NCBI GenBank assembly: GCA_020248865.1
Contig: JADCGS010000005.1
Location: 62,001-126,000, forward strand
DNA length: 64,000 bases
DNA from: Burkholderiales bacterium
GTDB lineage: Bacteria; Pseudomonadota; Gammaproteobacteria; Burkholderiales; Burkholderiaceae_F
Reading direction: 5' to 3'
Below the pieces are notes generated by a model, which saw only the letters and a program-made list of their open reading frames with translations, searched no databases and had not been told where the DNA came from. Of this stretch, positions 1-64,000 are shown in pieces (position 1 is the stretch's first letter; each line of letters begins with the position of its first letter). A program made the translations under genes and the position numbers.

Positions 1-659
1 ATCTGAAAGGCCGAGCCGAGCGCCATGCCATAGCGCGCACAGCGCGCCTCAACATCCGCACCGGCGCCAGCTAGCACTGCGGCAATGCGGCAGGCCGCCT
101 CGAACAGTGTCGACGTCTTGCGCTCGATTACCTGCATGTAGCGCGGCTCGGTCACCGAGGGATCATGAACGTTGAGCAGCTGCAGTACTTCACCCTCGGC
201 GATGCGGTTGGTGGCATCGGCAAGCATGCGCATCACGCGCAGACTGCCGACGTCGACCATCATCTGGAACGAGCGTGAATACAGGAAGTCCCCGACCAGG
301 ACGCTGGCTGCATTGCCGAACGCGGCGTTGGCGGTAGCCCGTCCACGACGAAGATCGGACTCGTCAACCACATCGTCGTGCAGGAGAGTTGCGGTGTGAA
401 TGAACTCAATGACAGCCGCTAGCTGGTGGTGATTAGTGCCCGCGTAGCCCAATGCACGGGCGGTCAATAGCAAGATGGCCGGGCGCAGACGCTTGCCACC
501 GGCGCCGATGATGTAATCGGCGATCGTACGGATCAGCGCCACGTCGGAGCCGAGGCGCTCGCGGATCACCGCATCCAGCGCTGACATGTCGGCCGCGGCC
601 GGCGCCAGCAACTCGGGCAGGGTCGGAAGACGGGGAGAGCCTGCTGTGGCGGTTTGCAC
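1..659 (-). CDS. ispB: Polyprenyl (octaprenyl) diphosphate synthase, C-terminus cut by window edge
   Basis: Leftward frame that runs off the window start, so only about 219 N-terminal codons are visible. The protein contains GAGGKRLRP and the first aspartate-rich motif HDDVVDESDLRRG, followed by GNAASVLVGDFLYSR, all diagnostic of trans-isoprenyl diphosphate synthases that elongate farnesyl diphosphate with isopentenyl diphosphate to make the ubiquinone side chain. The second DDxxD motif lies outside the window. A GTG at 659 gives an N-terminus like that of IspB; an ATG at 587 is an internal alternative. It is divergent from rplU-rpmA, the arrangement also found in E. coli. The family call is firm; the chain length of the product (C40 versus others) cannot be read from the sequence. 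Confidence 0.9.
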   Translation of the reverse strand, partial: MQTATAGSPRLPTLPELLAPAAADMSALDAVIRERLGSDVALIRTIADYIIGAGGKRLRPAILLLTARALGYAGTNHHQLAAVIEFIHTATLLHDDVVDESDLRRGRATANAAFGNAASVLVGDFLYSRSFQMMVDVGSLRVMRMLADATNRIAEGEVLQLLNVHDPSVTEPRYMQVIERKTSTLFEAACRIAAVLAGAGADVEARCARYGMALGSAFQ

Positions 660-712
660 GGGTCGGTGGTCGGCATACGCGCGCCGAGCGGCGGAGAAGC
701 TAACTTTTCCAT

Positions 713-718
713 TTTATA
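713..718 (-). promoter_or_regulatory. Candidate -10 element for ispB
   Basis: On the minus strand this reads TATAAA within CCTATAAAATGG, an AT-rich island in GC-rich DNA about 55 bases upstream of the GTG start of ispB. No convincing -35 hexamer lies at 16-18 bases, so the assignment is tentative. Confidence 0.35.
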
Positions 719-789
719 GGTGTCGGCCCTGCGTTGCCTCCGGCTCACCCGTGCTCAAGTCCGTTATGCGGAGCAGCAAAAGTGGGGGT

Positions 790-819
790 TTGACCCGCCA
801 GGGTAATTTCTGCCATAAT
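790..819 (+). promoter_or_regulatory. Sigma-70-type promoter of rplU-rpmA
   Basis: TTGACC (790-795) and CATAAT (814-819) are each 5/6 matches to the sigma-70 consensus and are separated by 18 bases. The predicted transcript would carry a leader of roughly 215 bases before the rplU start, unusually long for a short two-gene unit and rich in inverted repeats (see the following entries). Confidence 0.65.
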
Positions 820-920
820 CAAAGGCTTGGCGTGAAATTTCGCAGTTGCATGTAGTCAGTCCGCCATCCGGGCTATCGACGTTTGATTAATGACGTCCGG
901 TCGCCCATGACATTCCTTTC

Positions 921-932
921 GTCACGGGTGAC
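921..932 (+). repeat. Small inverted repeat in the rplU leader
   Basis: GTCAC (921-925) and GTGAC (928-932) are complementary around two bases. It is one of several short dyads in the long rplU leader and would only form a weak hairpin by itself. Confidence 0.4.
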
Positions 933-979
933 CATGTCGGTAGGCTTCGCATCGGTCGTCGCATTCAAATCCGGCCAGC

Positions 980-1005
980 CGCGCTCATTTGATCAAATGA
1001 GCGCG
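980..1005 (+). promoter_or_regulatory. Perfect 26-bp palindrome in the rplU leader
   Basis: The half-site CGCGCTCATTTGA (980-992) is followed immediately by its exact reverse complement (993-1005). It ends 35 bases before the rplU start codon and well downstream of the predicted promoter. In RNA it would fold into a strong hairpin; in DNA it could be an operator. Thirteen perfect pairs are unlikely by chance. Confidence 0.6.
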
Positions 1006-1020
1006 ATTGCGGAGGTCGAG

Positions 1021-1039
1021 CGATAAGAAGGAGTTATCG
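1021..1039 (+). promoter_or_regulatory. Ribosome-binding site of rplU inside a hairpin loop
   Basis: CGATAA (1021-1026) and TTATCG (1034-1039) are perfectly complementary and enclose GAAGGAG (1027-1033), the Shine-Dalgarno sequence of rplU. The stem ends one base before the ATG at 1041. The arrangement would place the ribosome-binding site in a 7-base loop, suitable for modulating initiation. Confidence 0.5.
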
Positions 1040-1040
1040 T

Positions 1041-1349
1041 ATGTATGCAGTTATCAAGTCTGGCGGCAAGCAGTACCGGGTCGCGCCCGGTGATAGGCTG
1101 AAGCTGGAAACGCTGGCCGCCGAGGTGGGTCAGAAGATTTTGCTGGGCGAGGTTCTTGCTCTGGGGCGCGGTGTCGACCTGCGCGTAGGCACACCTGTGG
1201 TGGTTGGCGCGGCGGTGACTGCCACGGTGCTGGCGCACGGTCGGCGCGATAAAGTTACAATTTTTAAGATGCGGCGCCGCAAACACTACGCCAAGAGCGG
1301 TGGTCACCGTCAAAATTTCACTGAGGTTCAGATCGATTCGATCGCCTGA
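1041..1349 (+). CDS. rplU: 50S ribosomal protein L21
   Basis: A 102-residue protein starting [14 protein letters not shown] and continuing with [16 protein letters not shown], the signature of bacterial L21, which binds 23S rRNA and contacts L20 in the large subunit. Its length is typical for the family. The ATG is preceded by GAAGGAG at ideal spacing. It is followed after 28 bases by rpmA, the near-universal partner, and both share the promoter at 790-819. The long structured leader suggests post-transcriptional control, which is inference only. Confidence 0.97.
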
Positions 1350-1377
1350 GCGACCGGTCGACGCGTTCGAGGACACG

Positions 1378-3874
<2,497 letters not shown>

Positions 3875-3891
<17 letters not shown>

Positions 3892-4429
3892 CGGTCGCTG
3901 CGGCCGGTTCGGTGGGCGGTTCCCGTTCGCCGAGGCGGGCTGGCTGCCGCCGCTGCGGGCGAAACACGAAACGCGACAGTTCCTGCAGCGCCTGCTGGTA
4001 CACGTCGCGCTTGAACTCGATTACCGAATCGAGCGGAACCCAGTAGTCGTGCCAGCGCCAGGCGTCGAACTCGGGCTTTTCCGACCGGCGCAGGCAGACG
4101 TCGCAGTCGCGACCAACCAGGCGCAGCAGGAACCAAATCTGCTTTTGCCCGCGATAATTGCCACGCAGGTCGCGGCGGATCCACTGCTCGGGAACCTCGT
4201 AGCGCAGCCACTCGCGCGTGCGCGCGACGATCTTCACATGCTCGGGCTTGAGGCCGACCTCTTCGTGCAGCTCGCGAAACATGGCCTGTTCCGGCGACTC
4301 ACCATGCTTGATGCCGCCTTGCGGAAACTGCCAGGAGTGCTGCCTGACCCGTTTGCCCCAGAAGACCTCGTTGCGAGCATTGAGCAGGATGATGCCGACA
4401 TTCGGGCGGTAACCGTCCTTGTCCAGCAT
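3875..4429 (-). CDS. rppH: RNA pyrophosphohydrolase (Nudix)
   Basis: A 184-residue Nudix hydrolase. The Nudix box spans residues 38-60, from GGIKHGES through RELHEEVGL, with the expected glutamates for metal binding. N-terminal [15 protein letters not shown] and the WQFPQGG segment are characteristic of RppH, which removes pyrophosphate from triphosphorylated mRNA 5' ends and so starts RNase E-dependent decay. The C-terminal ~25 residues are proline/arginine-rich and poorly conserved. It is convergent with proB and divergent from proS; a candidate promoter lies at 4462-4492. Confidence 0.94.
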
Positions 4430-4461
4430 TCCAACACCTGAAGCTTTATCATCTGACGTCG

Positions 4462-4492
4462 ATTATATGACCGGGTCTTGACGCGGCATCAA
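4462..4492 (-). promoter_or_regulatory. Candidate promoter of rppH
   Basis: On the minus strand TTGATG (4492-4487) precedes a perfect TATAAT (4467-4462) with a 19-base spacer, about 35 bases upstream of the rppH start. The spacer is longer than ideal. The same AT-rich island may also serve proS on the plus strand. Confidence 0.5.
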
Positions 4493-4545
4493 TCCGTCGG
4501 CAGCGCAACCGCGCGCCCCGCGCGCCCGCCCAACGAGCTGCCGCC

Positions 4546-6285
4546 ATGCGCGCCACCCAGTTTTTTATTTTCACCCTCAAGGAACCGCCGTCGGACGCGG
4601 AAATCGTCAGCCATCGCCTGATGGTCCGCGCCGGCATGATCCGCAAGCTGGCAGCCGGCATCTACAACTACCTGCCCATCGGCCTGCGCTCGATTCGCAA
4701 GATCGAGCGCATCGTCCGCGAGGAGATGAACAGCGCCGGGGCCATCGAGTTGCTGATGCCTGTGGTGCAGCCGGCGGAGCTGTGGATGGAGTCGGGTCGC
4801 TGGGACAAGTACGGCCCAGAATTGCTGCGCTTGAAGGACCGCCACGAGCGCGGCTTTATCGTCCAGCCGACCTCCGAGGAGGCGATTGGCGACCTGGCGC
4901 GCCAGCTGGTGACGAGCTACAAGCAGTTGCCGGTGAACTTTTATCACATCCAGACCAAGTTCCGCGACGAGCGGCGGCCGCGCTTCGGCGTCATGCGCGG
5001 GCGCGAATTCACGATGAAGGACGCCTATTCGTTCGACCGCGACGAAGATGGCATGCGCCGGAGCTACCAGGCGATGTACGACGCCTATGTGCGCATCTTC
5101 GAGCGTATGGGCCTGAGGTTCCGCGCGGTGCGCGCCGACACGGGCAACATCGGCGGCAAGGCGAGCCATGAGTTTCAGGTCATCGCCGACACCGGTGAGG
5201 ACTCGCTCGTCTACTGCCCGGACTCGGACTACGCGGCCAACATCGAACTGGCAGAGGCGCTGCCGCTGCTCGCTGCGCGGGCCGAACCGAGGGAGGCGCT
5301 TGTCAAGACGCCGACACCGGGCAAGGAAAAGTGCGAGGACGTTGCCCTGCTGCTCGGGCTGCCGCTGGTGCGCACGGTCAAGTCGATCGTGCTCGCCGTG
5401 GAGCGCAAGGACGCGGACGGCCGGGCGGCCGGCGTCGAGATCTGGCTTTTGCTCCTGCGCGGCGATCACGAGCTCAACGAGGTCAAGGCGGGTAAAGTGC
5501 CCGGCCTTGCCGAAGGCTTTCGCTTCGCCACCGAGGCCGAGATCGAGGCGGTCTTCGGCAGCAAGCCCGGTTATCTCGGTCCGATCGGAACCCGACTGCC
5601 GGTCCGGGTGGTGGCCGATCGAACGGTGGTCAACATGAGCGACTTCGTGTGCGGCGCCAACGACGAGGGCTTCCACTACACCGGTGTCAACTGGGGCCGT
5701 GATCTTCCCGAGCCCGTCGTGGCCGATATCCGCAAGGTGGTCGCTGGCGACCCATCGCCTGATGGCAGGGGCGTTCTCGCCATCCAGCGCGGCATCGAGG
5801 TCGGGCACGTGTTTGCCGGTTTGCCTTACCCGCAGACGATGAACATCCGCTTCACCGACGAAGACGGCAAGCTGCAGCCGATGCACATGGGCTGCTACGG
5901 CATCGGCATCACGCGCCTGCTGGGCGCGGCGATCGAGCAGAACCACGATGCCAAGGGGATCGTCTGGCCAGCGGCCATCGCGCCGTTTATCGCGGTGATC
6001 TGTCCCGTGAATTACCGCCAGTCCGAGGCCGTGCGCCAGGCGGCCGACCAGCTGTACGAGTCGCTGCGTGCGGCGGGTGTGGACGTGATCCTCGACGACC
6101 GGGGCGAGCGTCCAGGCGCCATGTTCGCCGACTGGGAGCTGATCGGCGTGCCGCACCGGCTCACGGTGGGCGAGCGCGGCCTGAAGGCCGGCGAGATCGA
6201 GTACACCGAGCGCCGCGCCCTGACTCCTGCCATGGTGCCCCTCGGCGATGCGGTGGCCTTCGTCAAGTCGCAGCTGGCCCGCTGA
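4546..6285 (+). CDS. proS: Prolyl-tRNA synthetase, bacterial type with editing insert
   Basis: A 579-residue class II aminoacyl-tRNA synthetase that charges tRNA-Pro. It opens with [19 protein letters not shown] and shows class II motif 2 ([21 protein letters not shown]), then the long insertion domain between motifs 2 and 3 (roughly residues 225-390) that edits alanyl-tRNA-Pro, motif 3 around [13 protein letters not shown], and a C-terminal anticodon-binding domain. The length matches the long bacterial-type enzyme. It overlaps the following transglycosylase frame by 38 bases. Confidence 0.97.
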
Positions 6286-6931
6286 GGCGCGGTCGCCCGG
6301 CCGTCGGCCGTTGCTCGGCAGCGCCCTCGGCGCGGCAGCGCTGCTGCTGGCGCCGCGGATCGTGGTGGCCGGCGCCCAGCGTTACGAACCGATGGCCGAT
6401 GCGGTGCGGCTGGCCTTGGCGGCACAGATCGCAGACAGCCGCCCGCCCGTGCGCGAGTTTGCCGATCCGCAGGAGCGCGCGGCCTTCGTCGATTGGCTCG
6501 GACAGATGGCGCAACGGCTGGAGCGGCGCAAGCCCGAGAGCCAGGCGCGCAGCGAGTTTCTGCGCACGCTCGACTACGAGGCCACGCGGGCCGGACTCGA
6601 CCGGCAGATGGTCCTCGGCCTGATCCAGGTAGAGAGCAACTTTCGGAAGTACGCCATCTCGAGCGCCGGGGCGCGCGGCTACATGCAGGTGATGCCCTTC
6701 TGGACACGCGTGCTGGGCGACGGCGATCCGCGGCGGTTGTTCGACCTGCGCGCCAACCTGCGGTATGGCTGCGTGATCCTGCGCCATTACATCGACCTGG
6801 AACGGGGCGATCTGTTCCTGGCCCTCGGCCGCTACAACGGTAGCCGCGGCCGCCCGGAGTATCCAAACGCGGTGCTGGCGGCCTGGAGCAACCACTGGAG
6901 CTTCGAATCGCTCGCCAAGCCGCGCGCCTGA
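6248..6931 (+). CDS. Secreted lytic transglycosylase (SLT domain)
   Basis: A 227-residue protein with an N-terminal export signal ([18 protein letters not shown]) and a C-terminal SLT fold: [15 protein letters not shown] contains the catalytic glutamate, and [11 protein letters not shown] and [17 protein letters not shown] complete the motif set. Such enzymes cleave peptidoglycan between MurNAc and GlcNAc to give 1,6-anhydro ends. The paired arginine before the hydrophobic stretch is faintly Tat-like, but Sec export is equally possible. The start overlaps proS by 38 bases; no better start is seen downstream. The position right after proS suggests co-transcription. Confidence 0.85.
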
Positions 6932-7098
6932 AGCGGCCTGTGTAACGGCCTGCGGGACAACTGAGAGGGGCCGGCGGCGCCCGCGGCGTTGGCGGCGCGC
7001 GACGCCTGGATCCTGCTTGTGACCTTCACCAAGCGGCCAATCGGCGCGGTTCGCGACACTGCGGCGTTCGCCCCCGACCAACCGCAAGGAGAGGCACC

Positions 7099-7731
7099 AT
7101 GAAACCAACCGCCCTCGCGCTGGCTGCCGCTGCCGTGGCCGTCATCGTTCCCGACCTGGCCTCGGCGCAGGCCGGCACCGTGGTCGTACGCGGCCGTGTG
7201 ACGCAGATCGCGCCCGCCGACAAGTCCGACCCGATCCCCGCTCTGGGCGTGCGCGCCGATGCGATCACCGTCAGCGACAAGACGATCTCGGAAGTCGACT
7301 TCACCTACTTCCTGACCGACAACTTTGCCGCCGAGCTGATCCTCACCTACCCGCAACGGCACGACGTGTCGCTCAACGGCACCAAGATCGGCAGCTTCAA
7401 GCACCTGCCGCCGACGCTGCTGGCGCAGTACCACTTCAATCCCAGGGGCCAGTTCAATCCCTACGTCGGTGCCGGTATCAACTACACGCTCATCTCGAGC
7501 GTGGACCTGACCGTGCCGGGCGTGGGTGCGCTCGATCTCGAGGACTCGAGCGTCGGCTACGCGTTGCAACTGGGTCTGGACTACAACATCGACAAGAACT
7601 GGTCGCTGAACTTCGATGCGAAGTTCGTGCAGATCCAGTCGGACGTCAAGCTGAAGGCCACGGGCGCAACGGTGTCGAAGGTCAAGGTCGACCCGTACCT
7701 GTGGTCAATCGGCGTCGGCTACCGCTTCTAG
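7099..7731 (+). CDS. ompW: OmpW family outer-membrane protein
   Basis: A 210-residue protein with a signal peptide ending near ASAQA, then a beta-barrel resembling OmpW: VRADAITVSDKTISEVDFTYFLTDNFAAEL, HLPPTLLAQYHFN, NPYVGAGINYTL and a C-terminal YRF ending in the aromatic residue needed for BAM recognition. OmpW forms an eight-stranded barrel with a hydrophobic channel; the substrate is not identifiable here. AAGGAG lies at good spacing before the ATG. It stands alone and converges with ffh; a hairpin sits between the two genes. Confidence 0.92.
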   Translation: MKPTALALAAAAVAVIVPDLASAQAGTVVVRGRVTQIAPADKSDPIPALGVRADAITVSDKTISEVDFTYFLTDNFAAELILTYPQRHDVSLNGTKIGSFKHLPPTLLAQYHFNPRGQFNPYVGAGINYTLISSVDLTVPGVGALDLEDSSVGYALQLGLDYNIDKNWSLNFDAKFVQIQSDVKLKATGATVSKVKVDPYLWSIGVGYRF

Positions 7732-7751
7732 CCGCGCGGCAGTCGCGTGGT

Positions 7752-7781
7752 GCGACGACGGGCCCGGCCCGCCGTCGTCGC
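7752..7781. terminator. Hairpin between convergent ompW and ffh
   Basis: GCGACGACGG (7752-7761) pairs perfectly with CCGTCGTCGC (7772-7781) around a 10-base GC-rich loop. It lies in the 52-base gap between the two stop codons, where a bidirectional terminator is expected. No T-run follows, so it may act through Rho or only stabilise 3' ends. Confidence 0.5.
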
Positions 7782-7783
7782 CT

Positions 7784-9172
7784 TCAGCGCTTGGGCAGAC
7801 CGGGCAGGCCGCCCTTGAGCGCGCCCAGCCCGCCCAGGCCGCGCATCATCTTGGCGAGGCCGCCCTTTTTCATCTGCTTCATCATCGACTGCATCTGTTC
7901 GAACTGGTTGAGCAGCCGGTTGACCTCCTGCACCGGCACGCCACTGCCGGTGGCGATGCGCCGCTTGCGCGAGGCCTTGATGAGCTCGGGCCGCACCCGC
8001 TCGGCTGGCGTCATCGAGTTGATGATTCCCTCGAGCCGCCGCACCTGCTTGTCGACGTCCTGGTCGTTGACCTGACCGGCGGCCTGTGCGAACTGCGCCG
8101 GCAGCTTGTCGAGCATGCTCGAGATGCCGCCCATCTTGCGCATCTGGCCGATCTGCTCGCGAAAGTCATTGAGGTCGAACTTCTCGCCCGACTTCATCCG
8201 CTGCGCGAACTTCTCGGCCGCCTTGACGTCGATCGACTTTTGCACGTCCTCGACCAGGGAGACGATATCGCCCATGCCAAGCACGCGGCCGGCCATGCGT
8301 TCGGGGTCGAAGCGCTCCAGCCCGCCGATCTTCTCGGCCACGCCGACGAACTTGACCGGCTTGCCGGTCACGTGGCGCACCGAAAGCGCTGCGCCGCCGC
8401 GCGCATCGCCGTCGAGCTTGGTCAGGATGACGCCAGTCAGCGGCAGCCGCTCGGCAAACGCCCGCGCGGTATTGACCGCGTCCTGACCCAGCATGGCGTC
8501 GATCACGAACAGCGTCTCGATCGGGCGCAACGCGGCGTGCAAGGCCGCGACCTCCTGCATCATGGCCTCGTCGACGGCGAGGCGGCCGGCCGTGTCGACG
8601 ATCAGCACGTCGAAGATCTGCCGTTGCGCCTGCTCGAGCGCGCGGCGGGCGATATCGACCGGCGCGTCCTGCGCCGTGCTCGGGAAGAAGCTGGCACCCG
8701 CCTGCGCCGACACCGCCCGCAACTGTTCGATCGCAGCCGGACGGTAGACGTCGGTCGACACCGTCATGACCTTCTTCTTCTGGTCGCCAAGCCACTTGGC
8801 GAGCTTGGCGGCAGTCGTCGTCTTGCCTGCCCCCTGCAGGCCGGCCAGCAGGATCACAGCGGGCGGCTGGGTGGCGAGACTGAGTTCGCGCTCGGCCGGC
8901 GGCACATCGCCGCCCATCAGCGCCGTCAGTTCCTTGTGGACGATGCCCACCAGCGCTTGGCCCGGCGTCAGGCTGCCGGCCACGTCCTCGCCCAGCGCCT
9001 GCTCCTTGATGCGCGCAACGAACGCGCGCACCACCGGTAACGCGACGTCTGCTTCGAGCAGGGCCAGCCGCACCTCGCGCAGCATCTCCTGCATGTTTTC
9101 CTCGGTCAGGCGGGCCTGACCGCGCATGGTCTTGACCACGCGCGCGAGCTTTTCTGTCAGTTGTTCGAGCAT
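7784..9172 (-). CDS. ffh: Signal recognition particle protein Ffh
   Basis: A 462-residue SRP54 protein. The N domain (residues 1-~85) is followed by the G domain with GLQGAGKTTTAAKLA near residue 109, STDVYRPAA, VDTAGRLAVDE and TKLDGDARGGAAL. The methionine-rich M domain after about residue 300 (GDIVSLVEDVQ, MTPAERVRPELI, SRKRRIATGSG, MQSMMKQMKKGG) binds 4.5S RNA and signal sequences. With FtsY it targets inner-membrane proteins to SecYEG. No 4.5S RNA gene was seen in the window. Divergent from the CcsA/HemX-like gene. Confidence 0.97.
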   Translation of the reverse strand: MLEQLTEKLARVVKTMRGQARLTEENMQEMLREVRLALLEADVALPVVRAFVARIKEQALGEDVAGSLTPGQALVGIVHKELTALMGGDVPPAERELSLATQPPAVILLAGLQGAGKTTTAAKLAKWLGDQKKKVMTVSTDVYRPAAIEQLRAVSAQAGASFFPSTAQDAPVDIARRALEQAQRQIFDVLIVDTAGRLAVDEAMMQEVAALHAALRPIETLFVIDAMLGQDAVNTARAFAERLPLTGVILTKLDGDARGGAALSVRHVTGKPVKFVGVAEKIGGLERFDPERMAGRVLGMGDIVSLVEDVQKSIDVKAAEKFAQRMKSGEKFDLNDFREQIGQMRKMGGISSMLDKLPAQFAQAAGQVNDQDVDKQVRRLEGIINSMTPAERVRPELIKASRKRRIATGSGVPVQEVNRLLNQFEQMQSMMKQMKKGGLAKMMRGLGGLGALKGGLPGLPKR

Positions 9173-9246
9173 GGCACCGGGGTGTGCGCGTCGGCGGCTG
9201 CAGGCCAGGGTGCGCGCCGGCGACCGGTTGTGATATAGACGGGGCT

Positions 9247-10101
9247 ATGGGGCCATTCTCATTCTACGTACTTGCCCACCTGCTCGTGGCGGCCGGCTAT
9301 CTCGGCGTGGCGTGGCACGGCTGGCGCAGCCTGACCGGGCCGACGGCCGCCGAGGCCATTGCCCCGGCCACCATCGCCGACCGCTGGCTGCTGCCGGTGC
9401 TGACCGTGGCCCATGGCGCGCTGCTGGCGCAGACCATGCTGGGCAGCGGTGACTTCCGCTTTGGGTTCGCGTTGGCGCTGTCGGCCACGCTGTGGCTCAC
9501 TGTGGCCATCCTGTGGGTGGAAACGTTCTTCGTGCCAATGCGGATGCTCTACCCGATGGTGTTGCCGGCCGCGGCGCTGGCTACCGTCTTGCCGCTGGTG
9601 TTTGACAGCGTGGCGATCGGCGCGGGAGCCGGCAACCCCGGGGCTTTCCGGCTGCATCTGCTGGTGGCGATCTTTGCGAACAGTCTGCTCACGATCGCAG
9701 CCCTGCACGCCTTGCTGATGGCAGCACTGGACCGCCGGCTGCACGCGGGTGCTGCCAGGGCGCCGGCGGGCGAGTCCGGTCTGTTCCGCCACGCGCCGCC
9801 GCTGCTGGCCATGGAGCGGTTGCTGTTCCAGATCATCGCCGCAGGTTTCGTGCTGCTGACCGCCACGGTCATCTCCGGCGTGTTCTTCTCAGAGCAACTC
9901 TTCGGCCGCGCCCTGCGCTTCGAGCACAAGACGGTGTTTGCGCTGGCCGCCTGGGTCGTTTTCGGCGGGCTTCTGCTGGGTCGCTGGGGCTTTGGCTGGC
10001 GCGGCCGGGTGGCCTTGCGATGGACGCTGATCGGCTTCGTGATGCTGCTGCTGGCCTATGTCGGCAGCCGCTTCGTCATCGAAGTGGTGCTGGGGCGTTG
10101 A
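9247..10101 (+). CDS. Inner-membrane protein, cytochrome c assembly (CcsA/HemX/YpjD) family
   Basis: A 284-residue polytopic protein with about eight hydrophobic segments, starting MGPFSFYVLAHLLVAAGYLGV. It resembles the YpjD/HemX branch of the cytochrome c assembly family, including the late KTVFALAAWVVFGGLLLGRW segment. A GTG at 9184 would extend the protein by 21 residues of non-hydrophobic sequence, so the ATG at 9247 is preferred. Family members in heme handling bind heme with histidines, but a function for YpjD has not been fixed. The adjacency to ffh in the divergent orientation is widespread in proteobacteria. Its stop overlaps the next start (TGATG). Confidence 0.82.
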   Translation: MGPFSFYVLAHLLVAAGYLGVAWHGWRSLTGPTAAEAIAPATIADRWLLPVLTVAHGALLAQTMLGSGDFRFGFALALSATLWLTVAILWVETFFVPMRMLYPMVLPAAALATVLPLVFDSVAIGAGAGNPGAFRLHLLVAIFANSLLTIAALHALLMAALDRRLHAGAARAPAGESGLFRHAPPLLAMERLLFQIIAAGFVLLTATVISGVFFSEQLFGRALRFEHKTVFALAAWVVFGGLLLGRWGFGWRGRVALRWTLIGFVMLLLAYVGSRFVIEVVLGR

Positions 10102-10385
10102 TGGGGCGGATCTTTTTTTTCTTGCTGCTGGCGCTCGCAGTCTATGTCGGCTACCGCTGGTGGCTGGCGCAGCGCCAGGCGGCGGCCCGGCGCGCCATGG
10201 ACGACGCCAGCACCGTGGAACACATGGTTCGCTGCGAAGTCTGTGGCCTGAATCTGCCCCAGTCCGAGGCGCTGTGCGAGGAGGATGCGCAGGCCGGGGG
10301 TAAGGAGGCCGGCGGCAAAGAGGCCGGGGGTGCGGCGCTTCGCTGGTACTGCGGCGAGGCGCACCGGCGGCGGCACCGGAGCTAG
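10101..10385 (+). CDS. Small membrane-anchored PP0621-type zinc-ribbon-like protein
   Basis: A 94-residue protein with one N-terminal membrane segment (MGRIFFFLLLALAVYVGYRWWL) followed by a soluble region with VRCEVCGLNLPQSEA (C45, C48) and a late WYCGEAHRRR, a cysteine/histidine arrangement fitting a small zinc-binding module. This matches a conserved proteobacterial family known as PP0621. Its start overlaps the stop of the membrane protein upstream, so the two are translationally coupled. Between the cysteine clusters is an imperfect glycine/glutamate/lysine repeat (GGKEA). Its TAG stop lies at the very end of the repeat element that follows. Function unknown. Confidence 0.75.
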   Translation: MGRIFFFLLLALAVYVGYRWWLAQRQAAARRAMDDASTVEHMVRCEVCGLNLPQSEALCEEDAQAGGKEAGGKEAGGAALRWYCGEAHRRRHRS

Positions 10386-10713
10386 CCTGAATGTTTCGTC
10401 GGATCGCCACCCCCCGCATCGCCGATTCCGCTCTGTGCGCGCAACGATCGGTGCGCGTTTCGCCGCAGCCAGTTCGGTACATCGGGGCTACGCGGGTTGG
10501 CACGAAGGGGACGCGGCCATCACGCGATCGATTGCTCGCCGATCCCTCTGGAGACCGGCTACGTCCCCGTGCCGCATGCTGCGGCCGGCAGGCCGCAGCC
10601 GCTCAGTCGGTCCGATGCGGACTTCGCGGAGGCTCGGCTTTGCCCACTCGCGAAATCTGGCTAGGGTGGGCCTGCGCGCACATCGCGCGTATCTGACGAA
10701 ATACTCGGACCAG
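10382..10713 (+). mobile_element. Degraded copy of a short inverted-repeat element (MITE-like)
   Basis: Fills the gap before pilS. The left end reads CTAGCCTGAATGTTTCGTC and the right end ctgacgaaatactcggacc, imperfect inverted repeats of each other and of the intact element at 37604-37855. Internal blocks shared with that copy are GGGGCTACGCGGGTT (10484-10498), TGCTCGCCGAT (10533-10543) and CTCGCGAAATCTGGCT (10647-10662), in the same order and orientation. It carries extra internal sequence with its own GC-rich hairpin and no transposase. The CTAG at the left end includes the stop codon of the preceding gene. Confidence 0.6.
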
Positions 10714-10714
10714 C

Positions 10715-12445
10715 ATGGATCGAACCGTGGCCATCGGCGAGCCGCTCCAGCACCTGCTTCCTCCCAGCGAGCTGTCCTGGCGCGCTCTGCAGTACTTCGC
10801 GCTGATCCGAGTGCTTTTGGCGGCCGCGCTCTTGAGCATGGCGCTCTTTGGCGGCACTGCGGCCCTGTTTGGCCTGCCCGAGCGCGGGACGGCCTCGATG
10901 CTGCTGGCAGGCAACGCCGTTTACCTGGGTCTGGCCGTGGTGCTGGCGCTGGCGGCGTTCTACGTGCGCCAGCAGATCCTCGGGCAGGTTGCTGCCCAAC
11001 TGGCAGTCGACTTAGTCCTGATCACGGCTCTGGTCCTGGGTGGCGGCGGATTGCGAGGGGGCGTCGTGGCGCTTTACCTACTGCCGCTGGCCGGCGCTTC
11101 GGTGATGCTGCCGAGCTCGGCTGCGTTCTTCGTTTGTGCGCTGATCGTGTTGGCGCTGCTGGTGGATGCCGTGCGGCAGGTGCTTTCTACGGCCGGCTCG
11201 GACTCGCTGTTGTTCCAGACGGGCCTATTCGGGGCGGCGCTGTTCGGCATCACCGCGCTCCTGCGCTTGCTGATGGCGCGCCTGGCCGAGCAGGAGCGGC
11301 TGGCGCGCCTGCGCGGCCGCGACCTCGAGAACCAGCTCGAGATCAACCGGCTCGTCATCGCCCAGATGGAGCAGGGCGTGCTTGTGGTGGATGCCAAGAC
11401 CCTGGTTCGTGCCAGCAATCTGGCAGGCCGAGTGCTGCTCGGGCTAGCACCGACCATGCAGCTGACGGGCAGGCGCCTGTCGGACTTTCCGTCGCTGGCG
11501 CCCCTGTTGGATGCCTTCCTCAAATGGCGGGCGGCCGAGTGCTCCTCCGGCGTGTGGTCCAACACGGTCATGCAGCCGAAGGCGCCGGCCGCGCAGGATG
11601 CTCGCCACCTCGGGCAGCTCGAGTTACGGGCACGCTTCGCGCGACCATCGTCGGATTCGAACGACGAGTTCGTGATTTTCCTAGAGGACGTGCGGGCGGT
11701 TCAGGAGCGTGCGCAGCAGCTAAAGCTGGCGGCCATGGGTCGGCTCACGGCCAGCATCGCGCACGAGATCCGCAACCCCCTTGCGGCCATCAGCCACGCT
11801 GGTCAGTTGCTAGCTGAAGTCAACCAGGAGCCGCTTCAGAAGCGCTTGTCCGGCATCGTGCGCGAGAACACGCAGCGCCTGAATCGCCTGGTCGATGACG
11901 TGCTGCGAGTGGCGCGTCGCGAGGCTCCGATGGGCGATTCGATCACGCCTGCGATCTTCGTCCGCCAGTGGCTCGATGAGTTCGTGCGCGACCGCAGCCT
12001 GGTCGCCGGCCGCATCGTGCTGAATGCCGAGCCTCGGCTGGTGGTCAAGTTCGAGCCGTCGCACTTGCGGCAGGTGCTGTTCAACCTGGTCGACAACGCG
12101 CTGCGCTACGCCTCGCCGAAGGCCGGGGCGGTCGAGATCCTGGTGGAGCGCGCCGCCGACGACGGCGGCCGTATCAAGCTGTGGGTCTTGGACGACGGGC
12201 CGGGCCTGACACCCGAGGTGCTTGGCGCGCTGTTCGAGCCCTTCATGACCACCCATGCGCGCGGTACCGGGCTCGGCCTGTTCCTGGCGCGCGAGTTCTG
12301 CTTAGCCAACCGCTGCGACCTCAGCTACGCAACCCGGCGCCACTTGGACGGTAGCGCACGCGAGGGTTTCGTTTTGACTTTCGCGCGCGCCGCGGGCAGT
12401 GCGGTCGAGGACCTCGGCTTCCTGGACACGATTCCGACTCAATGA
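10715..12445 (+). CDS. pilS: PilS-type sensor histidine kinase
   Basis: A 576-residue kinase with an N-terminal set of about six membrane segments (residues 25-190), a PAS-like region (about 210-310), the dimerisation/phosphoacceptor helix SIAHEIRNPLAAISHAGQLL with His350, and a catalytic ATPase domain with the N-box FNLVDNALRYA, DDGPGL and GTGLGLFLAREF. The polytopic N-terminus and pairing with a sigma-54 regulator match PilS of the PilS-PilR system, which controls type IV pilin transcription. Its stop overlaps the pilR start by four bases. Pilus genes are not in this window, so the target is inferred. Confidence 0.88.
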   Translation: MDRTVAIGEPLQHLLPPSELSWRALQYFALIRVLLAAALLSMALFGGTAALFGLPERGTASMLLAGNAVYLGLAVVLALAAFYVRQQILGQVAAQLAVDLVLITALVLGGGGLRGGVVALYLLPLAGASVMLPSSAAFFVCALIVLALLVDAVRQVLSTAGSDSLLFQTGLFGAALFGITALLRLLMARLAEQERLARLRGRDLENQLEINRLVIAQMEQGVLVVDAKTLVRASNLAGRVLLGLAPTMQLTGRRLSDFPSLAPLLDAFLKWRAAECSSGVWSNTVMQPKAPAAQDARHLGQLELRARFARPSSDSNDEFVIFLEDVRAVQERAQQLKLAAMGRLTASIAHEIRNPLAAISHAGQLLAEVNQEPLQKRLSGIVRENTQRLNRLVDDVLRVARREAPMGDSITPAIFVRQWLDEFVRDRSLVAGRIVLNAEPRLVVKFEPSHLRQVLFNLVDNALRYASPKAGAVEILVERAADDGGRIKLWVLDDGPGLTPEVLGALFEPFMTTHARGTGLGLFLAREFCLANRCDLSYATRRHLDGSAREGFVLTFARAAGSAVEDLGFLDTIPTQ

Positions 12446-13974
12446 GCGACACTGACACCGACCGCACTCCGATCGAGGCGCCGCGCCGCCTGCCAGTCGC
12501 GCTTGTCATCGACGACGAGGCCGACCTGCGCGAGTTGCTGTCGCTGACACTGGTTCGGCTCGGCCTGGATGTGGACAGCGCTGATTCAATGGCGCAAGCG
12601 CGCGAACGGCTTGCGCGAAAGCGCTACAACCTGGCCTTAACCGACATGCGGCTGCCCGATGGAGTTGGCCTCGATTTGGTACGCGAAGTTGCACAGGGTC
12701 AGTACCGTGAACCGATTCCGATCGTGGTGATCACCGCCTTCGGTAGCCCCGAAAACGCGGTCGCCGCGCTGAAGGCCGGAGCCTTCGACTACCTCACCAA
12801 GCCGGTAGACCTCGAGCAGCTGCGGCTGGTGGTGCGCTCGGCCCTGAAGTCTGGGCACGAGACGCTGGTCGGCGGTACGCCGCTGCCGGCGTTCAGCCGC
12901 CTGCAGGGCGCCAGTCCCGCGATGCAGCAGTTGCGGGCTTTGATCGACAAGCTGGCGCGCAGCATGGCGCCGGTGGCCATCCGGGGCGAGTCTGGCAGCG
13001 GCAAGGAGCTGGTTGCGCGCGCGATCCACGAGTTGTCGTCACGCGCGGGCGGACCGTTCGTGGCGGTCAATTGCGGCGCGATTCCTGAAACGTTGATGGA
13101 GGCCGAGTTCTTCGGCTATCGCAAGGGCGCATTCACGGGTGCCGATCGCGACCGTGGCGGCTTCTTCCAGGCTGCTGCCGGCGGCACGTTGTTTCTGGAC
13201 GAGGTGGCCGAGCTGCCGCTGGCCATGCAGGTCAAGCTGCTGCGTGCAATCCAGGAGCGGCGCGTGCGTAAGGTGGGTGCAACCGCTGAGGAGCCGGTCG
13301 ACGTACGGCTCCTGAGCGCCACCCACCAGGACCTTGCCAAGCAAGTGGTGGCGGGACGCTTTCGCCAGGATCTGTACTACCGGCTCAACGTGATTGAGCT
13401 GCGTGTGCCCAGCCTTCGCGAGCGCGCCGAGGACATCCCGCTGATTGCCGAGTATCTGCTACATCGCCTGGCCGAGCGAGTCGACGGCAAGCCGGCGCGG
13501 CTGTCACCCGAGGCTCTTGCCGCGCTACAGCGGCATCCCTTTCCGGGCAATGTGCGCGAGTTGGAGAATGTGCTGGAACGAGCGCTGGCGCTGGCTGCGG
13601 CAGACGAGTTGCAGCCGCTGGACCTGATGCTGCCGCAAGCGGAGATCGACCTGTTGCTTGAGCCCGAGGACCTGGATTCCACGGTGGCCGCACGCGAATC
13701 TGGCGCCGACGCGGACGCTGCTGCTGCCGCCGGATTGACTGAGGCGGCGGCAGCCGAATGGGCGGACGATCGCGGCGCGGCAGCGCCGGCCCCGACCTTC
13801 AGCGTGGTCGATGGTGTGCCCAACGACCTGCAGGCCTACCTGGATGCGCTCGAGCGCGAGGCGATCCGCGCCGCCGTGGCCCGCACGCGCAACAACCGCA
13901 CCGCAGCGGCGCAGTTGCTGGGCCTCACCTTCCGCCAGTTGCGCTACCGGATGCAGCGGCTCGGACTGAGGTGA
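12442..13974 (+). CDS. pilR: PilR-type sigma-54-dependent response regulator
   Basis: A 510-residue NtrC-family activator. The receiver domain (about 18-135) has the acidic pair DDE and phosphoacceptor Asp68 in ALTDMRLPDG. The AAA+ domain has GESGSGKELVARAIHE (Walker A) and GAFTGAD, the loop contacting sigma-54, plus GGTLFLDEVAELP (Walker B). A Fis-type helix-turn-helix ends the protein (RTRNNRTAAAQLLGLTFRQLRYRM). Between AAA+ and HTH is an alanine/glutamate-rich linker of about 60 residues, longer than usual. Coupled to pilS; probably activates sigma-54 promoters of type IV pilin genes. Confidence 0.9.
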   Translation: MSDTDTDRTPIEAPRRLPVALVIDDEADLRELLSLTLVRLGLDVDSADSMAQARERLARKRYNLALTDMRLPDGVGLDLVREVAQGQYREPIPIVVITAFGSPENAVAALKAGAFDYLTKPVDLEQLRLVVRSALKSGHETLVGGTPLPAFSRLQGASPAMQQLRALIDKLARSMAPVAIRGESGSGKELVARAIHELSSRAGGPFVAVNCGAIPETLMEAEFFGYRKGAFTGADRDRGGFFQAAAGGTLFLDEVAELPLAMQVKLLRAIQERRVRKVGATAEEPVDVRLLSATHQDLAKQVVAGRFRQDLYYRLNVIELRVPSLRERAEDIPLIAEYLLHRLAERVDGKPARLSPEALAALQRHPFPGNVRELENVLERALALAAADELQPLDLMLPQAEIDLLLEPEDLDSTVAARESGADADAAAAAGLTEAAAAEWADDRGAAAPAPTFSVVDGVPNDLQAYLDALEREAIRAAVARTRNNRTAAAQLLGLTFRQLRYRMQRLGLR

Positions 13975-14043
13975 TGCGCGGCCGTGAGCCCGACAGGCTG
14001 CCCGAAGGGCGAAATCCTGAGCGCGCAGCGCGAAGGTAGTCCA

Positions 14044-14385
14044 GTGAGAGCCTGGCTCACGCTGCACGAGGGTCACTTCCATCGCCATGTCCAGCTGCTG
14101 CCCGGTCGCACACTCGTGCTGTTCAGCCAGCCGGGCTGCGCGGCTTGTCGGCGGGCCGAGGCCTTCCTGCCGGGCTGGCTGGCCGGCCTCGTGCAGCAGT
14201 GTGTCAAGGTCGATGCGCAGGAGCAGGCCGCGCTGGCGCGCGAGTTCGAAGTGTTCCACCTGCCGGCCCTGCATCTGTACCTGGACGGCCGTTACCACGC
14301 GCCGGTGCTTTGCCCGCTGGCGGAGGCCGCCGTTCGGACCGCGGTCGGGCAGGTGATCGCTGACCCGGCAGTCGAGGCGCCTTGA
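14044..14385 (+). CDS. Thioredoxin-like protein with CxxC
   Basis: A 113-residue protein whose core LVLFSQPGCAACRRAEAFLP carries C32 and C35 in a thioredoxin/glutaredoxin-type active site. HLPALHLYLDGRY downstream resembles the cis-proline strand of the fold. There is no signal peptide or membrane segment, so it is probably cytoplasmic. A GTG at 14044 gives the conserved-looking start; a GTG at 13984 would add 20 residues just after pilR. Its stop overlaps the ampD start by one base. Similarity is at fold level only; the partner is unknown. Confidence 0.7.
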   Translation: MRAWLTLHEGHFHRHVQLLPGRTLVLFSQPGCAACRRAEAFLPGWLAGLVQQCVKVDAQEQAALAREFEVFHLPALHLYLDGRYHAPVLCPLAEAAVRTAVGQVIADPAVEAP

Positions 14386-14948
14386 TGCGGTTGCCGTCGC
14401 TTGCGCTGCGTGAAGACGGCTGGGTCGCTGGAGTGGCGCACTGCCTGTCCCCGCACTGCGACGCTCGGCCGGCCGGCAGTTCAGTCGACCTGCTGGTGAT
14501 CCACAACATCAGCCTGCCGCCAGGCGAGTTCGGCGGCGGGCACGTACAGCGCCTGTTTGCCGGCACCCTCGACCTGTCCGCCCATGCTTTCTTTGCCACG
14601 CTCGCTGGCGTACGCGTCTCTGCCCACTTCCTGATCGAGCGAGACGGCTGCATCACGCAGTTTGTATCCTGCGCCGCACGCGCCTGGCACGCCGGAGCCT
14701 CTGTGCACCGCGGACGCGCGCGCTGTAACGACTTTTCGATTGGCCTGGAGCTCGAGGGCACCGACTTCACGCCCTACCGCCCGGCGCAGTACCTGGCGCT
14801 CGCGGCGCTGGTGCCGGCACTGCGGGCGCGCTATGCGCTGGCGCACGCGGCCGGCCACAGCGACATTGCGGTGGAGCGCAAGTCCGATCCCGGGCCGCTG
14901 TTCGACTGGCCGCGCCTGGCGGCCGATACGGGACTGACACGCGGCTAG
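14385..14948 (+). CDS. ampD: N-acetyl-anhydromuramyl-L-alanine amidase AmpD
   Basis: A 187-residue zinc amidase. The family fold is visible in DLLVIHNISLPPGEFGG (zinc ligand H40), VSAHFLIERDGCITQFV, ARAWHAGASVHRGRARCNDFSIGLELEGTD, and the C-terminal AGHSDIAVERKSDPGPLFDW with the remaining His and Asp ligands. AmpD cleaves the peptide from anhydro-MurNAc during cytoplasmic wall recycling, and its loss raises AmpC beta-lactamase in many Gram-negatives. The ATG at 14385 is preferred over the overlapping TTG three bases earlier. The gene ends in a 12-bp palindrome, GGCTAGCTAGCC (943-954 of the 14-kb line). Confidence 0.93.
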   Translation: MRLPSLALREDGWVAGVAHCLSPHCDARPAGSSVDLLVIHNISLPPGEFGGGHVQRLFAGTLDLSAHAFFATLAGVRVSAHFLIERDGCITQFVSCAARAWHAGASVHRGRARCNDFSIGLELEGTDFTPYRPAQYLALAALVPALRARYALAHAAGHSDIAVERKSDPGPLFDWPRLAADTGLTRG

Positions 14949-15051
14949 CTAGCCCGCCGTGGTCGTCCTCATTCCACTCGCGGCAACCAACGTCCACCGT
15001 CCTTTGCTGCGCTGCAGGCGCACGGTGTCGACTTTCCGTGCCGACTATCAG

Positions 15052-15080
15052 TTGAGTTCGCGCAAAGTCTTGCCTATGAT
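15052..15080 (+). promoter_or_regulatory. Candidate sigma-70 promoter of nrdAB
   Basis: TTGAGT (15052-15057) and TATGAT (15075-15080) are separated by exactly 17 bases; the matches to consensus are 4/6 and 5/6. The predicted start of transcription would fall inside the dyad that follows. Confidence 0.55.
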
Positions 15081-15100
15081 CCAATCCCACTAGGTATTGG
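15081..15100 (+). promoter_or_regulatory. 20-bp dyad overlapping the predicted nrdAB start site
   Basis: CCAATCCCACTAGGTATTGG has dyad symmetry with 7 of 10 positions paired (outer CCAAT/ATTGG exact, inner CC/GG exact). It abuts the -10 element, where a repressor would block initiation. It does not resemble the NrdR box. Confidence 0.45.
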
Positions 15101-15304
15101 GCGGTAACCGCGAAATGGCACAACATATAGGGGCTGACGCGGAAGCTCCAGTGATCATTCGCTGCGCCTTCAACAGGCCGGCCGCCTGAGGCGTAGGTGT
15201 GGTTGTCGGGTGGGACCGCACCTCCTAGCGGTCGCTGGTGCAGGGCAATCAATAGCTTGTGGGTGCGAGAGGCATCCACCAATAACAATCCGACCGGAGG
15301 TCAC

Positions 15305-18253
<2,949 letters not shown>

Positions 18254-18292
18254 CGCGCAACCGACAAGAACATCAAGAGGAAGAGACCCCAC

Positions 18293-19444
18293 ATGCTGTC
18301 CTGGGACGAACAAGCCGCCAACCCGGTTCCGATGCCTCGTCTGCAACCGCTGCAGTCGCCCGGCTCGATGCCGGCTTACGACGTTCCGCCGGGCGCGCCG
18401 ACCAGTTCGCAAGCCGCAGCAGACGAGCGGCGCGTCAATGCCGCCGACAAGCGGATTATCAATGGCCGCACTGATGTCAATCAGCTGGTGCCGTTCAAGT
18501 ACAAGTGGGCCTGGGAAAAGTACCTCGCGACCTGCGCCAACCACTGGATGCCGCAGGAAATCAACATGTCGCGCGACATTGCACTTTGGAAAGACCCCAA
18601 CGGTCTTTCCCCGGACGAGCGGCGCATCATCAGGCGCAACCTGGGCTTTTTCGTGACGGCCGACTCCCTGGCCGCCAACAACATCGTGCTGGGCACCTAC
18701 CGCCACATCACGGCGCCGGAGTGCCGCCAGTTCCTGCTGCGCCAGGCCTTCGAGGAGGCGATCCACACCCACGCCTACCAGTACATCGTCGAGTCGCTCG
18801 GCTTGGACGAAGGCGAGATCTTCAACGCCTATCACGAGGTCGCATGCATCCGGGCCAAGGACGAGTTCCTGATCCCGTTCATCGATACGCTCACCGACCC
18901 CAATTTCCAGACCGGCACCACCGAGAACGACCAGAAGCTCCTGCGTTCGCTCATCGTGTTCGCGTGCCTGATGGAGGGTCTGTTCTTCTACGTCGGTTTC
19001 ACCCAGATCCTGGCGCTGGGCCGGCAAAACAAGATGACCGGCGCTGCCGAGCAGTACCAGTACATCCTGCGCGACGAGTCGATGCACTGCAATTTCGGAA
19101 TCGATCTCATCAACCAGATCAAGCTGGAGAACCCGCAGTTGTGGACACCGGAGTTCCGGCAGGAGCTCGTTGGCCTGTTCAGGAAGGCAGTGGAACTCGA
19201 GTACGCGTATGCGGAAGACACCATGCCCCGCGGGGTGCTCGGCCTGAACGCGCCGATGTTCAAGGGTTATCTGCGCTACATCGCCAACCGGCGTGCCCAG
19301 CAGATCGGTCTGGAACCGATGTTTGCGCAGGAGGACAACCCGTTCCCGTGGATGAGCGAGATGATCGACCTGAAAAAGGAGCGCAACTTCTTCGAGACGC
19401 GCGTCATCGAGTATCAGTCGGGCGGCGCGTTGAACTGGGAATGA
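18293..19444 (+). CDS. nrdB: Ribonucleoside-diphosphate reductase, small subunit
   Basis: A 383-residue ferritin-fold subunit. Iron ligands are visible in [18 protein letters not shown] and [17 protein letters not shown], and Tyr162 in HTHAYQYI aligns with the stable tyrosyl-radical residue of class I enzymes. The C-terminal [10 protein letters not shown] tail is the type that docks on NrdA. About 75 N-terminal residues before [12 protein letters not shown] are proline/alanine-rich and variable. It follows nrdA and shares its promoter. Nothing follows for about 740 bases. Confidence 0.95.
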
Positions 19445-20183
19445 GCGGCCGGCGACTTGGTGGCAACGTGGTCGGCCTGACGCCTGCAGAGCGTCAGTTG
19501 CGGCAGCCCGCGCGGATCAGCACACCGGGCGCCGTCGCCACGACGCACCTCATGCGTCGCGCATCGAGAACTGCTGCATTCAGTGCCGTGCCCGGTGCAG
19601 TCCGCCGCGTGGCGTTTGGGCAAACGACCGTGCGAGAAATCGAACACAAGGCGAAGTCGCGGGCGAAAAATTCTTGCGATCCGATTTGTTTGCGAGTACA
19701 AATCGATCTTGAGTTTGGTTGCTCGATTCGTTGGTCTAACAAGCGACGATCAGTCATTGAATTGAACTCAGACAGTCAAAGAAATCCGTCAACCTTCAAG
19801 AACAAGGGACGACAGCACTCCAAGACGCTTCGGTCTTGTGGTCCCGCTCCCGCCAAAAATTGCAGGCCGTCCCCTTCGGCCCCGCACCTTCCGCAGTCCC
19901 CCAGAGTTCTTCTGAATGCCGGTCTTGAGCCGGCGTTTGTCTCTGCGCGCTTGAGCCCTGCCAGTAACGAGCTCGCGCGTTGTGCCGAATTCATCAGCGT
20001 CAGCGGCTCTCGCGCTGCCCGTTCCGCGCTCCGCTCGGATCTGCGCCTCAAACGCACTTCTGGGGTTGAAGCGGCGACACCGCAACTGCATGCGCCGATG
20101 AATAGCCCGGATGCCCGCACTCGTCGTAACGAGCGCGACCGGGTTTCCATCAACCTCGATGCAATCGCATGAAGGAGTTCCGC
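19445..20183 (+). other. 739-base non-coding stretch before the histone-like genes
   Basis: No frame here has protein-like composition. Bases 19660-19760 are markedly AT-rich for this genome and may hold the promoter of the histone-like gene; a small GC hairpin (GCCGG tcttgag CCGGC, near 19921) is followed by GTTTGT. An 11-base match to the end of the MITE-like element (TAGCCCGGATG, near 20103) occurs but without a partner end. A small RNA or long leader is possible; nothing specific is recognised. Confidence 0.5.
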
Positions 20184-20330
20184 ATGGCTACGAAGAAAGT
20201 TGCGAAGAAGGCCGCCAAGAAAGCCCCGGCCAAGAAGGCGGCCAAGAAAGCCCCGGCCAAGAAAGCGGCCAAGAAGGCGCCGGCGAAAAAGGCTGCCAAG
20301 AAGACTGCCAAGAAAGCCGCCAAGAAGTAA
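20184..20330 (+). CDS. 48-residue lysine/alanine-repeat histone H1-like peptide
   Basis: A complete 48-codon gene, MATKKVAKK then repeats of AAKK and APAKK to the stop, so that nearly every residue is Ala, Lys or Pro. It has GAAGGAG at good spacing before the ATG. Such peptides resemble the C-terminal domain of eukaryotic histone H1 and are known in Bordetella and other Burkholderiales as DNA-binding nucleoid proteins. It is followed by a hairpin and by a longer protein of the same kind. Very low complexity makes homology searching weak, but the ribosome-binding site and clean reading frame support a real gene. Confidence 0.82.
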   Translation: MATKKVAKKAAKKAPAKKAAKKAPAKKAAKKAPAKKAAKKTAKKAAKK

Positions 20331-20356
20331 GGCGCGGGGCGTCTTTGCTTGGTGCT

Positions 20357-20382
20357 CACCGGCTGCCCTCGGGCAGCCGGTG
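20357..20382 (+). terminator. GC-rich hairpin between the two histone-like genes
   Basis: CACCGGCTGC and GCAGCCGGTG pair around a short loop (stem extendable by two G-C pairs). No T-run follows, so it may attenuate or stabilise rather than terminate. Confidence 0.45.
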
Positions 20383-20490
20383 TGGCATTCCAGCCCGAGT
20401 TCGGCAGCCGGCGTATCAGCCGGATGGTTGCGTTCGGGGCGGAATGCGATTGCACTGAGTCCGACCGTCATTGTTTGACTGGAGATCGAC

Positions 20491-20943
20491 ATGGCAACCA
20501 AGAAAGCTGCCAAGAAGGCCAAGGCCCCGGCCAAGAAAGCCGCCGCCAAGAAGAAGGTCGCTGCGAAGAAGAAGGTCGTTGCGAAGAAGAAGGTCGTTGC
20601 GAAGAAGAAGGTCGTTGCGAAGAAGAAGGTCGCTGCGAAGAAGAAGGTCGTTGCGAAGAAGAAGGTCGCCGCGAAGAAGAAGGTCGCCGCGAAGAAGAAG
20701 GTCGCTCCGAAGAAGTCCGTAAAGAAGGCTGCTCCAAAGAAGCCAGCTGCAAAGAAGGCCGCTCCGAAGAAAGCCGCACCGAAGAAAGCAGCCAAGCCTG
20801 CGGCGCCCGCGGCCCCGAAGCCGGCTGCGCCCGCGCCAGCCCCTGCTCCGGCGCCCGCGGTCTCGACCTCTGCGGCTCCGGGCGCGAAGGCCCCGCTGAA
20901 TCCTGCAGCGGCCTGGCCCTTCCCCACGGGTAGCCGACCGTAA
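20491..20943 (+). CDS. Histone H1-like DNA-binding protein with lysine repeats and conserved C-terminal tail
   Basis: A 150-residue, highly basic protein. Residues 1-22 are MATKKAAKKAKAPAKKAAAKKK; eight copies of the hexapeptide V(A/V)AKKK follow (residues 23-70), then APKK units, a proline/alanine hinge (about 105-130) and a distinct end, LNPAAAWPFPTGSRP. Lysine-rich repeats bind DNA nonspecifically and compact the nucleoid. The non-repetitive WPFPTG tail, which I recall from homologues in Burkholderiales, suggests a conserved contact. The repeat is encoded by an 18-bp tandem array and so is prone to length variation. It is followed by a strong intrinsic terminator. Confidence 0.88.
   Translation: MATKKAAKKAKAPAKKAAAKKKVAAKKKVVAKKKVVAKKKVVAKKKVAAKKKVVAKKKVAAKKKVAAKKKVAPKKSVKKAAPKKPAAKKAAPKKAAPKKAAKPAAPAAPKPAAPAPAPAPAPAVSTSAAPGAKAPLNPAAAWPFPTGSRP
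20557..20718 (+). repeat. 18-bp tandem repeat array, nine units
   Basis: Units of GTCGYTGCGAAGAAGAAG (with C for T in the second codon of some units) occur eight times from 20557 to 20700, with a ninth diverged unit at 20701-20718 ending KKS. Each unit encodes V(A/V)AKKK of the histone-like protein. The array keeps frame, so copy-number change would lengthen or shorten the DNA-binding arm without breaking it. Confidence 0.9.
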
Positions 20944-20961
20944 GGAAATGTTGCCACCTAG

Positions 20962-20988
20962 GGGCGCTGCCTCGGCAGCGCCCTTTTT
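20962..20988 (+). terminator. Rho-independent terminator after the histone-like gene
   Basis: GGGCGCTGCC (20962-20971) and GGCAGCGCCC (20974-20983) form a strong GC stem followed by TTTTT (20984-20988). Confidence 0.9.
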
Positions 20989-21060
20989 GTTTGCACCGCC
21001 GCCCACCGCAACGCTCCGTAACCTGCCGCATACAATCCTGCAGGCTTGCTGGACCGCTCC

Positions 21061-21609
21061 ATGCTGCTCATCGACATCGCCCGCCTGCTGATTGAGACGA
21101 CCGCTGCGCTGCTCGGCGTGACGCTGCTGCTACGCGCCTACATGAACTACGTCGGCATGCCGGGGCGCAATCCCTTTGCCCAGTTCGTCCTGGCATTGAC
21201 GGACTGGCTGGTACGGCCGTTGCGTCGGGTCATCCCCAGCGCCGGTCGGATCGACAGCGCCTCGCTCGTGGCCGCGTATTTCATGGCGTTGCTGATGCTG
21301 GCTCTGACCCTGCTGGTGATCGGCGCCGCAGGTACCTCGTGGCCGTGGGCGCAGTTGCTGCTCGCAGCACTGGTGCAGGTGCTGCGCTGGGCCCTGTACA
21401 TGGTGTTCTTCCTGGTGCTGTTGCACGTGATCCTGAGCTGGGTCAACCCGTACGCGCCTGTGGCTCCCGGCATCGCGCTGTTGGTGCGACCATTCCTGGC
21501 CCCGTTCCAGCGCATCATCCCGCTCGTGGGTGGCGTGGATCTGTCGCCTATCGCGCTGATCGTCGTCGTGCAGATCCTTCTGCTGGTCGTCAACCGCAGC
21601 GGGTTCTAG
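21061..21609 (+). CDS. yggT: YggT family integral membrane protein
   Basis: A 182-residue protein with two YGGT repeats, each with hydrophobic helices and a conserved loop: GRNPFAQFVLALTDWLVRPLRRVIPSAGRIDSASL in the first half and VNPYAPVAPGIALLVRPFLAPFQRIIPLVGGVDLSPI in the second. Family members are inner-membrane proteins linked to cell division and stress, without a biochemical function established. The ATG at 21061 is preferred over a TTG at 21046. In many proteobacteria yggT follows proC; here proC is absent and the gene stands alone after the histone terminator. Confidence 0.88.
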   Translation: MLLIDIARLLIETTAALLGVTLLLRAYMNYVGMPGRNPFAQFVLALTDWLVRPLRRVIPSAGRIDSASLVAAYFMALLMLALTLLVIGAAGTSWPWAQLLLAALVQVLRWALYMVFFLVLLHVILSWVNPYAPVAPGIALLVRPFLAPFQRIIPLVGGVDLSPIALIVVVQILLLVVNRSGF

Positions 21610-21676
21610 AGCGCAGATGCAATCGGGGGCGCCGCAGCGCCCCGTAGTACCGGTCCCGCCGGTCGGAAGCTCCAGC

Positions 21677-22138
21677 CTAGCGGGAGACCCGTGTCACGCC
21701 GCCCTGGCTGAGCAGCCTGACCCGGTCGCCGGGGCGGAACTGCTGGCCGTCCGTCTCCTGCACGATGGCGCGTAACTCACCGTTATCAAGGCGCACGGTG
21801 AGCTCGACGCCCGGCACCTTGCTGCTGTTGTTCTCGATCGCCTGGCCGGCGATACCGCCGACCACCGCACCGAGGACGGCACCGACTGCCGAGCCGCGTC
21901 CCTGGCCGACTGTACTGCCGGCAATGCCGCCGACCACCGCGCCGGCGCCCGTACCGACCCCGGTCTGGCCCCGATCGATCGTGACGTCTCGGACGCTCTC
22001 GATGACGGCCATCCGCACCACCTGTTCTCGCTGTGCTTCGCCGGCGCGGTAAACGCTCGCCGAGCGCTGCTGAGTGGCGCAGCCTGCCAGCAGCAGAGCC
22101 GCCGCGGCCGTTGCAATCCAACGCAGTTGACGGTTCAT
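21677..22138 (-). CDS. Glycine-zipper 2TM outer-membrane lipoprotein (SlyB/PcP-like)
   Basis: A 153-residue lipoprotein with signal peptide and lipobox LLLAGC (lipidated Cys at about residue 20). The centre holds a long glycine-zipper, GAGAVVGGIAGSTVGQGRGS and VLGAVVGGIAGQAIE, of the kind that packs into membranes in the 17-kDa antigen/SlyB family. The C-terminal part (VELTVRLDNGELRAIVQ, FRPGDRVRLLS) is a small beta domain. SlyB-type proteins stabilise outer-membrane complexes under envelope stress. It is the last gene of a long leftward run but is separated from it by three hairpins, so it probably has its own transcription. Confidence 0.85.
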   Translation of the reverse strand: MNRQLRWIATAAAALLLAGCATQQRSASVYRAGEAQREQVVRMAVIESVRDVTIDRGQTGVGTGAGAVVGGIAGSTVGQGRGSAVGAVLGAVVGGIAGQAIENNSSKVPGVELTVRLDNGELRAIVQETDGQQFRPGDRVRLLSQGGVTRVSR

Positions 22139-22158
22139 GTGACTTCTCCGAGGTGGGT

Positions 22159-22210
22159 GGACGGCCTCTGGCCGTCCCGGCTTGGGACGGAACCAGACGC
22201 CCTCTGGTTC
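22159..22210 (-). repeat. Cluster of three adjacent hairpins between PfkB kinase and lipoprotein genes
   Basis: GGACGGCC/GGCCGTCC (22159-22166 with 22170-22177), GTCCC/GGGAC (22174-22178 with 22184-22188) and GAACCAGA/TCTGGTTC (22190-22197 with 22203-22210) are all perfect. The first two share bases and are mutually exclusive. No T-run is present. Confidence 0.6.
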
Positions 22211-22244
22211 AACGCCATACAGGCCGGCTCGTTGACCGCAAGGC

Positions 22245-23183
22245 TCAGTTCCAGGGCCGGTAGCCGAAAGCTTCGAGGAAGCGCTGGCCGATGACGGCGC
22301 GATCGGCCTGGTGGTTCTGGGCGCCTGCCCGCTCGATCTTCAGGGTGCCCAGCAGGGCGGCCAGGCGACCTGTCGTCTCCCAGTCGAGATCCCGGTCGAT
22401 GCCGTACAAGAGTCCAGCCCGGTAAGCGTCGCCGCAGCCGGTGGGATCGACCACCGCAGACGGGCGCACGACCGGGATCTCGTGCGCCTTGCCGTCGATG
22501 TAGATCAGCGAGCCCTGCGCGCCGCGGGTGACAACCAGCGCCTTGAGTTTCTTCGACAGCGACTCGATGTCGGCGCCCGTCTTCTCGCTCATCAGCCGGG
22601 CCTCGTAGTCGTTGAGCGCCATGTAGTGCGCGCGGGCGATGAACCACTCCAGCTCTTCGGCGTTGAACATCGGCAGACCCTGGCCGGGATCGAAGATGAA
22701 CGGGATGCCGAGTTCCGCGAACTGCTGCGCGTGCTGCAGCATGCCGTCGCGGCCGTCGGGCGCGACGATTCCGAGCCTGACGCTGCCATCGCCCGGGACC
22801 GAGTTCAGGTGCGAGTGCGACATCGCGCCGGGATGGAAGGCGGTGATCTGGTTGTCGTCGAGGTCCGTGGTGATGAAAGCCTGGGCGGTGAAGGTGCCCG
22901 GTACATGGCGCAAGTGGCGCCGCTCGATGCCGAGCGCATCCAGCCGCGCCAGGTAGGGCGGCGCATCGTCGCCGACGGTGGCCATCGGCAGGGGCGCGCC
23001 CCCCAGCAGCTTGAGGTTGTAGGCGATGTTGCCGGCGCAGCCGCCGAACTCGCGCCGCATCTCGGGCACCAGGAAGGCCACGTTCAGGATATGGACCTGA
23101 TCGGGCAGGATGTGGTCCTTGAAGCGGCCCTTGAAGACCATGATGGAGTCAAAGGCGATCGAGCCGCAGATCAGGGTGCTCAT
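22245..23183 (-). CDS. PfkB family carbohydrate/nucleoside kinase
   Basis: A 312-residue ribokinase-fold protein. It starts MSTLICGSIAFDSIM, contains EFGGCAGNIAYNLKLLGG (substrate-binding glycine region) and ends with the PfkB signature VVDPTGCGDAYRAGLL, in which the catalytic aspartate is conserved and the usual GAGD anion-hole motif is GCGD. Overall it looks like bacterial members annotated as adenosine kinase; the substrate cannot be fixed from sequence. A further 130 residues could be read upstream, but they overlap the next gene and lack family features. It is part of the leftward aroQ-accBC-prmA run, 32 bases after the zinc-ribbon gene. Confidence 0.88.
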   Translation of the reverse strand: MSTLICGSIAFDSIMVFKGRFKDHILPDQVHILNVAFLVPEMRREFGGCAGNIAYNLKLLGGAPLPMATVGDDAPPYLARLDALGIERRHLRHVPGTFTAQAFITTDLDDNQITAFHPGAMSHSHLNSVPGDGSVRLGIVAPDGRDGMLQHAQQFAELGIPFIFDPGQGLPMFNAEELEWFIARAHYMALNDYEARLMSEKTGADIESLSKKLKALVVTRGAQGSLIYIDGKAHEIPVVRPSAVVDPTGCGDAYRAGLLYGIDRDLDWETTGRLAALLGTLKIERAGAQNHQADRAVIGQRFLEAFGYRPWN

Positions 23184-23215
23184 GCTGTTGATGGGTTTGA
23201 GGGCCCGTGAGTCGG

Positions 23216-24319
23216 TTAGAAGTAGAAGGGATAGACCACGAAGCCCGCGGCGGTCAGCCCGCGCGCCTCGAAGCTCACCCGCACGATGTAGTCGGCGCCC
23301 GCAGCCAGTCCTCCATCGACTCGGCTGCGCGGCTCGCCGCTGGCAGCCAGATAATCGGCGGGCGCGAACACTTTGCGAGCCAGCGCGCGGTTCTGCGTGT
23401 CGGTCAGCGTGACCTCGATGGCTGGCAGGGCCAGCGTGTAGGTGGCGCGACTGCGTAGTACGGCAGTGAGTTCCAGGATATCGGTGCCTGGCACGGCCTG
23501 CAGTTCGGTGCCCACCACCGCAAGCAGGTCGGCCCGCGTGGGCCAGCCCACCGCGCAGCGCAGTGGCTTGCACAGTTCGATCAGCGCGGCACGCGCTGAC
23601 GGCACAGTGGTGGCCACCTCGACGCGAAAGAGCACCGCCAGTTGTAGCAGTGCGACGATGACCAGTAGCACGGTGCCACTGCCGAAGACCATGGAAAGAC
23701 CGCGGCTGCGCGGTTTTCGCCGGAGAAAAGCGGGTGAGGAGTCCTCGCTCCGCTCATTGGCGGGCTCCCGCCCGGCAACGGGCACCGCGTACTTGCCTGT
23801 GGCCGGGTCGGCTTGCTTAGCTGCGACGTCCTTGGCTCCTCGTCCGGACTGCAACACGCCAGGTTGCGACGGGGCGTCAGCCGCACGCGAAGCGGCCGAA
23901 ACCGTCGTGGCCCGGATTGCACGACCCGCTTCGGCAGCCGGCACTTGGAGCTGCGACGGCAAGTCGGTGAGGAGGAGGGTCGGCACGCCGAGCGCAGCTT
24001 GATCGGCTTCGCCGCGAGCCGCTCGTAATGCCGCGGGTGTGTACACGGGCGCGCTTGCAGCGACGGTGGGAGGTACGCCGCCTGGATCTGCGGCAGATGT
24101 GGGGGATAGGGCGAGGGCTGAGGCTGCCGATCCTGACGCAGATGTGCCCGCTTGAGGAGCCGAGCTTGCCGATCGGTCGTCGACGTAGCTGAGACTGCCG
24201 ATCGCGTCGAATACGTGACGACAGGAGCCGCAGCGCACCAATCCGCCGCGTAGCTTCAACTGGTCGGCGACGACGCGGAACATCGCCTGACACTTCGGAC
24301 AACGGGTCGCGAGCCCCAT
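23216..24319 (-). CDS. Zinc-ribbon (MJ0042) and DUF3426 membrane protein
   Basis: A 367-residue protein starting MGLATRCPKCQAMFRV, with C7, C10, C30 and C33 forming the MJ0042-type zinc ribbon. A long low-complexity linker follows, then one membrane segment (SGTVLLVIVALLQLAVLFRV, about residues 210-230) and a C-terminal DUF3426 domain (LELTAVLRSRATYTLALPAIEVTLTDTQNRALARKVF). This architecture is common in Burkholderiales directly after prmA. The topology suggests a cytoplasmic zinc ribbon joined to a periplasmic beta domain. Function unknown; the seven-base gap to prmA indicates co-expression. Confidence 0.88.
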   Translation of the reverse strand: MGLATRCPKCQAMFRVVADQLKLRGGLVRCGSCRHVFDAIGSLSYVDDRSASSAPQAGTSASGSAASALALSPTSAADPGGVPPTVAASAPVYTPAALRAARGEADQAALGVPTLLLTDLPSQLQVPAAEAGRAIRATTVSAASRAADAPSQPGVLQSGRGAKDVAAKQADPATGKYAVPVAGREPANERSEDSSPAFLRRKPRSRGLSMVFGSGTVLLVIVALLQLAVLFRVEVATTVPSARAALIELCKPLRCAVGWPTRADLLAVVGTELQAVPGTDILELTAVLRSRATYTLALPAIEVTLTDTQNRALARKVFAPADYLAASGEPRSRVDGGLAAGADYIVRVSFEARGLTAAGFVVYPFYF

Positions 24320-24325
24320 GGAATC

Positions 24326-25252
24326 TCAGTCGATGCGCCTGCCGGCAAGGCAGGTCCAGCCTTCAGTCTGCGCCCACACCCGCAGTTGCACCCCCGAATC
24401 GACCGAGCGATACAGCGCTAGTAGTTCGTCCGCCTGCCGGTTGAGCAAGCCGGCAAGGACGAGCGCTCCGCCCGGGGCGACGCGCGCAAGCAGCGCGGGG
24501 GCGAGCAGCTTCAGCGGGTTGGCGAGGATGTTGGCAAGCACGATGTCGAAGCGGCCGCTGGGAGTGGTGGGCTCTGCAAGGTCATCCGGGCCAGTGTAGC
24601 TGGCGCGCTCTGCCGCGATGCCGTTGGCCAGCGAGTTGTTGCGGGCCGATTGCACCGCTTGCGGGTCGATGTCCACGCCCACAACCGCGGCGGAACCGAG
24701 CCGCGCAGCCGCTATGGCCAGGATGCCGGATCCGCAGCCATAGTCGAGCACGCGCTCGCCGCCGCGCACCTGCGCGTCGAGCCAAGCCAGGCACAGCCGT
24801 GTCGTTGCGTGGGTGCCGGTACCGAAGGCTACGCCCGGGTCGATGCGGATGTTGATGGCGGCAACTCGGGGCGGCTCGTGCCAGGTGGGTACCACCCACA
24901 GCCGCTCGCTGACCCGTGTCGGCGGGAACTGCGCCTGTGTCAACCGCACCCAGTCAACATCCTCAATGGAGCGCGTTGCCCTGATGATGGGTGAGTCAGG
25001 TCCGCAGGCCGCCGCCGCTGCGGCCACGACCTGATCCGGGTCGCTGCCCGGGCCGATGAGCACCTGAAGCCGGCTCTCGGGCCAGGCGTGGCGAGCCGGC
25101 TCGCTGCCCGGCTCGCCATACAGCGGTGCCTCGTCGGCCGTGTCGGCCTGCGCGTCTTCGACCGCCACCGACAGCGCGCCGGCCGCGAGGAGCGCATCGG
25201 ACAGCGGCTCGGCCGCGTTCGCCGGCACGATGAGCGTCAGTTCACGCAGCAA
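24326..25252 (-). CDS. prmA: Ribosomal protein L11 methyltransferase
   Basis: A 308-residue SAM-dependent methyltransferase that trimethylates L11. The N-terminal substrate-recognition domain (LRELTLIVPANAAEPLSDALLAAGALSVAVED) is followed by DPGVAFGTGTHATTRLCLAWLD, the SAM motif VLDYGCGSGILAIAA, and VLANILANPLKLLAP, all family hallmarks. The start must be the TTG at 25252: a stop codon lies six codons upstream in frame with no ATG or GTG between. No purine-rich ribosome-binding site precedes it. It is downstream of accC in the leftward run. Confidence 0.93.
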   Translation of the reverse strand: MLRELTLIVPANAAEPLSDALLAAGALSVAVEDAQADTADEAPLYGEPGSEPARHAWPESRLQVLIGPGSDPDQVVAAAAAACGPDSPIIRATRSIEDVDWVRLTQAQFPPTRVSERLWVVPTWHEPPRVAAINIRIDPGVAFGTGTHATTRLCLAWLDAQVRGGERVLDYGCGSGILAIAAARLGSAAVVGVDIDPQAVQSARNNSLANGIAAERASYTGPDDLAEPTTPSGRFDIVLANILANPLKLLAPALLARVAPGGALVLAGLLNRQADELLALYRSVDSGVQLRVWAQTEGWTCLAGRRID

Positions 25253-25300
25253 CGAGGAGGGTGGAGGTCACGCCGGTGCGATCCGAGCCGCTCGCAGGCG

Positions 25301-26659
25301 CTAGGCCTGATTGAGCTGGCGCGCGGCCAGGCGCTTTTCCAGGTAGTGGATGCTGGTGCCGCCCAGCACGAACTTCTCGTCCATCATCAGGTCGCGATGC
25401 AGCGGGATATTGGTGAGAATGCCCTCCACCACCATCTCGCTCAGGGCAATGCGCATGCGCGCCAGCGCCTGCTCGCGCGTGTCGCCGTAGCAGATCAGCT
25501 TGCCGATCATGCTGTCGTAGTGGGGCGGCACCATGTAACCGGCATAGGCATGCGAGTCGACCCGCACGCCGGGACCGCCTGGCGCGTGCCAGGCCGTGAT
25601 GCGACCGGGGCTGGGCGTGAACTTGTACGGGTCCTCGGCATTGACGCGGCACTCGATGGCCGCCCCCTTGGTGACGATGTCGCGCTGGCGCAGCACCATC
25701 TTCTCGCCGGCGGCGATGCGGATCTGCTGCTGCACGATGTCGATGCCGGTGACCATTTCCGTGACCGGGTGCTCCACCTGCACCCGCGTATTCATCTCGA
25801 TGAAGTAGAACTCGCCGTTCTCGAACAGGAACTCGAAGGTGCCGGCGCCGCGGTAGTTGATCTTGCGGCAGGCCTCGGCGCAGCGGTCGCCGATCTTTTC
25901 AATCAGCTTGCGCAGGATGCCTGGCGCGGGCGCTTCCTCGATGATCTTCTGATGGCGCCGCTGCATCGAGCAGTCGCGCTCGCCAAGCCACACCGCGTTG
26001 CGGTGCTGGTCGGCCAGCACCTGGATCTCGATGTGGCGGGGGTTCTCCAGGAACTTCTCCATGTACACCGACGGGTTGCCGAAGGCCGTTTGCGCCTCCT
26101 GCCGGGTCATGTTGACCGCGTTCACCAGCGCCGCTTCCGTGTGCACCACGCGCATGCCGCGGCCGCCGCCACCGCCGGCCGCCTTGATGATGACCGGGTA
26201 GCCGACCGCACGCGCAATCTTGACGACCTCACGCGGGTCCTCCGGCAGCGCGCCTTCGGAGCCGGGCACGGTGGGCACACCGGCGGCCTTCATGGCGTGC
26301 TTGGCGCTGACCTTGTCGCCCATCAGCCGGATCGACTCCGGACGCGGGCCGATGAACACGAAGCCGGACTTCTCGACGCGCTCGGCGAAGTCGGCGTTCT
26401 CGGACAGGAAGCCGTAGCCGGGGTGAATCGCCTCGGCGTCGGTCACTTCTGCCGCGCTGATGATGGCCGGGATGTTGAGGTAGCTGTCCTTGGAAGGCGG
26501 CGGACCGATGCACACCGACTCGTCGGCCAGCTTGACGTACTTGGCCTCGTTGTCGGCGGTCGAGTGAACGACCACCGTGCGGATGCCCAGCTCGCGGCAG
26601 GCACGCTGGATCCGCAGGGCGATTTCGCCGCGGTTGGCGATCAGGATCTTGCCGAACAT
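25301..26659 (-). CDS. accC: Acetyl-CoA carboxylase, biotin carboxylase subunit
   Basis: A 452-residue ATP-grasp enzyme that carboxylates biotin on AccB, the first half-reaction of fatty acid synthesis. It begins [17 protein letters not shown] and contains [19 protein letters not shown] (glycine-rich lid), [28 protein letters not shown] and [20 protein letters not shown], all diagnostic. Length is typical. It follows accB by seven bases, the standard accBC operon, which sits here between aroQ and prmA as in many proteobacteria. Confidence 0.97.
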
Positions 26660-26666
26660 GGAGTGG

Positions 26667-27137
26667 TCAGCCGATCACGAACAGCGGCTGGCCGTACTCG
26701 ACCGGCTGGCCGTTTTCCACGAGCACCTGCTTCACCTCACCGGCGACCTCGGCCTCGATCTCGTTGAGCAGCTTCATCGCCTCGATGATGCACAGCGTGT
26801 CGCCGGGCTTGACCGCCTGGCCCACCTCAACGAAGGCCTTGGCGCCGGGGCTGGGGGAGCGATAGAAGGTGCCGACCATGGGCGACTTGACCGCCGTCCC
26901 CTTGGGCTCCTCCGGTTCGGCGCTCGGCGCGGCCGCCGCCGGGCCGGCCGGCATGGCCGGCGCCATGGCCGCAGGGGCGGCGAGGTAAGTGGCCGGCTGC
27001 ATCGTCATTGGCGCGGGGACTGCAGCCGGGCCGTACTTGACGATGCGGACCTTGTCCTCGCCTTCGGTGACTTCGATCTCGGCGATGCCGGACTCGGCCA
27101 CCAGGTCGATCAGGGTCTTGAGCTTGCGCAGATCCAT
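26667..27137 (-). CDS. accB: Acetyl-CoA carboxylase, biotin carboxyl carrier protein
   Basis: A 156-residue carrier. The N-terminus [32 protein letters not shown] is the typical AccB dimer region; a flexible alanine/proline/methionine linker (about 36-80) follows, then the biotinyl domain with the biotinylated lysine in [14 protein letters not shown] and the thumb [16 protein letters not shown]. Couples AccC to the carboxyltransferase AccAD. Confidence 0.97.
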
Positions 27138-27163
27138 GGATGTGTCCTTTGGCGGCCCGATGC

Positions 27164-27607
27164 CTACGAGGCGCGGTCGGTCAGGGCGAATTCGAGAGCA
27201 AACCGGTAGCCGGCCCAGCCCAGGCCGGCTACCGAGCCCACGGCCAGATCGGCCAGATACGAGCGGTGGCGGAACGCCTCGCGCGCATGCACGTTGGACA
27301 GGTGAACCTCGATGAACGGAATTGCCACCGCAGCCAGCGCATCGCGCAAGGCAATGCTGGTGTGCGTAAAGGCGCCAGCGTTGATCACGATGAAATCGAC
27401 GCCCTCGGTGCGGGCGGCATGCACGCGGTCGATCAGGGCGCCTTCGTGGTTACTTTGGAAAAACGCCACCTCCGCGCGGTGCCTCTGCGCCACGTCGGAT
27501 AGATCGCGCTCGATCTCTGCCAGGGTGCGCGTGCCGTAGATGCCCGGTTCGCGAGCTCCGAGCAGGTTCAGATTCGGGCCGTTGAGGACGAGGATGCGCG
27601 CCGCCAC
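27164..27607 (-). CDS. aroQ: 3-dehydroquinate dehydratase, type II
   Basis: A 147-residue enzyme of the shikimate pathway (dehydroquinate to dehydroshikimate). Motifs are [20 protein letters not shown] with the catalytic tyrosine, [30 protein letters not shown] and [17 protein letters not shown] with the catalytic histidine. Length is typical for the dodecameric type II enzyme. It is the first of the aroQ-accB-accC set, 26 bases before accB. aroE of the same pathway lies at 36 kb. Confidence 0.96.
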
Positions 27608-27741
27608 GTTGGAAACTCGAGCCTTTCGCCGGCTTGGTTACCGCGCAGATGGCGGAACATGCAAAGACAAGGCGGCAAAAAAAAACAGAACGCGCCAATT
27701 GTGGGACGACTTGCCGAGCTTGTCCAGTATCGGACCGAGGC

Positions 27742-28275
27742 TCAGCCCGACAGGCGGGCGTCGAGCCATTGTTGCAGTTCGGCAGCGTGCACGCGCCCCA
27801 GCTTGCGCTGGCCGACGCGGCCGGCAGGATCGACGAGGACAGTATAGGGGAGCGCACCCGCCGAGTTGCCCAGCAGGCGCCCCAGTTCCGATCCGCCGGC
27901 GCCGGCGACCAGCAGGGGAAGCGTGAGCTTCAGATCGTCCCGGAAGGCGCGAATCTTGTCGGGCCGGTCGATGCCCAGGCCGATGATCTCCACGTTGCGG
28001 CCACGGTAGGCTTGGCGGGTGCGTTCCAGGTCCGGCATTTCCTCGACGCAGGGTGGACACCAAGTGGCCCAGAAGTTGACCACCAGCAACTTGCCGCGCC
28101 ACTGGGCCAGCGGCTGCGGCTGGCCGTCGGCGTCGGGAAACGTGGCTGCAAACAGGGCGGCGACGGCGGCATCGGCTGGTGGCTGCGGCGTCAGCCGCCA
28201 CCACGCCACGCCGGCGCCCAGGGCAGCGGCGGCCAGTCCGCTGCCCCCGAGGATCAGCGTCTGTCGCCGGTTCAT
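27742..28275 (-). CDS. TlpA/ResA-like thioredoxin, membrane-anchored
   Basis: A 177-residue protein with an N-terminal signal anchor (RRQTLILGGSGLAAAALGAGVAWW) and a periplasmic thioredoxin fold: LLVVNFWATWCPPCVEEMPDLER with the redox pair in WCPPC, and SAGALPYTVLVDPAGRVG with the cis-proline. ResA/TlpA proteins reduce specific periplasmic disulfides, for example apocytochrome c or copper chaperones; the partner here is unknown. Its start overlaps the stop of the NTase-like gene by four bases. A run of nine A residues (27676-27684) lies in the 134-base gap to aroQ. Confidence 0.9.
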   Translation of the reverse strand: MNRRQTLILGGSGLAAAALGAGVAWWRLTPQPPADAAVAALFAATFPDADGQPQPLAQWRGKLLVVNFWATWCPPCVEEMPDLERTRQAYRGRNVEIIGLGIDRPDKIRAFRDDLKLTLPLLVAGAGGSELGRLLGNSAGALPYTVLVDPAGRVGQRKLGRVHAAELQQWLDARLSG

Positions 28276-28904
28276 GCCGCGTCGTCGATCAGCTGTCGCA
28301 GCTGCGCCGCACCGGCGCGGCCCAGCGTCTCGACCGGATGCAGGTCCGTCCCGCTGGAGCGAAAGCGCGGCGCTAGCCGCACAGCGTCGGCGGCGTGCAC
28401 GCTGAGCACCAGCCCGAGCCGCGGCGGCAGGGGGCTGCCGCGCGGGGCGGGCACCACCAGGTGCAGCACTTCATCGGCCCCGCCCGGTGCGTCCTCGCCG
28501 GCCTCGGCCTCGAACGCGAGGCCGGCATCGAGCAGGAACATCTCCACGTCCTTCGGGTTGTCGGTGAACAGGTGCAGGTGCAGGTCCGAGTGCTCGGTGG
28601 CCGTGCCGTTGAGCACAGCGCCCACCAAGCGCGGCTCGAAGGTCGCCAGCCGCTCCATCCATTGGAGCGCCGCGCGCCGCAACGCCCCCAGACGCTCCGC
28701 ATGACGCTCGCTGTCAAAGGTCCGCAGGTGGCGGCGCAACGCCTGTTCCACCAGTGCGTTGTCGGGCAATCGGCCCCGCGCCGAGTCGCCCAGCAGTTCA
28801 CGCGCTGCCTTGCGCTTGGCGCTGGCGTAGTCGCAGCCGTCCTCGGCAATCAGGCGCGCGGCGACGGCGGCGATCTCCAGGTCGAGGTCGCTGGGGGTGG
28901 GCAT
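28272..28904 (-). CDS. Conserved protein resembling a degenerate nucleotidyltransferase
   Basis: A 210-residue soluble protein I recognise only as a conserved betaproteobacterial family found beside TlpA-like genes and mpl. The centre GAVLNGTATEHSDLHLHLF aligns with the minimal nucleotidyltransferase motif GSRARGxAxxxSDIDL: the GxA and first SD are kept, the second aspartate is histidine and the GS serine is alanine. The N-terminal half is helical and arginine-rich. Catalysis by the usual two-metal mechanism looks impossible, so it may bind nucleotides or be a structural relative. Homologues are sometimes mislabelled as UDP-N-acetylmuramate ligases because of the neighbouring mpl. The ATG at 28904 is preferred over one 45 bases upstream. 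Confidence 0.75.
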   Translation of the reverse strand: MPTPSDLDLEIAAVAARLIAEDGCDYASAKRKAARELLGDSARGRLPDNALVEQALRRHLRTFDSERHAERLGALRRAALQWMERLATFEPRLVGAVLNGTATEHSDLHLHLFTDNPKDVEMFLLDAGLAFEAEAGEDAPGGADEVLHLVVPAPRGSPLPPRLGLVLSVHAADAVRLAPRFRSSGTDLHPVETLGRAGAAQLRQLIDDAA

Positions 28905-28921
28905 CGGTTGGCTGTTGGGTC

Positions 28922-28977
28922 GGGGGGGGGCAGCACGCAGGCGCCGCACCGGCGCGGGTTTCCGGGGGGCGGGGGGG
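28922..28977 (+). repeat. G-tracts with quadruplex-forming potential
   Basis: Nine consecutive G (28922-28930), then GGG (28956-28958), six G (28964-28969) and seven G (28971-28977). The last three tracts satisfy the canonical four-run G3 loop-1-to-7 quadruplex pattern. They lie between the divergent NTase-like gene and mpl. Confidence 0.55.
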
Positions 28978-29111
28978 CGGAGCGATCTTGACTCGGTCGT
29001 CAGTGTAGCGGCGCGTTCGTGTCCACCACGGGTCGACGATCCGCCCCGGGTCTTTCCCTAGAATCGCGCGCTGGTTTCCGCCGGCGGCACCTGATTCCGT
29101 CCCATCTTCCC

Positions 29112-30503
29112 GTGCATCTTCACATCCTGGGTATCTGCGGCACGTTCATGGGTGGGCTGGCGCAGCTCGCGCGCTGCGCCGGGCACCGCGTCACCGGTTG
29201 CGATGCGCAGGTGTATCCGCCGATGAGCGAGCAACTGCGCGCCGCAGGGATCGATCTGATCGAAGGCTTCGACGCGCAACAGCTGGCGCTGGCGCCCGAC
29301 GTCTTCGTGGTCGGCAACGTGGTCACGCGCGGCAACCCGCTGATGGAGGCGATTCTCGAGGCGGGCGCGCCGTTCACCTCGGGCCCGCAGTGGGTTGGCC
29401 AGCACGTGCTGCGCGGCCGCTGGGTCCTCGCGGTGGCCGGCACCCATGGCAAGACGACCACCAGCGCCATGCTGGCGTGGATCCTGGAGCACGCGGGCCG
29501 CGCGCCGGGCTTCCTGATCGGTGGCGTGCCGCAGAACTTCGATGTGTCGGCGCGGCACGGCGCGGGCGATTGCTTCGTCATCGAGGCTGATGAGTACGAC
29601 ACCGCCTTTTTCGACAAGCGCAGCAAGTTCGTCCACTACTTCCCGCGCACGGCGGTGCTGAACAACCTCGAGTTCGACCACGCCGACATCTTTGCGGACC
29701 TGGCGGCCATCGAGACGCAGTTCCATCATCTCGTGCGCTGCATCGCGCGCAACGGCCGCGTGGTGGTCAACGGCGCCGACGCCGCGCTCGGTCGCGTGCT
29801 GGCACGCGGCCTTTGGGCCGAGCGGGTGGACTTCGATGCGCCGGCTGGCTGGCATGCACTCGAAGTGGAAGAGGCAGAGGTGCAAGCCTTCGATGTCATT
29901 CGCGCCAGCGAACGTCTGGGGCGCTGCACGCTGCGGCTGGCCGGTCGCCATAATCGAAGCAATGCGCTGGCCGCGATCGCGGCGGCCGAGCATGCGGGCG
30001 TTGCGCCGGCGCAGGCGATCGCGGCGTTGGCGCAGTTCGAGGGCGTCCGGCGCCGGCTCGAAGTACGCGGCGAGGCTGCCGGCGTGACCGTGTATGACGA
30101 CTTTGCTCATCACCCCACCGCCATCGAGACGACCGTCGCCGGCCTGCGCGCGCAGGTGGGTGCAGCGCGCATCCTGGCGGTGCTGGAACCGCGCTCCAAC
30201 ACGATGAAGCTGGGCGCGATGAACGCGCGCCTGCCCGGCAGCCTGGCCTCCGCCGACCTCGTGTTCGGCTACGGCGAGCGCACCGGCAGGAATGCACTCG
30301 GCTGGGACCTGGCGCAGGCGCTGGCGCCGCTCGGCGCGCGCGCGCAAAGCTTCGGCGAGATCGATGCTTTGGTGGATGCGGTCGCCGCGGCGGCCCGGCC
30401 CGGCGATCATGTGCTGGTGATGAGTAACGGCGGCTTTGGCGGCGTGCATGTCAGGCTGCTGGAAGCACTGGCCGCTGCCGCGGCGGCGCAGGCGGCGCCA
30501 TGA
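29112..30503 (+). CDS. mpl: Murein tripeptide ligase Mpl
   Basis: A 463-residue Mur ligase that joins recycled tripeptide (L-Ala-gamma-D-Glu-meso-DAP) to UDP-MurNAc. Motifs are VHLHILGICGTFMGGLAQLA at the N-terminus, the ATP loop VAGTHGKTTTSAMLAWIL, VIEADEYDTAFFDKRSKFVHY and RHNRSNALAAIAAAEHAG. The GTG at 29112 gives the conserved start; 31 further residues could be read upstream. TAGAAT at 29059-29064 is a plausible -10. It complements AmpD, encoded at 14 kb, in wall recycling. Its stop overlaps the next gene by four bases. Confidence 0.93.
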   Translation: MHLHILGICGTFMGGLAQLARCAGHRVTGCDAQVYPPMSEQLRAAGIDLIEGFDAQQLALAPDVFVVGNVVTRGNPLMEAILEAGAPFTSGPQWVGQHVLRGRWVLAVAGTHGKTTTSAMLAWILEHAGRAPGFLIGGVPQNFDVSARHGAGDCFVIEADEYDTAFFDKRSKFVHYFPRTAVLNNLEFDHADIFADLAAIETQFHHLVRCIARNGRVVVNGADAALGRVLARGLWAERVDFDAPAGWHALEVEEAEVQAFDVIRASERLGRCTLRLAGRHNRSNALAAIAAAEHAGVAPAQAIAALAQFEGVRRRLEVRGEAAGVTVYDDFAHHPTAIETTVAGLRAQVGAARILAVLEPRSNTMKLGAMNARLPGSLASADLVFGYGERTGRNALGWDLAQALAPLGARAQSFGEIDALVDAVAAAARPGDHVLVMSNGGFGGVHVRLLEALAAAAAAQAAP

Positions 30504-31078
30504 TCATCTACCTGCACGGCTTTCGCTCGTCGCCGCAGTCACGCAAGGCGCTGCAGGTACGGGCGGCCCTGCAGCAGCGCGGCCGCGCCGGCGATTACGT
30601 CTGCCCGCAGCTGCCGGCCTCGCCACGCGCAGCGGCCGAACTGATCGAGCCGATGGCAGCCACCGAGGACCCGGCCCGGCTGGTCCTGATCGGCTCCTCG
30701 CTGGGCGGCTACTACGCAACCTGGCTGGCCGAACGGACCGGCTGCCGCGCCGTCCTCCTGAACCCGGCGATCCGGCCCTATGAGGACCTGCGCGCGCACC
30801 TGGGTGTGCAGCCGGTGTTCTTCAGCGACGCGCAGATCGACATGCGGCCCGAGTACCTCGACGAGCTGCTGGCGCTCGACACGCCGCGCATCACGCGGCC
30901 GGAGCGCTACTTTCTTCTGGCGGCCACCGGCGACGAGGTGATCGACTACCGCACCATGGTCGCCAAGTACGCGGGCGCGCGGCAGCATGTCATCCAGGGC
31001 TCCGATCACCAGATCGCGGAGTTCGCGCAGTACCTGGACGAGGTGCTGGCGTTCTGCGGCGCCGGGGCGACGGCATAG
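30500..31078 (+). CDS. YqiA-like alpha/beta-hydrolase esterase
   Basis: A 192-residue alpha/beta-hydrolase. [17 protein letters not shown] forms the oxyanion region, [18 protein letters not shown] the nucleophile elbow (GSSLG with Ser67), [12 protein letters not shown] the acid segment and GSDHQIAEF the catalytic histidine. It matches the YqiA family, which hydrolyses short acyl esters or thioesters in vitro; its natural substrate is unknown. Its ATG lies inside the mpl stop (ATGA), suggesting coupling. Confidence 0.88.
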
Positions 31079-31122
31079 GCGAGACAGGTAAACCGGACCT
31101 GCGGGTCGAGAAAGGGGAATCG

Positions 31123-31893
31123 ATGGTCAATCTGGCGGGCGCCGGACAGCGCCTGAAGGACAAGGTCAGCATCGTCACGGGCGGCGCGCAGGGCATCGGC
31201 CTGGCCACGGTGCGCAAGTTTGCGCTCGAGGGCGCCATCGTCGCCGTGGCCGATCTGAAGGCCGGGGCGGTCGACGGCGCGGTGGCCGCCATGCGGAAGG
31301 AGATCGCCGGGGCGCGCGTCGAAGGGCACGTGGTCGACGTGACGCAGCGCGGCCAGATCGATGCCATGGTGGCGCAGTTGAAGGCACGCCACGGCCGCAT
31401 CGACGTGCTCGTCAACAATGCCGGCATCACGCTCGATGCGCGGCTGCAGAAGATGACCGAGGCGCAGTTCGACCAGGTCATCGCCGTCAACCTGAAGGGC
31501 ACCTACAACTGCGCGCAGGCGGTGGTCGACACCATGGTCGAGCAGGGTGCCGGCGTGATCCTCAATGCCTCCAGCGTGGTCGGCATCTACGGCAACTTCG
31601 GGCAGAGCAACTATGCCGCCAGCAAGTTCGGCGTGATCGGTCTGGCCAAGACCTGGGCGCGCGAGCTGGGCCCCAAGGGCATCCGCGCCAACGCGGTCTG
31701 TCCGGGCTTCATCGCCACGCCGATCCTGCACACCATCCCGGACAAGGTGATGGCGCAGATGGTCGACCGCGTGCCGCTCAGGCGCCTCGGCCAACCGGAA
31801 GAGGTCGCCAACCTGTATGCCTTCCTCGCCTCCGACGAGGCCAGCTACATCAATGGCGCGGTGATCGAGGTCGCCGGCGGCCTCACGGTATGA
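31123..31893 (+). CDS. Short-chain dehydrogenase, 3-oxoacyl-ACP reductase-like
   Basis: A 256-residue classical SDR. The NADPH-binding [10 protein letters not shown] is near residues 24-33, [12 protein letters not shown] supplies the NAG motif, [22 protein letters not shown] provides the Ser, Tyr and Lys catalytic set, and [10 protein letters not shown] follows. Closest in general appearance to FabG/PhaB beta-ketoacyl reductases, but substrate cannot be fixed. The four-base overlap with the YbaK gene indicates translational coupling, though the pairing gives no clear functional clue. Confidence 0.85.
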
Positions 31894-32381
31894 GCGCAGC
31901 CGACGGTTCGCTGCTCCCGGCTTCTGCGCAGCGGGTGCAGGCGGCGCTGCTGGCCGCCGGCGTGGCCGCGCGGGTCATCGAGCTGGCGGTGGCGGCGCGC
32001 ACCGCCCAGCAGGCGGCCGATGCACTCGGCATCGCGGTCGGGCAGATCGCCAAATCGCTGATCTTTCGCGCCGCCCCCAGCGGCCGCGCGGTGCTGGTCA
32101 TCGCCGCCGGCGACCGGCGCGTCGACGAGGCGCGCTTGGCCGCCGCGCTTGGGGAGTCGATCGAGCGCGCCACGCCGGAGTTCGTGCGCGAGCACGCCGG
32201 ATTTGCAATCGGCGGGGTGGCGCCCGTGGCCCACGCCCGGCCGATGCGCACGTTTGTCGATGCCTCGCTGCGGCGCTTCGCGGTCGTTTGGGCCGCGGGA
32301 GGCACGCCGCACTGCGTCTTTCCCATCACGCCGGGCGAGTTGCTGCGCGTCAGCAGCGGCACCGAGCTGGCTGTCGACTGA
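31890..32381 (+). CDS. YbaK/ProX-type aminoacyl-tRNA deacylase
   Basis: A 163-residue single-domain protein of the YbaK/INS superfamily. Features are [21 protein letters not shown] with the conserved lysine, [22 protein letters not shown], and [26 protein letters not shown] with the GxxP loop. These proteins clear mischarged aminoacyl-tRNA (for example Cys- or Ala-tRNA-Pro); specificity cannot be read here. Notably proS in this window already carries an editing insert of the same fold. Confidence 0.88.
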
Positions 32382-32386
32382 GAGCC

Positions 32387-32983
32387 ATGGACGGAACCTT
32401 CGTCTCGGCGGTCCTGCTGCTGCTGCTGGTCTGCGACCCGTTCGGCAACATTCCGATCTTCATCGCCGCCCTGCGCGATGTGCCGCGCGAGCGGCGCCGC
32501 ATGATCATCCTGCGCGAGTGCGTGATCGCCTGCGCCGTGCTGACGCTGTTTGCCTTCGTCGGCCAGCCATTTCTGCGGCTGCTCGGCCTGTCGGAGGTCA
32601 GCCTGCAGATTGGCGGCGCCGTGGTGCTGATGCTGGTGGCCATCCGCATGGTGTTTCCCACCAAGGAGGGCGTGTACGGCACGTCGCCCGGCGGCGAGCC
32701 CTTCATCGTGCCGCTGGCCGTGCCGGCGCTGGCCGGCCCGTCGGCCCTGGCCACCGTCTTGCTGCTGGTGTCGCGCAGCCCGGCGCAGTCGCTGGAGTGG
32801 GTGCTGGCGATCGCCGTGGTGATGGCGATCTGCGCCCTGGTGCTCGCCTTTGCCGAGCAACTGCAGCACTGGCTCGGCGAGCGCGTGACGGTCGCCTTCG
32901 AGCGGCTGATGGGGCTGGTGCTGGCGGCCATCGCGGTCGAGCTGATGTTGCGCGGCATCCGCACCTTCGCCGCCACGCTTTAG
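32387..32983 (+). CDS. MarC family integral membrane protein
   Basis: A 198-residue protein with about six membrane helices, beginning MDGTFVSAVLLLLLVCDPFGNIPIF, with the hallmark CDPFGNIP, then GVYGTSPGGEPFIVPLAVPALAGPSALAT and a late RLMGLVLAAIAVELMLRGI. The family is widespread; a multidrug-resistance role once proposed for MarC has been disputed, and no transport substrate is established. An earlier in-frame ATG at 32288 lies within the preceding gene and gives non-membrane sequence, so the ATG at 32387 is used. Confidence 0.9.
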   Translation: MDGTFVSAVLLLLLVCDPFGNIPIFIAALRDVPRERRRMIILRECVIACAVLTLFAFVGQPFLRLLGLSEVSLQIGGAVVLMLVAIRMVFPTKEGVYGTSPGGEPFIVPLAVPALAGPSALATVLLLVSRSPAQSLEWVLAIAVVMAICALVLAFAEQLQHWLGERVTVAFERLMGLVLAAIAVELMLRGIRTFAATL

Positions 32984-33011
32984 CCGGCGTGCCGGTCGGT
33001 ATGCTCGCCCG

Positions 33012-35069
33012 ATGCATCTCCTGTTCGAAGAAGACGGATCCTTCAAGGCCGGCACCGTGCTGTCGGGCACCGACAACGCGTTCCAGGTCGAGCTGCCCAG
33101 CGGCAAGCGCACCAAGGTCAAGGCCTCGCACGTGGTGCTGCGCTTCGAGCAGCCGCCGCCCGGCCAGCTGATCAAGGACGCGCAGGCAGGCGCCGAGGAC
33201 ATCGACCTCGACTTCCTCTGGGAGTGCGCGCCGCAGGACGAGTTCGGCTTCGAGGAACTGGCGCGCGAGTACCACGGTGCGGCCGCCTCGCCGGTGCAGG
33301 CGGCCAGCGTGCTGCTGCGACTGCACGGCGCGCCGGTGTACTTCCACCGCAAGGGGCGTGGCCGCTTCCGGCCGGCGCCGGCCGAGATCCTCAGGCAGGC
33401 ACTGGCCGCAGTCGAGCGCAAGCGGCAGCAGGAGCTGGCGCGTCAGCAGCTCGTTGACGAGCTGAAGGCCGGGCGCCTGCCCGCCGCCATCGCGGCGGCC
33501 GGAGTGCATCTGCTGGCGCGGCCGGACAAGCAGAGCATCGAGTACAAGGCGGTCGAGCAGGCTGCCGCCGAGCTGCAGGTCAACATGCTGGCGCTGCTGC
33601 TGACCCGTGGCGCGATCGCATCGCCCTACCGCTGGCACCTCGGGCAGTTCCTGGCCACCACCTTCCCGCGCGGCACCGGCTTTGCGGCCGACCTGCCCGC
33701 GCCAGCTTTGCCGCCGGACCTGCCGGTGGCGGATGTCGCCGCCTTCTCGATCGACGACTCGGCCACCACCGAGATCGATGATGCGTTCTCGGTCGTGCCG
33801 CAGGGGCAGGGCTGGCGCGTCGGCATCCACATCGCCGCGCCGGCCGTGGCCATCGTGCGCGGCGACGTGCTCGACGCCGTGGCGCGTGCGCGCATGTCCA
33901 CCGTGTACGCGCCCGGGCTCAAATTCACGATGCTGCCCGCGGCGTGGGTCGATGCCTTCTCGCTCAACGAAGGCCGCGCCGTGCCGGTGGTGTCGCTGTA
34001 CGTGGACATCGACGGCCAGTTCGACATCACGGGCACCCGCACCGAGGTCGAGACGGTGCACATCGCCGCCAACCTTCGTCACGACCGGCTCGGCGAGGTG
34101 GTCACCGCCGATGCCATGGAGACCGGGCAGGTCGATGCGCCGTTCGGGGCGGAACTGGCGCTGCTGTGGCGTTTCGCCCGGGCGCTGCTGGCGCGGCGCG
34201 AGGCGGTGCGCGGCCGGCCCGAGCCGCTGGGCCGCGTCGACTACGGTTTCGAGCTCGACTTCGCGGGCGCCGAGCCCGACGAGCGCGCGCACGTCAACAT
34301 CAAGCCGCGCCCGCGCGGCGCGCCGCTCGACCTCATCGTGGCCGAACTGATGATCCTGGCCAACAGCCACTGGGGTGGCTGGCTCAAGCAGCGGCGCGTG
34401 GCCGGCGTGTACCGCTCGCAGCGCCGTGTGATGGGTGTGAGCCGTGTGAAGATGAGCACCACGCCGGGGCCGCATGAGGGAATCGGCGTCGATCACTACG
34501 CCTGGTCGAGCTCGCCGCTGCGCCGCTACGTCGACCTGGTCAACCAGCGGCAGATCGTGGCGGCGGCGCGCGGCCAGGAGCCGCCGCACGCAGCCGGCGA
34601 CGCGGACCTGTTCGCGATCGTCTCTGGCTTCGATGCCGCCTACACCCACTATGCCGAGTTCCAGGAGCGGCTCGAGCGTTACTGGTGCCTGCGTTGGCTG
34701 CGGCAGGAAGGCGTGCGGCGGATCGGCGCCACGGTGGTCAAGGGCGATCTGCTGCGCTTCGACGGCCTGCCGCTGTTGTCGCGCGTGCCCGGCCTGCCGG
34801 AGCTGCCGCGCGGCCAGCGGCTCGAAGTCGACCTGCTCGAGCTCGACGAAGTGAGTCTGTCGATCGAGGCGCGACTGCATCAGTTGCTCGATCGGCAGGC
34901 CGACGTCGGCGAGGAGGAGGCCGAGGACGACGCAGCCGAGGCCGCCGCCGGGGCGGCGGCCCAGGGGCTCGAGCCGGCGATCGCTCCGGAAGGCGAGACT
35001 GCATCGCCACAATCGGCCGCTACGGCGGGCGGCGCGGCGCACGACCCGTCGAACCCGCAGCCGGATTAG
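33012..35069 (+). CDS. RNase II/R family 3'-5' exoribonuclease
   Basis: A 685-residue RNB-domain exonuclease. The catalytic motif AFSIDDSATTEIDDAFSVV supplies the metal-binding aspartates (one canonical Asp is Glu, a variant also known in other RNB groups). VHIAANLRHD, GVYRSQRRVMGVSRVKMST and HYAWSSSPLRRYVDLVNQRQ are further RNB signatures. The N-terminus (LSGTDNAFQVELPSGKRTKVKASHVVLRF) is a small beta domain rather than the usual cold-shock pair, and the C-terminus is acidic (QADVGEEEAEDDAAE). It degrades single-stranded RNA in cytoplasmic turnover. A 17-bp hairpin encloses its stop codon. Confidence 0.9.
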   Translation: MHLLFEEDGSFKAGTVLSGTDNAFQVELPSGKRTKVKASHVVLRFEQPPPGQLIKDAQAGAEDIDLDFLWECAPQDEFGFEELAREYHGAAASPVQAASVLLRLHGAPVYFHRKGRGRFRPAPAEILRQALAAVERKRQQELARQQLVDELKAGRLPAAIAAAGVHLLARPDKQSIEYKAVEQAAAELQVNMLALLLTRGAIASPYRWHLGQFLATTFPRGTGFAADLPAPALPPDLPVADVAAFSIDDSATTEIDDAFSVVPQGQGWRVGIHIAAPAVAIVRGDVLDAVARARMSTVYAPGLKFTMLPAAWVDAFSLNEGRAVPVVSLYVDIDGQFDITGTRTEVETVHIAANLRHDRLGEVVTADAMETGQVDAPFGAELALLWRFARALLARREAVRGRPEPLGRVDYGFELDFAGAEPDERAHVNIKPRPRGAPLDLIVAELMILANSHWGGWLKQRRVAGVYRSQRRVMGVSRVKMSTTPGPHEGIGVDHYAWSSSPLRRYVDLVNQRQIVAAARGQEPPHAAGDADLFAIVSGFDAAYTHYAEFQERLERYWCLRWLRQEGVRRIGATVVKGDLLRFDGLPLLSRVPGLPELPRGQRLEVDLLELDEVSLSIEARLHQLLDRQADVGEEEAEDDAAEAAAGAAAQGLEPAIAPEGETASPQSAATAGGAAHDPSNPQPD

Positions 35070-35087
35070 ACCGGCTGCGGGTTCGAC
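35048..35087 (+). terminator. 17-bp perfect hairpin enclosing the exoribonuclease stop codon
   Basis: GTCGAACCCGCAGCCGG (35048-35064) is followed by ATTAGA and its exact complement (35071-35087). The loop holds the TAG stop codon. No T-run follows, so it is terminator-like rather than a canonical intrinsic terminator. Confidence 0.65.
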
Positions 35088-35096
35088 CTCGCTGGC

Positions 35097-35102
35097 TACA
35101 AT
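35097..35102 (+). promoter_or_regulatory. Candidate -10 element for the TonB-like gene
   Basis: TACAAT in an otherwise GC-rich gap, 50 bases before the start of the TonB-like gene. No good -35 is seen. Confidence 0.35.
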
Positions 35103-35151
35103 CGTTTCGAGTGTTTCCTTTGGCGTCTCGCAGCCGGCGGGGTGCAGCCCG

Positions 35152-36006
35152 ATGTACAGCGTCAACAACGTTCTGTCCGACAAGGTGCTGCTGACGGCGT
35201 TTGCCGTCTCGCTGCTGCTGCACGCCGGCGTGCTGGCGATCCGCTTCGTGGACCCCGAGTTCCTGCGCGTGCGCTCGACCGATCCGTCGCTGGAGATCAT
35301 TCTCGTCAATGCCAAGAGTCCGGCGCGGCCCTCCGCCGCCGAGGCGCTGGCGCAGGCCAACCTCGATGGCGGCGGTGCCAACGACACGGGGCGGCGAAGC
35401 TCGCCGCTGCCCGACGCCTTCCAGATGCGCGACGGCGACACGGTGGAGACCGCGCGCCGCATGGTCGAGCGGCTTGAGGAAGAGCAAAGAAATCTGCTCG
35501 CACAGGTCAAGCCGGGTGAGCTGCTGCAACCGCAGCCGGTCAAGGAGCTGCAGTCGGAACGGCTGCAGGCGGGCGCCAGCGATGCCAATCGCGAGTTGCT
35601 GGCGCGCATGCAGGCCGAGATCGCACGGCAGATCTCGGATTACCAGAGGCGCCCGCGCAAGCACCACTTCATGCCGAGCACTAGCGAGTACCGCTATGCC
35701 CGCTACGTGGAAGACTGGCGCGCCCGCGTCGAGAAGATCGGCAACGACAACTATCCGGACGAAGCGCGCGGCAAGCACTATGGAACCCTGCGCATGACGG
35801 TGGCCATCCGGAAGGACGGCAGCGTCGTCGACACCATCATCGAGCAGTCGTCCGGCTCAGCCCTGCTTGACCGCGCTGCCCGGCGTATCGTCAAGCTCGC
35901 CGCGCCTTATCCGCCTTTTCCGCCCGACATTGCGCGTGACACTGATATCCTGGAGATCACACGCACCTGGATCTTCACCAACGACCAGCTTGCCACGAAG
36001 AGATAG
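35152..36006 (+). CDS. TonB C-terminal-domain protein (energy transducer-like)
   Basis: A 284-residue protein with an N-terminal membrane anchor (LLTAFAVSLLLHAGVLAIRF, residues 13-33), a helical, charged middle (RMVERLEEEQRNLLAQVK) and a C-terminal TonB fold: YARYVEDWRARVEKIGNDNYP, GTLRMTVAIRKDGSVVDTIIEQSSGSALLDRAA and FPPDI. TonB-family proteins transmit proton-motive force to outer-membrane receptors, but single-copy homologues without exbBD nearby, as here, may act otherwise. It lies just ahead of aroE, an adjacency I recall from related genomes. Confidence 0.82.
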   Translation: MYSVNNVLSDKVLLTAFAVSLLLHAGVLAIRFVDPEFLRVRSTDPSLEIILVNAKSPARPSAAEALAQANLDGGGANDTGRRSSPLPDAFQMRDGDTVETARRMVERLEEEQRNLLAQVKPGELLQPQPVKELQSERLQAGASDANRELLARMQAEIARQISDYQRRPRKHHFMPSTSEYRYARYVEDWRARVEKIGNDNYPDEARGKHYGTLRMTVAIRKDGSVVDTIIEQSSGSALLDRAARRIVKLAAPYPPFPPDIARDTDILEITRTWIFTNDQLATKR

Positions 36007-36018
36007 GATTGCCTCACC

Positions 36019-36906
36019 ATGACCCGCAGCAGCCGCTCATCCAGCGCAGTCGCCGCGGCGCCGACCGTCGCGCGCTATGCCGTCGTCGGCAACCCGATCC
36101 AGCACAGCTTGTCGCCGCAGATCCACGCGCTGTTCGCCGACAAGTGCCGCCAGCAGATGACTTACGAGAAGCTGCTGGCACCGCTCGATGGCTTCGAGGA
36201 GTTTGCTCTCAGCCTGCGCGATGTGGGCTATGCAGGGCTCAATGTCACCATCCCGTTCAAGCTCGATGCGGCCAAGCTGGCCGACGAGCTCGCGCCGCGT
36301 GCCCGGCTAGCCGGCGCGGTCAACACGCTGAAGTTCGACGGCGACACCATTTTCGGCGACAACACCGACGGTATCGGCTTCGTGCGTGACGTGCAGGGCC
36401 GCCTGAAGTTTGCGCTGCAGGACGCCGCGGTGCTGATTCTCGGCGCCGGTGGCGGCGTGCGCGGACTGATCGGCGCCCTGCTGGAGGAGAAGCCGCGGGG
36501 GATCGCGGTGGCCAACCGCACCCACGGCCGCGCCCAGGAGCTGGCCGACGAGTTCGGCGTGGAAGCGCTGACCTTCGACGAGGTGCCGGCCGAGCACTTC
36601 GACTTGGTGATCAACGGCACTCCCACCGGGCTGCATGCGCAGGCGCCGAACATCGACCCAGAGACCTTCGACGACTGTACGCTTGCCTACGACCTCGTCT
36701 ACGACGCTCACCCCACGCCCTTCATGGAACTGGCCCGCCGCGGCGGTGCCAAGGTAGTGAGCGACGGCCTTGGCATGCTGATCGAGCAGGCCGCCGAGGC
36801 CTTTCTCGTGTGGCGCGGCGTGCGTCCCGAGACCCTCGCCGTGTACCGCGAGTTGCGGCACCGCCTCGACGCCATGGTGCCCGCCGCCGCCGTCGCAGGG
36901 CGATGA
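36019..36906 (+). CDS. aroE: Shikimate dehydrogenase
   Basis: A 295-residue NADP enzyme reducing 3-dehydroshikimate to shikimate. The N-terminal substrate domain shows YAVVGNPIQHSLSPQIH with the SxS binding motif, LNVTIPFKLDAAKLAD with the catalytic lysine, and GAVNTLKFDG and GDNTDGIGFV with the catalytic aspartate. The nucleotide domain has LILGAGGGVRGLIGALL and VANRTHGRAQEL (NRT, specific for NADP). The first ~18 residues are variable. The stop overlaps the mtgA start. Confidence 0.95.
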   Translation: MTRSSRSSSAVAAAPTVARYAVVGNPIQHSLSPQIHALFADKCRQQMTYEKLLAPLDGFEEFALSLRDVGYAGLNVTIPFKLDAAKLADELAPRARLAGAVNTLKFDGDTIFGDNTDGIGFVRDVQGRLKFALQDAAVLILGAGGGVRGLIGALLEEKPRGIAVANRTHGRAQELADEFGVEALTFDEVPAEHFDLVINGTPTGLHAQAPNIDPETFDDCTLAYDLVYDAHPTPFMELARRGGAKVVSDGLGMLIEQAAEAFLVWRGVRPETLAVYRELRHRLDAMVPAAAVAGR

Positions 36907-37607
36907 CCCGCCTGCGCCGCGCCGGCCGCTGGCTGCTGCGGCTGGCGGCCCTGGCGCTGGCGCTTCTGCTGGCGCTGCAACTGTGGTATCTCGGATGGGT
37001 GGCGCTGTGGCGCTGGCAAGACCCCGCCGAAACCGCCTTCATGGAGCGCGAGCGGGCTCGCCTGCAGGCCCGGGACGAGCGTGCCCAGTTGCGCCATCGG
37101 TGGCAGCCCTATGAGCACATCAGCGTGCACCTGAAGCGCGCGGTGGTCGCGGCCGAGGATGCGCGCTTTCTGGAGCACGAAGGAGTGGACTGGGAGGCAC
37201 TGCAAAGGGCTTTCGAGACCAACCTGAAGCGCGGCCGGCCGGCGCGTGGCGGCAGCACGATCTCGCAGCAACTGGCCAAGAACCTGTTCCTGTCGAGCGA
37301 GCGCAGCTACGTGCGCAAGGCGCAGGAGCTGGCGATCACCTGGATGATCGAGGCGCTGTGGGACAAGCGGCGCATCCTCGAGGTCTACCTGAACGTCGTC
37401 GAGTGGGGCGAGGGCGTGTTCGGCGCCGAGGCGGCCGCACGCCACTACTTCGGCCTCGGCGCGCGCGAGCTGGGCCCGGAGGCGGCGGCGCGACTGGCCT
37501 CCTTCCTGCCCAGTCCGAAGCGCTACGGGCGCCTGCGCAGCAGCCCCTACCTGGACGCGCGCACCGCCGCCATCCTGCGCTACATGCCCGGCACGCAGGT
37601 GCCCTAG
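36903..37607 (+). CDS. mtgA: Monofunctional biosynthetic peptidoglycan transglycosylase
   Basis: A 234-residue GT51 enzyme polymerising lipid II into glycan strands. An N-terminal anchor (LLRLAALALALLLALQLWYLGWVALW) is followed by VVAAEDARFLEHEGVDWEALQ with the catalytic glutamate, RGGSTISQQLAKNLFLSSERS, RKAQELAITWMIEALWDKRRILEVYLN and GVFGAEAAARHYFG. The ATG inside the aroE stop is used; an upstream ATG at 36810 would read through aroE in another frame. Its TAG stop coincides with the left end of the repeat element that follows. Confidence 0.94.
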   Translation: MTRLRRAGRWLLRLAALALALLLALQLWYLGWVALWRWQDPAETAFMERERARLQARDERAQLRHRWQPYEHISVHLKRAVVAAEDARFLEHEGVDWEALQRAFETNLKRGRPARGGSTISQQLAKNLFLSSERSYVRKAQELAITWMIEALWDKRRILEVYLNVVEWGEGVFGAEAAARHYFGLGARELGPEAAARLASFLPSPKRYGRLRSSPYLDARTAAILRYMPGTQVP

Positions 37608-37855
37608 CCCGGATGTTTCACCAGGTCGCCCCCGTGCATCCACGATCTGCCTCCGTAAGCTGCGGCGGTACCCAGCACTTGGCCCAAGCCAATTTGGACG
37701 GCCGGGGCTACGCGGGTTTGCGCGGCGCCCGCGCGGCCACACTGCGCTCAAGTGCTCGCCGATGCCTACGGGCATCGGCTGCGCCCCTCTCGCGCAATCT
37801 GGCTCGCGCGGGCATCCACGCAAATCCCGCGTCCCTGATGAAACATCCGGGCTAG
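37604..37855 (+). mobile_element. Intact short element with 22-bp terminal inverted repeats (MITE-like)
   Basis: A 252-bp non-coding element. The left end CTAGCCCGGATGTTTCACCA (37604 on) and the right end (37834-37855) are inverted repeats with one mismatch in 22. CTAG occurs at both tips and may be a target duplication or part of the repeat. Internal blocks GGGGCTACGCGGGTT (37704-37718), TGCTCGCCGAT (37753-37763) and CTCGCGCAATCTGGCT (37789-37804) recur in the degraded copy at 10382-10713. No open frame for a transposase is present, so any movement would rely on an enzyme elsewhere. Confidence 0.75.
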
Positions 37856-37957
37856 CAATCCGGGCTACGTGGTGCTGCCGGCGCGCGGCGGGCTGCGTCG
37901 CGCGGCCCCGGTCACCGCGACCCATGCCGGACCCGGCCGGCGTCCGGTCGGCACGCC

Positions 37958-37963
37958 TAGAAT
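37958..37963 (+). promoter_or_regulatory. Candidate -10 element for mgtE
   Basis: TAGAAT lies only 10 bases before the chosen ATG of mgtE, which would place the transcript start within a few bases of the start codon. Confidence 0.35.
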
Positions 37964-37973
37964 CTTTGCGTCC

Positions 37974-39476
37974 ATGACCGAGCCGCTGCCGACCGCCGCC
38001 ACACCCGCCAGGCCGCCGCGCGACCCCGAGGAAGCGCAGCGCGCGCTGCTGCGCGTGCAGGCTCTGCTCGAACGGCAGCGGCGCGTGGAGTCGCTGGTGC
38101 AGCGCGAGCACGGCGCGCGCGATGACGCCAGGCCGGACGAGAAGAAGGCGCTGGTCGAGCAGCTGGTGCACAGGCAGCACCTGTCCGAGCTGAAGTCGAT
38201 CATCGACCGGCTCCACCCGGCCGACATCGCCTACATCCTCGAGGCCCTGCCGCGCGACGACCGCATGGTCGTGTGGGACAGCGTCAAGGCCGACTCCGAC
38301 GGCGCCATCCTGATCGAGGTGGGCGAAGGCGTGCGCGAGACGCTGATCGAAGCCATGGACCGCCCCGACCTGATCGCGGCGGTCAGCAAGCTCGACGCCG
38401 ATGAGATCGCCTCGATCGCCGACAGCCTGCCCGACGATGTGGTCGAGGAGGTACGGCAGTCGCTCACCGCCGAGGAGCGCGCGCAGCTGCGCGCGGCCAT
38501 GTCCTACCCTGAGGGCTCGGTCGGCGAGCGCATGGACTACGACATGGTCACGATCCGCGACGACGTGACGCTCGAAGTCGTGCTGCGCTACCTGCGCCGC
38601 TTCGAGGCGCTGCCCGACCACACCGACCAGGTGTTCGTGGTCGATCGCGACGAGGTGCTCAAGGGCGCGCTGCCGATCGACCAACTGCTGATCAACGAGC
38701 CCGAGACCGAGGTCGCGCGGCTGCTGCGCTCGGACATCTTGACGTTGGCGCCGCTGGACGACGTCGGCGAGGCGGCGCAGGCCTTTGAGCGCTACGACCT
38801 CGTTTCGGCGCCGGTCGTGGATGCGGCCGGGCGCCTGGTCGGCCGCCTGACGGTCGACGAGGTGGTCGACGTCATCCGCGAGCAAAGCGAGGAGCAGGCG
38901 CTGGCGCAAGCCGGCCTGCGCGAGGAAGAGGACCTGTTCGCCAGTGTGTGGAACTCGGCCAAGAACCGCTGGCTGTGGCTGGCGGTCAACCTGGGTACCG
39001 CCTTCTTCGCCTCGCGCGTGATCGGCGTGTTCGAAGGGACGATCGAGCAGGTGGTGGCGCTGGCCACGCTGATGACGGTGGTGATGGGCATCGCCGGCAA
39101 CTCCGGCAACCAGACGATGACCCTGGTGATCCGCTCGCTGGCGCTGGGCCAGGTGACCGCCGGCAACGTGCGCCGGCTGGTCCTGAAGGAACTGGCGATC
39201 GCTGCCCTCAACGGCGCAGTGTGGGGCGGTCTTGCGGGCGCGCTGGCATTCTGGATCTACCACGACTCGCCGCAGGGCTGGCTCATCGGCCTGACCATGG
39301 CGATCGCGATGGTGCTCAACATGCTGGTCGGCGCGCTGGTGGGCATCCTCGTGCCGCTGACGCTCGAACGCCTGGGCCGAGACCCGGCGATGGGCTCGTC
39401 GGTGCTGCTGACCTTCACCACCGACAGCATGGGCGTATTCATCTTCCTCGGCCTGGCGACGCTGTTCTTCCTCTGA
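37974..39476 (+). CDS. mgtE: Magnesium transporter MgtE
   Basis: A 500-residue transporter. The cytoplasmic N domain (about 60-185) has HRQHLSELKSIIDRLHPADIAYILEALPRDDR; two CBS domains follow (about 190-310), with RDDVTLEVVLRYLRRFEALPDHTDQVFVVDRD and VSAPVVDAAGRLVGRLTVDEVVDVI, then the plug helix and five membrane helices with the pore region GIAGNSGNQTMTLVIRSLALG. MgtE is a Mg2+-gated channel-like importer. The CBS and N domains sense cytoplasmic Mg2+. No ribosome-binding site precedes the ATG, consistent with the very short leader noted above. Confidence 0.94.
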   Translation: MTEPLPTAATPARPPRDPEEAQRALLRVQALLERQRRVESLVQREHGARDDARPDEKKALVEQLVHRQHLSELKSIIDRLHPADIAYILEALPRDDRMVVWDSVKADSDGAILIEVGEGVRETLIEAMDRPDLIAAVSKLDADEIASIADSLPDDVVEEVRQSLTAEERAQLRAAMSYPEGSVGERMDYDMVTIRDDVTLEVVLRYLRRFEALPDHTDQVFVVDRDEVLKGALPIDQLLINEPETEVARLLRSDILTLAPLDDVGEAAQAFERYDLVSAPVVDAAGRLVGRLTVDEVVDVIREQSEEQALAQAGLREEEDLFASVWNSAKNRWLWLAVNLGTAFFASRVIGVFEGTIEQVVALATLMTVVMGIAGNSGNQTMTLVIRSLALGQVTAGNVRRLVLKELAIAALNGAVWGGLAGALAFWIYHDSPQGWLIGLTMAIAMVLNMLVGALVGILVPLTLERLGRDPAMGSSVLLTFTTDSMGVFIFLGLATLFFL

Positions 39477-39502
39477 CGGCCGGCGCCGCCGCCCGTCGCC
39501 GG

Positions 39503-39721
39503 TCAGCGGATGCGCCGGATCGTGTACTCCTCCTGGATCGTGTCCTTGTAGACACTGGCCGGGCTGGAGGCTCCGAGGAAGCGGCGCGCGATCTCCTCGC
39601 CGACGGCGGTGTGCTGGATGATCGAGCCGGTGTCGAACTCGATCTCCAGGATGCGGTTGGAGCGGTCGTAGCCGGCGGACTTGATGCCGCCGCGGCGGAT
39701 CGGTTTGCGTTCGATGGGCAT
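39503..39721 (-). CDS. KTSC-domain small protein
   Basis: A 72-residue protein: GGIKSAGYDRSNRILEIEFDTGSIIQHTAV then FLGASSPASVYKDTIQEEYTIRRI. The YD...L.I.F..G core and SxxSVYKD...YTIRRI tail fit the KTSC family, named for Lys-Thr-Ser-Cys in a conserved position, although the exact Cys is not present here. KTSC domains are found alone or attached to RNA-modifying proteins; no function is established. It ends 27 bases after mgtE in the opposite orientation and starts nine bases after ubiD stops, so it may lie in the ubiD transcript. Confidence 0.65.
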   Translation of the reverse strand: MPIERKPIRRGGIKSAGYDRSNRILEIEFDTGSIIQHTAVGEEIARRFLGASSPASVYKDTIQEEYTIRRIR

Positions 39722-39730
39722 GGCGCTCGT

Positions 39731-41242
39731 CTACAGTCCCAGCCTGTTCCAGATCGCGTCGATGCGCTGCTTGACGGCTGCGTCCATCGCGATCGGCCGG
39801 CCCCATTCGCGCTGGGTCTCGCCCGGCATCTTGTTGGTGGCGTCGATTCCCATCTTGCTGCCCAGCCCGCTGACCGGCGAAGCGAAGTCCAGGTAGTCGA
39901 TTGGCGTGTTGTCCACCAGGACCGTGTCGCGGGTCGGATCGACGCGCGTGGTGATGGCCCAGATCACTTCCTTCCAGTCGCGCGCATCGACGTCCTCGTC
40001 GACCACCACGATGAACTTCGTGTACATGAACTGCCGCAGGAAGCTCCAGATGCCGAACATCACGCGCTTGGCATGGCCCGGGTACTGCTTGCGCATGCTC
40101 ACCACCGCCATGCGGTAGCTGCAGCCTTCCGGCGGCAGGTAGAAGTCGACGATCTCCGGGAAGGTGCGGCGCAGGATCGGCACGAAGACTTCGTTCAGCG
40201 CCACGCCCAGGATGGCCGGCTCGTCGGGCGGTTTGCCGGTGTAGGTCGAGTGGTAGATCGGGTCGCGCCGCATGGTGATGCGCTCGACCGTAAAGACCGG
40301 AAAGCGGTCGGTCTCGTTGTAATAGCCGGTATGGTCGCCGAAGGGGCCCTCCACCGCCGTCTCGTAGCCGGCGTTGGCGGCGTTGATCTCGCCGCGGGCG
40401 TTGGCCGGATCGGGCAGCAGATGGCCCTCGAGCACGATCTCGGCCGACGCCGGAACCGTCAGGTCGCTGCCGATGCAGCGCGTGGTCTCGGTCCGCCCGC
40501 CGCGCAACAGGCCGGCGAACTGGTACTCGGACAGGTTGTCCGGCACCGGCGTGACCGCGCCCAGGATGGTGGCCGGGTCGGCACCGAGCGCCACGGCCAG
40601 CGGGAACGGCTCGCCGGGGCGGGCCAGCCGGTGTTCGCGGAAGTCCAGCGCGCCGCCGCGGTGCGCCAGCCAGCGCATGATCAGCTTGTTGCGGCCGATC
40701 ACCTGCTGGCGGTAGATGCCGAGGTTCTGGCGCTTCTTGTGCGGCCCGCGGGTGACAACCAGGCCCCAGGTGATCAGCGGACCGGCATCGCCGGGCCAGC
40801 AGGTCTGGATCGGCAGGCGCGCCAGATCCACCGCGCTGCCTTCCCAGGCCACCTGCTGGCAGGCCGCACCCCGGACTTCACGCGGCGCCATGTCCCACAG
40901 CGCACTCTTGAGCATGGCAACCTTGCCCAGCGCATCGCGCAGCCCCTTGGGCGCTTCCGGCTCCTTGAGCGCCGCCAGCAACTCCCCGACCTCGCGCAGG
41001 GCAGCGACACTGACCGCTCCCATGCCCAGTGCCACCCGGCGCGGCGTGCCGAACAGATTGCCGAGTACCGGAATGTCATGGCCGGTTGGGCGGCTGAAGA
41101 GCAACGCCGGCCCGCCGGCGCGCAGGACGCGGTCGCAGATCTCGGTCATTTCCAGCTGGGGCGACACCGGCACTTCGATCCGCCGCAGTTCGCCGGCGCG
41201 CTCCAGTTGCCCCAGGAAGTCCCGCAAATCCGAATACTTCAT
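39731..41242 (-). CDS. ubiD: UbiD family decarboxylase (3-octaprenyl-4-hydroxybenzoate)
   Basis: A 503-residue prenylated-FMN decarboxylase acting in ubiquinone synthesis. Signatures are [82 protein letters not shown] with the catalytic acid region, and [30 protein letters not shown]. It needs prenyl-FMN from UbiX, which is not encoded here. Together with IspB it points to ubiquinone synthesis. It is divergent from the transglycosylase gene across a 474-base AT-rich gap. Confidence 0.95.
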
Positions 41243-41716
41243 CGATTTTTGTTGCTACGCATTAGACGCAATGGAATTGGGTTAGACCAGACAAAACAGG
41301 CAGAATAATTCGTCAAAGGAATCTAACGATATCGATTTGATGTTAAATCTCATGCAATCTGGGTCGGTTGCCCAAGCCTCCGCTCGTCGGCTGGGCGGTG
41401 AATCTGAAGATAACCGGCCGGGTCTACGCCCCTCGTGGCCGTAAAATCGAAGCTTGTTTTGGCGGCTCCGGACGGGATGCGCGATGCGTCCTGCATCGCA
41501 GTGAGGCGGGGCCGCCCCCGGGTCCGGGCCCGCGTCCTGATGGCAGGGCGGCCGCCCCACCCGACTGAATAGGTCCGGAATCCAGGCCAGCGCGCCGAGA
41601 CCGGTCCGAGAAACGAGGCCGGCGAACTGCTCGCCGGCGAACGTTCCAACCTGTGAAGGACGGCCGTTCTGCCGGAAATCTCGAGGCAGTCGGACGCTCA
41701 ACATAAGGAGGTACGC
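41243..41716 (+). other. 474-base intergenic region between ubiD and the transglycosylase gene
   Basis: Bases 41240-41360 are AT-rich and probably hold the leftward ubiD promoter (a TTGACG on the minus strand lies near 41317). Bases 41510-41560 are almost entirely G and C, with GGGCGGCCGCCC at about 41546. AAGGAGG precedes the downstream start at 41717. No frame looks like a real protein. Confidence 0.5.
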
Positions 41717-42613
41717 ATGACAAAAGTCACCGATTATGCGCTGCGCACCCGCCTGCCTGCCCTGTGGGCGGGGCTGCGGGCATTCGCCTGCGACGTCGGC
41801 AACGGTTTTCTGTCGACCTCGCGGGTGCTGGTCACACTGGTCGGCTGCCTGACGCTGCTCGGCAGTGCCGCCGTGATGTCGCATGCGCCCTGGCGCGACC
41901 GGCTGCTCACTGAGGCGCCAGCGGTGCTGGCACAGCTGCTGCTGCCGGCACCGGCCATGGCCGAGGCGCCGGCCGACGGTATCGCGGCCTCCACCCCGGC
42001 GGCAATCGAAGATCCGCAGCTGCGCCATGTGACCCAGTACCTGGCGCGCCGCTACCGCGTGGCCGACGAAGCGGTCCGCACGCTGGTGGCCGCCGCCTTC
42101 GAGGCCGGCCGCGAGCGCCAGCTCGACCCGCTCCTGATCCTGGCGGTGATGGCCATCGAGTCGAGCATGAATCCGTTCGCCGAAAGCTCGATGGGCGCGC
42201 AGGGTCTCATGCAGGTCATGACCCGGGTGCACGCCGACAAGTTCGAGCCCCACGGCGGCGACCATGCCGCGCTCGATCCGATTGCCAACATCAAGGTCGG
42301 CAGCGCGATCCTGCAGGACGTGGTCCGTCGCGGTGGCTCGGTCGAGCGCGGCCTGCAGCTTTATGTCGGCGCCGGCCATCTGCCCGACGACGGCGGGTAT
42401 GCCGCGCGGGTGTTGGCCGAGCGCGCTCGCATCGCCCTGGCGGCCAGCGGCAGGGTCGACGCAGCCCTGTCGGCGGCGCTGCGCGAGTCCGCCCGCCCTG
42501 CCGAGGCACGCAATGCTCCCGAGCTGGCCAAGCCGGCCGGCGCCGCCGGTACGGGGGTGCCGACCCCGCCGGCCGCAGTGAATGCCGGCACGGGCAGCGA
42601 GCGGGCAGCCTAA
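41717..42613 (+). CDS. Membrane-anchored lytic transglycosylase
   Basis: A 298-residue protein. After a 35-residue cytoplasmic segment comes a membrane anchor (STSRVLVTLVGCLTLLGSAAVM), then an SLT domain: LDPLLILAVMAIESSMNPFAES with the catalytic glutamate, MGAQGLMQVMTRVHADKF, DPIANIKVGSAILQDVV and YVGAGHLPDDGGYAARV. The C-terminal ~60 residues are alanine/proline-rich. An excellent ribosome-binding site (AAGGAGG) precedes the ATG. This is the second SLT-type enzyme of the window; the anchor distinguishes it from the secreted one near 6.5 kb. Confidence 0.88.
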   Translation: MTKVTDYALRTRLPALWAGLRAFACDVGNGFLSTSRVLVTLVGCLTLLGSAAVMSHAPWRDRLLTEAPAVLAQLLLPAPAMAEAPADGIAASTPAAIEDPQLRHVTQYLARRYRVADEAVRTLVAAAFEAGRERQLDPLLILAVMAIESSMNPFAESSMGAQGLMQVMTRVHADKFEPHGGDHAALDPIANIKVGSAILQDVVRRGGSVERGLQLYVGAGHLPDDGGYAARVLAERARIALAASGRVDAALSAALRESARPAEARNAPELAKPAGAAGTGVPTPPAAVNAGTGSERAA

Positions 42614-42638
42614 CCGCCGTTTGGCCGCGCGCTAAGGG

Positions 42639-43814
42639 TCAGGCCGGGCGCCCCAGGAAGGCGCCGATCCGTGACACTGCCTCGCGCAGGTGCTCCAGCC
42701 CCGTGGCGTACGACACCCGCACGTAGCGGTCGGGGTTGGCAACGCCGAAGTCCCGTCCCGGGACCACGCACACGCCGGTCTGCTCCAGCAGCGCGAAAGC
42801 GAAGTCCCAACTGCTGGCCGCATGGCGGCTGACATCCACGTAGACGTAGAACGCGCCGTCCGGCACCACGGGCACCGCCAGTCCGAGTTCCTGCAACGCC
42901 GGGACCAGATCGTCGCGGCGCCTGCGGAACTCCGCCCGCCGGCGCTCGTACTCCTCGGTCGCCGCGGCGCCGAAGCAGGCCAGCGCCGCGCGCTGCGCAA
43001 TCGCCGAGGGGCAGATGAACAGGTTCTGCGCCAGACGCTCGACCGGCTCCACCAGCGTCGGCGGCAGCACCAGCCAGCCAAGCCGCCAGCCGGTCATGCC
43101 GAAGTACTTGGAGAAGCTGTTGATCACCACAGCCTGCTGGCCAGCCGCGCCGAGGGCCAGCACGGTCCGCGGCTCGTGGTCGTAGGTCAGGCCCTGGTAG
43201 ATCTCGTCCACCAGCACGAAGCCGCCGCGTGCGTGTACCACCTGCAGCACGTCCTGCAGCGCCGCCAGCTCGATCGAGGTGCCAGTGGGGTTGGACGGAC
43301 TGGCCAGCAGCACGCCGCCGGTACGGTCGGACCAGGCCGTTGCCACCGCGGCGCCGGTCGGCTGGAAGCGGCTGCCGGCGGCGCAGGGCAGCAGGCGCGC
43401 CCGCCCTTCGCAGAGGGTGGCAAAGTGGCGGTTGCAGGGGTAACTGGGGTCGGGCAGCAGCAGTTCGGCGTCGCGCTCGAGCAGCGCCGCCAGCGCCAGC
43501 AGCAGCGCGCCCGAGGCGCCGGCGGTCACAACGATGCGCTCGGGTGCCACCGCCACGCCGAAGCGCTCGGCATAGTGGCGGCCGATCGCCTCGCGCAGCT
43601 CGGGCAGTCCGAGGGCGGGCGTGTACTGGGTGCGACCGGCTTCGATCGCGGCGATCGCTGCGCGCTGCACGGGCAGCGGGGCGGAGAAGTCCGGCTCGCC
43701 GATGCTCAGGTGCAGCACCGAGCGGCCGGCGTCGGCCAGTCGCTGCGCCGCCTTCACCACTTCCATGACATAGAAGGGCTCGATGGCGCGGGTGCGTTGG
43801 GCGGGCTGGTTCAC
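42639..43814 (-). CDS. PLP-dependent class I/II aminotransferase
   Basis: A 391-residue fold-type I aminotransferase. LHLSIGEPDFSAPLP, VTAGASGALLLALAALL, DPSYPCNRHF, LASPSNPTGTSIEL, VDEIYQGLTYD and NSFSKYFGMTGWRLGWL with the PLP lysine are all present, as is the late RVSYATG substrate-arginine motif. The family includes aspartate, aromatic and N-succinyldiaminopimelate aminotransferases; the substrate cannot be fixed. It stands alone, divergent from maeB across a 413-base gap. Confidence 0.9.
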   Translation of the reverse strand: MNQPAQRTRAIEPFYVMEVVKAAQRLADAGRSVLHLSIGEPDFSAPLPVQRAAIAAIEAGRTQYTPALGLPELREAIGRHYAERFGVAVAPERIVVTAGASGALLLALAALLERDAELLLPDPSYPCNRHFATLCEGRARLLPCAAGSRFQPTGAAVATAWSDRTGGVLLASPSNPTGTSIELAALQDVLQVVHARGGFVLVDEIYQGLTYDHEPRTVLALGAAGQQAVVINSFSKYFGMTGWRLGWLVLPPTLVEPVERLAQNLFICPSAIAQRAALACFGAAATEEYERRRAEFRRRRDDLVPALQELGLAVPVVPDGAFYVYVDVSRHAASSWDFAFALLEQTGVCVVPGRDFGVANPDRYVRVSYATGLEHLREAVSRIGAFLGRPA

Positions 43815-44227
43815 GACGGCGGGCCTGCACGGGTGGCAACGCGCGGCATCGACCGCCGCTGCTTATCGAGCGACGTTAGTGTTTACTTTCGCGCCGAGGC
43901 TAGGCAAAAAAAGAGCCTGTCACTTGAACGCACCCAAATTCGGCTGAGGAGGGAGGGAGGAGAGGCACCGACTAAGGGCTGTTTTGCGCTCAAGCTTGGG
44001 ACAGGCTCGCTAAACAACTGATTCGAGTTTCATGCAGGTCCACGCAAAAGTCAATAGTTTGTCTAGGTCAAACGGGTGGGTGTGCTGGGCCTCCCGCCGG
44101 TTGCCGGTGCAGTCGCCATCGTTGTCGACGACAGCGCGGGCGAAGCACCAGGGCGCGGCCGGTACGAGGGCGTCGCCGGCCGGCGGCGGATAATCGGAGC
44201 TCGCCTTCTTCCGCCACGGCCAACCCG
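43815..44227 (+). other. 413-base intergenic region between the aminotransferase and maeB
   Basis: A non-coding gap, AT-rich from 43860 to 44075. It contains an inverted repeat (43913-43921 with 44000-44008), a purine-rich run (gaggagggagggaggag near 43946) and no clear promoter hexamers. The maeB start has only a weak ribosome-binding site. Confidence 0.5.
43913..44008 (+). repeat. REP-like inverted repeat in the maeB upstream region
   Basis: GAGCCTGTC (43913-43921) and GACAGGCTC (44000-44008) are exact inverted repeats 78 bases apart; the flanks CTTGAaCGC and GCGcTCAAG extend the similarity with a small gap. A run of seven A precedes the left arm. The arms resemble the GGGACAGGCT ends of REP elements bound by RAYT transposases, but only one copy is seen. 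Confidence 0.4.
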
Positions 44228-46549
<2,322 letters not shown>

Positions 46550-46607
46550 CGCCGTAGGAAGCCCGGGTTGCCCGTGCGCCATCCCGGCTTGACCAGGTCC
46601 TAGCGGC

Positions 46608-47879
46608 ATGGCCCCGCCAGCGGACGACCGTGTCCCGCTTAAGTCCTCGCCGGCCGGTCTCATCCTGATGGGCGGTGGCGCACGCGCCGCCTACCAGGGG
46701 GGCGTGCTCAAGGCGATCGCCGCGTTGCTGCGCGATGCCCGGCGCGGGCTCGACCCGACCATTGCGCAGGGGGCCAACCCGTTCCCCGTCATCGTCGGCA
46801 CCTCGGCCGGTGCCATCAACGCCGCAGGCCTGGCCTGCCGCAGCGACAACTTCCAGGAGGCGGTTGCCCGGCTGCTCGACGTGTGGGAGAACTTCCACGC
46901 CCAGCAGGTGTACCGCTCCGACCTGCTCGATGCCGTGCGCAGCGGCGCCCGCTGGGTGACGCTGCTGTCGCTCGGCTGGATGGTGCGGCGGTCTCTGAAG
47001 TTGCGGCCGAAGAGCCTGCTCGACAACGCGCCGCTGGCACGGTTGCTCGCGCAGATCATCGACCGGCCGCGGCTGGCCGCGGCGCTGCAGCGCGGCCACC
47101 TGAGCGCGCTGGCGGTGACCGCCTCCGGCTACAGCTCGGGGCGGCACGTCACGTTCTACCAGTCGCTGACCGATCGCGGCCTTGCGCCCAAGCTGCAGCG
47201 CGTGTTCGTGCACGGCGCCATCAGCCTGGAACATCTGCTCGCCTCCAGCGCGATCCCGTTCGTCTTTCCGGCAGTGCCGCTGACCGTGGGCGAGCAGGGC
47301 GAGCACTTCGGCGATGGCTCGATGCGGCAGATCGCGCCGATCAGCCCGGCCATTCATCTGGGCGCCGAGCGGGTGCTCGTGATCGGCGCCGGGCAGCTGG
47401 GCAAGCCGGGGGTGCTGGCCAGCGCCGACGCACGCGCCTATCCCTCGCTGGCGCAGATCGCCGGCCATGCGATGGCCTCGATCTTCCTCGATGCGCTGTC
47501 CAGCGACATCGAGCGGCTGCAGCACATGAACCGGGTGGCAGCGGTGTTGTCGACGGAGCAGCAGGCTGCGCTGCGGGTCAAGCCGATCGAGTCGCTGGTG
47601 ATTGCGCCGTCCGAGCGGCTCGACGGCATCGCGGCGCAGTACATTGGCAGCCTGCCGCGCGCGGTTCGCGTGCTGCTCGACGTGCTCGGCGCGCACCGAG
47701 CAGGCGGGCAGGCCGGGGCCGCCGGCTTCGCCAGCTACCTGCTGTTCGAGTCCGCCTACACGCGCGAGTTGATCGATCTGGGATACGGCGACACGATGCA
47801 ACGCAAGGATGAGGTCCTTCACTTCTTTACCGGTGCGCCGGCGGCGGGCGGCCATGTGCCTCGCGTGGTGGTCGAGTAG
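46608..47879 (+). CDS. Patatin-like phospholipase/acylhydrolase
   Basis: A 423-residue patatin. The oxyanion loop is LILMGGGARAAYQGGVLKAI, the nucleophile elbow FPVIVGTSAGAINAAGLAC with Ser66, and the catalytic aspartate lies in HFGDGSMRQIAPISPA. A C-terminal region of about 170 residues beyond the core, with IASPSERLDGIAAQYIG-like segments and ending in GHVPRVVVE, is longer than in small patatins. No signal peptide; probably cytoplasmic or membrane-peripheral lipid hydrolase. It overlaps the RNase gene. Confidence 0.88.
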   Translation: MAPPADDRVPLKSSPAGLILMGGGARAAYQGGVLKAIAALLRDARRGLDPTIAQGANPFPVIVGTSAGAINAAGLACRSDNFQEAVARLLDVWENFHAQQVYRSDLLDAVRSGARWVTLLSLGWMVRRSLKLRPKSLLDNAPLARLLAQIIDRPRLAAALQRGHLSALAVTASGYSSGRHVTFYQSLTDRGLAPKLQRVFVHGAISLEHLLASSAIPFVFPAVPLTVGEQGEHFGDGSMRQIAPISPAIHLGAERVLVIGAGQLGKPGVLASADARAYPSLAQIAGHAMASIFLDALSSDIERLQHMNRVAAVLSTEQQAALRVKPIESLVIAPSERLDGIAAQYIGSLPRAVRVLLDVLGAHRAGGQAGAAGFASYLLFESAYTRELIDLGYGDTMQRKDEVLHFFTGAPAAGGHVPRVVVE

Positions 47880-48324
47880 GGCAGGGCGCGCACCGGCCGG
47901 CGCGTGGCGGCGGCTGCGCGCGGCGCTGGCCGCCGCCCCGCTGGCTGCGCTGGCGGTCGCCCTGCTGGCGGTGACGGCTGCGCCGGCGCCCGCAGCGCGC
48001 GAGACCCGCGAGCGAGCGCCTGCCATCGGCGAAGTCCGCCTGTCCGAGCTGCCGCGCGAGGCCCGCGAAACGCTGGCGCTGATCAAGCGCGGCGGGCCGT
48101 TTCCCTATCGCAAGGACGGCAGCACGTTCTCCAACCGCGAGCGGCGCCTGCCGCGGCAGCCGGAGGGCTACTACACCGCCTACACGGTGCGTACGCCTGG
48201 CGAACGCGACCGCGGTGCCCGCCGCATCATCGCCGGCCGCGGCAGCACCGGCGACCTCCGCACCAGCGGCGAGTATTACTACACCGATGACCACTACGAC
48301 AGCTTTCGACGCATCCGGGAGTGA
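47854..48324 (+). CDS. Secreted guanyl-specific ribonuclease, barnase/RNase Sa family, catalytic Glu replaced
   Basis: A 156-residue protein with a signal peptide (ALAAAPLAALAVALLAVTAAPAPAA) and an RNase Sa/barnase fold: LSELPREARETLALIKRGGPFPYRKDG, TFSNRERRLP with the guanine-binding glutamate, TPGERDRGARRIIAG with the catalytic arginine, and YYYTDDHYDSFRRI with the catalytic histidine. At the position of Glu54 of RNase Sa (YHEYTV) this protein has YTAYTV, Ala109. Such RNases cleave RNA after G. The ATG at 47854 limits overlap with the patatin gene to 26 bases; 47809 is an earlier possibility. A barstar gene follows by three bases. Confidence 0.85.
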   Translation: MCLAWWSSRAGRAPAGAWRRLRAALAAAPLAALAVALLAVTAAPAPAARETRERAPAIGEVRLSELPREARETLALIKRGGPFPYRKDGSTFSNRERRLPRQPEGYYTAYTVRTPGERDRGARRIIAGRGSTGDLRTSGEYYYTDDHYDSFRRIRE

Positions 48325-48327
48325 CCG

Positions 48328-48735
48328 GTGAGCCGGCCGACCGTGGAGCGTCTCGACGACCTGCCTGCGCACTGCGTGCGCCCGCTGGGCGTGCTGGCGC
48401 CGGCCAGCCTGCGCCAGTGGGCCGACCAGGCGCAGCACCGCTATGTCGAAATCGACTGCAGCGGACTGCAGGATCGCAAGGCGGTACTGACCGCGATCGG
48501 CCGGGCTCTCGGCTTTCCGGACTGGTACGGCGCCAACCTGGACGCGCTGTACGACTGTCTTACCGACCTGCCGCAGGAGCGTCCCGCGCCGGGCTGGGTG
48601 CTCTTGCTGCTGCGCCTGCCGTACACGGCCGACTTCGACGTCGAGGCGCGCGATGCGCTGATCGATGTCTTCCGCGATGCCGCTGAGCACTTTGCCGACG
48701 AGGGCATGGCGCTGCGCGTGTTCTACACGTCCTGA
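48328..48735 (+). CDS. Barstar-family ribonuclease inhibitor
   Basis: A 135-residue protein from a GTG start three bases after the RNase stop. The barstar fold is visible in YVEIDCSGLQDRKAVLTAIGRALGFPDWYGANLDALYDCLTDL, including the FPDWYGxNLDAL motif that occupies the RNase active site in barnase-barstar complexes. About 40 N-terminal residues precede the fold, longer than the 89-residue Bacillus barstar. Cytoplasmic, with no signal peptide: it would neutralise the RNase before export. The 3' end overlaps rsmE on the other strand by 13 bases. Confidence 0.9.
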   Translation: MSRPTVERLDDLPAHCVRPLGVLAPASLRQWADQAQHRYVEIDCSGLQDRKAVLTAIGRALGFPDWYGANLDALYDCLTDLPQERPAPGWVLLLLRLPYTADFDVEARDALIDVFRDAAEHFADEGMALRVFYTS

Positions 48736-49511
48736 GGCGGTGCCGCCGAGCACGCGGCCGGGGGAGCAGGCGGGGACGCAGGAGGGGACGCAGGCGCCAG
48801 GTCGCCCTGCAGCGCCGCCAGCGCGGCCAGCGCGGCCAGGCCCGCGGTCTCGGTGCGCAGCACCCGCGGCCCAAGTCCCGTCACGGCGAAGCCGGCCTGC
48901 TGAGCGGCTTGCAGTTCGGCAGGCGTGAAGCCGCCTTCCGGGCCGACCGCAACCACGGCCGCCCGCGTGCCGGCGGCAAGCGCGCCGCGGGCCTCGGGCG
49001 CCAGCACGCCGCGCCAGGCATCCGCCGGCGCCGCAGCGGCGGCGGCGGCAAACGACTCGACAGCCTGCACCGCCGGCACCCGGTTGCGCCCGCACTGCTC
49101 GCAGGCGGCCCGCGCCACGCCGGCCAGATGCGCCAGACGGCGCTCCAGTCGCTCGCCGGCCAGCCGGACCACGCTGCGAGCCGCCGGCAGCAGCAGCACG
49201 CGGGCCGCACCCAGCTCGGTCGCCTTTTCGACGATCCAGTCGAGCTTCTCGGTGGCCACCAGCGACTGCACCAGCGTCAGGTCGAGCAGCGATTCGCGCT
49301 CGACCGCGCGATGCGAACCCACGCGTACGGGAGCGTGCCGGGTGTCGCCCAGCGTGGCCTCGTACTCGCCGCCGCGGCCGTCGAACAGCGTGACCGGGGC
49401 GCCGGGCGCCAGCCGCAGCACGCGCCAAGCGTGGTGCGCGACGGCATCGGGCAACTGCAGCAGCGCGCCGCAGGCCAGCGGCCGGTCGACGAAGAAGCGG
49501 GGGACAGGCAT
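48723..49511 (-). CDS. rsmE: 16S rRNA m3U1498 methyltransferase
   Basis: A 262-residue SPOUT methyltransferase. MPVPRFFVDRPL opens the PUA-like N domain; ERESLLDLTLVQSLVATEKLDWIVEKATELGAARVLLL, RRLAHLAGVARAACEQCGRNRVPAV and VAVGPEGGFTPAELQAAQQAGF with GLGPRVLRTETAGLAAL form the SAM-binding knot. It modifies U1498 of 16S rRNA in the decoding region. The last ~25 residues are proline/alanine-rich. No ribosome-binding site precedes the ATG and an intrinsic terminator sits eight bases upstream. Confidence 0.92.
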   Translation of the reverse strand: MPVPRFFVDRPLACGALLQLPDAVAHHAWRVLRLAPGAPVTLFDGRGGEYEATLGDTRHAPVRVGSHRAVERESLLDLTLVQSLVATEKLDWIVEKATELGAARVLLLPAARSVVRLAGERLERRLAHLAGVARAACEQCGRNRVPAVQAVESFAAAAAAAPADAWRGVLAPEARGALAAGTRAAVVAVGPEGGFTPAELQAAQQAGFAVTGLGPRVLRTETAGLAALAALAALQGDLAPASPPASPPAPPAACSAAPPQDV

Positions 49512-49519
49512 CGGGCAAG

Positions 49520-49542
49520 AAAAAGCCCGGCAGGGCCGGGCT
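49520..49542 (-). terminator. Rho-independent terminator after the SpeD-SpeE gene
   Basis: On the minus strand AGCCCGG (49542-49536), loop CCCTG, CCGGGCT (49530-49524) and a run of T (to 49520). It lies 40 bases after the speDE stop and 8 bases before the rsmE start on the same strand. Confidence 0.8.
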
Positions 49543-49582
49543 GGGTCGTGTCGCGGGTGCGTGGGCGCCGTCGGTGCGACGC

Positions 49583-50908
49583 CTAGGCGGCCCGCTTGGC
49601 GGGCACCACCGGCGCGGCCGGGTCGGTGAGCTCGCGCACGAAGGTCGGCAGGGCGAACAGCGCGCCGTGCATTTCGGCGTTGTACAGGCGCAGGCCGTTG
49701 ATGCGGCGCTCGCGCAGGCGCTGGGCGACCGCCTCGGTCGCCAGCGCGCGCGGGTTGACGCTGTCGCTGGCCACGCCCAGGCACCACAGCGAGCCGTACA
49801 GGGGGATGAACACCGTCAGCGGGCTCACGTGCTTGAACACCTTGCGCAGCGCTGCCGCGTTCTTCTTGACCGTGGCCGGCTGGTACACGGGCGAGCCCAG
49901 GTGCAGGGTCATCAGGCCGCCCGGGTTGAGCAGGCCCCGGCACATGCGGAAGAATTCCTCGCTGTACAGGTGAAAGGCCGGCGTGTCCGGATCGGTAAGG
50001 TCGAGTACCACCAGGTCGAACTTCTCGGCGCAGGCCCGCACGAACTCGAAGCCGTCGCCGATGCGGATCTCCAGGCGCGGGTCGTCGAGCGCCCCCTTGT
50101 GGATGGTGCCCAGGTGCTCGCGCGCGATGCGGATCACGTCCTCGTCGAGCTCGGCCATCACGATCCGCCGCACGCTCGGGTGCTTGAAGATTTCCTCGCA
50201 GGAGCCGCCGTCGCCGCCGCCGATGACCAGCACCGACTGCGGGCTGGGATGCGACAACAGCGCCGGGTGCGTCATCGCCTCGTGATAGAAGAACTCGTCG
50301 CCCTCGGAAGTCATCAGGCGGCCGTCGAGGCGGAACAGCTTGCCGAACTGGTGCGTGTCGAACACCTCGAGCCGCTGGTGTGGCGTGTCCTTGACGGCGA
50401 TCTGCTGGCGGGCGGTGTAGCCGTAGCCGGCGTGCGCGTTCAGCCAGTCGAAGATCAGCTGGTCGCGCCCAGACTTGTCGGGGCCCGACCCGCTGGCGCT
50501 CGCCGCCGGAGCCGCCAGCGCATCGGCGCCGGCCGCCAGATCGCCGCGGACGATGCGGTTGACGACTTGGCTGCGCGGCCGGAACGCGAACATCAGCGTG
50601 TCGAACAGCTGGCGCGCCTTGGCCTCGTTGTCGGCGGTGAAGTTGCAGACGTAGACGTCGAGGGTGACGCCGCGCCGCTCCGGCCAGGTGTGGATCGCCA
50701 GGTGCGACTCGGCCAGCAACACCGCGCCGGTGATGCCGCCGGGCTGGCCCTGCCACTGCGGAAAGACGTGGTACTTCTCGTCGACGATCGTCAGCCCGCT
50801 GTCGACCGTGGTGTCACGGCACAGCGTGGACAGAGCGTCCAGATCGGTGAGGAGACCTGCGCTGCAGTTGCAGTCGAACAGATCGCCAGTCAGGTGAATG
50901 CCTTGCAT
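49583..50908 (-). CDS. Fused S-adenosylmethionine decarboxylase-spermidine synthase
   Basis: A 441-residue bifunctional protein. Residues 1-~120 are a bacterial AdoMet decarboxylase proenzyme: MQGIHLTGDLFDCNC, then LLAESHLAIHTWPERRG, where Ser68 after Glu67 would become the pyruvoyl group on self-cleavage. A hydrophilic linker (about 120-145) joins a spermidine synthase: HAGYGYTARQQIAVKDTPHQRLEVFDT, DEFFYHEAMTHPALLSHP, VLVIGGGDGGSCEEI and VLDLTDPDTPAFHLYSEEFF. It would make decarboxylated AdoMet and transfer aminopropyl to putrescine. Such fusions have been shown functional in Delftia. The start at 50908 is favoured because six G residues (50915-50920) lie at ribosome-binding distance; 50914 is too close to them. 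Confidence 0.9.
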   Translation of the reverse strand: MQGIHLTGDLFDCNCSAGLLTDLDALSTLCRDTTVDSGLTIVDEKYHVFPQWQGQPGGITGAVLLAESHLAIHTWPERRGVTLDVYVCNFTADNEAKARQLFDTLMFAFRPRSQVVNRIVRGDLAAGADALAAPAASASGSGPDKSGRDQLIFDWLNAHAGYGYTARQQIAVKDTPHQRLEVFDTHQFGKLFRLDGRLMTSEGDEFFYHEAMTHPALLSHPSPQSVLVIGGGDGGSCEEIFKHPSVRRIVMAELDEDVIRIAREHLGTIHKGALDDPRLEIRIGDGFEFVRACAEKFDLVVLDLTDPDTPAFHLYSEEFFRMCRGLLNPGGLMTLHLGSPVYQPATVKKNAAALRKVFKHVSPLTVFIPLYGSLWCLGVASDSVNPRALATEAVAQRLRERRINGLRLYNAEMHGALFALPTFVRELTDPAAPVVPAKRAA

Positions 50909-51413
50909 TTTCATCCCCCCAGCAGGTCCGCCCAATCGACCTGAATCACGCGCGCAGCAGAAAACTGCGCCGCAACCCATCGGTTCGGGACCCGGACGCT
51001 GGTGCGCGGCGACCGGATCATGGCAGCGCCGACGCTCTTGCAAGCGCCGGCGACTGCGTCGATTGGCTCTGGCGGGGGATTAGGGCCTCTCTTGATCGGA
51101 ATTGCGGATCAAGCAATGCAGGCTACCCGTTGCTTCCTTTGGTGAGTCCGAACCGAAAAACGAGGCGCGGATGCTATCGGAAATGGCCCCCTATTGAAAC
51201 CCCCGACCACGGCCCCGGTCGTTACGCTGCGCCGCACCTCCCGTGGGTGCCAGTGCAACGGGCCGCCGGCCTGGCCGCGAATCCGGGCGAATCGGGGCAG
51301 TGTGCGAGCGCCCGGGCGGCGCCCGTTGCGGCCGAGCTGCTCTGCTCCCCGGCCGCGGCAGTCGTGCAGAGCGTCGCTGATAAAATTAGAAGCTCCGCTG
51401 AGGGCCGGGAGCA
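50909..51413 (+). other. 505-base intergenic region between speDE and tkt
   Basis: Holds the divergent promoters of speDE and tkt. A TAAAAT at 51381-51386 is a plausible -10 for tkt without a good -35. I see no recognised riboswitch or gene. Confidence 0.5.
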
Positions 51414-53519
51414 ATGCCTTCAAGCAGTTCTTCCTCCGCGGCCAACTCCCCCCCTATCCGGGTCTTTCCCGACATGCCTGACACCCCCGCCGTAACACCC
51501 GCCCGCCCGGCTGCCCTCGAGCGCGACATGGGCAATGCTGTCCGCGCGCTGGCGATGGACGCCGTGCAGAAAGCCAACTCGGGGCATCCCGGCATGCCGA
51601 TGGGCATGGCCGAGATTGCGCTGGCGCTGTGGGATCGGCACTACAAGCACAACCCGGCCGACCCGCACTGGCCCGACCGCGACCGCTTCGTGCTGTCCAA
51701 CGGCCACGGCTCGATGCTGCAGTACGCGCTGCTGCACCTGTCCGGCTACGACCTGCCGATCGAGGAGATTATCAACTTCCGGCAGATGCACAGCAGGACG
51801 CCGGGGCACCCGGAGGTGGGCGTCACGCCCGGGGTGGAGACGACCACCGGCCCGCTCGGGCAGGGTTTCGCCAACGCGGTGGGAATGGCGCTGGCCGAGA
51901 AGCTGCTGGCGGCGCAGTTCAACCGGCCCGAGGCCACCATCGTCGACCACCACACCTACGTCTTCGTCGGCGACGGCTGCCTGATGGAAGGCATCTCGCA
52001 CGAGGCGGCCTCGCTCGCCGGCGTGTGGCAGCTCGACAAGCTGATCGCCCTGTACGACGACAACGGCATCTCGATCGACGGCGAAGTCCGGCACTGGTTC
52101 GCCGATGACACCGCGCAGCGATTTCGCGCCTACGGCTGGAACGTGATCGGCCCGGTCGACGGGCACGATGTGGCGGCGGTCGACGCCGCCCTCGCGACGG
52201 CCAAGGGCAGTGGCGGTGGGCCCAGCCTCATCATCTGCCGCACGGTCATCGGCAAGGGCTCGCCCAACCGCGCCGGCAGCGAGAGGGCGCACGGCGAGGC
52301 GCTCGGCGAGGCCGAGATCGCCGCCACGCGCGCGCATATCGGCTGGAACCACTCGCCCTTCGTGGTCCCGCCGGCGGTCTACGCCGCATGGGATGCGCGG
52401 CCGCGCGGCGCCCGGATGCAGGCCGAGTGGACGCGGCGACTGGCGCACTACGAGGTGCGCCATCCGCAGGAGGCGGCCGAGTTCAAGCGCCGCATGCGGG
52501 GTGAACTGCCGGCCCATTTCGCCGCAGCCGTGCAGGCGGCGGTGCGGGCGGCCGTCGACAAGAAGGAGACGGTGGCCACCCGCAAGGCCTCCCAGCTGGC
52601 GCTCGAAGCGCTGGCCGAGGCGGTGCCCGAGATGATCGGCGGCTCGGCCGACCTCACCGGCAGCAACCTCACCCAGTGGAGCAAGGCGGGCAGCCTGCGT
52701 ACCGTCAACGGTTTGCAGCCGGGCCGCCACATCAACTTCGGCGTGCGCGAGTTCGGCATGAGCGCGATCGCCAACGGCCTGGCGCTGCACGGCGGCTTCC
52801 TGCCGTTCGTCGGCACCTTCCTCACCTTCGCCGACTACGGCCGCAATGCGCTGCGGATGGCCGCACTGATGAAGCAGCGGGTGGCCTTCGTCTTCACCCA
52901 CGATTCAATCGGTCTGGGCGAGGATGGCCCCACCCACCAGTCGGTGGAGCAGGCGAGCAGCCTGCGCCTGATTCCCAACATGGATGTCTGGCGCCCGTGC
53001 GACACGGTCGAGTCGATCGCCGCCTGGGCCGCGGCCATCGAGCGGCGCGACGGCCCCACCAGTTTGCTGTTCTCGCGCCAGGCGGTGCCGTTCCTGCGCA
53101 CCGCCACCGACCTCGAAGCGATCCGCAGGGGTGCCTACGTGTTCAGCGAGGCGCCCGGCGGCGCCGGCAAGGCGCGCGCCGTGATCATCGCCACCGGCTC
53201 GGAAGTGCCGCTGGCCGTGCAGGCGCAGCAGCAACTGGCCGGGCAGGGTGTTGCCGTGCGCGTGGTGTCGATGCCTTCGACCACCGTCTTTGACCGCCAG
53301 AGCGTTCAATACAAGGCCGCCGTCCTGCCGGAGGGCGTGCCGCGCGTGGCGGTGGAGGCCGGTGTCACCGACCTCTGGTGGAAGTACGTCCGCGGCACCG
53401 GTGCGGTGCTCGGCGTGGACCGCTACGGCGAGTCGGCGCCGGCCGCCGCCGTCTACCGGCACTTCGGGCTAACCGCTGAGAACCTGGCCGCGGTCGTGAG
53501 CCAGGTGATCGGGCGCTGA
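51414..53519 (+). CDS. tkt: Transketolase
   Basis: A 701-residue TPP enzyme. RALAMDAVQKANSGHPGMPMGMAEIALALWDRHYKHNP, LSNGHGSMLQYALLHLSGYD, TTGPLGQGFANAVGMALAEK, FVGDGCLMEGISHEAASLAG (TPP motif) and THDSIGLGEDGPTHQSVEQ are all signatures. It interconverts pentose, tetrose and triose phosphates in the pentose phosphate or Calvin pathway. The first ~25 residues are low complexity; GGGAG precedes the ATG at 51414, and an ATG at 51474 is an alternative. Heads the glycolytic block, 67 bases before gap. Confidence 0.96.
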   Translation: MPSSSSSSAANSPPIRVFPDMPDTPAVTPARPAALERDMGNAVRALAMDAVQKANSGHPGMPMGMAEIALALWDRHYKHNPADPHWPDRDRFVLSNGHGSMLQYALLHLSGYDLPIEEIINFRQMHSRTPGHPEVGVTPGVETTTGPLGQGFANAVGMALAEKLLAAQFNRPEATIVDHHTYVFVGDGCLMEGISHEAASLAGVWQLDKLIALYDDNGISIDGEVRHWFADDTAQRFRAYGWNVIGPVDGHDVAAVDAALATAKGSGGGPSLIICRTVIGKGSPNRAGSERAHGEALGEAEIAATRAHIGWNHSPFVVPPAVYAAWDARPRGARMQAEWTRRLAHYEVRHPQEAAEFKRRMRGELPAHFAAAVQAAVRAAVDKKETVATRKASQLALEALAEAVPEMIGGSADLTGSNLTQWSKAGSLRTVNGLQPGRHINFGVREFGMSAIANGLALHGGFLPFVGTFLTFADYGRNALRMAALMKQRVAFVFTHDSIGLGEDGPTHQSVEQASSLRLIPNMDVWRPCDTVESIAAWAAAIERRDGPTSLLFSRQAVPFLRTATDLEAIRRGAYVFSEAPGGAGKARAVIIATGSEVPLAVQAQQQLAGQGVAVRVVSMPSTTVFDRQSVQYKAAVLPEGVPRVAVEAGVTDLWWKYVRGTGAVLGVDRYGESAPAAAVYRHFGLTAENLAAVVSQVIGR

Positions 53520-53531
53520 TCCGGCCGAGTG

Positions 53532-53551
53532 CCCGCGCGCTAGCGCGCGGG
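53532..53551 (+). repeat. 20-bp perfect palindrome between tkt and gap
   Basis: CCCGCGCGCT and its exact complement AGCGCGCGGG are adjacent, in the 67-base gap between the tkt stop and the gap start. A strong hairpin could attenuate or process the tkt-gap transcript; an operator is also possible. Confidence 0.6.
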
Positions 53552-53586
53552 GCCGTTCCATTCTTTGACTTCAGCAGGCAGACGAC

Positions 53587-54597
53587 ATGACGATCAAGGT
53601 AGCCATCAACGGATACGGCCGCATCGGCCGCAACGTGCTGCGCGCGCACTACGAGGGCGGCAAGCGCCACGACATCCAGATCGTGGCGGTCAATGATCTG
53701 GGCGACCCGAAGACCAACGCCCACCTCACCAAGTACGACACCGCGCACGGCCCGTTCCCCGGAACGGTGAGCGTCGATGGCGACACCATGGTGGTCAACG
53801 GCGACCGTATCCGCGTGCTGGCCCACCGCAACCCGGCCGAGTTGCCGTGGGGCGAGCTCGGCGTGGACGTCGTGATGGAGTGCACCGGCTTGTTCACCTC
53901 CAAGGAGAAGGCCGCGGCGCACCTGAAGGGCGGCGCCGGCAAGGTCATCATCTCCGCGCCCGGCGGCAAGGATGTCGATGCGACCGTCGTCTACGGCGTC
54001 AACCACGGCACGCTGAAGGCTGCGCACACGGTCATCTCCAACGCCAGTTGCACCACCAACTGCCTGGCGCCGCTGGTCAAGCCGCTGCACGAGAAGATCG
54101 GCCTGGTCAACGGCCTGATGACCACCATCCACGCCTACACCAACGATCAGGTCCTGACCGACGTCTATCACGAGGACCTGCGCCGCGCGCGCAGCGCCAC
54201 CCAGTCGATGATCCCGACCAAGACTGGTGCGGCCGCCGCGGTGGGTCTGGTGCTGCCCGAGCTGAACGGCCGGCTCGACGGCTACGCGATCCGCGTGCCC
54301 ACCATCAACGTGTCGATCGTCGACCTGTCGTTCATCGCTGCCCGCGACACCACGGTGGAGGAGGTCAACGGCATCCTCAAGGCGGCGGCTGAGGGTGAGC
54401 TCAAGGGCATTCTCGGCTACAACACCGAGCCGCTGGTGTCGGTGGACTTCAACCACAACCCGCTGTCGTCGGTGTTCGACGCCACCCTGACCAAGGTCAG
54501 CGGCCGGCTGGTCAAGGTGTCGAGCTGGTACGACAACGAGTGGGGGTTTTCCAACCGGATGCTGGACACCGCCGTCGCGCTGATGGCGGCCCGGTAG
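53587..54597 (+). CDS. gap: Glyceraldehyde-3-phosphate dehydrogenase
   Basis: A 336-residue NAD(P)-dependent enzyme. [20 protein letters not shown] (nucleotide binding), [18 protein letters not shown] with the catalytic cysteine, and [18 protein letters not shown] are diagnostic. Central step of glycolysis or gluconeogenesis. Part of the tkt-gap-(protease-rrtA)-pgk-pyk-fba block. Ribosome-binding site is GCAGGCAGAC-like and weak. Confidence 0.97.
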
Positions 54598-54761
54598 GCC
54601 CGCTCCCGCCGGCGGCCGCAGCGCGTCCACCGGCCGTCCGTTGCGTTTTGTTACGTCCTCGCTGACCCCGGCGGTCAACGAGGGGTGGCATCCGTTCCGT
54701 TGTAGCAGCGCTGCGTTGCTGCCGGCCCGGCGGCAACGCCGGCCCACGGAAAGGACGCACC

Positions 54762-56510
54762 ATGACGACCCGCCGCCTCGTTGCTCTGCTCGGTACTGCC
54801 GGCGCCCTGGCCGGCGCCGCTGCAGCGCAGGCCCCGGCCATCAAGAGCCCGCCGGCGCAGCCGGTGCTGGTGGGGCAGATGATCGTCAAGCTGCGCGCGG
54901 CCGGCGTCGATAGCGACCGCGTGAGCGGCATGAGCGCCGAGCGCGCCCGGCGTCTGTCGAGTGCGGTCGGTCGGTCGTTGACGCCGCTGCGCGCCATGTC
55001 GGGCGAGGCCGCCGTGTTGCGCCTGGCGCAGCCGCTCGCCGCGGCCGATGCGCAGCAACTGGCGCAGGCGCTGGCGCGCGACCCGGCCGTCGAGTGGGCC
55101 GCGCCCGACCTGCCGGTCAAGCGGCTGCAGTCTTCGCCGCCCGACGCCAATTTCCCGACGCGCCAGTGGAACTTCCTGCCTGCCAACGCGCAGTTCGTCT
55201 CGGCCAGCCTGGTCACGCCCGCCAGTACGGTGAACTTCTCGGCCACCGGTGGGGCCAACGGGCCGCTCGCATGGTCCATCACGCGCGGCAGTGCCGCGGT
55301 GCGCGTGGCGGTGATCGACACGGGGGTGCATCTGAGCCACCCGGACCTGGTGGCCAACCTGCTGCCGGGCTTCGACTTCATCTCGGCCGATGCGCTGGCG
55401 GTGGCGCCGTTCAACGCGCCGCTGAACTTCGTCGCCAACGACGGCAACGGCCGTGACCCCGATGCGGGCGATCCCGGCGACTGGGTCACGGCCGAGGAAG
55501 CGGCCGCCTATCCCGGTCTGTGCGGCGCGGCCGACATCGGGCCGTCGACCTGGCACGGCACCTCGATGGCCGGGCTGATCGCGGCGCTGTGGACTGCCGC
55601 CAACCCCAACCCGCCCGGCACCTCCCTCGCCGGTCTGGCGCCCGAGGTGCGGATCGTGCCGGTGCGGGCGCTGGGCAAGTGCGGCGGCACCACCTCCGAC
55701 GTGATCGACGCCATCCGCTGGTCCGCCGGCCTGGCCGTGCCCGGCGTACCGCTCAACCCCAACCCGGCGCGCCTCATCAGCCTGAGCCTCGGCACCGCGG
55801 CCGGCGCGTGCAACGCGGCCTACCAGAGCGCGGTCAACGACGTGCTGGCTGCCGGTGCCGTCGTGGTGGCTGCCAGCGGCAACGACGCCGCCAATGCAGT
55901 GAGCCAGCCCGCCAACTGTGCGGGAGTGATTGGTGTCACCGCACACGCGATCAACGGCGATAACGCCAGCTACGCCAACATCGGGCCCGAAGCCGCGCTC
56001 AGCGCGCCCGGCGGCGGTCGCCCGTCGCTCGCGGCGCTGGCGTCGCTCGATGCCGACCAGACCGCGTACTACGTTTGGGCGCCGTCCCTGTTCGGCGCCA
56101 CCACGCCGGCGAGCGCAGCCGGCAGCGGCGATGCGCGCAGCGGCCCGGCCACCGGCGGACTCACTGGCACCAGTGCCGCGGCGGCACAGGTCGCGGCGGC
56201 GGCGGCGCTGCTGTGGTCGGTCGATCCGTCGCTGGCGGGCCCGCAACTGCGCGCCTTCCTCACCAGCACGGCGCGGGCGCATCCGGCAGCCGGTTACTGC
56301 GCCACCGAGCCGACCGCGCAGAACCGTTGCGGCGCCGGCCTGCTCGACGCCGGCGCGGCCGTCGACGCGGTGTATCGGGCGCAACAGCAGCAGCGCCGCG
56401 GCGATGGCGGCGGCGGTGCCCTGCCGCTGGCGGCGCTGCTGCTCGTGCCGCTGCTGGGCGCCGCAGGCCGGCTGCGCCGCGCATCAGCCGGCGACGCGCT
56501 GTCCTCATGA
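54762..56510 (+). CDS. Subtilisin-family (S8) protease with GlyGly-CTERM tail
   Basis: A 582-residue secreted protease. A signal peptide (LVALLGTAGALAGAAAAQA) and a propeptide-like region (about 25-120) precede the S8 domain with Asp186 in VAVIDTGVHLSHPDL, His265 in STWHGTSMAGLIAA and Ser471 in GLTGTSAAAAQVAAAAALLW; the oxyanion Asn lies in VVAASGNDAANAV. The C-terminus from residue 549 reads GGGGALPLAALLLVPLLGAAGRLRRAS: glycine-rich motif, hydrophobic helix, arginine cluster, the pattern of GlyGly-CTERM sorting signals cleaved by rhombosortase. The adjacent convergent gene encodes a rhombosortase. Two cysteines (CGAADI and AGACNA) may form a disulfide. Confidence 0.92.
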   Translation: MTTRRLVALLGTAGALAGAAAAQAPAIKSPPAQPVLVGQMIVKLRAAGVDSDRVSGMSAERARRLSSAVGRSLTPLRAMSGEAAVLRLAQPLAAADAQQLAQALARDPAVEWAAPDLPVKRLQSSPPDANFPTRQWNFLPANAQFVSASLVTPASTVNFSATGGANGPLAWSITRGSAAVRVAVIDTGVHLSHPDLVANLLPGFDFISADALAVAPFNAPLNFVANDGNGRDPDAGDPGDWVTAEEAAAYPGLCGAADIGPSTWHGTSMAGLIAALWTAANPNPPGTSLAGLAPEVRIVPVRALGKCGGTTSDVIDAIRWSAGLAVPGVPLNPNPARLISLSLGTAAGACNAAYQSAVNDVLAAGAVVVAASGNDAANAVSQPANCAGVIGVTAHAINGDNASYANIGPEAALSAPGGGRPSLAALASLDADQTAYYVWAPSLFGATTPASAAGSGDARSGPATGGLTGTSAAAAQVAAAAALLWSVDPSLAGPQLRAFLTSTARAHPAAGYCATEPTAQNRCGAGLLDAGAAVDAVYRAQQQQRRGDGGGGALPLAALLLVPLLGAAGRLRRASAGDALSS

Positions 56511-56511
56511 G

Positions 56512-57129
56512 TTAGTTCCTTGCGTGGGTCACGGGCTCGCGCGGCCCGGCCCATGCAAACAGCAGGCCGAGCATGCTGCCGGCCACCGCGCCGGCCAGGT
56601 GCGCCTGCGGCACGATGCCGGCGCCGAGCCACTGCGCATACGGCGTCAGGCTGCCGCCGGGCTGCTCGGCCAGCACCTTGACCCAGCCGCCGGCCACCAG
56701 CACGGCAGGCAACCACAGCGCGCGCGGGCGTCGTTCTCCGTCGGTCAGCAGCGCCAGCAGCCAGGCGGTGGCGCCGGCAAAGAAGACGCCGTGCAGCGTG
56801 CCCGAGAAGCCGCGGTACCACGCGATGCCCGGATGCAGCAGCGCCAGGTGCAGCGTGACGGCCAGCGCCGCCACCGCCAGCACCAGTGGCTGGCGCCAGG
56901 TGCGCAGCTCGGGGGCGAACAGCCGCGCGACCACGAGCCACGCCGCGAGGTTGAGCAGCGCATGGACCCAGTTGACGTGCACCAGATGCGCGGTCAGCGT
57001 CCGCCACGGCTGGCTCGCCACCAGGGCCTGGCGATACTCGAGCGCGCCGTGCAGCGGGACGAGGGCCTGCACGAGCAGTACCAGCGCTGCGCCGCCGAGA
57101 GCCTGCCGTTCCGCCACCGAGAGCTGCAT
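56512..57129 (-). CDS. rrtA: Rhombosortase (intramembrane rhomboid-like protease)
   Basis: A 205-residue membrane protein with about six helices. [15 protein letters not shown] carries the rhomboid H-x-N set (His48, His51, His56, Asn60), [17 protein letters not shown] the catalytic Ser109, and [17 protein letters not shown] the catalytic His177. This matches rhombosortase, the rhomboid subfamily that processes GlyGly-CTERM proteins. It converges with the protease gene with only one base between stops and so is its probable partner. The ATG at 57129 gives a start before the first helix; a longer reading at 57336 lacks support. Confidence 0.9.
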
Positions 57130-57146
57130 TGCCGCGCGTTCCCGCG

Positions 57147-57245
57147 TTTGCCGATCGAGTTTGCCGATCGAGTCGGGCCCGGCGCAGGGCGCGTGCGCCG
57201 CTCGCGCCGCTCGCGTATGAGGCCGGTCGTTATGAGGCCGTTCGT
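57147..57245 (+). repeat. Three successive tandem duplications in the rrtA-pgk promoter region
   Basis: TTTGCCGATCGAG occurs twice in tandem (57147-57159 and 57160-57172, exact). A 9-bp unit GCGCCGCTC repeats from 57195 to 57215 (2.3 copies). TATGAGGCCGGTCGT and TATGAGGCCGTTCGT (57216-57230 and 57231-57245) are tandem with one mismatch. All lie between the divergent rrtA and pgk starts. Confidence 0.85.
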
Positions 57246-57250
57246 ATAAT
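57245..57250 (+). promoter_or_regulatory. TATAAT -10 element for pgk
   Basis: A perfect TATAAT ending 110 bases before the pgk start and overlapping the last base of the 15-bp tandem duplication. The -35 position is a poor match, suggesting activator dependence. Confidence 0.5.
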
Positions 57251-57359
57251 GCCTCACAGCCCTCGCACCCGAGGAAAGCCCGCCGGCCGTGCCCGCACGG
57301 CCCTGCCGCGCCGTCCTCGCCCCCGGTTGCATCCACCCACTCATCGCGCGCCCAAGCCC

Positions 57360-58562
57360 ATGCAGGTCAAGACGCTCGCCCAGCTGGCTGCCGCCGGCCG
57401 CCTCGCGGGCCGCCGGGTCTTCATCCGCTCCGACCTCAACGTGCCGCAGGACGCCGCCGGCAATATCACCGAGGACACGCGCATCCGCGCCTCGGTGCCG
57501 GCCATCGAACTGGCGCTGTCGGCCGGCGCCGCGGTGATGGTGACCTCGCATCTGGGCCGGCCGGCCGAGGGCGAATTCCGGCCCGCGGACTCGCTGGCGC
57601 CGGTGGCGCAGCGCCTGTCGCAGCTGCTGGGGCGCCCGGTGCCGCTGGTGCGCGACTGGATCGATGGCGTGCCGGTGGCGCCCGGCGAAGTCGTGCTGCT
57701 GGAGAACTGCCGCGTCAACAAGGGCGAGAAGAACAACAGCGACGAGCTGGCCCGCAAGATGGCAGCGCTGTGCGACGTCTACGTCAACGACGCGTTCGGC
57801 ACTGCGCACCGCGCCGAGGCCACCACGCACGGCATGGCCAAGTTCGCGCCGGTGGCCTGCGCCGGGCCGCTGCTGGCGGCCGAGATCGAGGCGCTGGGCA
57901 AGGCGCTCGGCGCGCCGAAGCGGCCGCTGGTGGCGATCGTGGCCGGCGCCAAGGTCTCGACCAAGCTCACCATCCTGAACAACCTGGCGGCCCGGGTCGA
58001 CCAGCTGATCGTCGGCGGCGGCATCGCCAACACCTTCCTGCTGGCGCAAGACGTGCCGATCGGCAAGTCGCTCGCCGAGCCGGACCTCGTGCCCGAGTGC
58101 CGCAAGATCATGGGGACGCTGGCGGCCAAGGGGGGCACGCTGCCGCTGCCGATCGACGTCGTGGTGGCCCGCGAGTTCAAGGCCGACGCGGTGCCGCGCG
58201 TCTGCGCTGCCGGCGACGTGCATCCGGACGAAATGATCCTCGACATCGGACCGTCGAGCGCGCTGGCGCTGGTGCACCTGCTGCGCGAGGCCGGCACCAT
58301 CGTCTGGAACGGCCCGATCGGCGTGTTCGAGTTCGACGCCTTTGCCGAGGGCACCCGGCAGATGGCGCTGGCCATCGCGGGGGCGACTGCCGACGGTGCC
58401 TTCTCGATTGCCGGCGGCGGCGACACGCTGGCCGCCATTGCCAAGTACCACGTCGCCGACCGCATCAGCTACATCTCCACCGGCGGCGGCGCCTTCCTCG
58501 AATTCCTCGAAGGCCGCATGCTGCCGGCCATCGAGGTGCTGCAGCAGCGCGCCCGGGACTGA
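57360..58562 (+). CDS. pgk: Phosphoglycerate kinase
   Basis: A 400-residue kinase interconverting 1,3-bisphosphoglycerate and 3-phosphoglycerate with [63 protein letters not shown] and the late [14 protein letters not shown] with [14 protein letters not shown] are diagnostic. The ATG at 57360 starts [20 protein letters not shown]; a longer reading from 57129 has no family support. pyk follows by two bases. Confidence 0.97.
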
Positions 58563-58564
58563 AC

Positions 58565-60000
<1,436 letters not shown>

Positions 60001-60001
<1 letters not shown>

Positions 60002-60041
60002 AGCCCGCGGGCCTGGCCCGCTCAGGGCGCGCCGCGGGCTT
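60001..60041 (+). terminator. GC-rich hairpin after pyk
   Basis: AAGCCCGCGG (60001-60010) pairs with CCGCGGGCTT (60032-60041) around a 21-base loop that can form its own small hairpin. No T-run follows, so it may be a weak or Rho-assisted end of the pgk-pyk transcript. Confidence 0.45.
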
Positions 60042-60163
60042 GGCCGGCGCGCTGCGGCGCGCGGCCGCAGTCCGGTTGGAGCAAGCCGGCGCGGCGGGAT
60101 GCCGGGCCGCTGTCGCCGACCCCCGGTTGACGCAGTGCCTGCAGGCCATGGCGCGCGCTCGCC

Positions 60164-60169
60164 TAAAAT
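60164..60169 (+). promoter_or_regulatory. Candidate -10 element for fba
   Basis: TAAAAT in CGCCTAAAATCC, 38 bases before the fba start. No clear -35. GGAGG (60195-60199) is the ribosome-binding site. Confidence 0.4.
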
Positions 60170-60206
60170 CCCCTTCCGAATGTTCGTCTGCCCCGGAGGC
60201 TTTCCC

Positions 60207-61271
60207 ATGGCACTTGTCTCGATGCGCCAGCTGCTCGACCACGCCGCCGAGAACGGCTACGGCGTGCCCGCCTTCAACGTCAACAATCTCGAGCAGGTGC
60301 AGGCGATCATGGAAGCCGCCAGCGAGATCGATGCGCCGGTGATCATGCAGGCGAGCGCCGGGGCGCGGAAGTACGCCGGCGAGACCTTCCTCAAGCACCT
60401 GATCCAGGCTGCGGTGGAGAGCTATCCGCAGATCCCGGTGGCCATGCACCAGGACCACGGCCAGTCGCCGGCGGTGTGCGAGGGCGCCATCAAGCTCGGC
60501 TTCTCCAGCGTGATGATGGACGGCTCGCTGCGCGAAGACGGCAAGACCATCGCCGACTACGACTACAACTGGCAGACCACCCGGAAGGTGGTCGACATGG
60601 CGCACGCGCTCGGCGTCAGCGTCGAGGGCGAGCTGGGCTGCCTCGGCTCGCTGGAGACCATGCGCGGCGACAAGGAAGACGGCCACGGCACCGAGTCCAC
60701 CATGACACGCGAGCAGCTGCTCACCGACCCGGACCAGGCGGCCGACTTCGTCAAGAAGACCCAGCTCGACGCGCTCGCCATCGCCATCGGCACCAGCCAC
60801 GGCGCCTACAAGTTCACCCGCAAGCCCACCGGCGACATCCTGGCGATCGAGCGCATCAAGCAGATCCACCGCCGCATTCCCAACACGCATCTGGTGATGC
60901 ACGGCAGCTCCAGCGTGCCGCAGGACCTGCTGGAGGATATTCGCAAGTACGGCGGCCAGATGAAGGAAACCTACGGCGTGCCGGTGGAGGAGATCCAGGA
61001 AGCCATCAAGCACGGCGTGCGCAAGATCAACATCGACACCGACATCCGGCTGGCGATGACGGCGGCGATCCGCAAGTTCCTGCACGAGAACCCGAGCCAC
61101 TTCGACCCGCGCGACTACCTCAAGCCGGCGCGTGCCGCCGCCAAAGCGATCTGCAAGCAGCGCTACCAGCAGTTCGGCTGCGCAGGGCAGGGCAGCAAGA
61201 TCCAGCCGTTGCCGCTCGCCGCGATCGCGCACAAGTACACGACCGGCGAGCTGTCGCAGCACGTGCACTGA
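60207..61271 (+). CDS. fba: Fructose-bisphosphate aldolase, class II
   Basis: A 354-residue zinc aldolase. [38 protein letters not shown] starts the barrel; [31 protein letters not shown] contains the zinc and catalytic residues, [16 protein letters not shown] and [15 protein letters not shown] supply further ligands, and [19 protein letters not shown] the phosphate-binding region. The long form with C-terminal [17 protein letters not shown] is of the CbbA/Calvin-type group common in betaproteobacteria. Start chosen from the ribosome-binding site. Confidence 0.96.
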
Positions 61272-61416
61272 GGGCGGGTCGAGGCGACCCCGGGCGAGCC
61301 ACGCCGGGGGCGCTTCGCGGCTGCGCTTGTCCCCGACCTGCCAGCGACGACAGGCCGAGTCACGGCTGCTGCGAGAAGTCCGCCAGCGCCGCGGGCGTCG
61401 CGACGGCGGCACCCGT

Positions 61417-63114
61417 TCAGGCGAGCGTCACGCTGGCCGTGATGCGCCCGGCGCGCTCGTGGTGGGCACTCAGCCCGATCACCTGCCCCGGCGCGCCGCG
61501 CACGATCCAGTCGGCGTGCGCGCGGTCGGCGGTGACGTGCGGGTTGCCCCAGAAGCTCACCGGCGTGTGCAGGTAGGCCCAGCCCTCGAGCTCGCCGAGC
61601 GCCTCGCGCGGGCGGCCCTGCACGAGTTGCGCGCCCGCCGGCAGGCTGATCTCGGCCAGCACGCCGCGCAGCAGCTTGCGCTGGACGGCCATCTTGCTCA
61701 CGTAGCTCGGCAGCCAACCGCTGTTCTGCACCGCCAGGCGCACGCGCCAGGTGTCGGCGCCCTGCCGCGTGGCCTCGGCTGCGCGCAGCTCCAGCCGCGG
61801 CGACACCAGCGCGTTGAACAGCAGCCAGCGCGGAAAGCGCGCCACTTCCTGCTCGCGCAGCGCCGGCGGCGGGTTGGTGAATACCGCCATGCGGTTGAAG
61901 CCGCCGATTTCCACCGCGCCCAGTTGCGGGTGGTCAAACGGCTTCCAGTCGACATGCCCCTCGCCGGGAGCGATGCGCTGGGCCCAGTCGTAGATCTTCA
62001 GGTCATCGGCGATCGGGTGATCGCGGAACCAGTGGATCCACTCCTTGTTGTCGATGCCGGCTTCCTTCTTGGGGTTCCAGATCTCGATGGTCCAGGTGAG
62101 CATGCCCAGGTGCTCGTAGATCCAGTCGAAGCTGCCGCTGACGAACTCGTTGGGGTAGTACTGGAACTCGTGGAAGATGCTCACGGCCGGGTAGCCGGTC
62201 AGGGCCTCGCCCTTGCGGCCGATCGTCTGGTAGGTCCACAGGTCCTCGGCCGGCATCCGGTCGTCGGGCTTTCCGCCGAACGGGCGCAACAGCACTCCGG
62301 AAAAGGTGTGGATGCTGGTGCCGCCGCAGATGTTGGGGTGGGTGGTGAAAAACTCGACCACGGCGCGCACCTCGGGCTCGGAGGTCGGGTAGGGTCCGGC
62401 GCCCAGTTGCTCGAACTCCTGCCGCCAGCCGGCCGGAAAGTTGCGGTTCAGGTCGAGCCCCTGCGCGTGGCCGCCCGCGCCGGCCAGCCGGATGCTCTGG
62501 CCGTCGTAGTTGCGCAGCGTGCCCTCCGGCATCACGCGGAAGTACTCGCCGCCCGGCGCATCGAGCGGGTCGCGCCGCACCAGCAGCTGCGGCTGGTCGG
62601 GGTGCTTCTTCCAAGGGCCGTTGGGGTCGCGCACCCGCATCTGCAGCACGCGGCCGTCGCCGTCGACGTCGTGCACCACGAGGCCCTCGACCGGCTCCTC
62701 GTCGAACGGGTAGCGCCGCGTCGAGGAGCGCACGTACACCGGCGCGTCGGCCAGCGCCCACTCGGCGCCGTCGGGATTCAGGCGCGGCGCGATATAGAAG
62801 GTGCGCGTGTCCAGCGCCCGCGTCACCTCGGCGTCCTTGCCGTAGTGCTCGAGCAGCCAGTGCGTCAGGTACAGGCAGGCGGTGCTGGCGATCAGTTCGA
62901 CCGAGTGGATGTTGCCGTCGACCCAATACGCCGGCTTGTCCTGCGCCGCGCCCGTGGCGATGTTGGTCACCGTCAGCACCGGGATGGCGCGGCCTTCGTG
63001 GCTGTTGCCGATGAAGTCGAGCTGCACCAGCTCGGGCCGCTCCGCCGCGAAGGCCTTCAGGTGGGCGATCAGTTCGTCGTAGCGGTGGAAACGCGAGAAG
63101 TCGATGGCGGGCAT
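61417..63114 (-). CDS. M14 family zinc carboxypeptidase
   Basis: A 565-residue metallopeptidase. VDGNIHSVELIASTACLYL supplies the HxxE zinc ligands His70 and Glu73, RLNPDGAEWAL the substrate region, LDLNRNFPAGW the carboxylate-binding arginine, and CGGTSIHTFSGVLLRPFG the third zinc ligand; the catalytic glutamate is probably in TWTIEIWNPKKEAG. The C-terminal ~130 residues (RLELRAAEATRQGADTWRVRLAVQNSGWLPSYV) form a beta domain. No signal peptide, so it is probably cytoplasmic. Physiological substrate unknown. It converges with fba. Confidence 0.9.
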   Translation of the reverse strand: MPAIDFSRFHRYDELIAHLKAFAAERPELVQLDFIGNSHEGRAIPVLTVTNIATGAAQDKPAYWVDGNIHSVELIASTACLYLTHWLLEHYGKDAEVTRALDTRTFYIAPRLNPDGAEWALADAPVYVRSSTRRYPFDEEPVEGLVVHDVDGDGRVLQMRVRDPNGPWKKHPDQPQLLVRRDPLDAPGGEYFRVMPEGTLRNYDGQSIRLAGAGGHAQGLDLNRNFPAGWRQEFEQLGAGPYPTSEPEVRAVVEFFTTHPNICGGTSIHTFSGVLLRPFGGKPDDRMPAEDLWTYQTIGRKGEALTGYPAVSIFHEFQYYPNEFVSGSFDWIYEHLGMLTWTIEIWNPKKEAGIDNKEWIHWFRDHPIADDLKIYDWAQRIAPGEGHVDWKPFDHPQLGAVEIGGFNRMAVFTNPPPALREQEVARFPRWLLFNALVSPRLELRAAEATRQGADTWRVRLAVQNSGWLPSYVSKMAVQRKLLRGVLAEISLPAGAQLVQGRPREALGELEGWAYLHTPVSFWGNPHVTADRAHADWIVRGAPGQVIGLSAHHERAGRITASVTLA

Positions 63115-63341
63115 GGTGGCGGGGTGACTGGATAGAGCCGGGCGAAGCAGGCATCCGGTGGCGCGATCTTAGGCGACCTGGCATGCAGCCGCCCCCGGGC
63201 CGCGGCCGCGGGGCAAGCGCGGTCACGCAGGGCGCCCTCACTCAGCTCGTATCACGCTGCCGTGGTCACGCAGACGTTGTCACGCCGACGGTTCGCACGC
63301 TGGCTAGACTCGACGCACCTCCGTCCCGCCGACTGCACCCG

Positions 63342-63761
63342 ATGCCGCACGCCCCCCGCCCCGCCGCCGAACCGCCGCCGCTCGACGGCCACGCCCTGAA
63401 GGGCAAGCGCGGGCTGCAACGCCTGCTCAATGCGGCGCGCTATTCGGCCGACGGCCTGGCCGCCGCCTGGCGGCACGAGGATGCCTTCCGCCAGGAGGCG
63501 GCGCTGGCGGCCGTCATGATCCCGGTGGCGCTGCTGCTGCGCCTGCCGGCGGTGGAGACCGTGCTGCTGATCGGCGTCGTCGTGCTGGTACTGATCGTCG
63601 AGCTGCTCAACAGCGGGATCGAGGCGGCCGTCGATCGCGACAGCTACGAGATCAATCCCCTCGGCAAGCGCGCCAAGGACTTCGGCAGCGCAGCCGTCAT
63701 GCTGGCGCTGCTGCTGGCGTTGGGAACCTGGTTCGCCATCCTGGCGCATCACTTCCTGTGA
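63342..63761 (+). CDS. dgkA: Diacylglycerol kinase DgkA
   Basis: A 139-residue integral membrane kinase. After a ~20-residue proline-rich tail, GLQRLLNAARYSADGLAAAWRHEDAFRQEAALA leads into three membrane helices, with VELLNSGIEAAVDR and NPLGKRAKDFGSAAVMLALL as the signature. It recycles diacylglycerol from membrane-derived oligosaccharide or lipid A modification to phosphatidate. TAGACT at 63304-63309 is a possible -10. The ATG at 63342 gives a protein close to the usual ~120-residue length. Confidence 0.93.
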   Translation: MPHAPRPAAEPPPLDGHALKGKRGLQRLLNAARYSADGLAAAWRHEDAFRQEAALAAVMIPVALLLRLPAVETVLLIGVVVLVLIVELLNSGIEAAVDRDSYEINPLGKRAKDFGSAAVMLALLLALGTWFAILAHHFL

Positions 63762-63956
63762 GCGGCATGACGGCGCTGCGCGCCTATGATTCGGCCTGTG
63801 GCTGCGATGATGGCGCTCTGGCGCCGATGATGGGCCTGGCGCGCCGCTGAGGGGTCTGGCGTGTAGCGCCTCAAGGTCTGCGCCGCGGCTGTCATTGGTC
63901 ACTGGTCGTTGGTCATCGGTCACTCGTCGGCCGACATTCTTCATCCGTCATCCCTC

Positions 63957-64000
63957 ATGCCTCTGCTGTACAGCTCGATCCGCTCGCTGCCGCTCGTCTA
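63957..64000 (+). CDS. Possible start of a further gene, cut by window edge
   Basis: Fourteen complete codons, ATG followed by PLLYSSIRSLPLV, a hydrophobic start without a stop before the window end. The pattern is faintly like the N-terminus of Kdo transferase WaaA, but there is too little sequence to call it. The preceding 150 bases carry repeated TGGTCA-like and TCATC-like short repeats and no gene. Confidence 0.25.
   Translation, partial: MPLLYSSIRSLPLV

Follow-up and report, generated by a model that had tools for sequence, protein, structure and literature searches.

The pairing of a protease with a rhombosortase has been known since 2011, when Haft and Varghese reported that, of 21 genomes with a single target, 16 had the rhombosortase and target genes side by side (PMC3237569). 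As set out in the parts of that paper used here, rhombosortases carry the motifs SGxxH (with the catalytic Ser, and with His in place of Tyr205 of GlpG), AHxxGxxxG and WRxxS/T, GlyGly-CTERM tails extend zero to five residues beyond their helix, and the tail model TIGR03501 is, by the account of its own authors, unable to find all true members (PMC3237569). For VesB of Vibrio cholerae, tail cleavage, a glycerophosphoethanolamine-containing moiety, the type II secretion system (T2SS) and a surface location have been described (PMC6219818; PMC13393428). The pair considered here lies in a window of 64,000 nucleotides (the whole stretch of DNA analysed; GenBank assembly GCA_020248865.1, contig JADCGS010000005.1, positions 62,001 to 126,000) from a Burkholderiales bacterium. 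It is largely ordinary and is conserved in a subset of Burkholderiales.

The first gene of the pair (54762-56510, plus strand, closing with a TGA stop at 56508-56510 in the list of open reading frames) encodes a predicted secreted subtilisin-like (S8) protease of 582 residues, as assigned by PF00082 (138 bits), its translation and an alignment of the catalytic triad. The protein is laid out as a putative signal peptide, a propeptide-like region, the S8 domain (residues 179-526) and a C-terminal sorting tail; its N-terminus, MTTRRLVALLGTAGALAGAAAAQA, is signal-peptide-like as read by eye. Alignment with 25 homologues finds the triad Asp, His and Ser and the oxyanion Asn intact (VIDTGV, WHGT, ASGND and GTS), and all four residues are invariant across the 26 aligned S8 sequences. 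The earlier note had remarked on the placement of the active-site serine in GTSAAAAQVA as unusual. The motif is indeed present, but its unusualness reflects variation within the clade, and several relatives also have Ala at the usual Pro position after Ser (GTSPAAAQVS, GTSSAAAHVA and GTSPAAAQVA). Because the Ser is retained and relatives whose triad is complete also show Ala for Pro, we read GTSAAAAQVA as a clade variant and rule it out as the mark of an inactive protease.

The second gene (56512-57129, minus strand) encodes a rhombosortase of 205 residues that scores 118 bits with TIGR03902 against a cut-off of 84, which bears out the initial recognition of rhombosortase motifs in the convergent neighbour. 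Those motifs, WRTLT, GFSGTLH (Ser109 and His113) and AHLAGAVAG (His177), fall in invariant alignment columns. A whole-genome profile search returned a single copy over the TIGR03902 cut-off; two further candidates, at C4:117974 (39 bits) and C18:71546 (29 bits), score far below it and were taken as ordinary rhomboids. A scan of the contigs of the collection with the window rhombosortase as a single sequence gave no match, and an alignment-based scan gave matches. The rhombosortase stop is a TAA (56512-56514), and a single base lies between it and the protease stop, exactly as first described. This closeness is not special, however, since in 25 convergent S8/rhombosortase pairs the spacing of the 3' ends varies between an overlap of 67 bp and a gap of 53 bp, with overlap in 19 of them. 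Nor do the close stops show co-expression, because convergent genes are not one transcript and form no operon.

The protease ends (56400-56507, plus strand) in a GlyGly-CTERM-type tail, GDGGGGALPLAALLLVPLLGAAGRLRR followed by ASAGDALSS, and its C-terminus reads GDGGGGALPLAALLLVPLLGAAGRLRRASAGDALSS. The glycine-rich motif, hydrophobic helix and arginine cluster that had been noticed in the letters are all seen, the glycine-rich motif being free of Cys, and the tail is homologous to clear examples in relatives. Relatives with the same gene arrangement carry plain GlyGly-CTERM tails, for example SGGGGGGGALPLWQLLLLAAFGLAARIRSRS. The family models for the two partners gave a divided answer: TIGR03902 matched the rhombosortase, whereas TIGR03501 (cut-off 15.5 bits) gave no match to the window protease even at E<=10, and the protease is absent from the TIGR03501 matches in the genome. 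The nine residues that follow the last Arg also count against reading this as a GlyGly-CTERM tail. We then have the result of profile A3, made from 14 tails of relatives with the window's own sequence left out. This profile ranks the window protease first in a search of the whole genome (E 6.6e-4) and again among the C-termini of 545 open reading frames in the window (E 2.5e-6; runner-up 0.19). Judged from its sequence, the tail is not a chance resemblance despite the TIGR03501 miss, and the gene pair is a GlyGly-CTERM-type protease beside its rhombosortase.

Sortase and tail co-occur within the family. Tail profile A1 matches all 12 family genomes with the rhombosortase locus (one gene is truncated), as well as Limnobacter litoralis, and none of the nine searched family genomes that lack an over-cut-off rhombosortase, a test of co-distribution that is partly circular because most profile rows come from genomes scored positive. 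In G093, a genome of another family, the pair is present, yet A1 misses its tail.

The earlier note had described a system of one protease and one sortase. The sortase side stands, in that a search for other GlyGly-CTERM tails and sortases found no second rhombosortase over the cut-off; the client side probably does not, as profile searches of the window's genome (94.8% complete) revealed one further probable tail. It belongs to a cytochrome c/choice-of-anchor-D protein of 273 residues with a CxxCH haem motif (G000:C4:99581-100399, G000 being the window's genome), whose choice-of-anchor-D domain scores 46 bits versus 45 with NF012200. With TIGR03501 this tail reaches 17.8 bits in the genome search, above the cut-off, and 13.9 bits, below it, in hmmscan; the relatives-only profile A3 matches it weakly (E 0.3). 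A second TIGR03501 match in the genome, C1:8258 (13.3 bits), is below the cut-off and was judged from the list of open reading frames not to be a protein C-terminus.

The weaker of these scores, together with the adjacency that is typical of single-target genomes (PMC3237569), would fit a strictly dedicated pair, in which the sortase processes the neighbouring protease alone and the tail of the cytochrome protein does no more than hold that protein in the membrane. We regard such dedication as rather unlikely, given the score above the cut-off in the genome search and the related cytochrome proteins of G001, G002 and G019, which likewise end in a glycine run, a hydrophobic helix and a basic cluster. 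The cytochrome c/choice-of-anchor-D protein is, in our assessment, probably a second client of the rhombosortase. Its gene stands beside that of a PhoX phosphatase in G000, G002 (L129) and G019 (L130); in L041 the tailed cytochrome gene occupies 9579-10400 and the PhoX gene 10432-12741. A further suggestion, which we put forward as doubtful, is that the rhombosortase anchors two clients as unlike as the neighbouring protease and a PhoX-adjacent cytochrome protein, that the redox protein would be displayed at the surface, and that selection would keep the tail-to-tail overlap between client tail and sortase.

The pair is embedded in a glycolytic block with the gene order tkt, gap, S8 and rhombosortase, pgk, pyk and fba. 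Its reported position is confirmed by the neighbouring genes, gap upstream (type I glyceraldehyde-3-phosphate dehydrogenase, 53587-54597, plus strand; TIGR01534, 426 bits) and pgk downstream (phosphoglycerate kinase, 57360-58562, plus strand; assigned by translation and synteny). The earlier statement that gap and pgk are close in related species is also borne out: in the 17 family genomes without an over-cut-off rhombosortase in which both genes stand on one contig, they are 55-1077 bp apart, with neither protease nor rhombosortase between them. This proximity in members lacking the pair is what would be expected if horizontal transfer had recently brought the pair into the gap-pgk interval of this lineage, and the G+C content of the pair (0.73-0.77) is somewhat above that of gap (0.66-0.69). 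However, pgk, directly after the pair, also has a G+C content of 0.71-0.735, and none of the plasmids in the collection encodes a match.

The distribution of the block bears on the same question. The S8/rhombosortase pair occupies this locus in 12 of 37 sampled family genomes (G000-G036), which represent seven genera, although the gene in G019 is truncated. Among these 12 genomes gap lies alongside in 10 (the contig of G004 ends first, and G025 yielded no gap gene), while the other side is flanked by pgk in 11 (the contig of G019 ends first). The protease is duplicated in G019 and G030, and at three loci (L038, L040 and L050) tandem S8 proteases, each with its own GlyGly-CTERM tail, share one rhombosortase and adjoin gap, pgk or both. 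The same block is found in eight Limnobacter or Limnobacter-like contigs, in one of which, L083, the pair adjoins pgk, with gap absent from the stretch examined. It is also found in G093, and spans the family and two other families. The insertion is not present throughout the order, whereas the earlier note had named an order-wide presence as what would refute its reading: in a draw of 300 genomes of the order, 16 have a rhombosortase over the cut-off, with two more just below, and three of these 18 have it at gap-pgk (G000, G039 and G093).

Rhombosortase identity correlates with the identity of gap and pgk (r=0.84, Mantel p 0.0002, 13 taxa), and in a tree of gap and pgk the pair carriers within the family form one clade. 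Because the block is conserved, the identities correlate and the carriers form a single clade, the local insertion suggested at first is refuted for this genome, and we consider recent transfer in this lineage very improbable. We favour instead, with high confidence as part of the overall model given below, a pair that has long resided in the gap-pgk interval of this clade, passed on for the most part by vertical descent, with losses in some members. G014, a close family member nested among the carriers, has no pair and a gap-pgk distance of about 250 bp (L128, G014:C57); the absence looks like a clean loss. The spread over three families may reflect one origin with losses, or transfer, and such transfer could have happened when the clade arose or have gone from one family to another.

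We propose a model, very likely in our view as a whole, in which the N-terminal signal peptide would export the protease and the C-terminal helix would hold it in the inner membrane with the Arg cluster inside. The adjoining rhombosortase, an intramembrane serine protease, would cleave within the tail, at its run of glycines, and a phospholipid-derived anchor would then be attached to the C-terminus so formed. The T2SS, whose secretin is encoded in the window's genome (TIGR02517, 590 bits against a cut-off of 351), would carry the protein to the outer surface, where it would serve as a surface protease. Cleavage of the tail, C-terminal modification or anchoring and surface location are predicted for the window protease by analogy with VesB of V. 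cholerae, and we infer that the enzyme is active. The rhombosortase would probably serve at least one more protein, the cytochrome c/choice-of-anchor-D protein encoded elsewhere, and the pair itself would be old and vertically inherited. Ordinary rhomboids release their substrates, and the rhombosortase might by the same token set the protease free in soluble form, with no exchange of tail for anchor. We think this improbable, as the characterised rhombosortase system keeps its client at the cell surface (PMC6219818; PMC13393428), and retain the exchange of tail for anchor.

A conserved genome address makes divergent members of such a system easy to find even where the tail or the sortase falls below model cut-offs. 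Limnobacter sp. MED105 appears in the 2011 listing, in the part used here, with a target and no rhombosortase (PMC3237569). Through the conserved gap-pgk address we found a predicted rhombosortase beside an S8 gene in this strain (NZ_ABCT01000013.1; L079, 8001-8489) that scores just below the TIGR03902 cut-off (81.4 bits against 84), and the listing is corrected in this respect. Experiments on rhombosortase substrate choice would also be well served by small natural systems that have just one or two clients.

Compared with known systems, the window protease resembles the GlyGly-CTERM form of the MprA protease (TIGR03867, NCBIfam), likewise a member of the S8 proteases that ends in a GlyGly-CTERM tail. 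The TIGR03867 model (cut-off 19.7 bits) gave no match to the window protease at E<=10; a rhombosortase-adjacent S8 protease of G318, in the same order, matches this tail model with 37 bits. VesB is trypsin-like and not an S8 subtilase. VesB and RssP of V. cholerae nonetheless offer a GlyGly-CTERM serine protease processed by a rhombosortase in a T2SS-bearing bacterium, and the window's genome likewise encodes a secretin; unlike that genome, V. cholerae pairs a single RssP with six GlyGly-CTERM proteins (PMC13393428). The rhombotarget lipoprotein (TIGR04179) and its rhombosortase also form adjacent single pairs in the order, found in five sampled genomes (G100, G145, G182, G241 and G268), but these pairs have a lipoprotein as client, and their two genes run in the same direction, not convergently. 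This co-directional arrangement is seen at L111, L114, L116, L119 and L121, in other families of the order. Similar in organisation are the pairs described by Haft and Varghese in Ralstonia, Cupriavidus, Marinobacter and Anaeromyxobacter, in which the rhombosortase lies beside its target as in the window. The gap-pgk location is not mentioned in the parts of the 2011 paper used here, and the window's genome probably differs in having a second, distant client. With this pair, an uncultured Burkholderiales clade joins the known rhombosortase systems.
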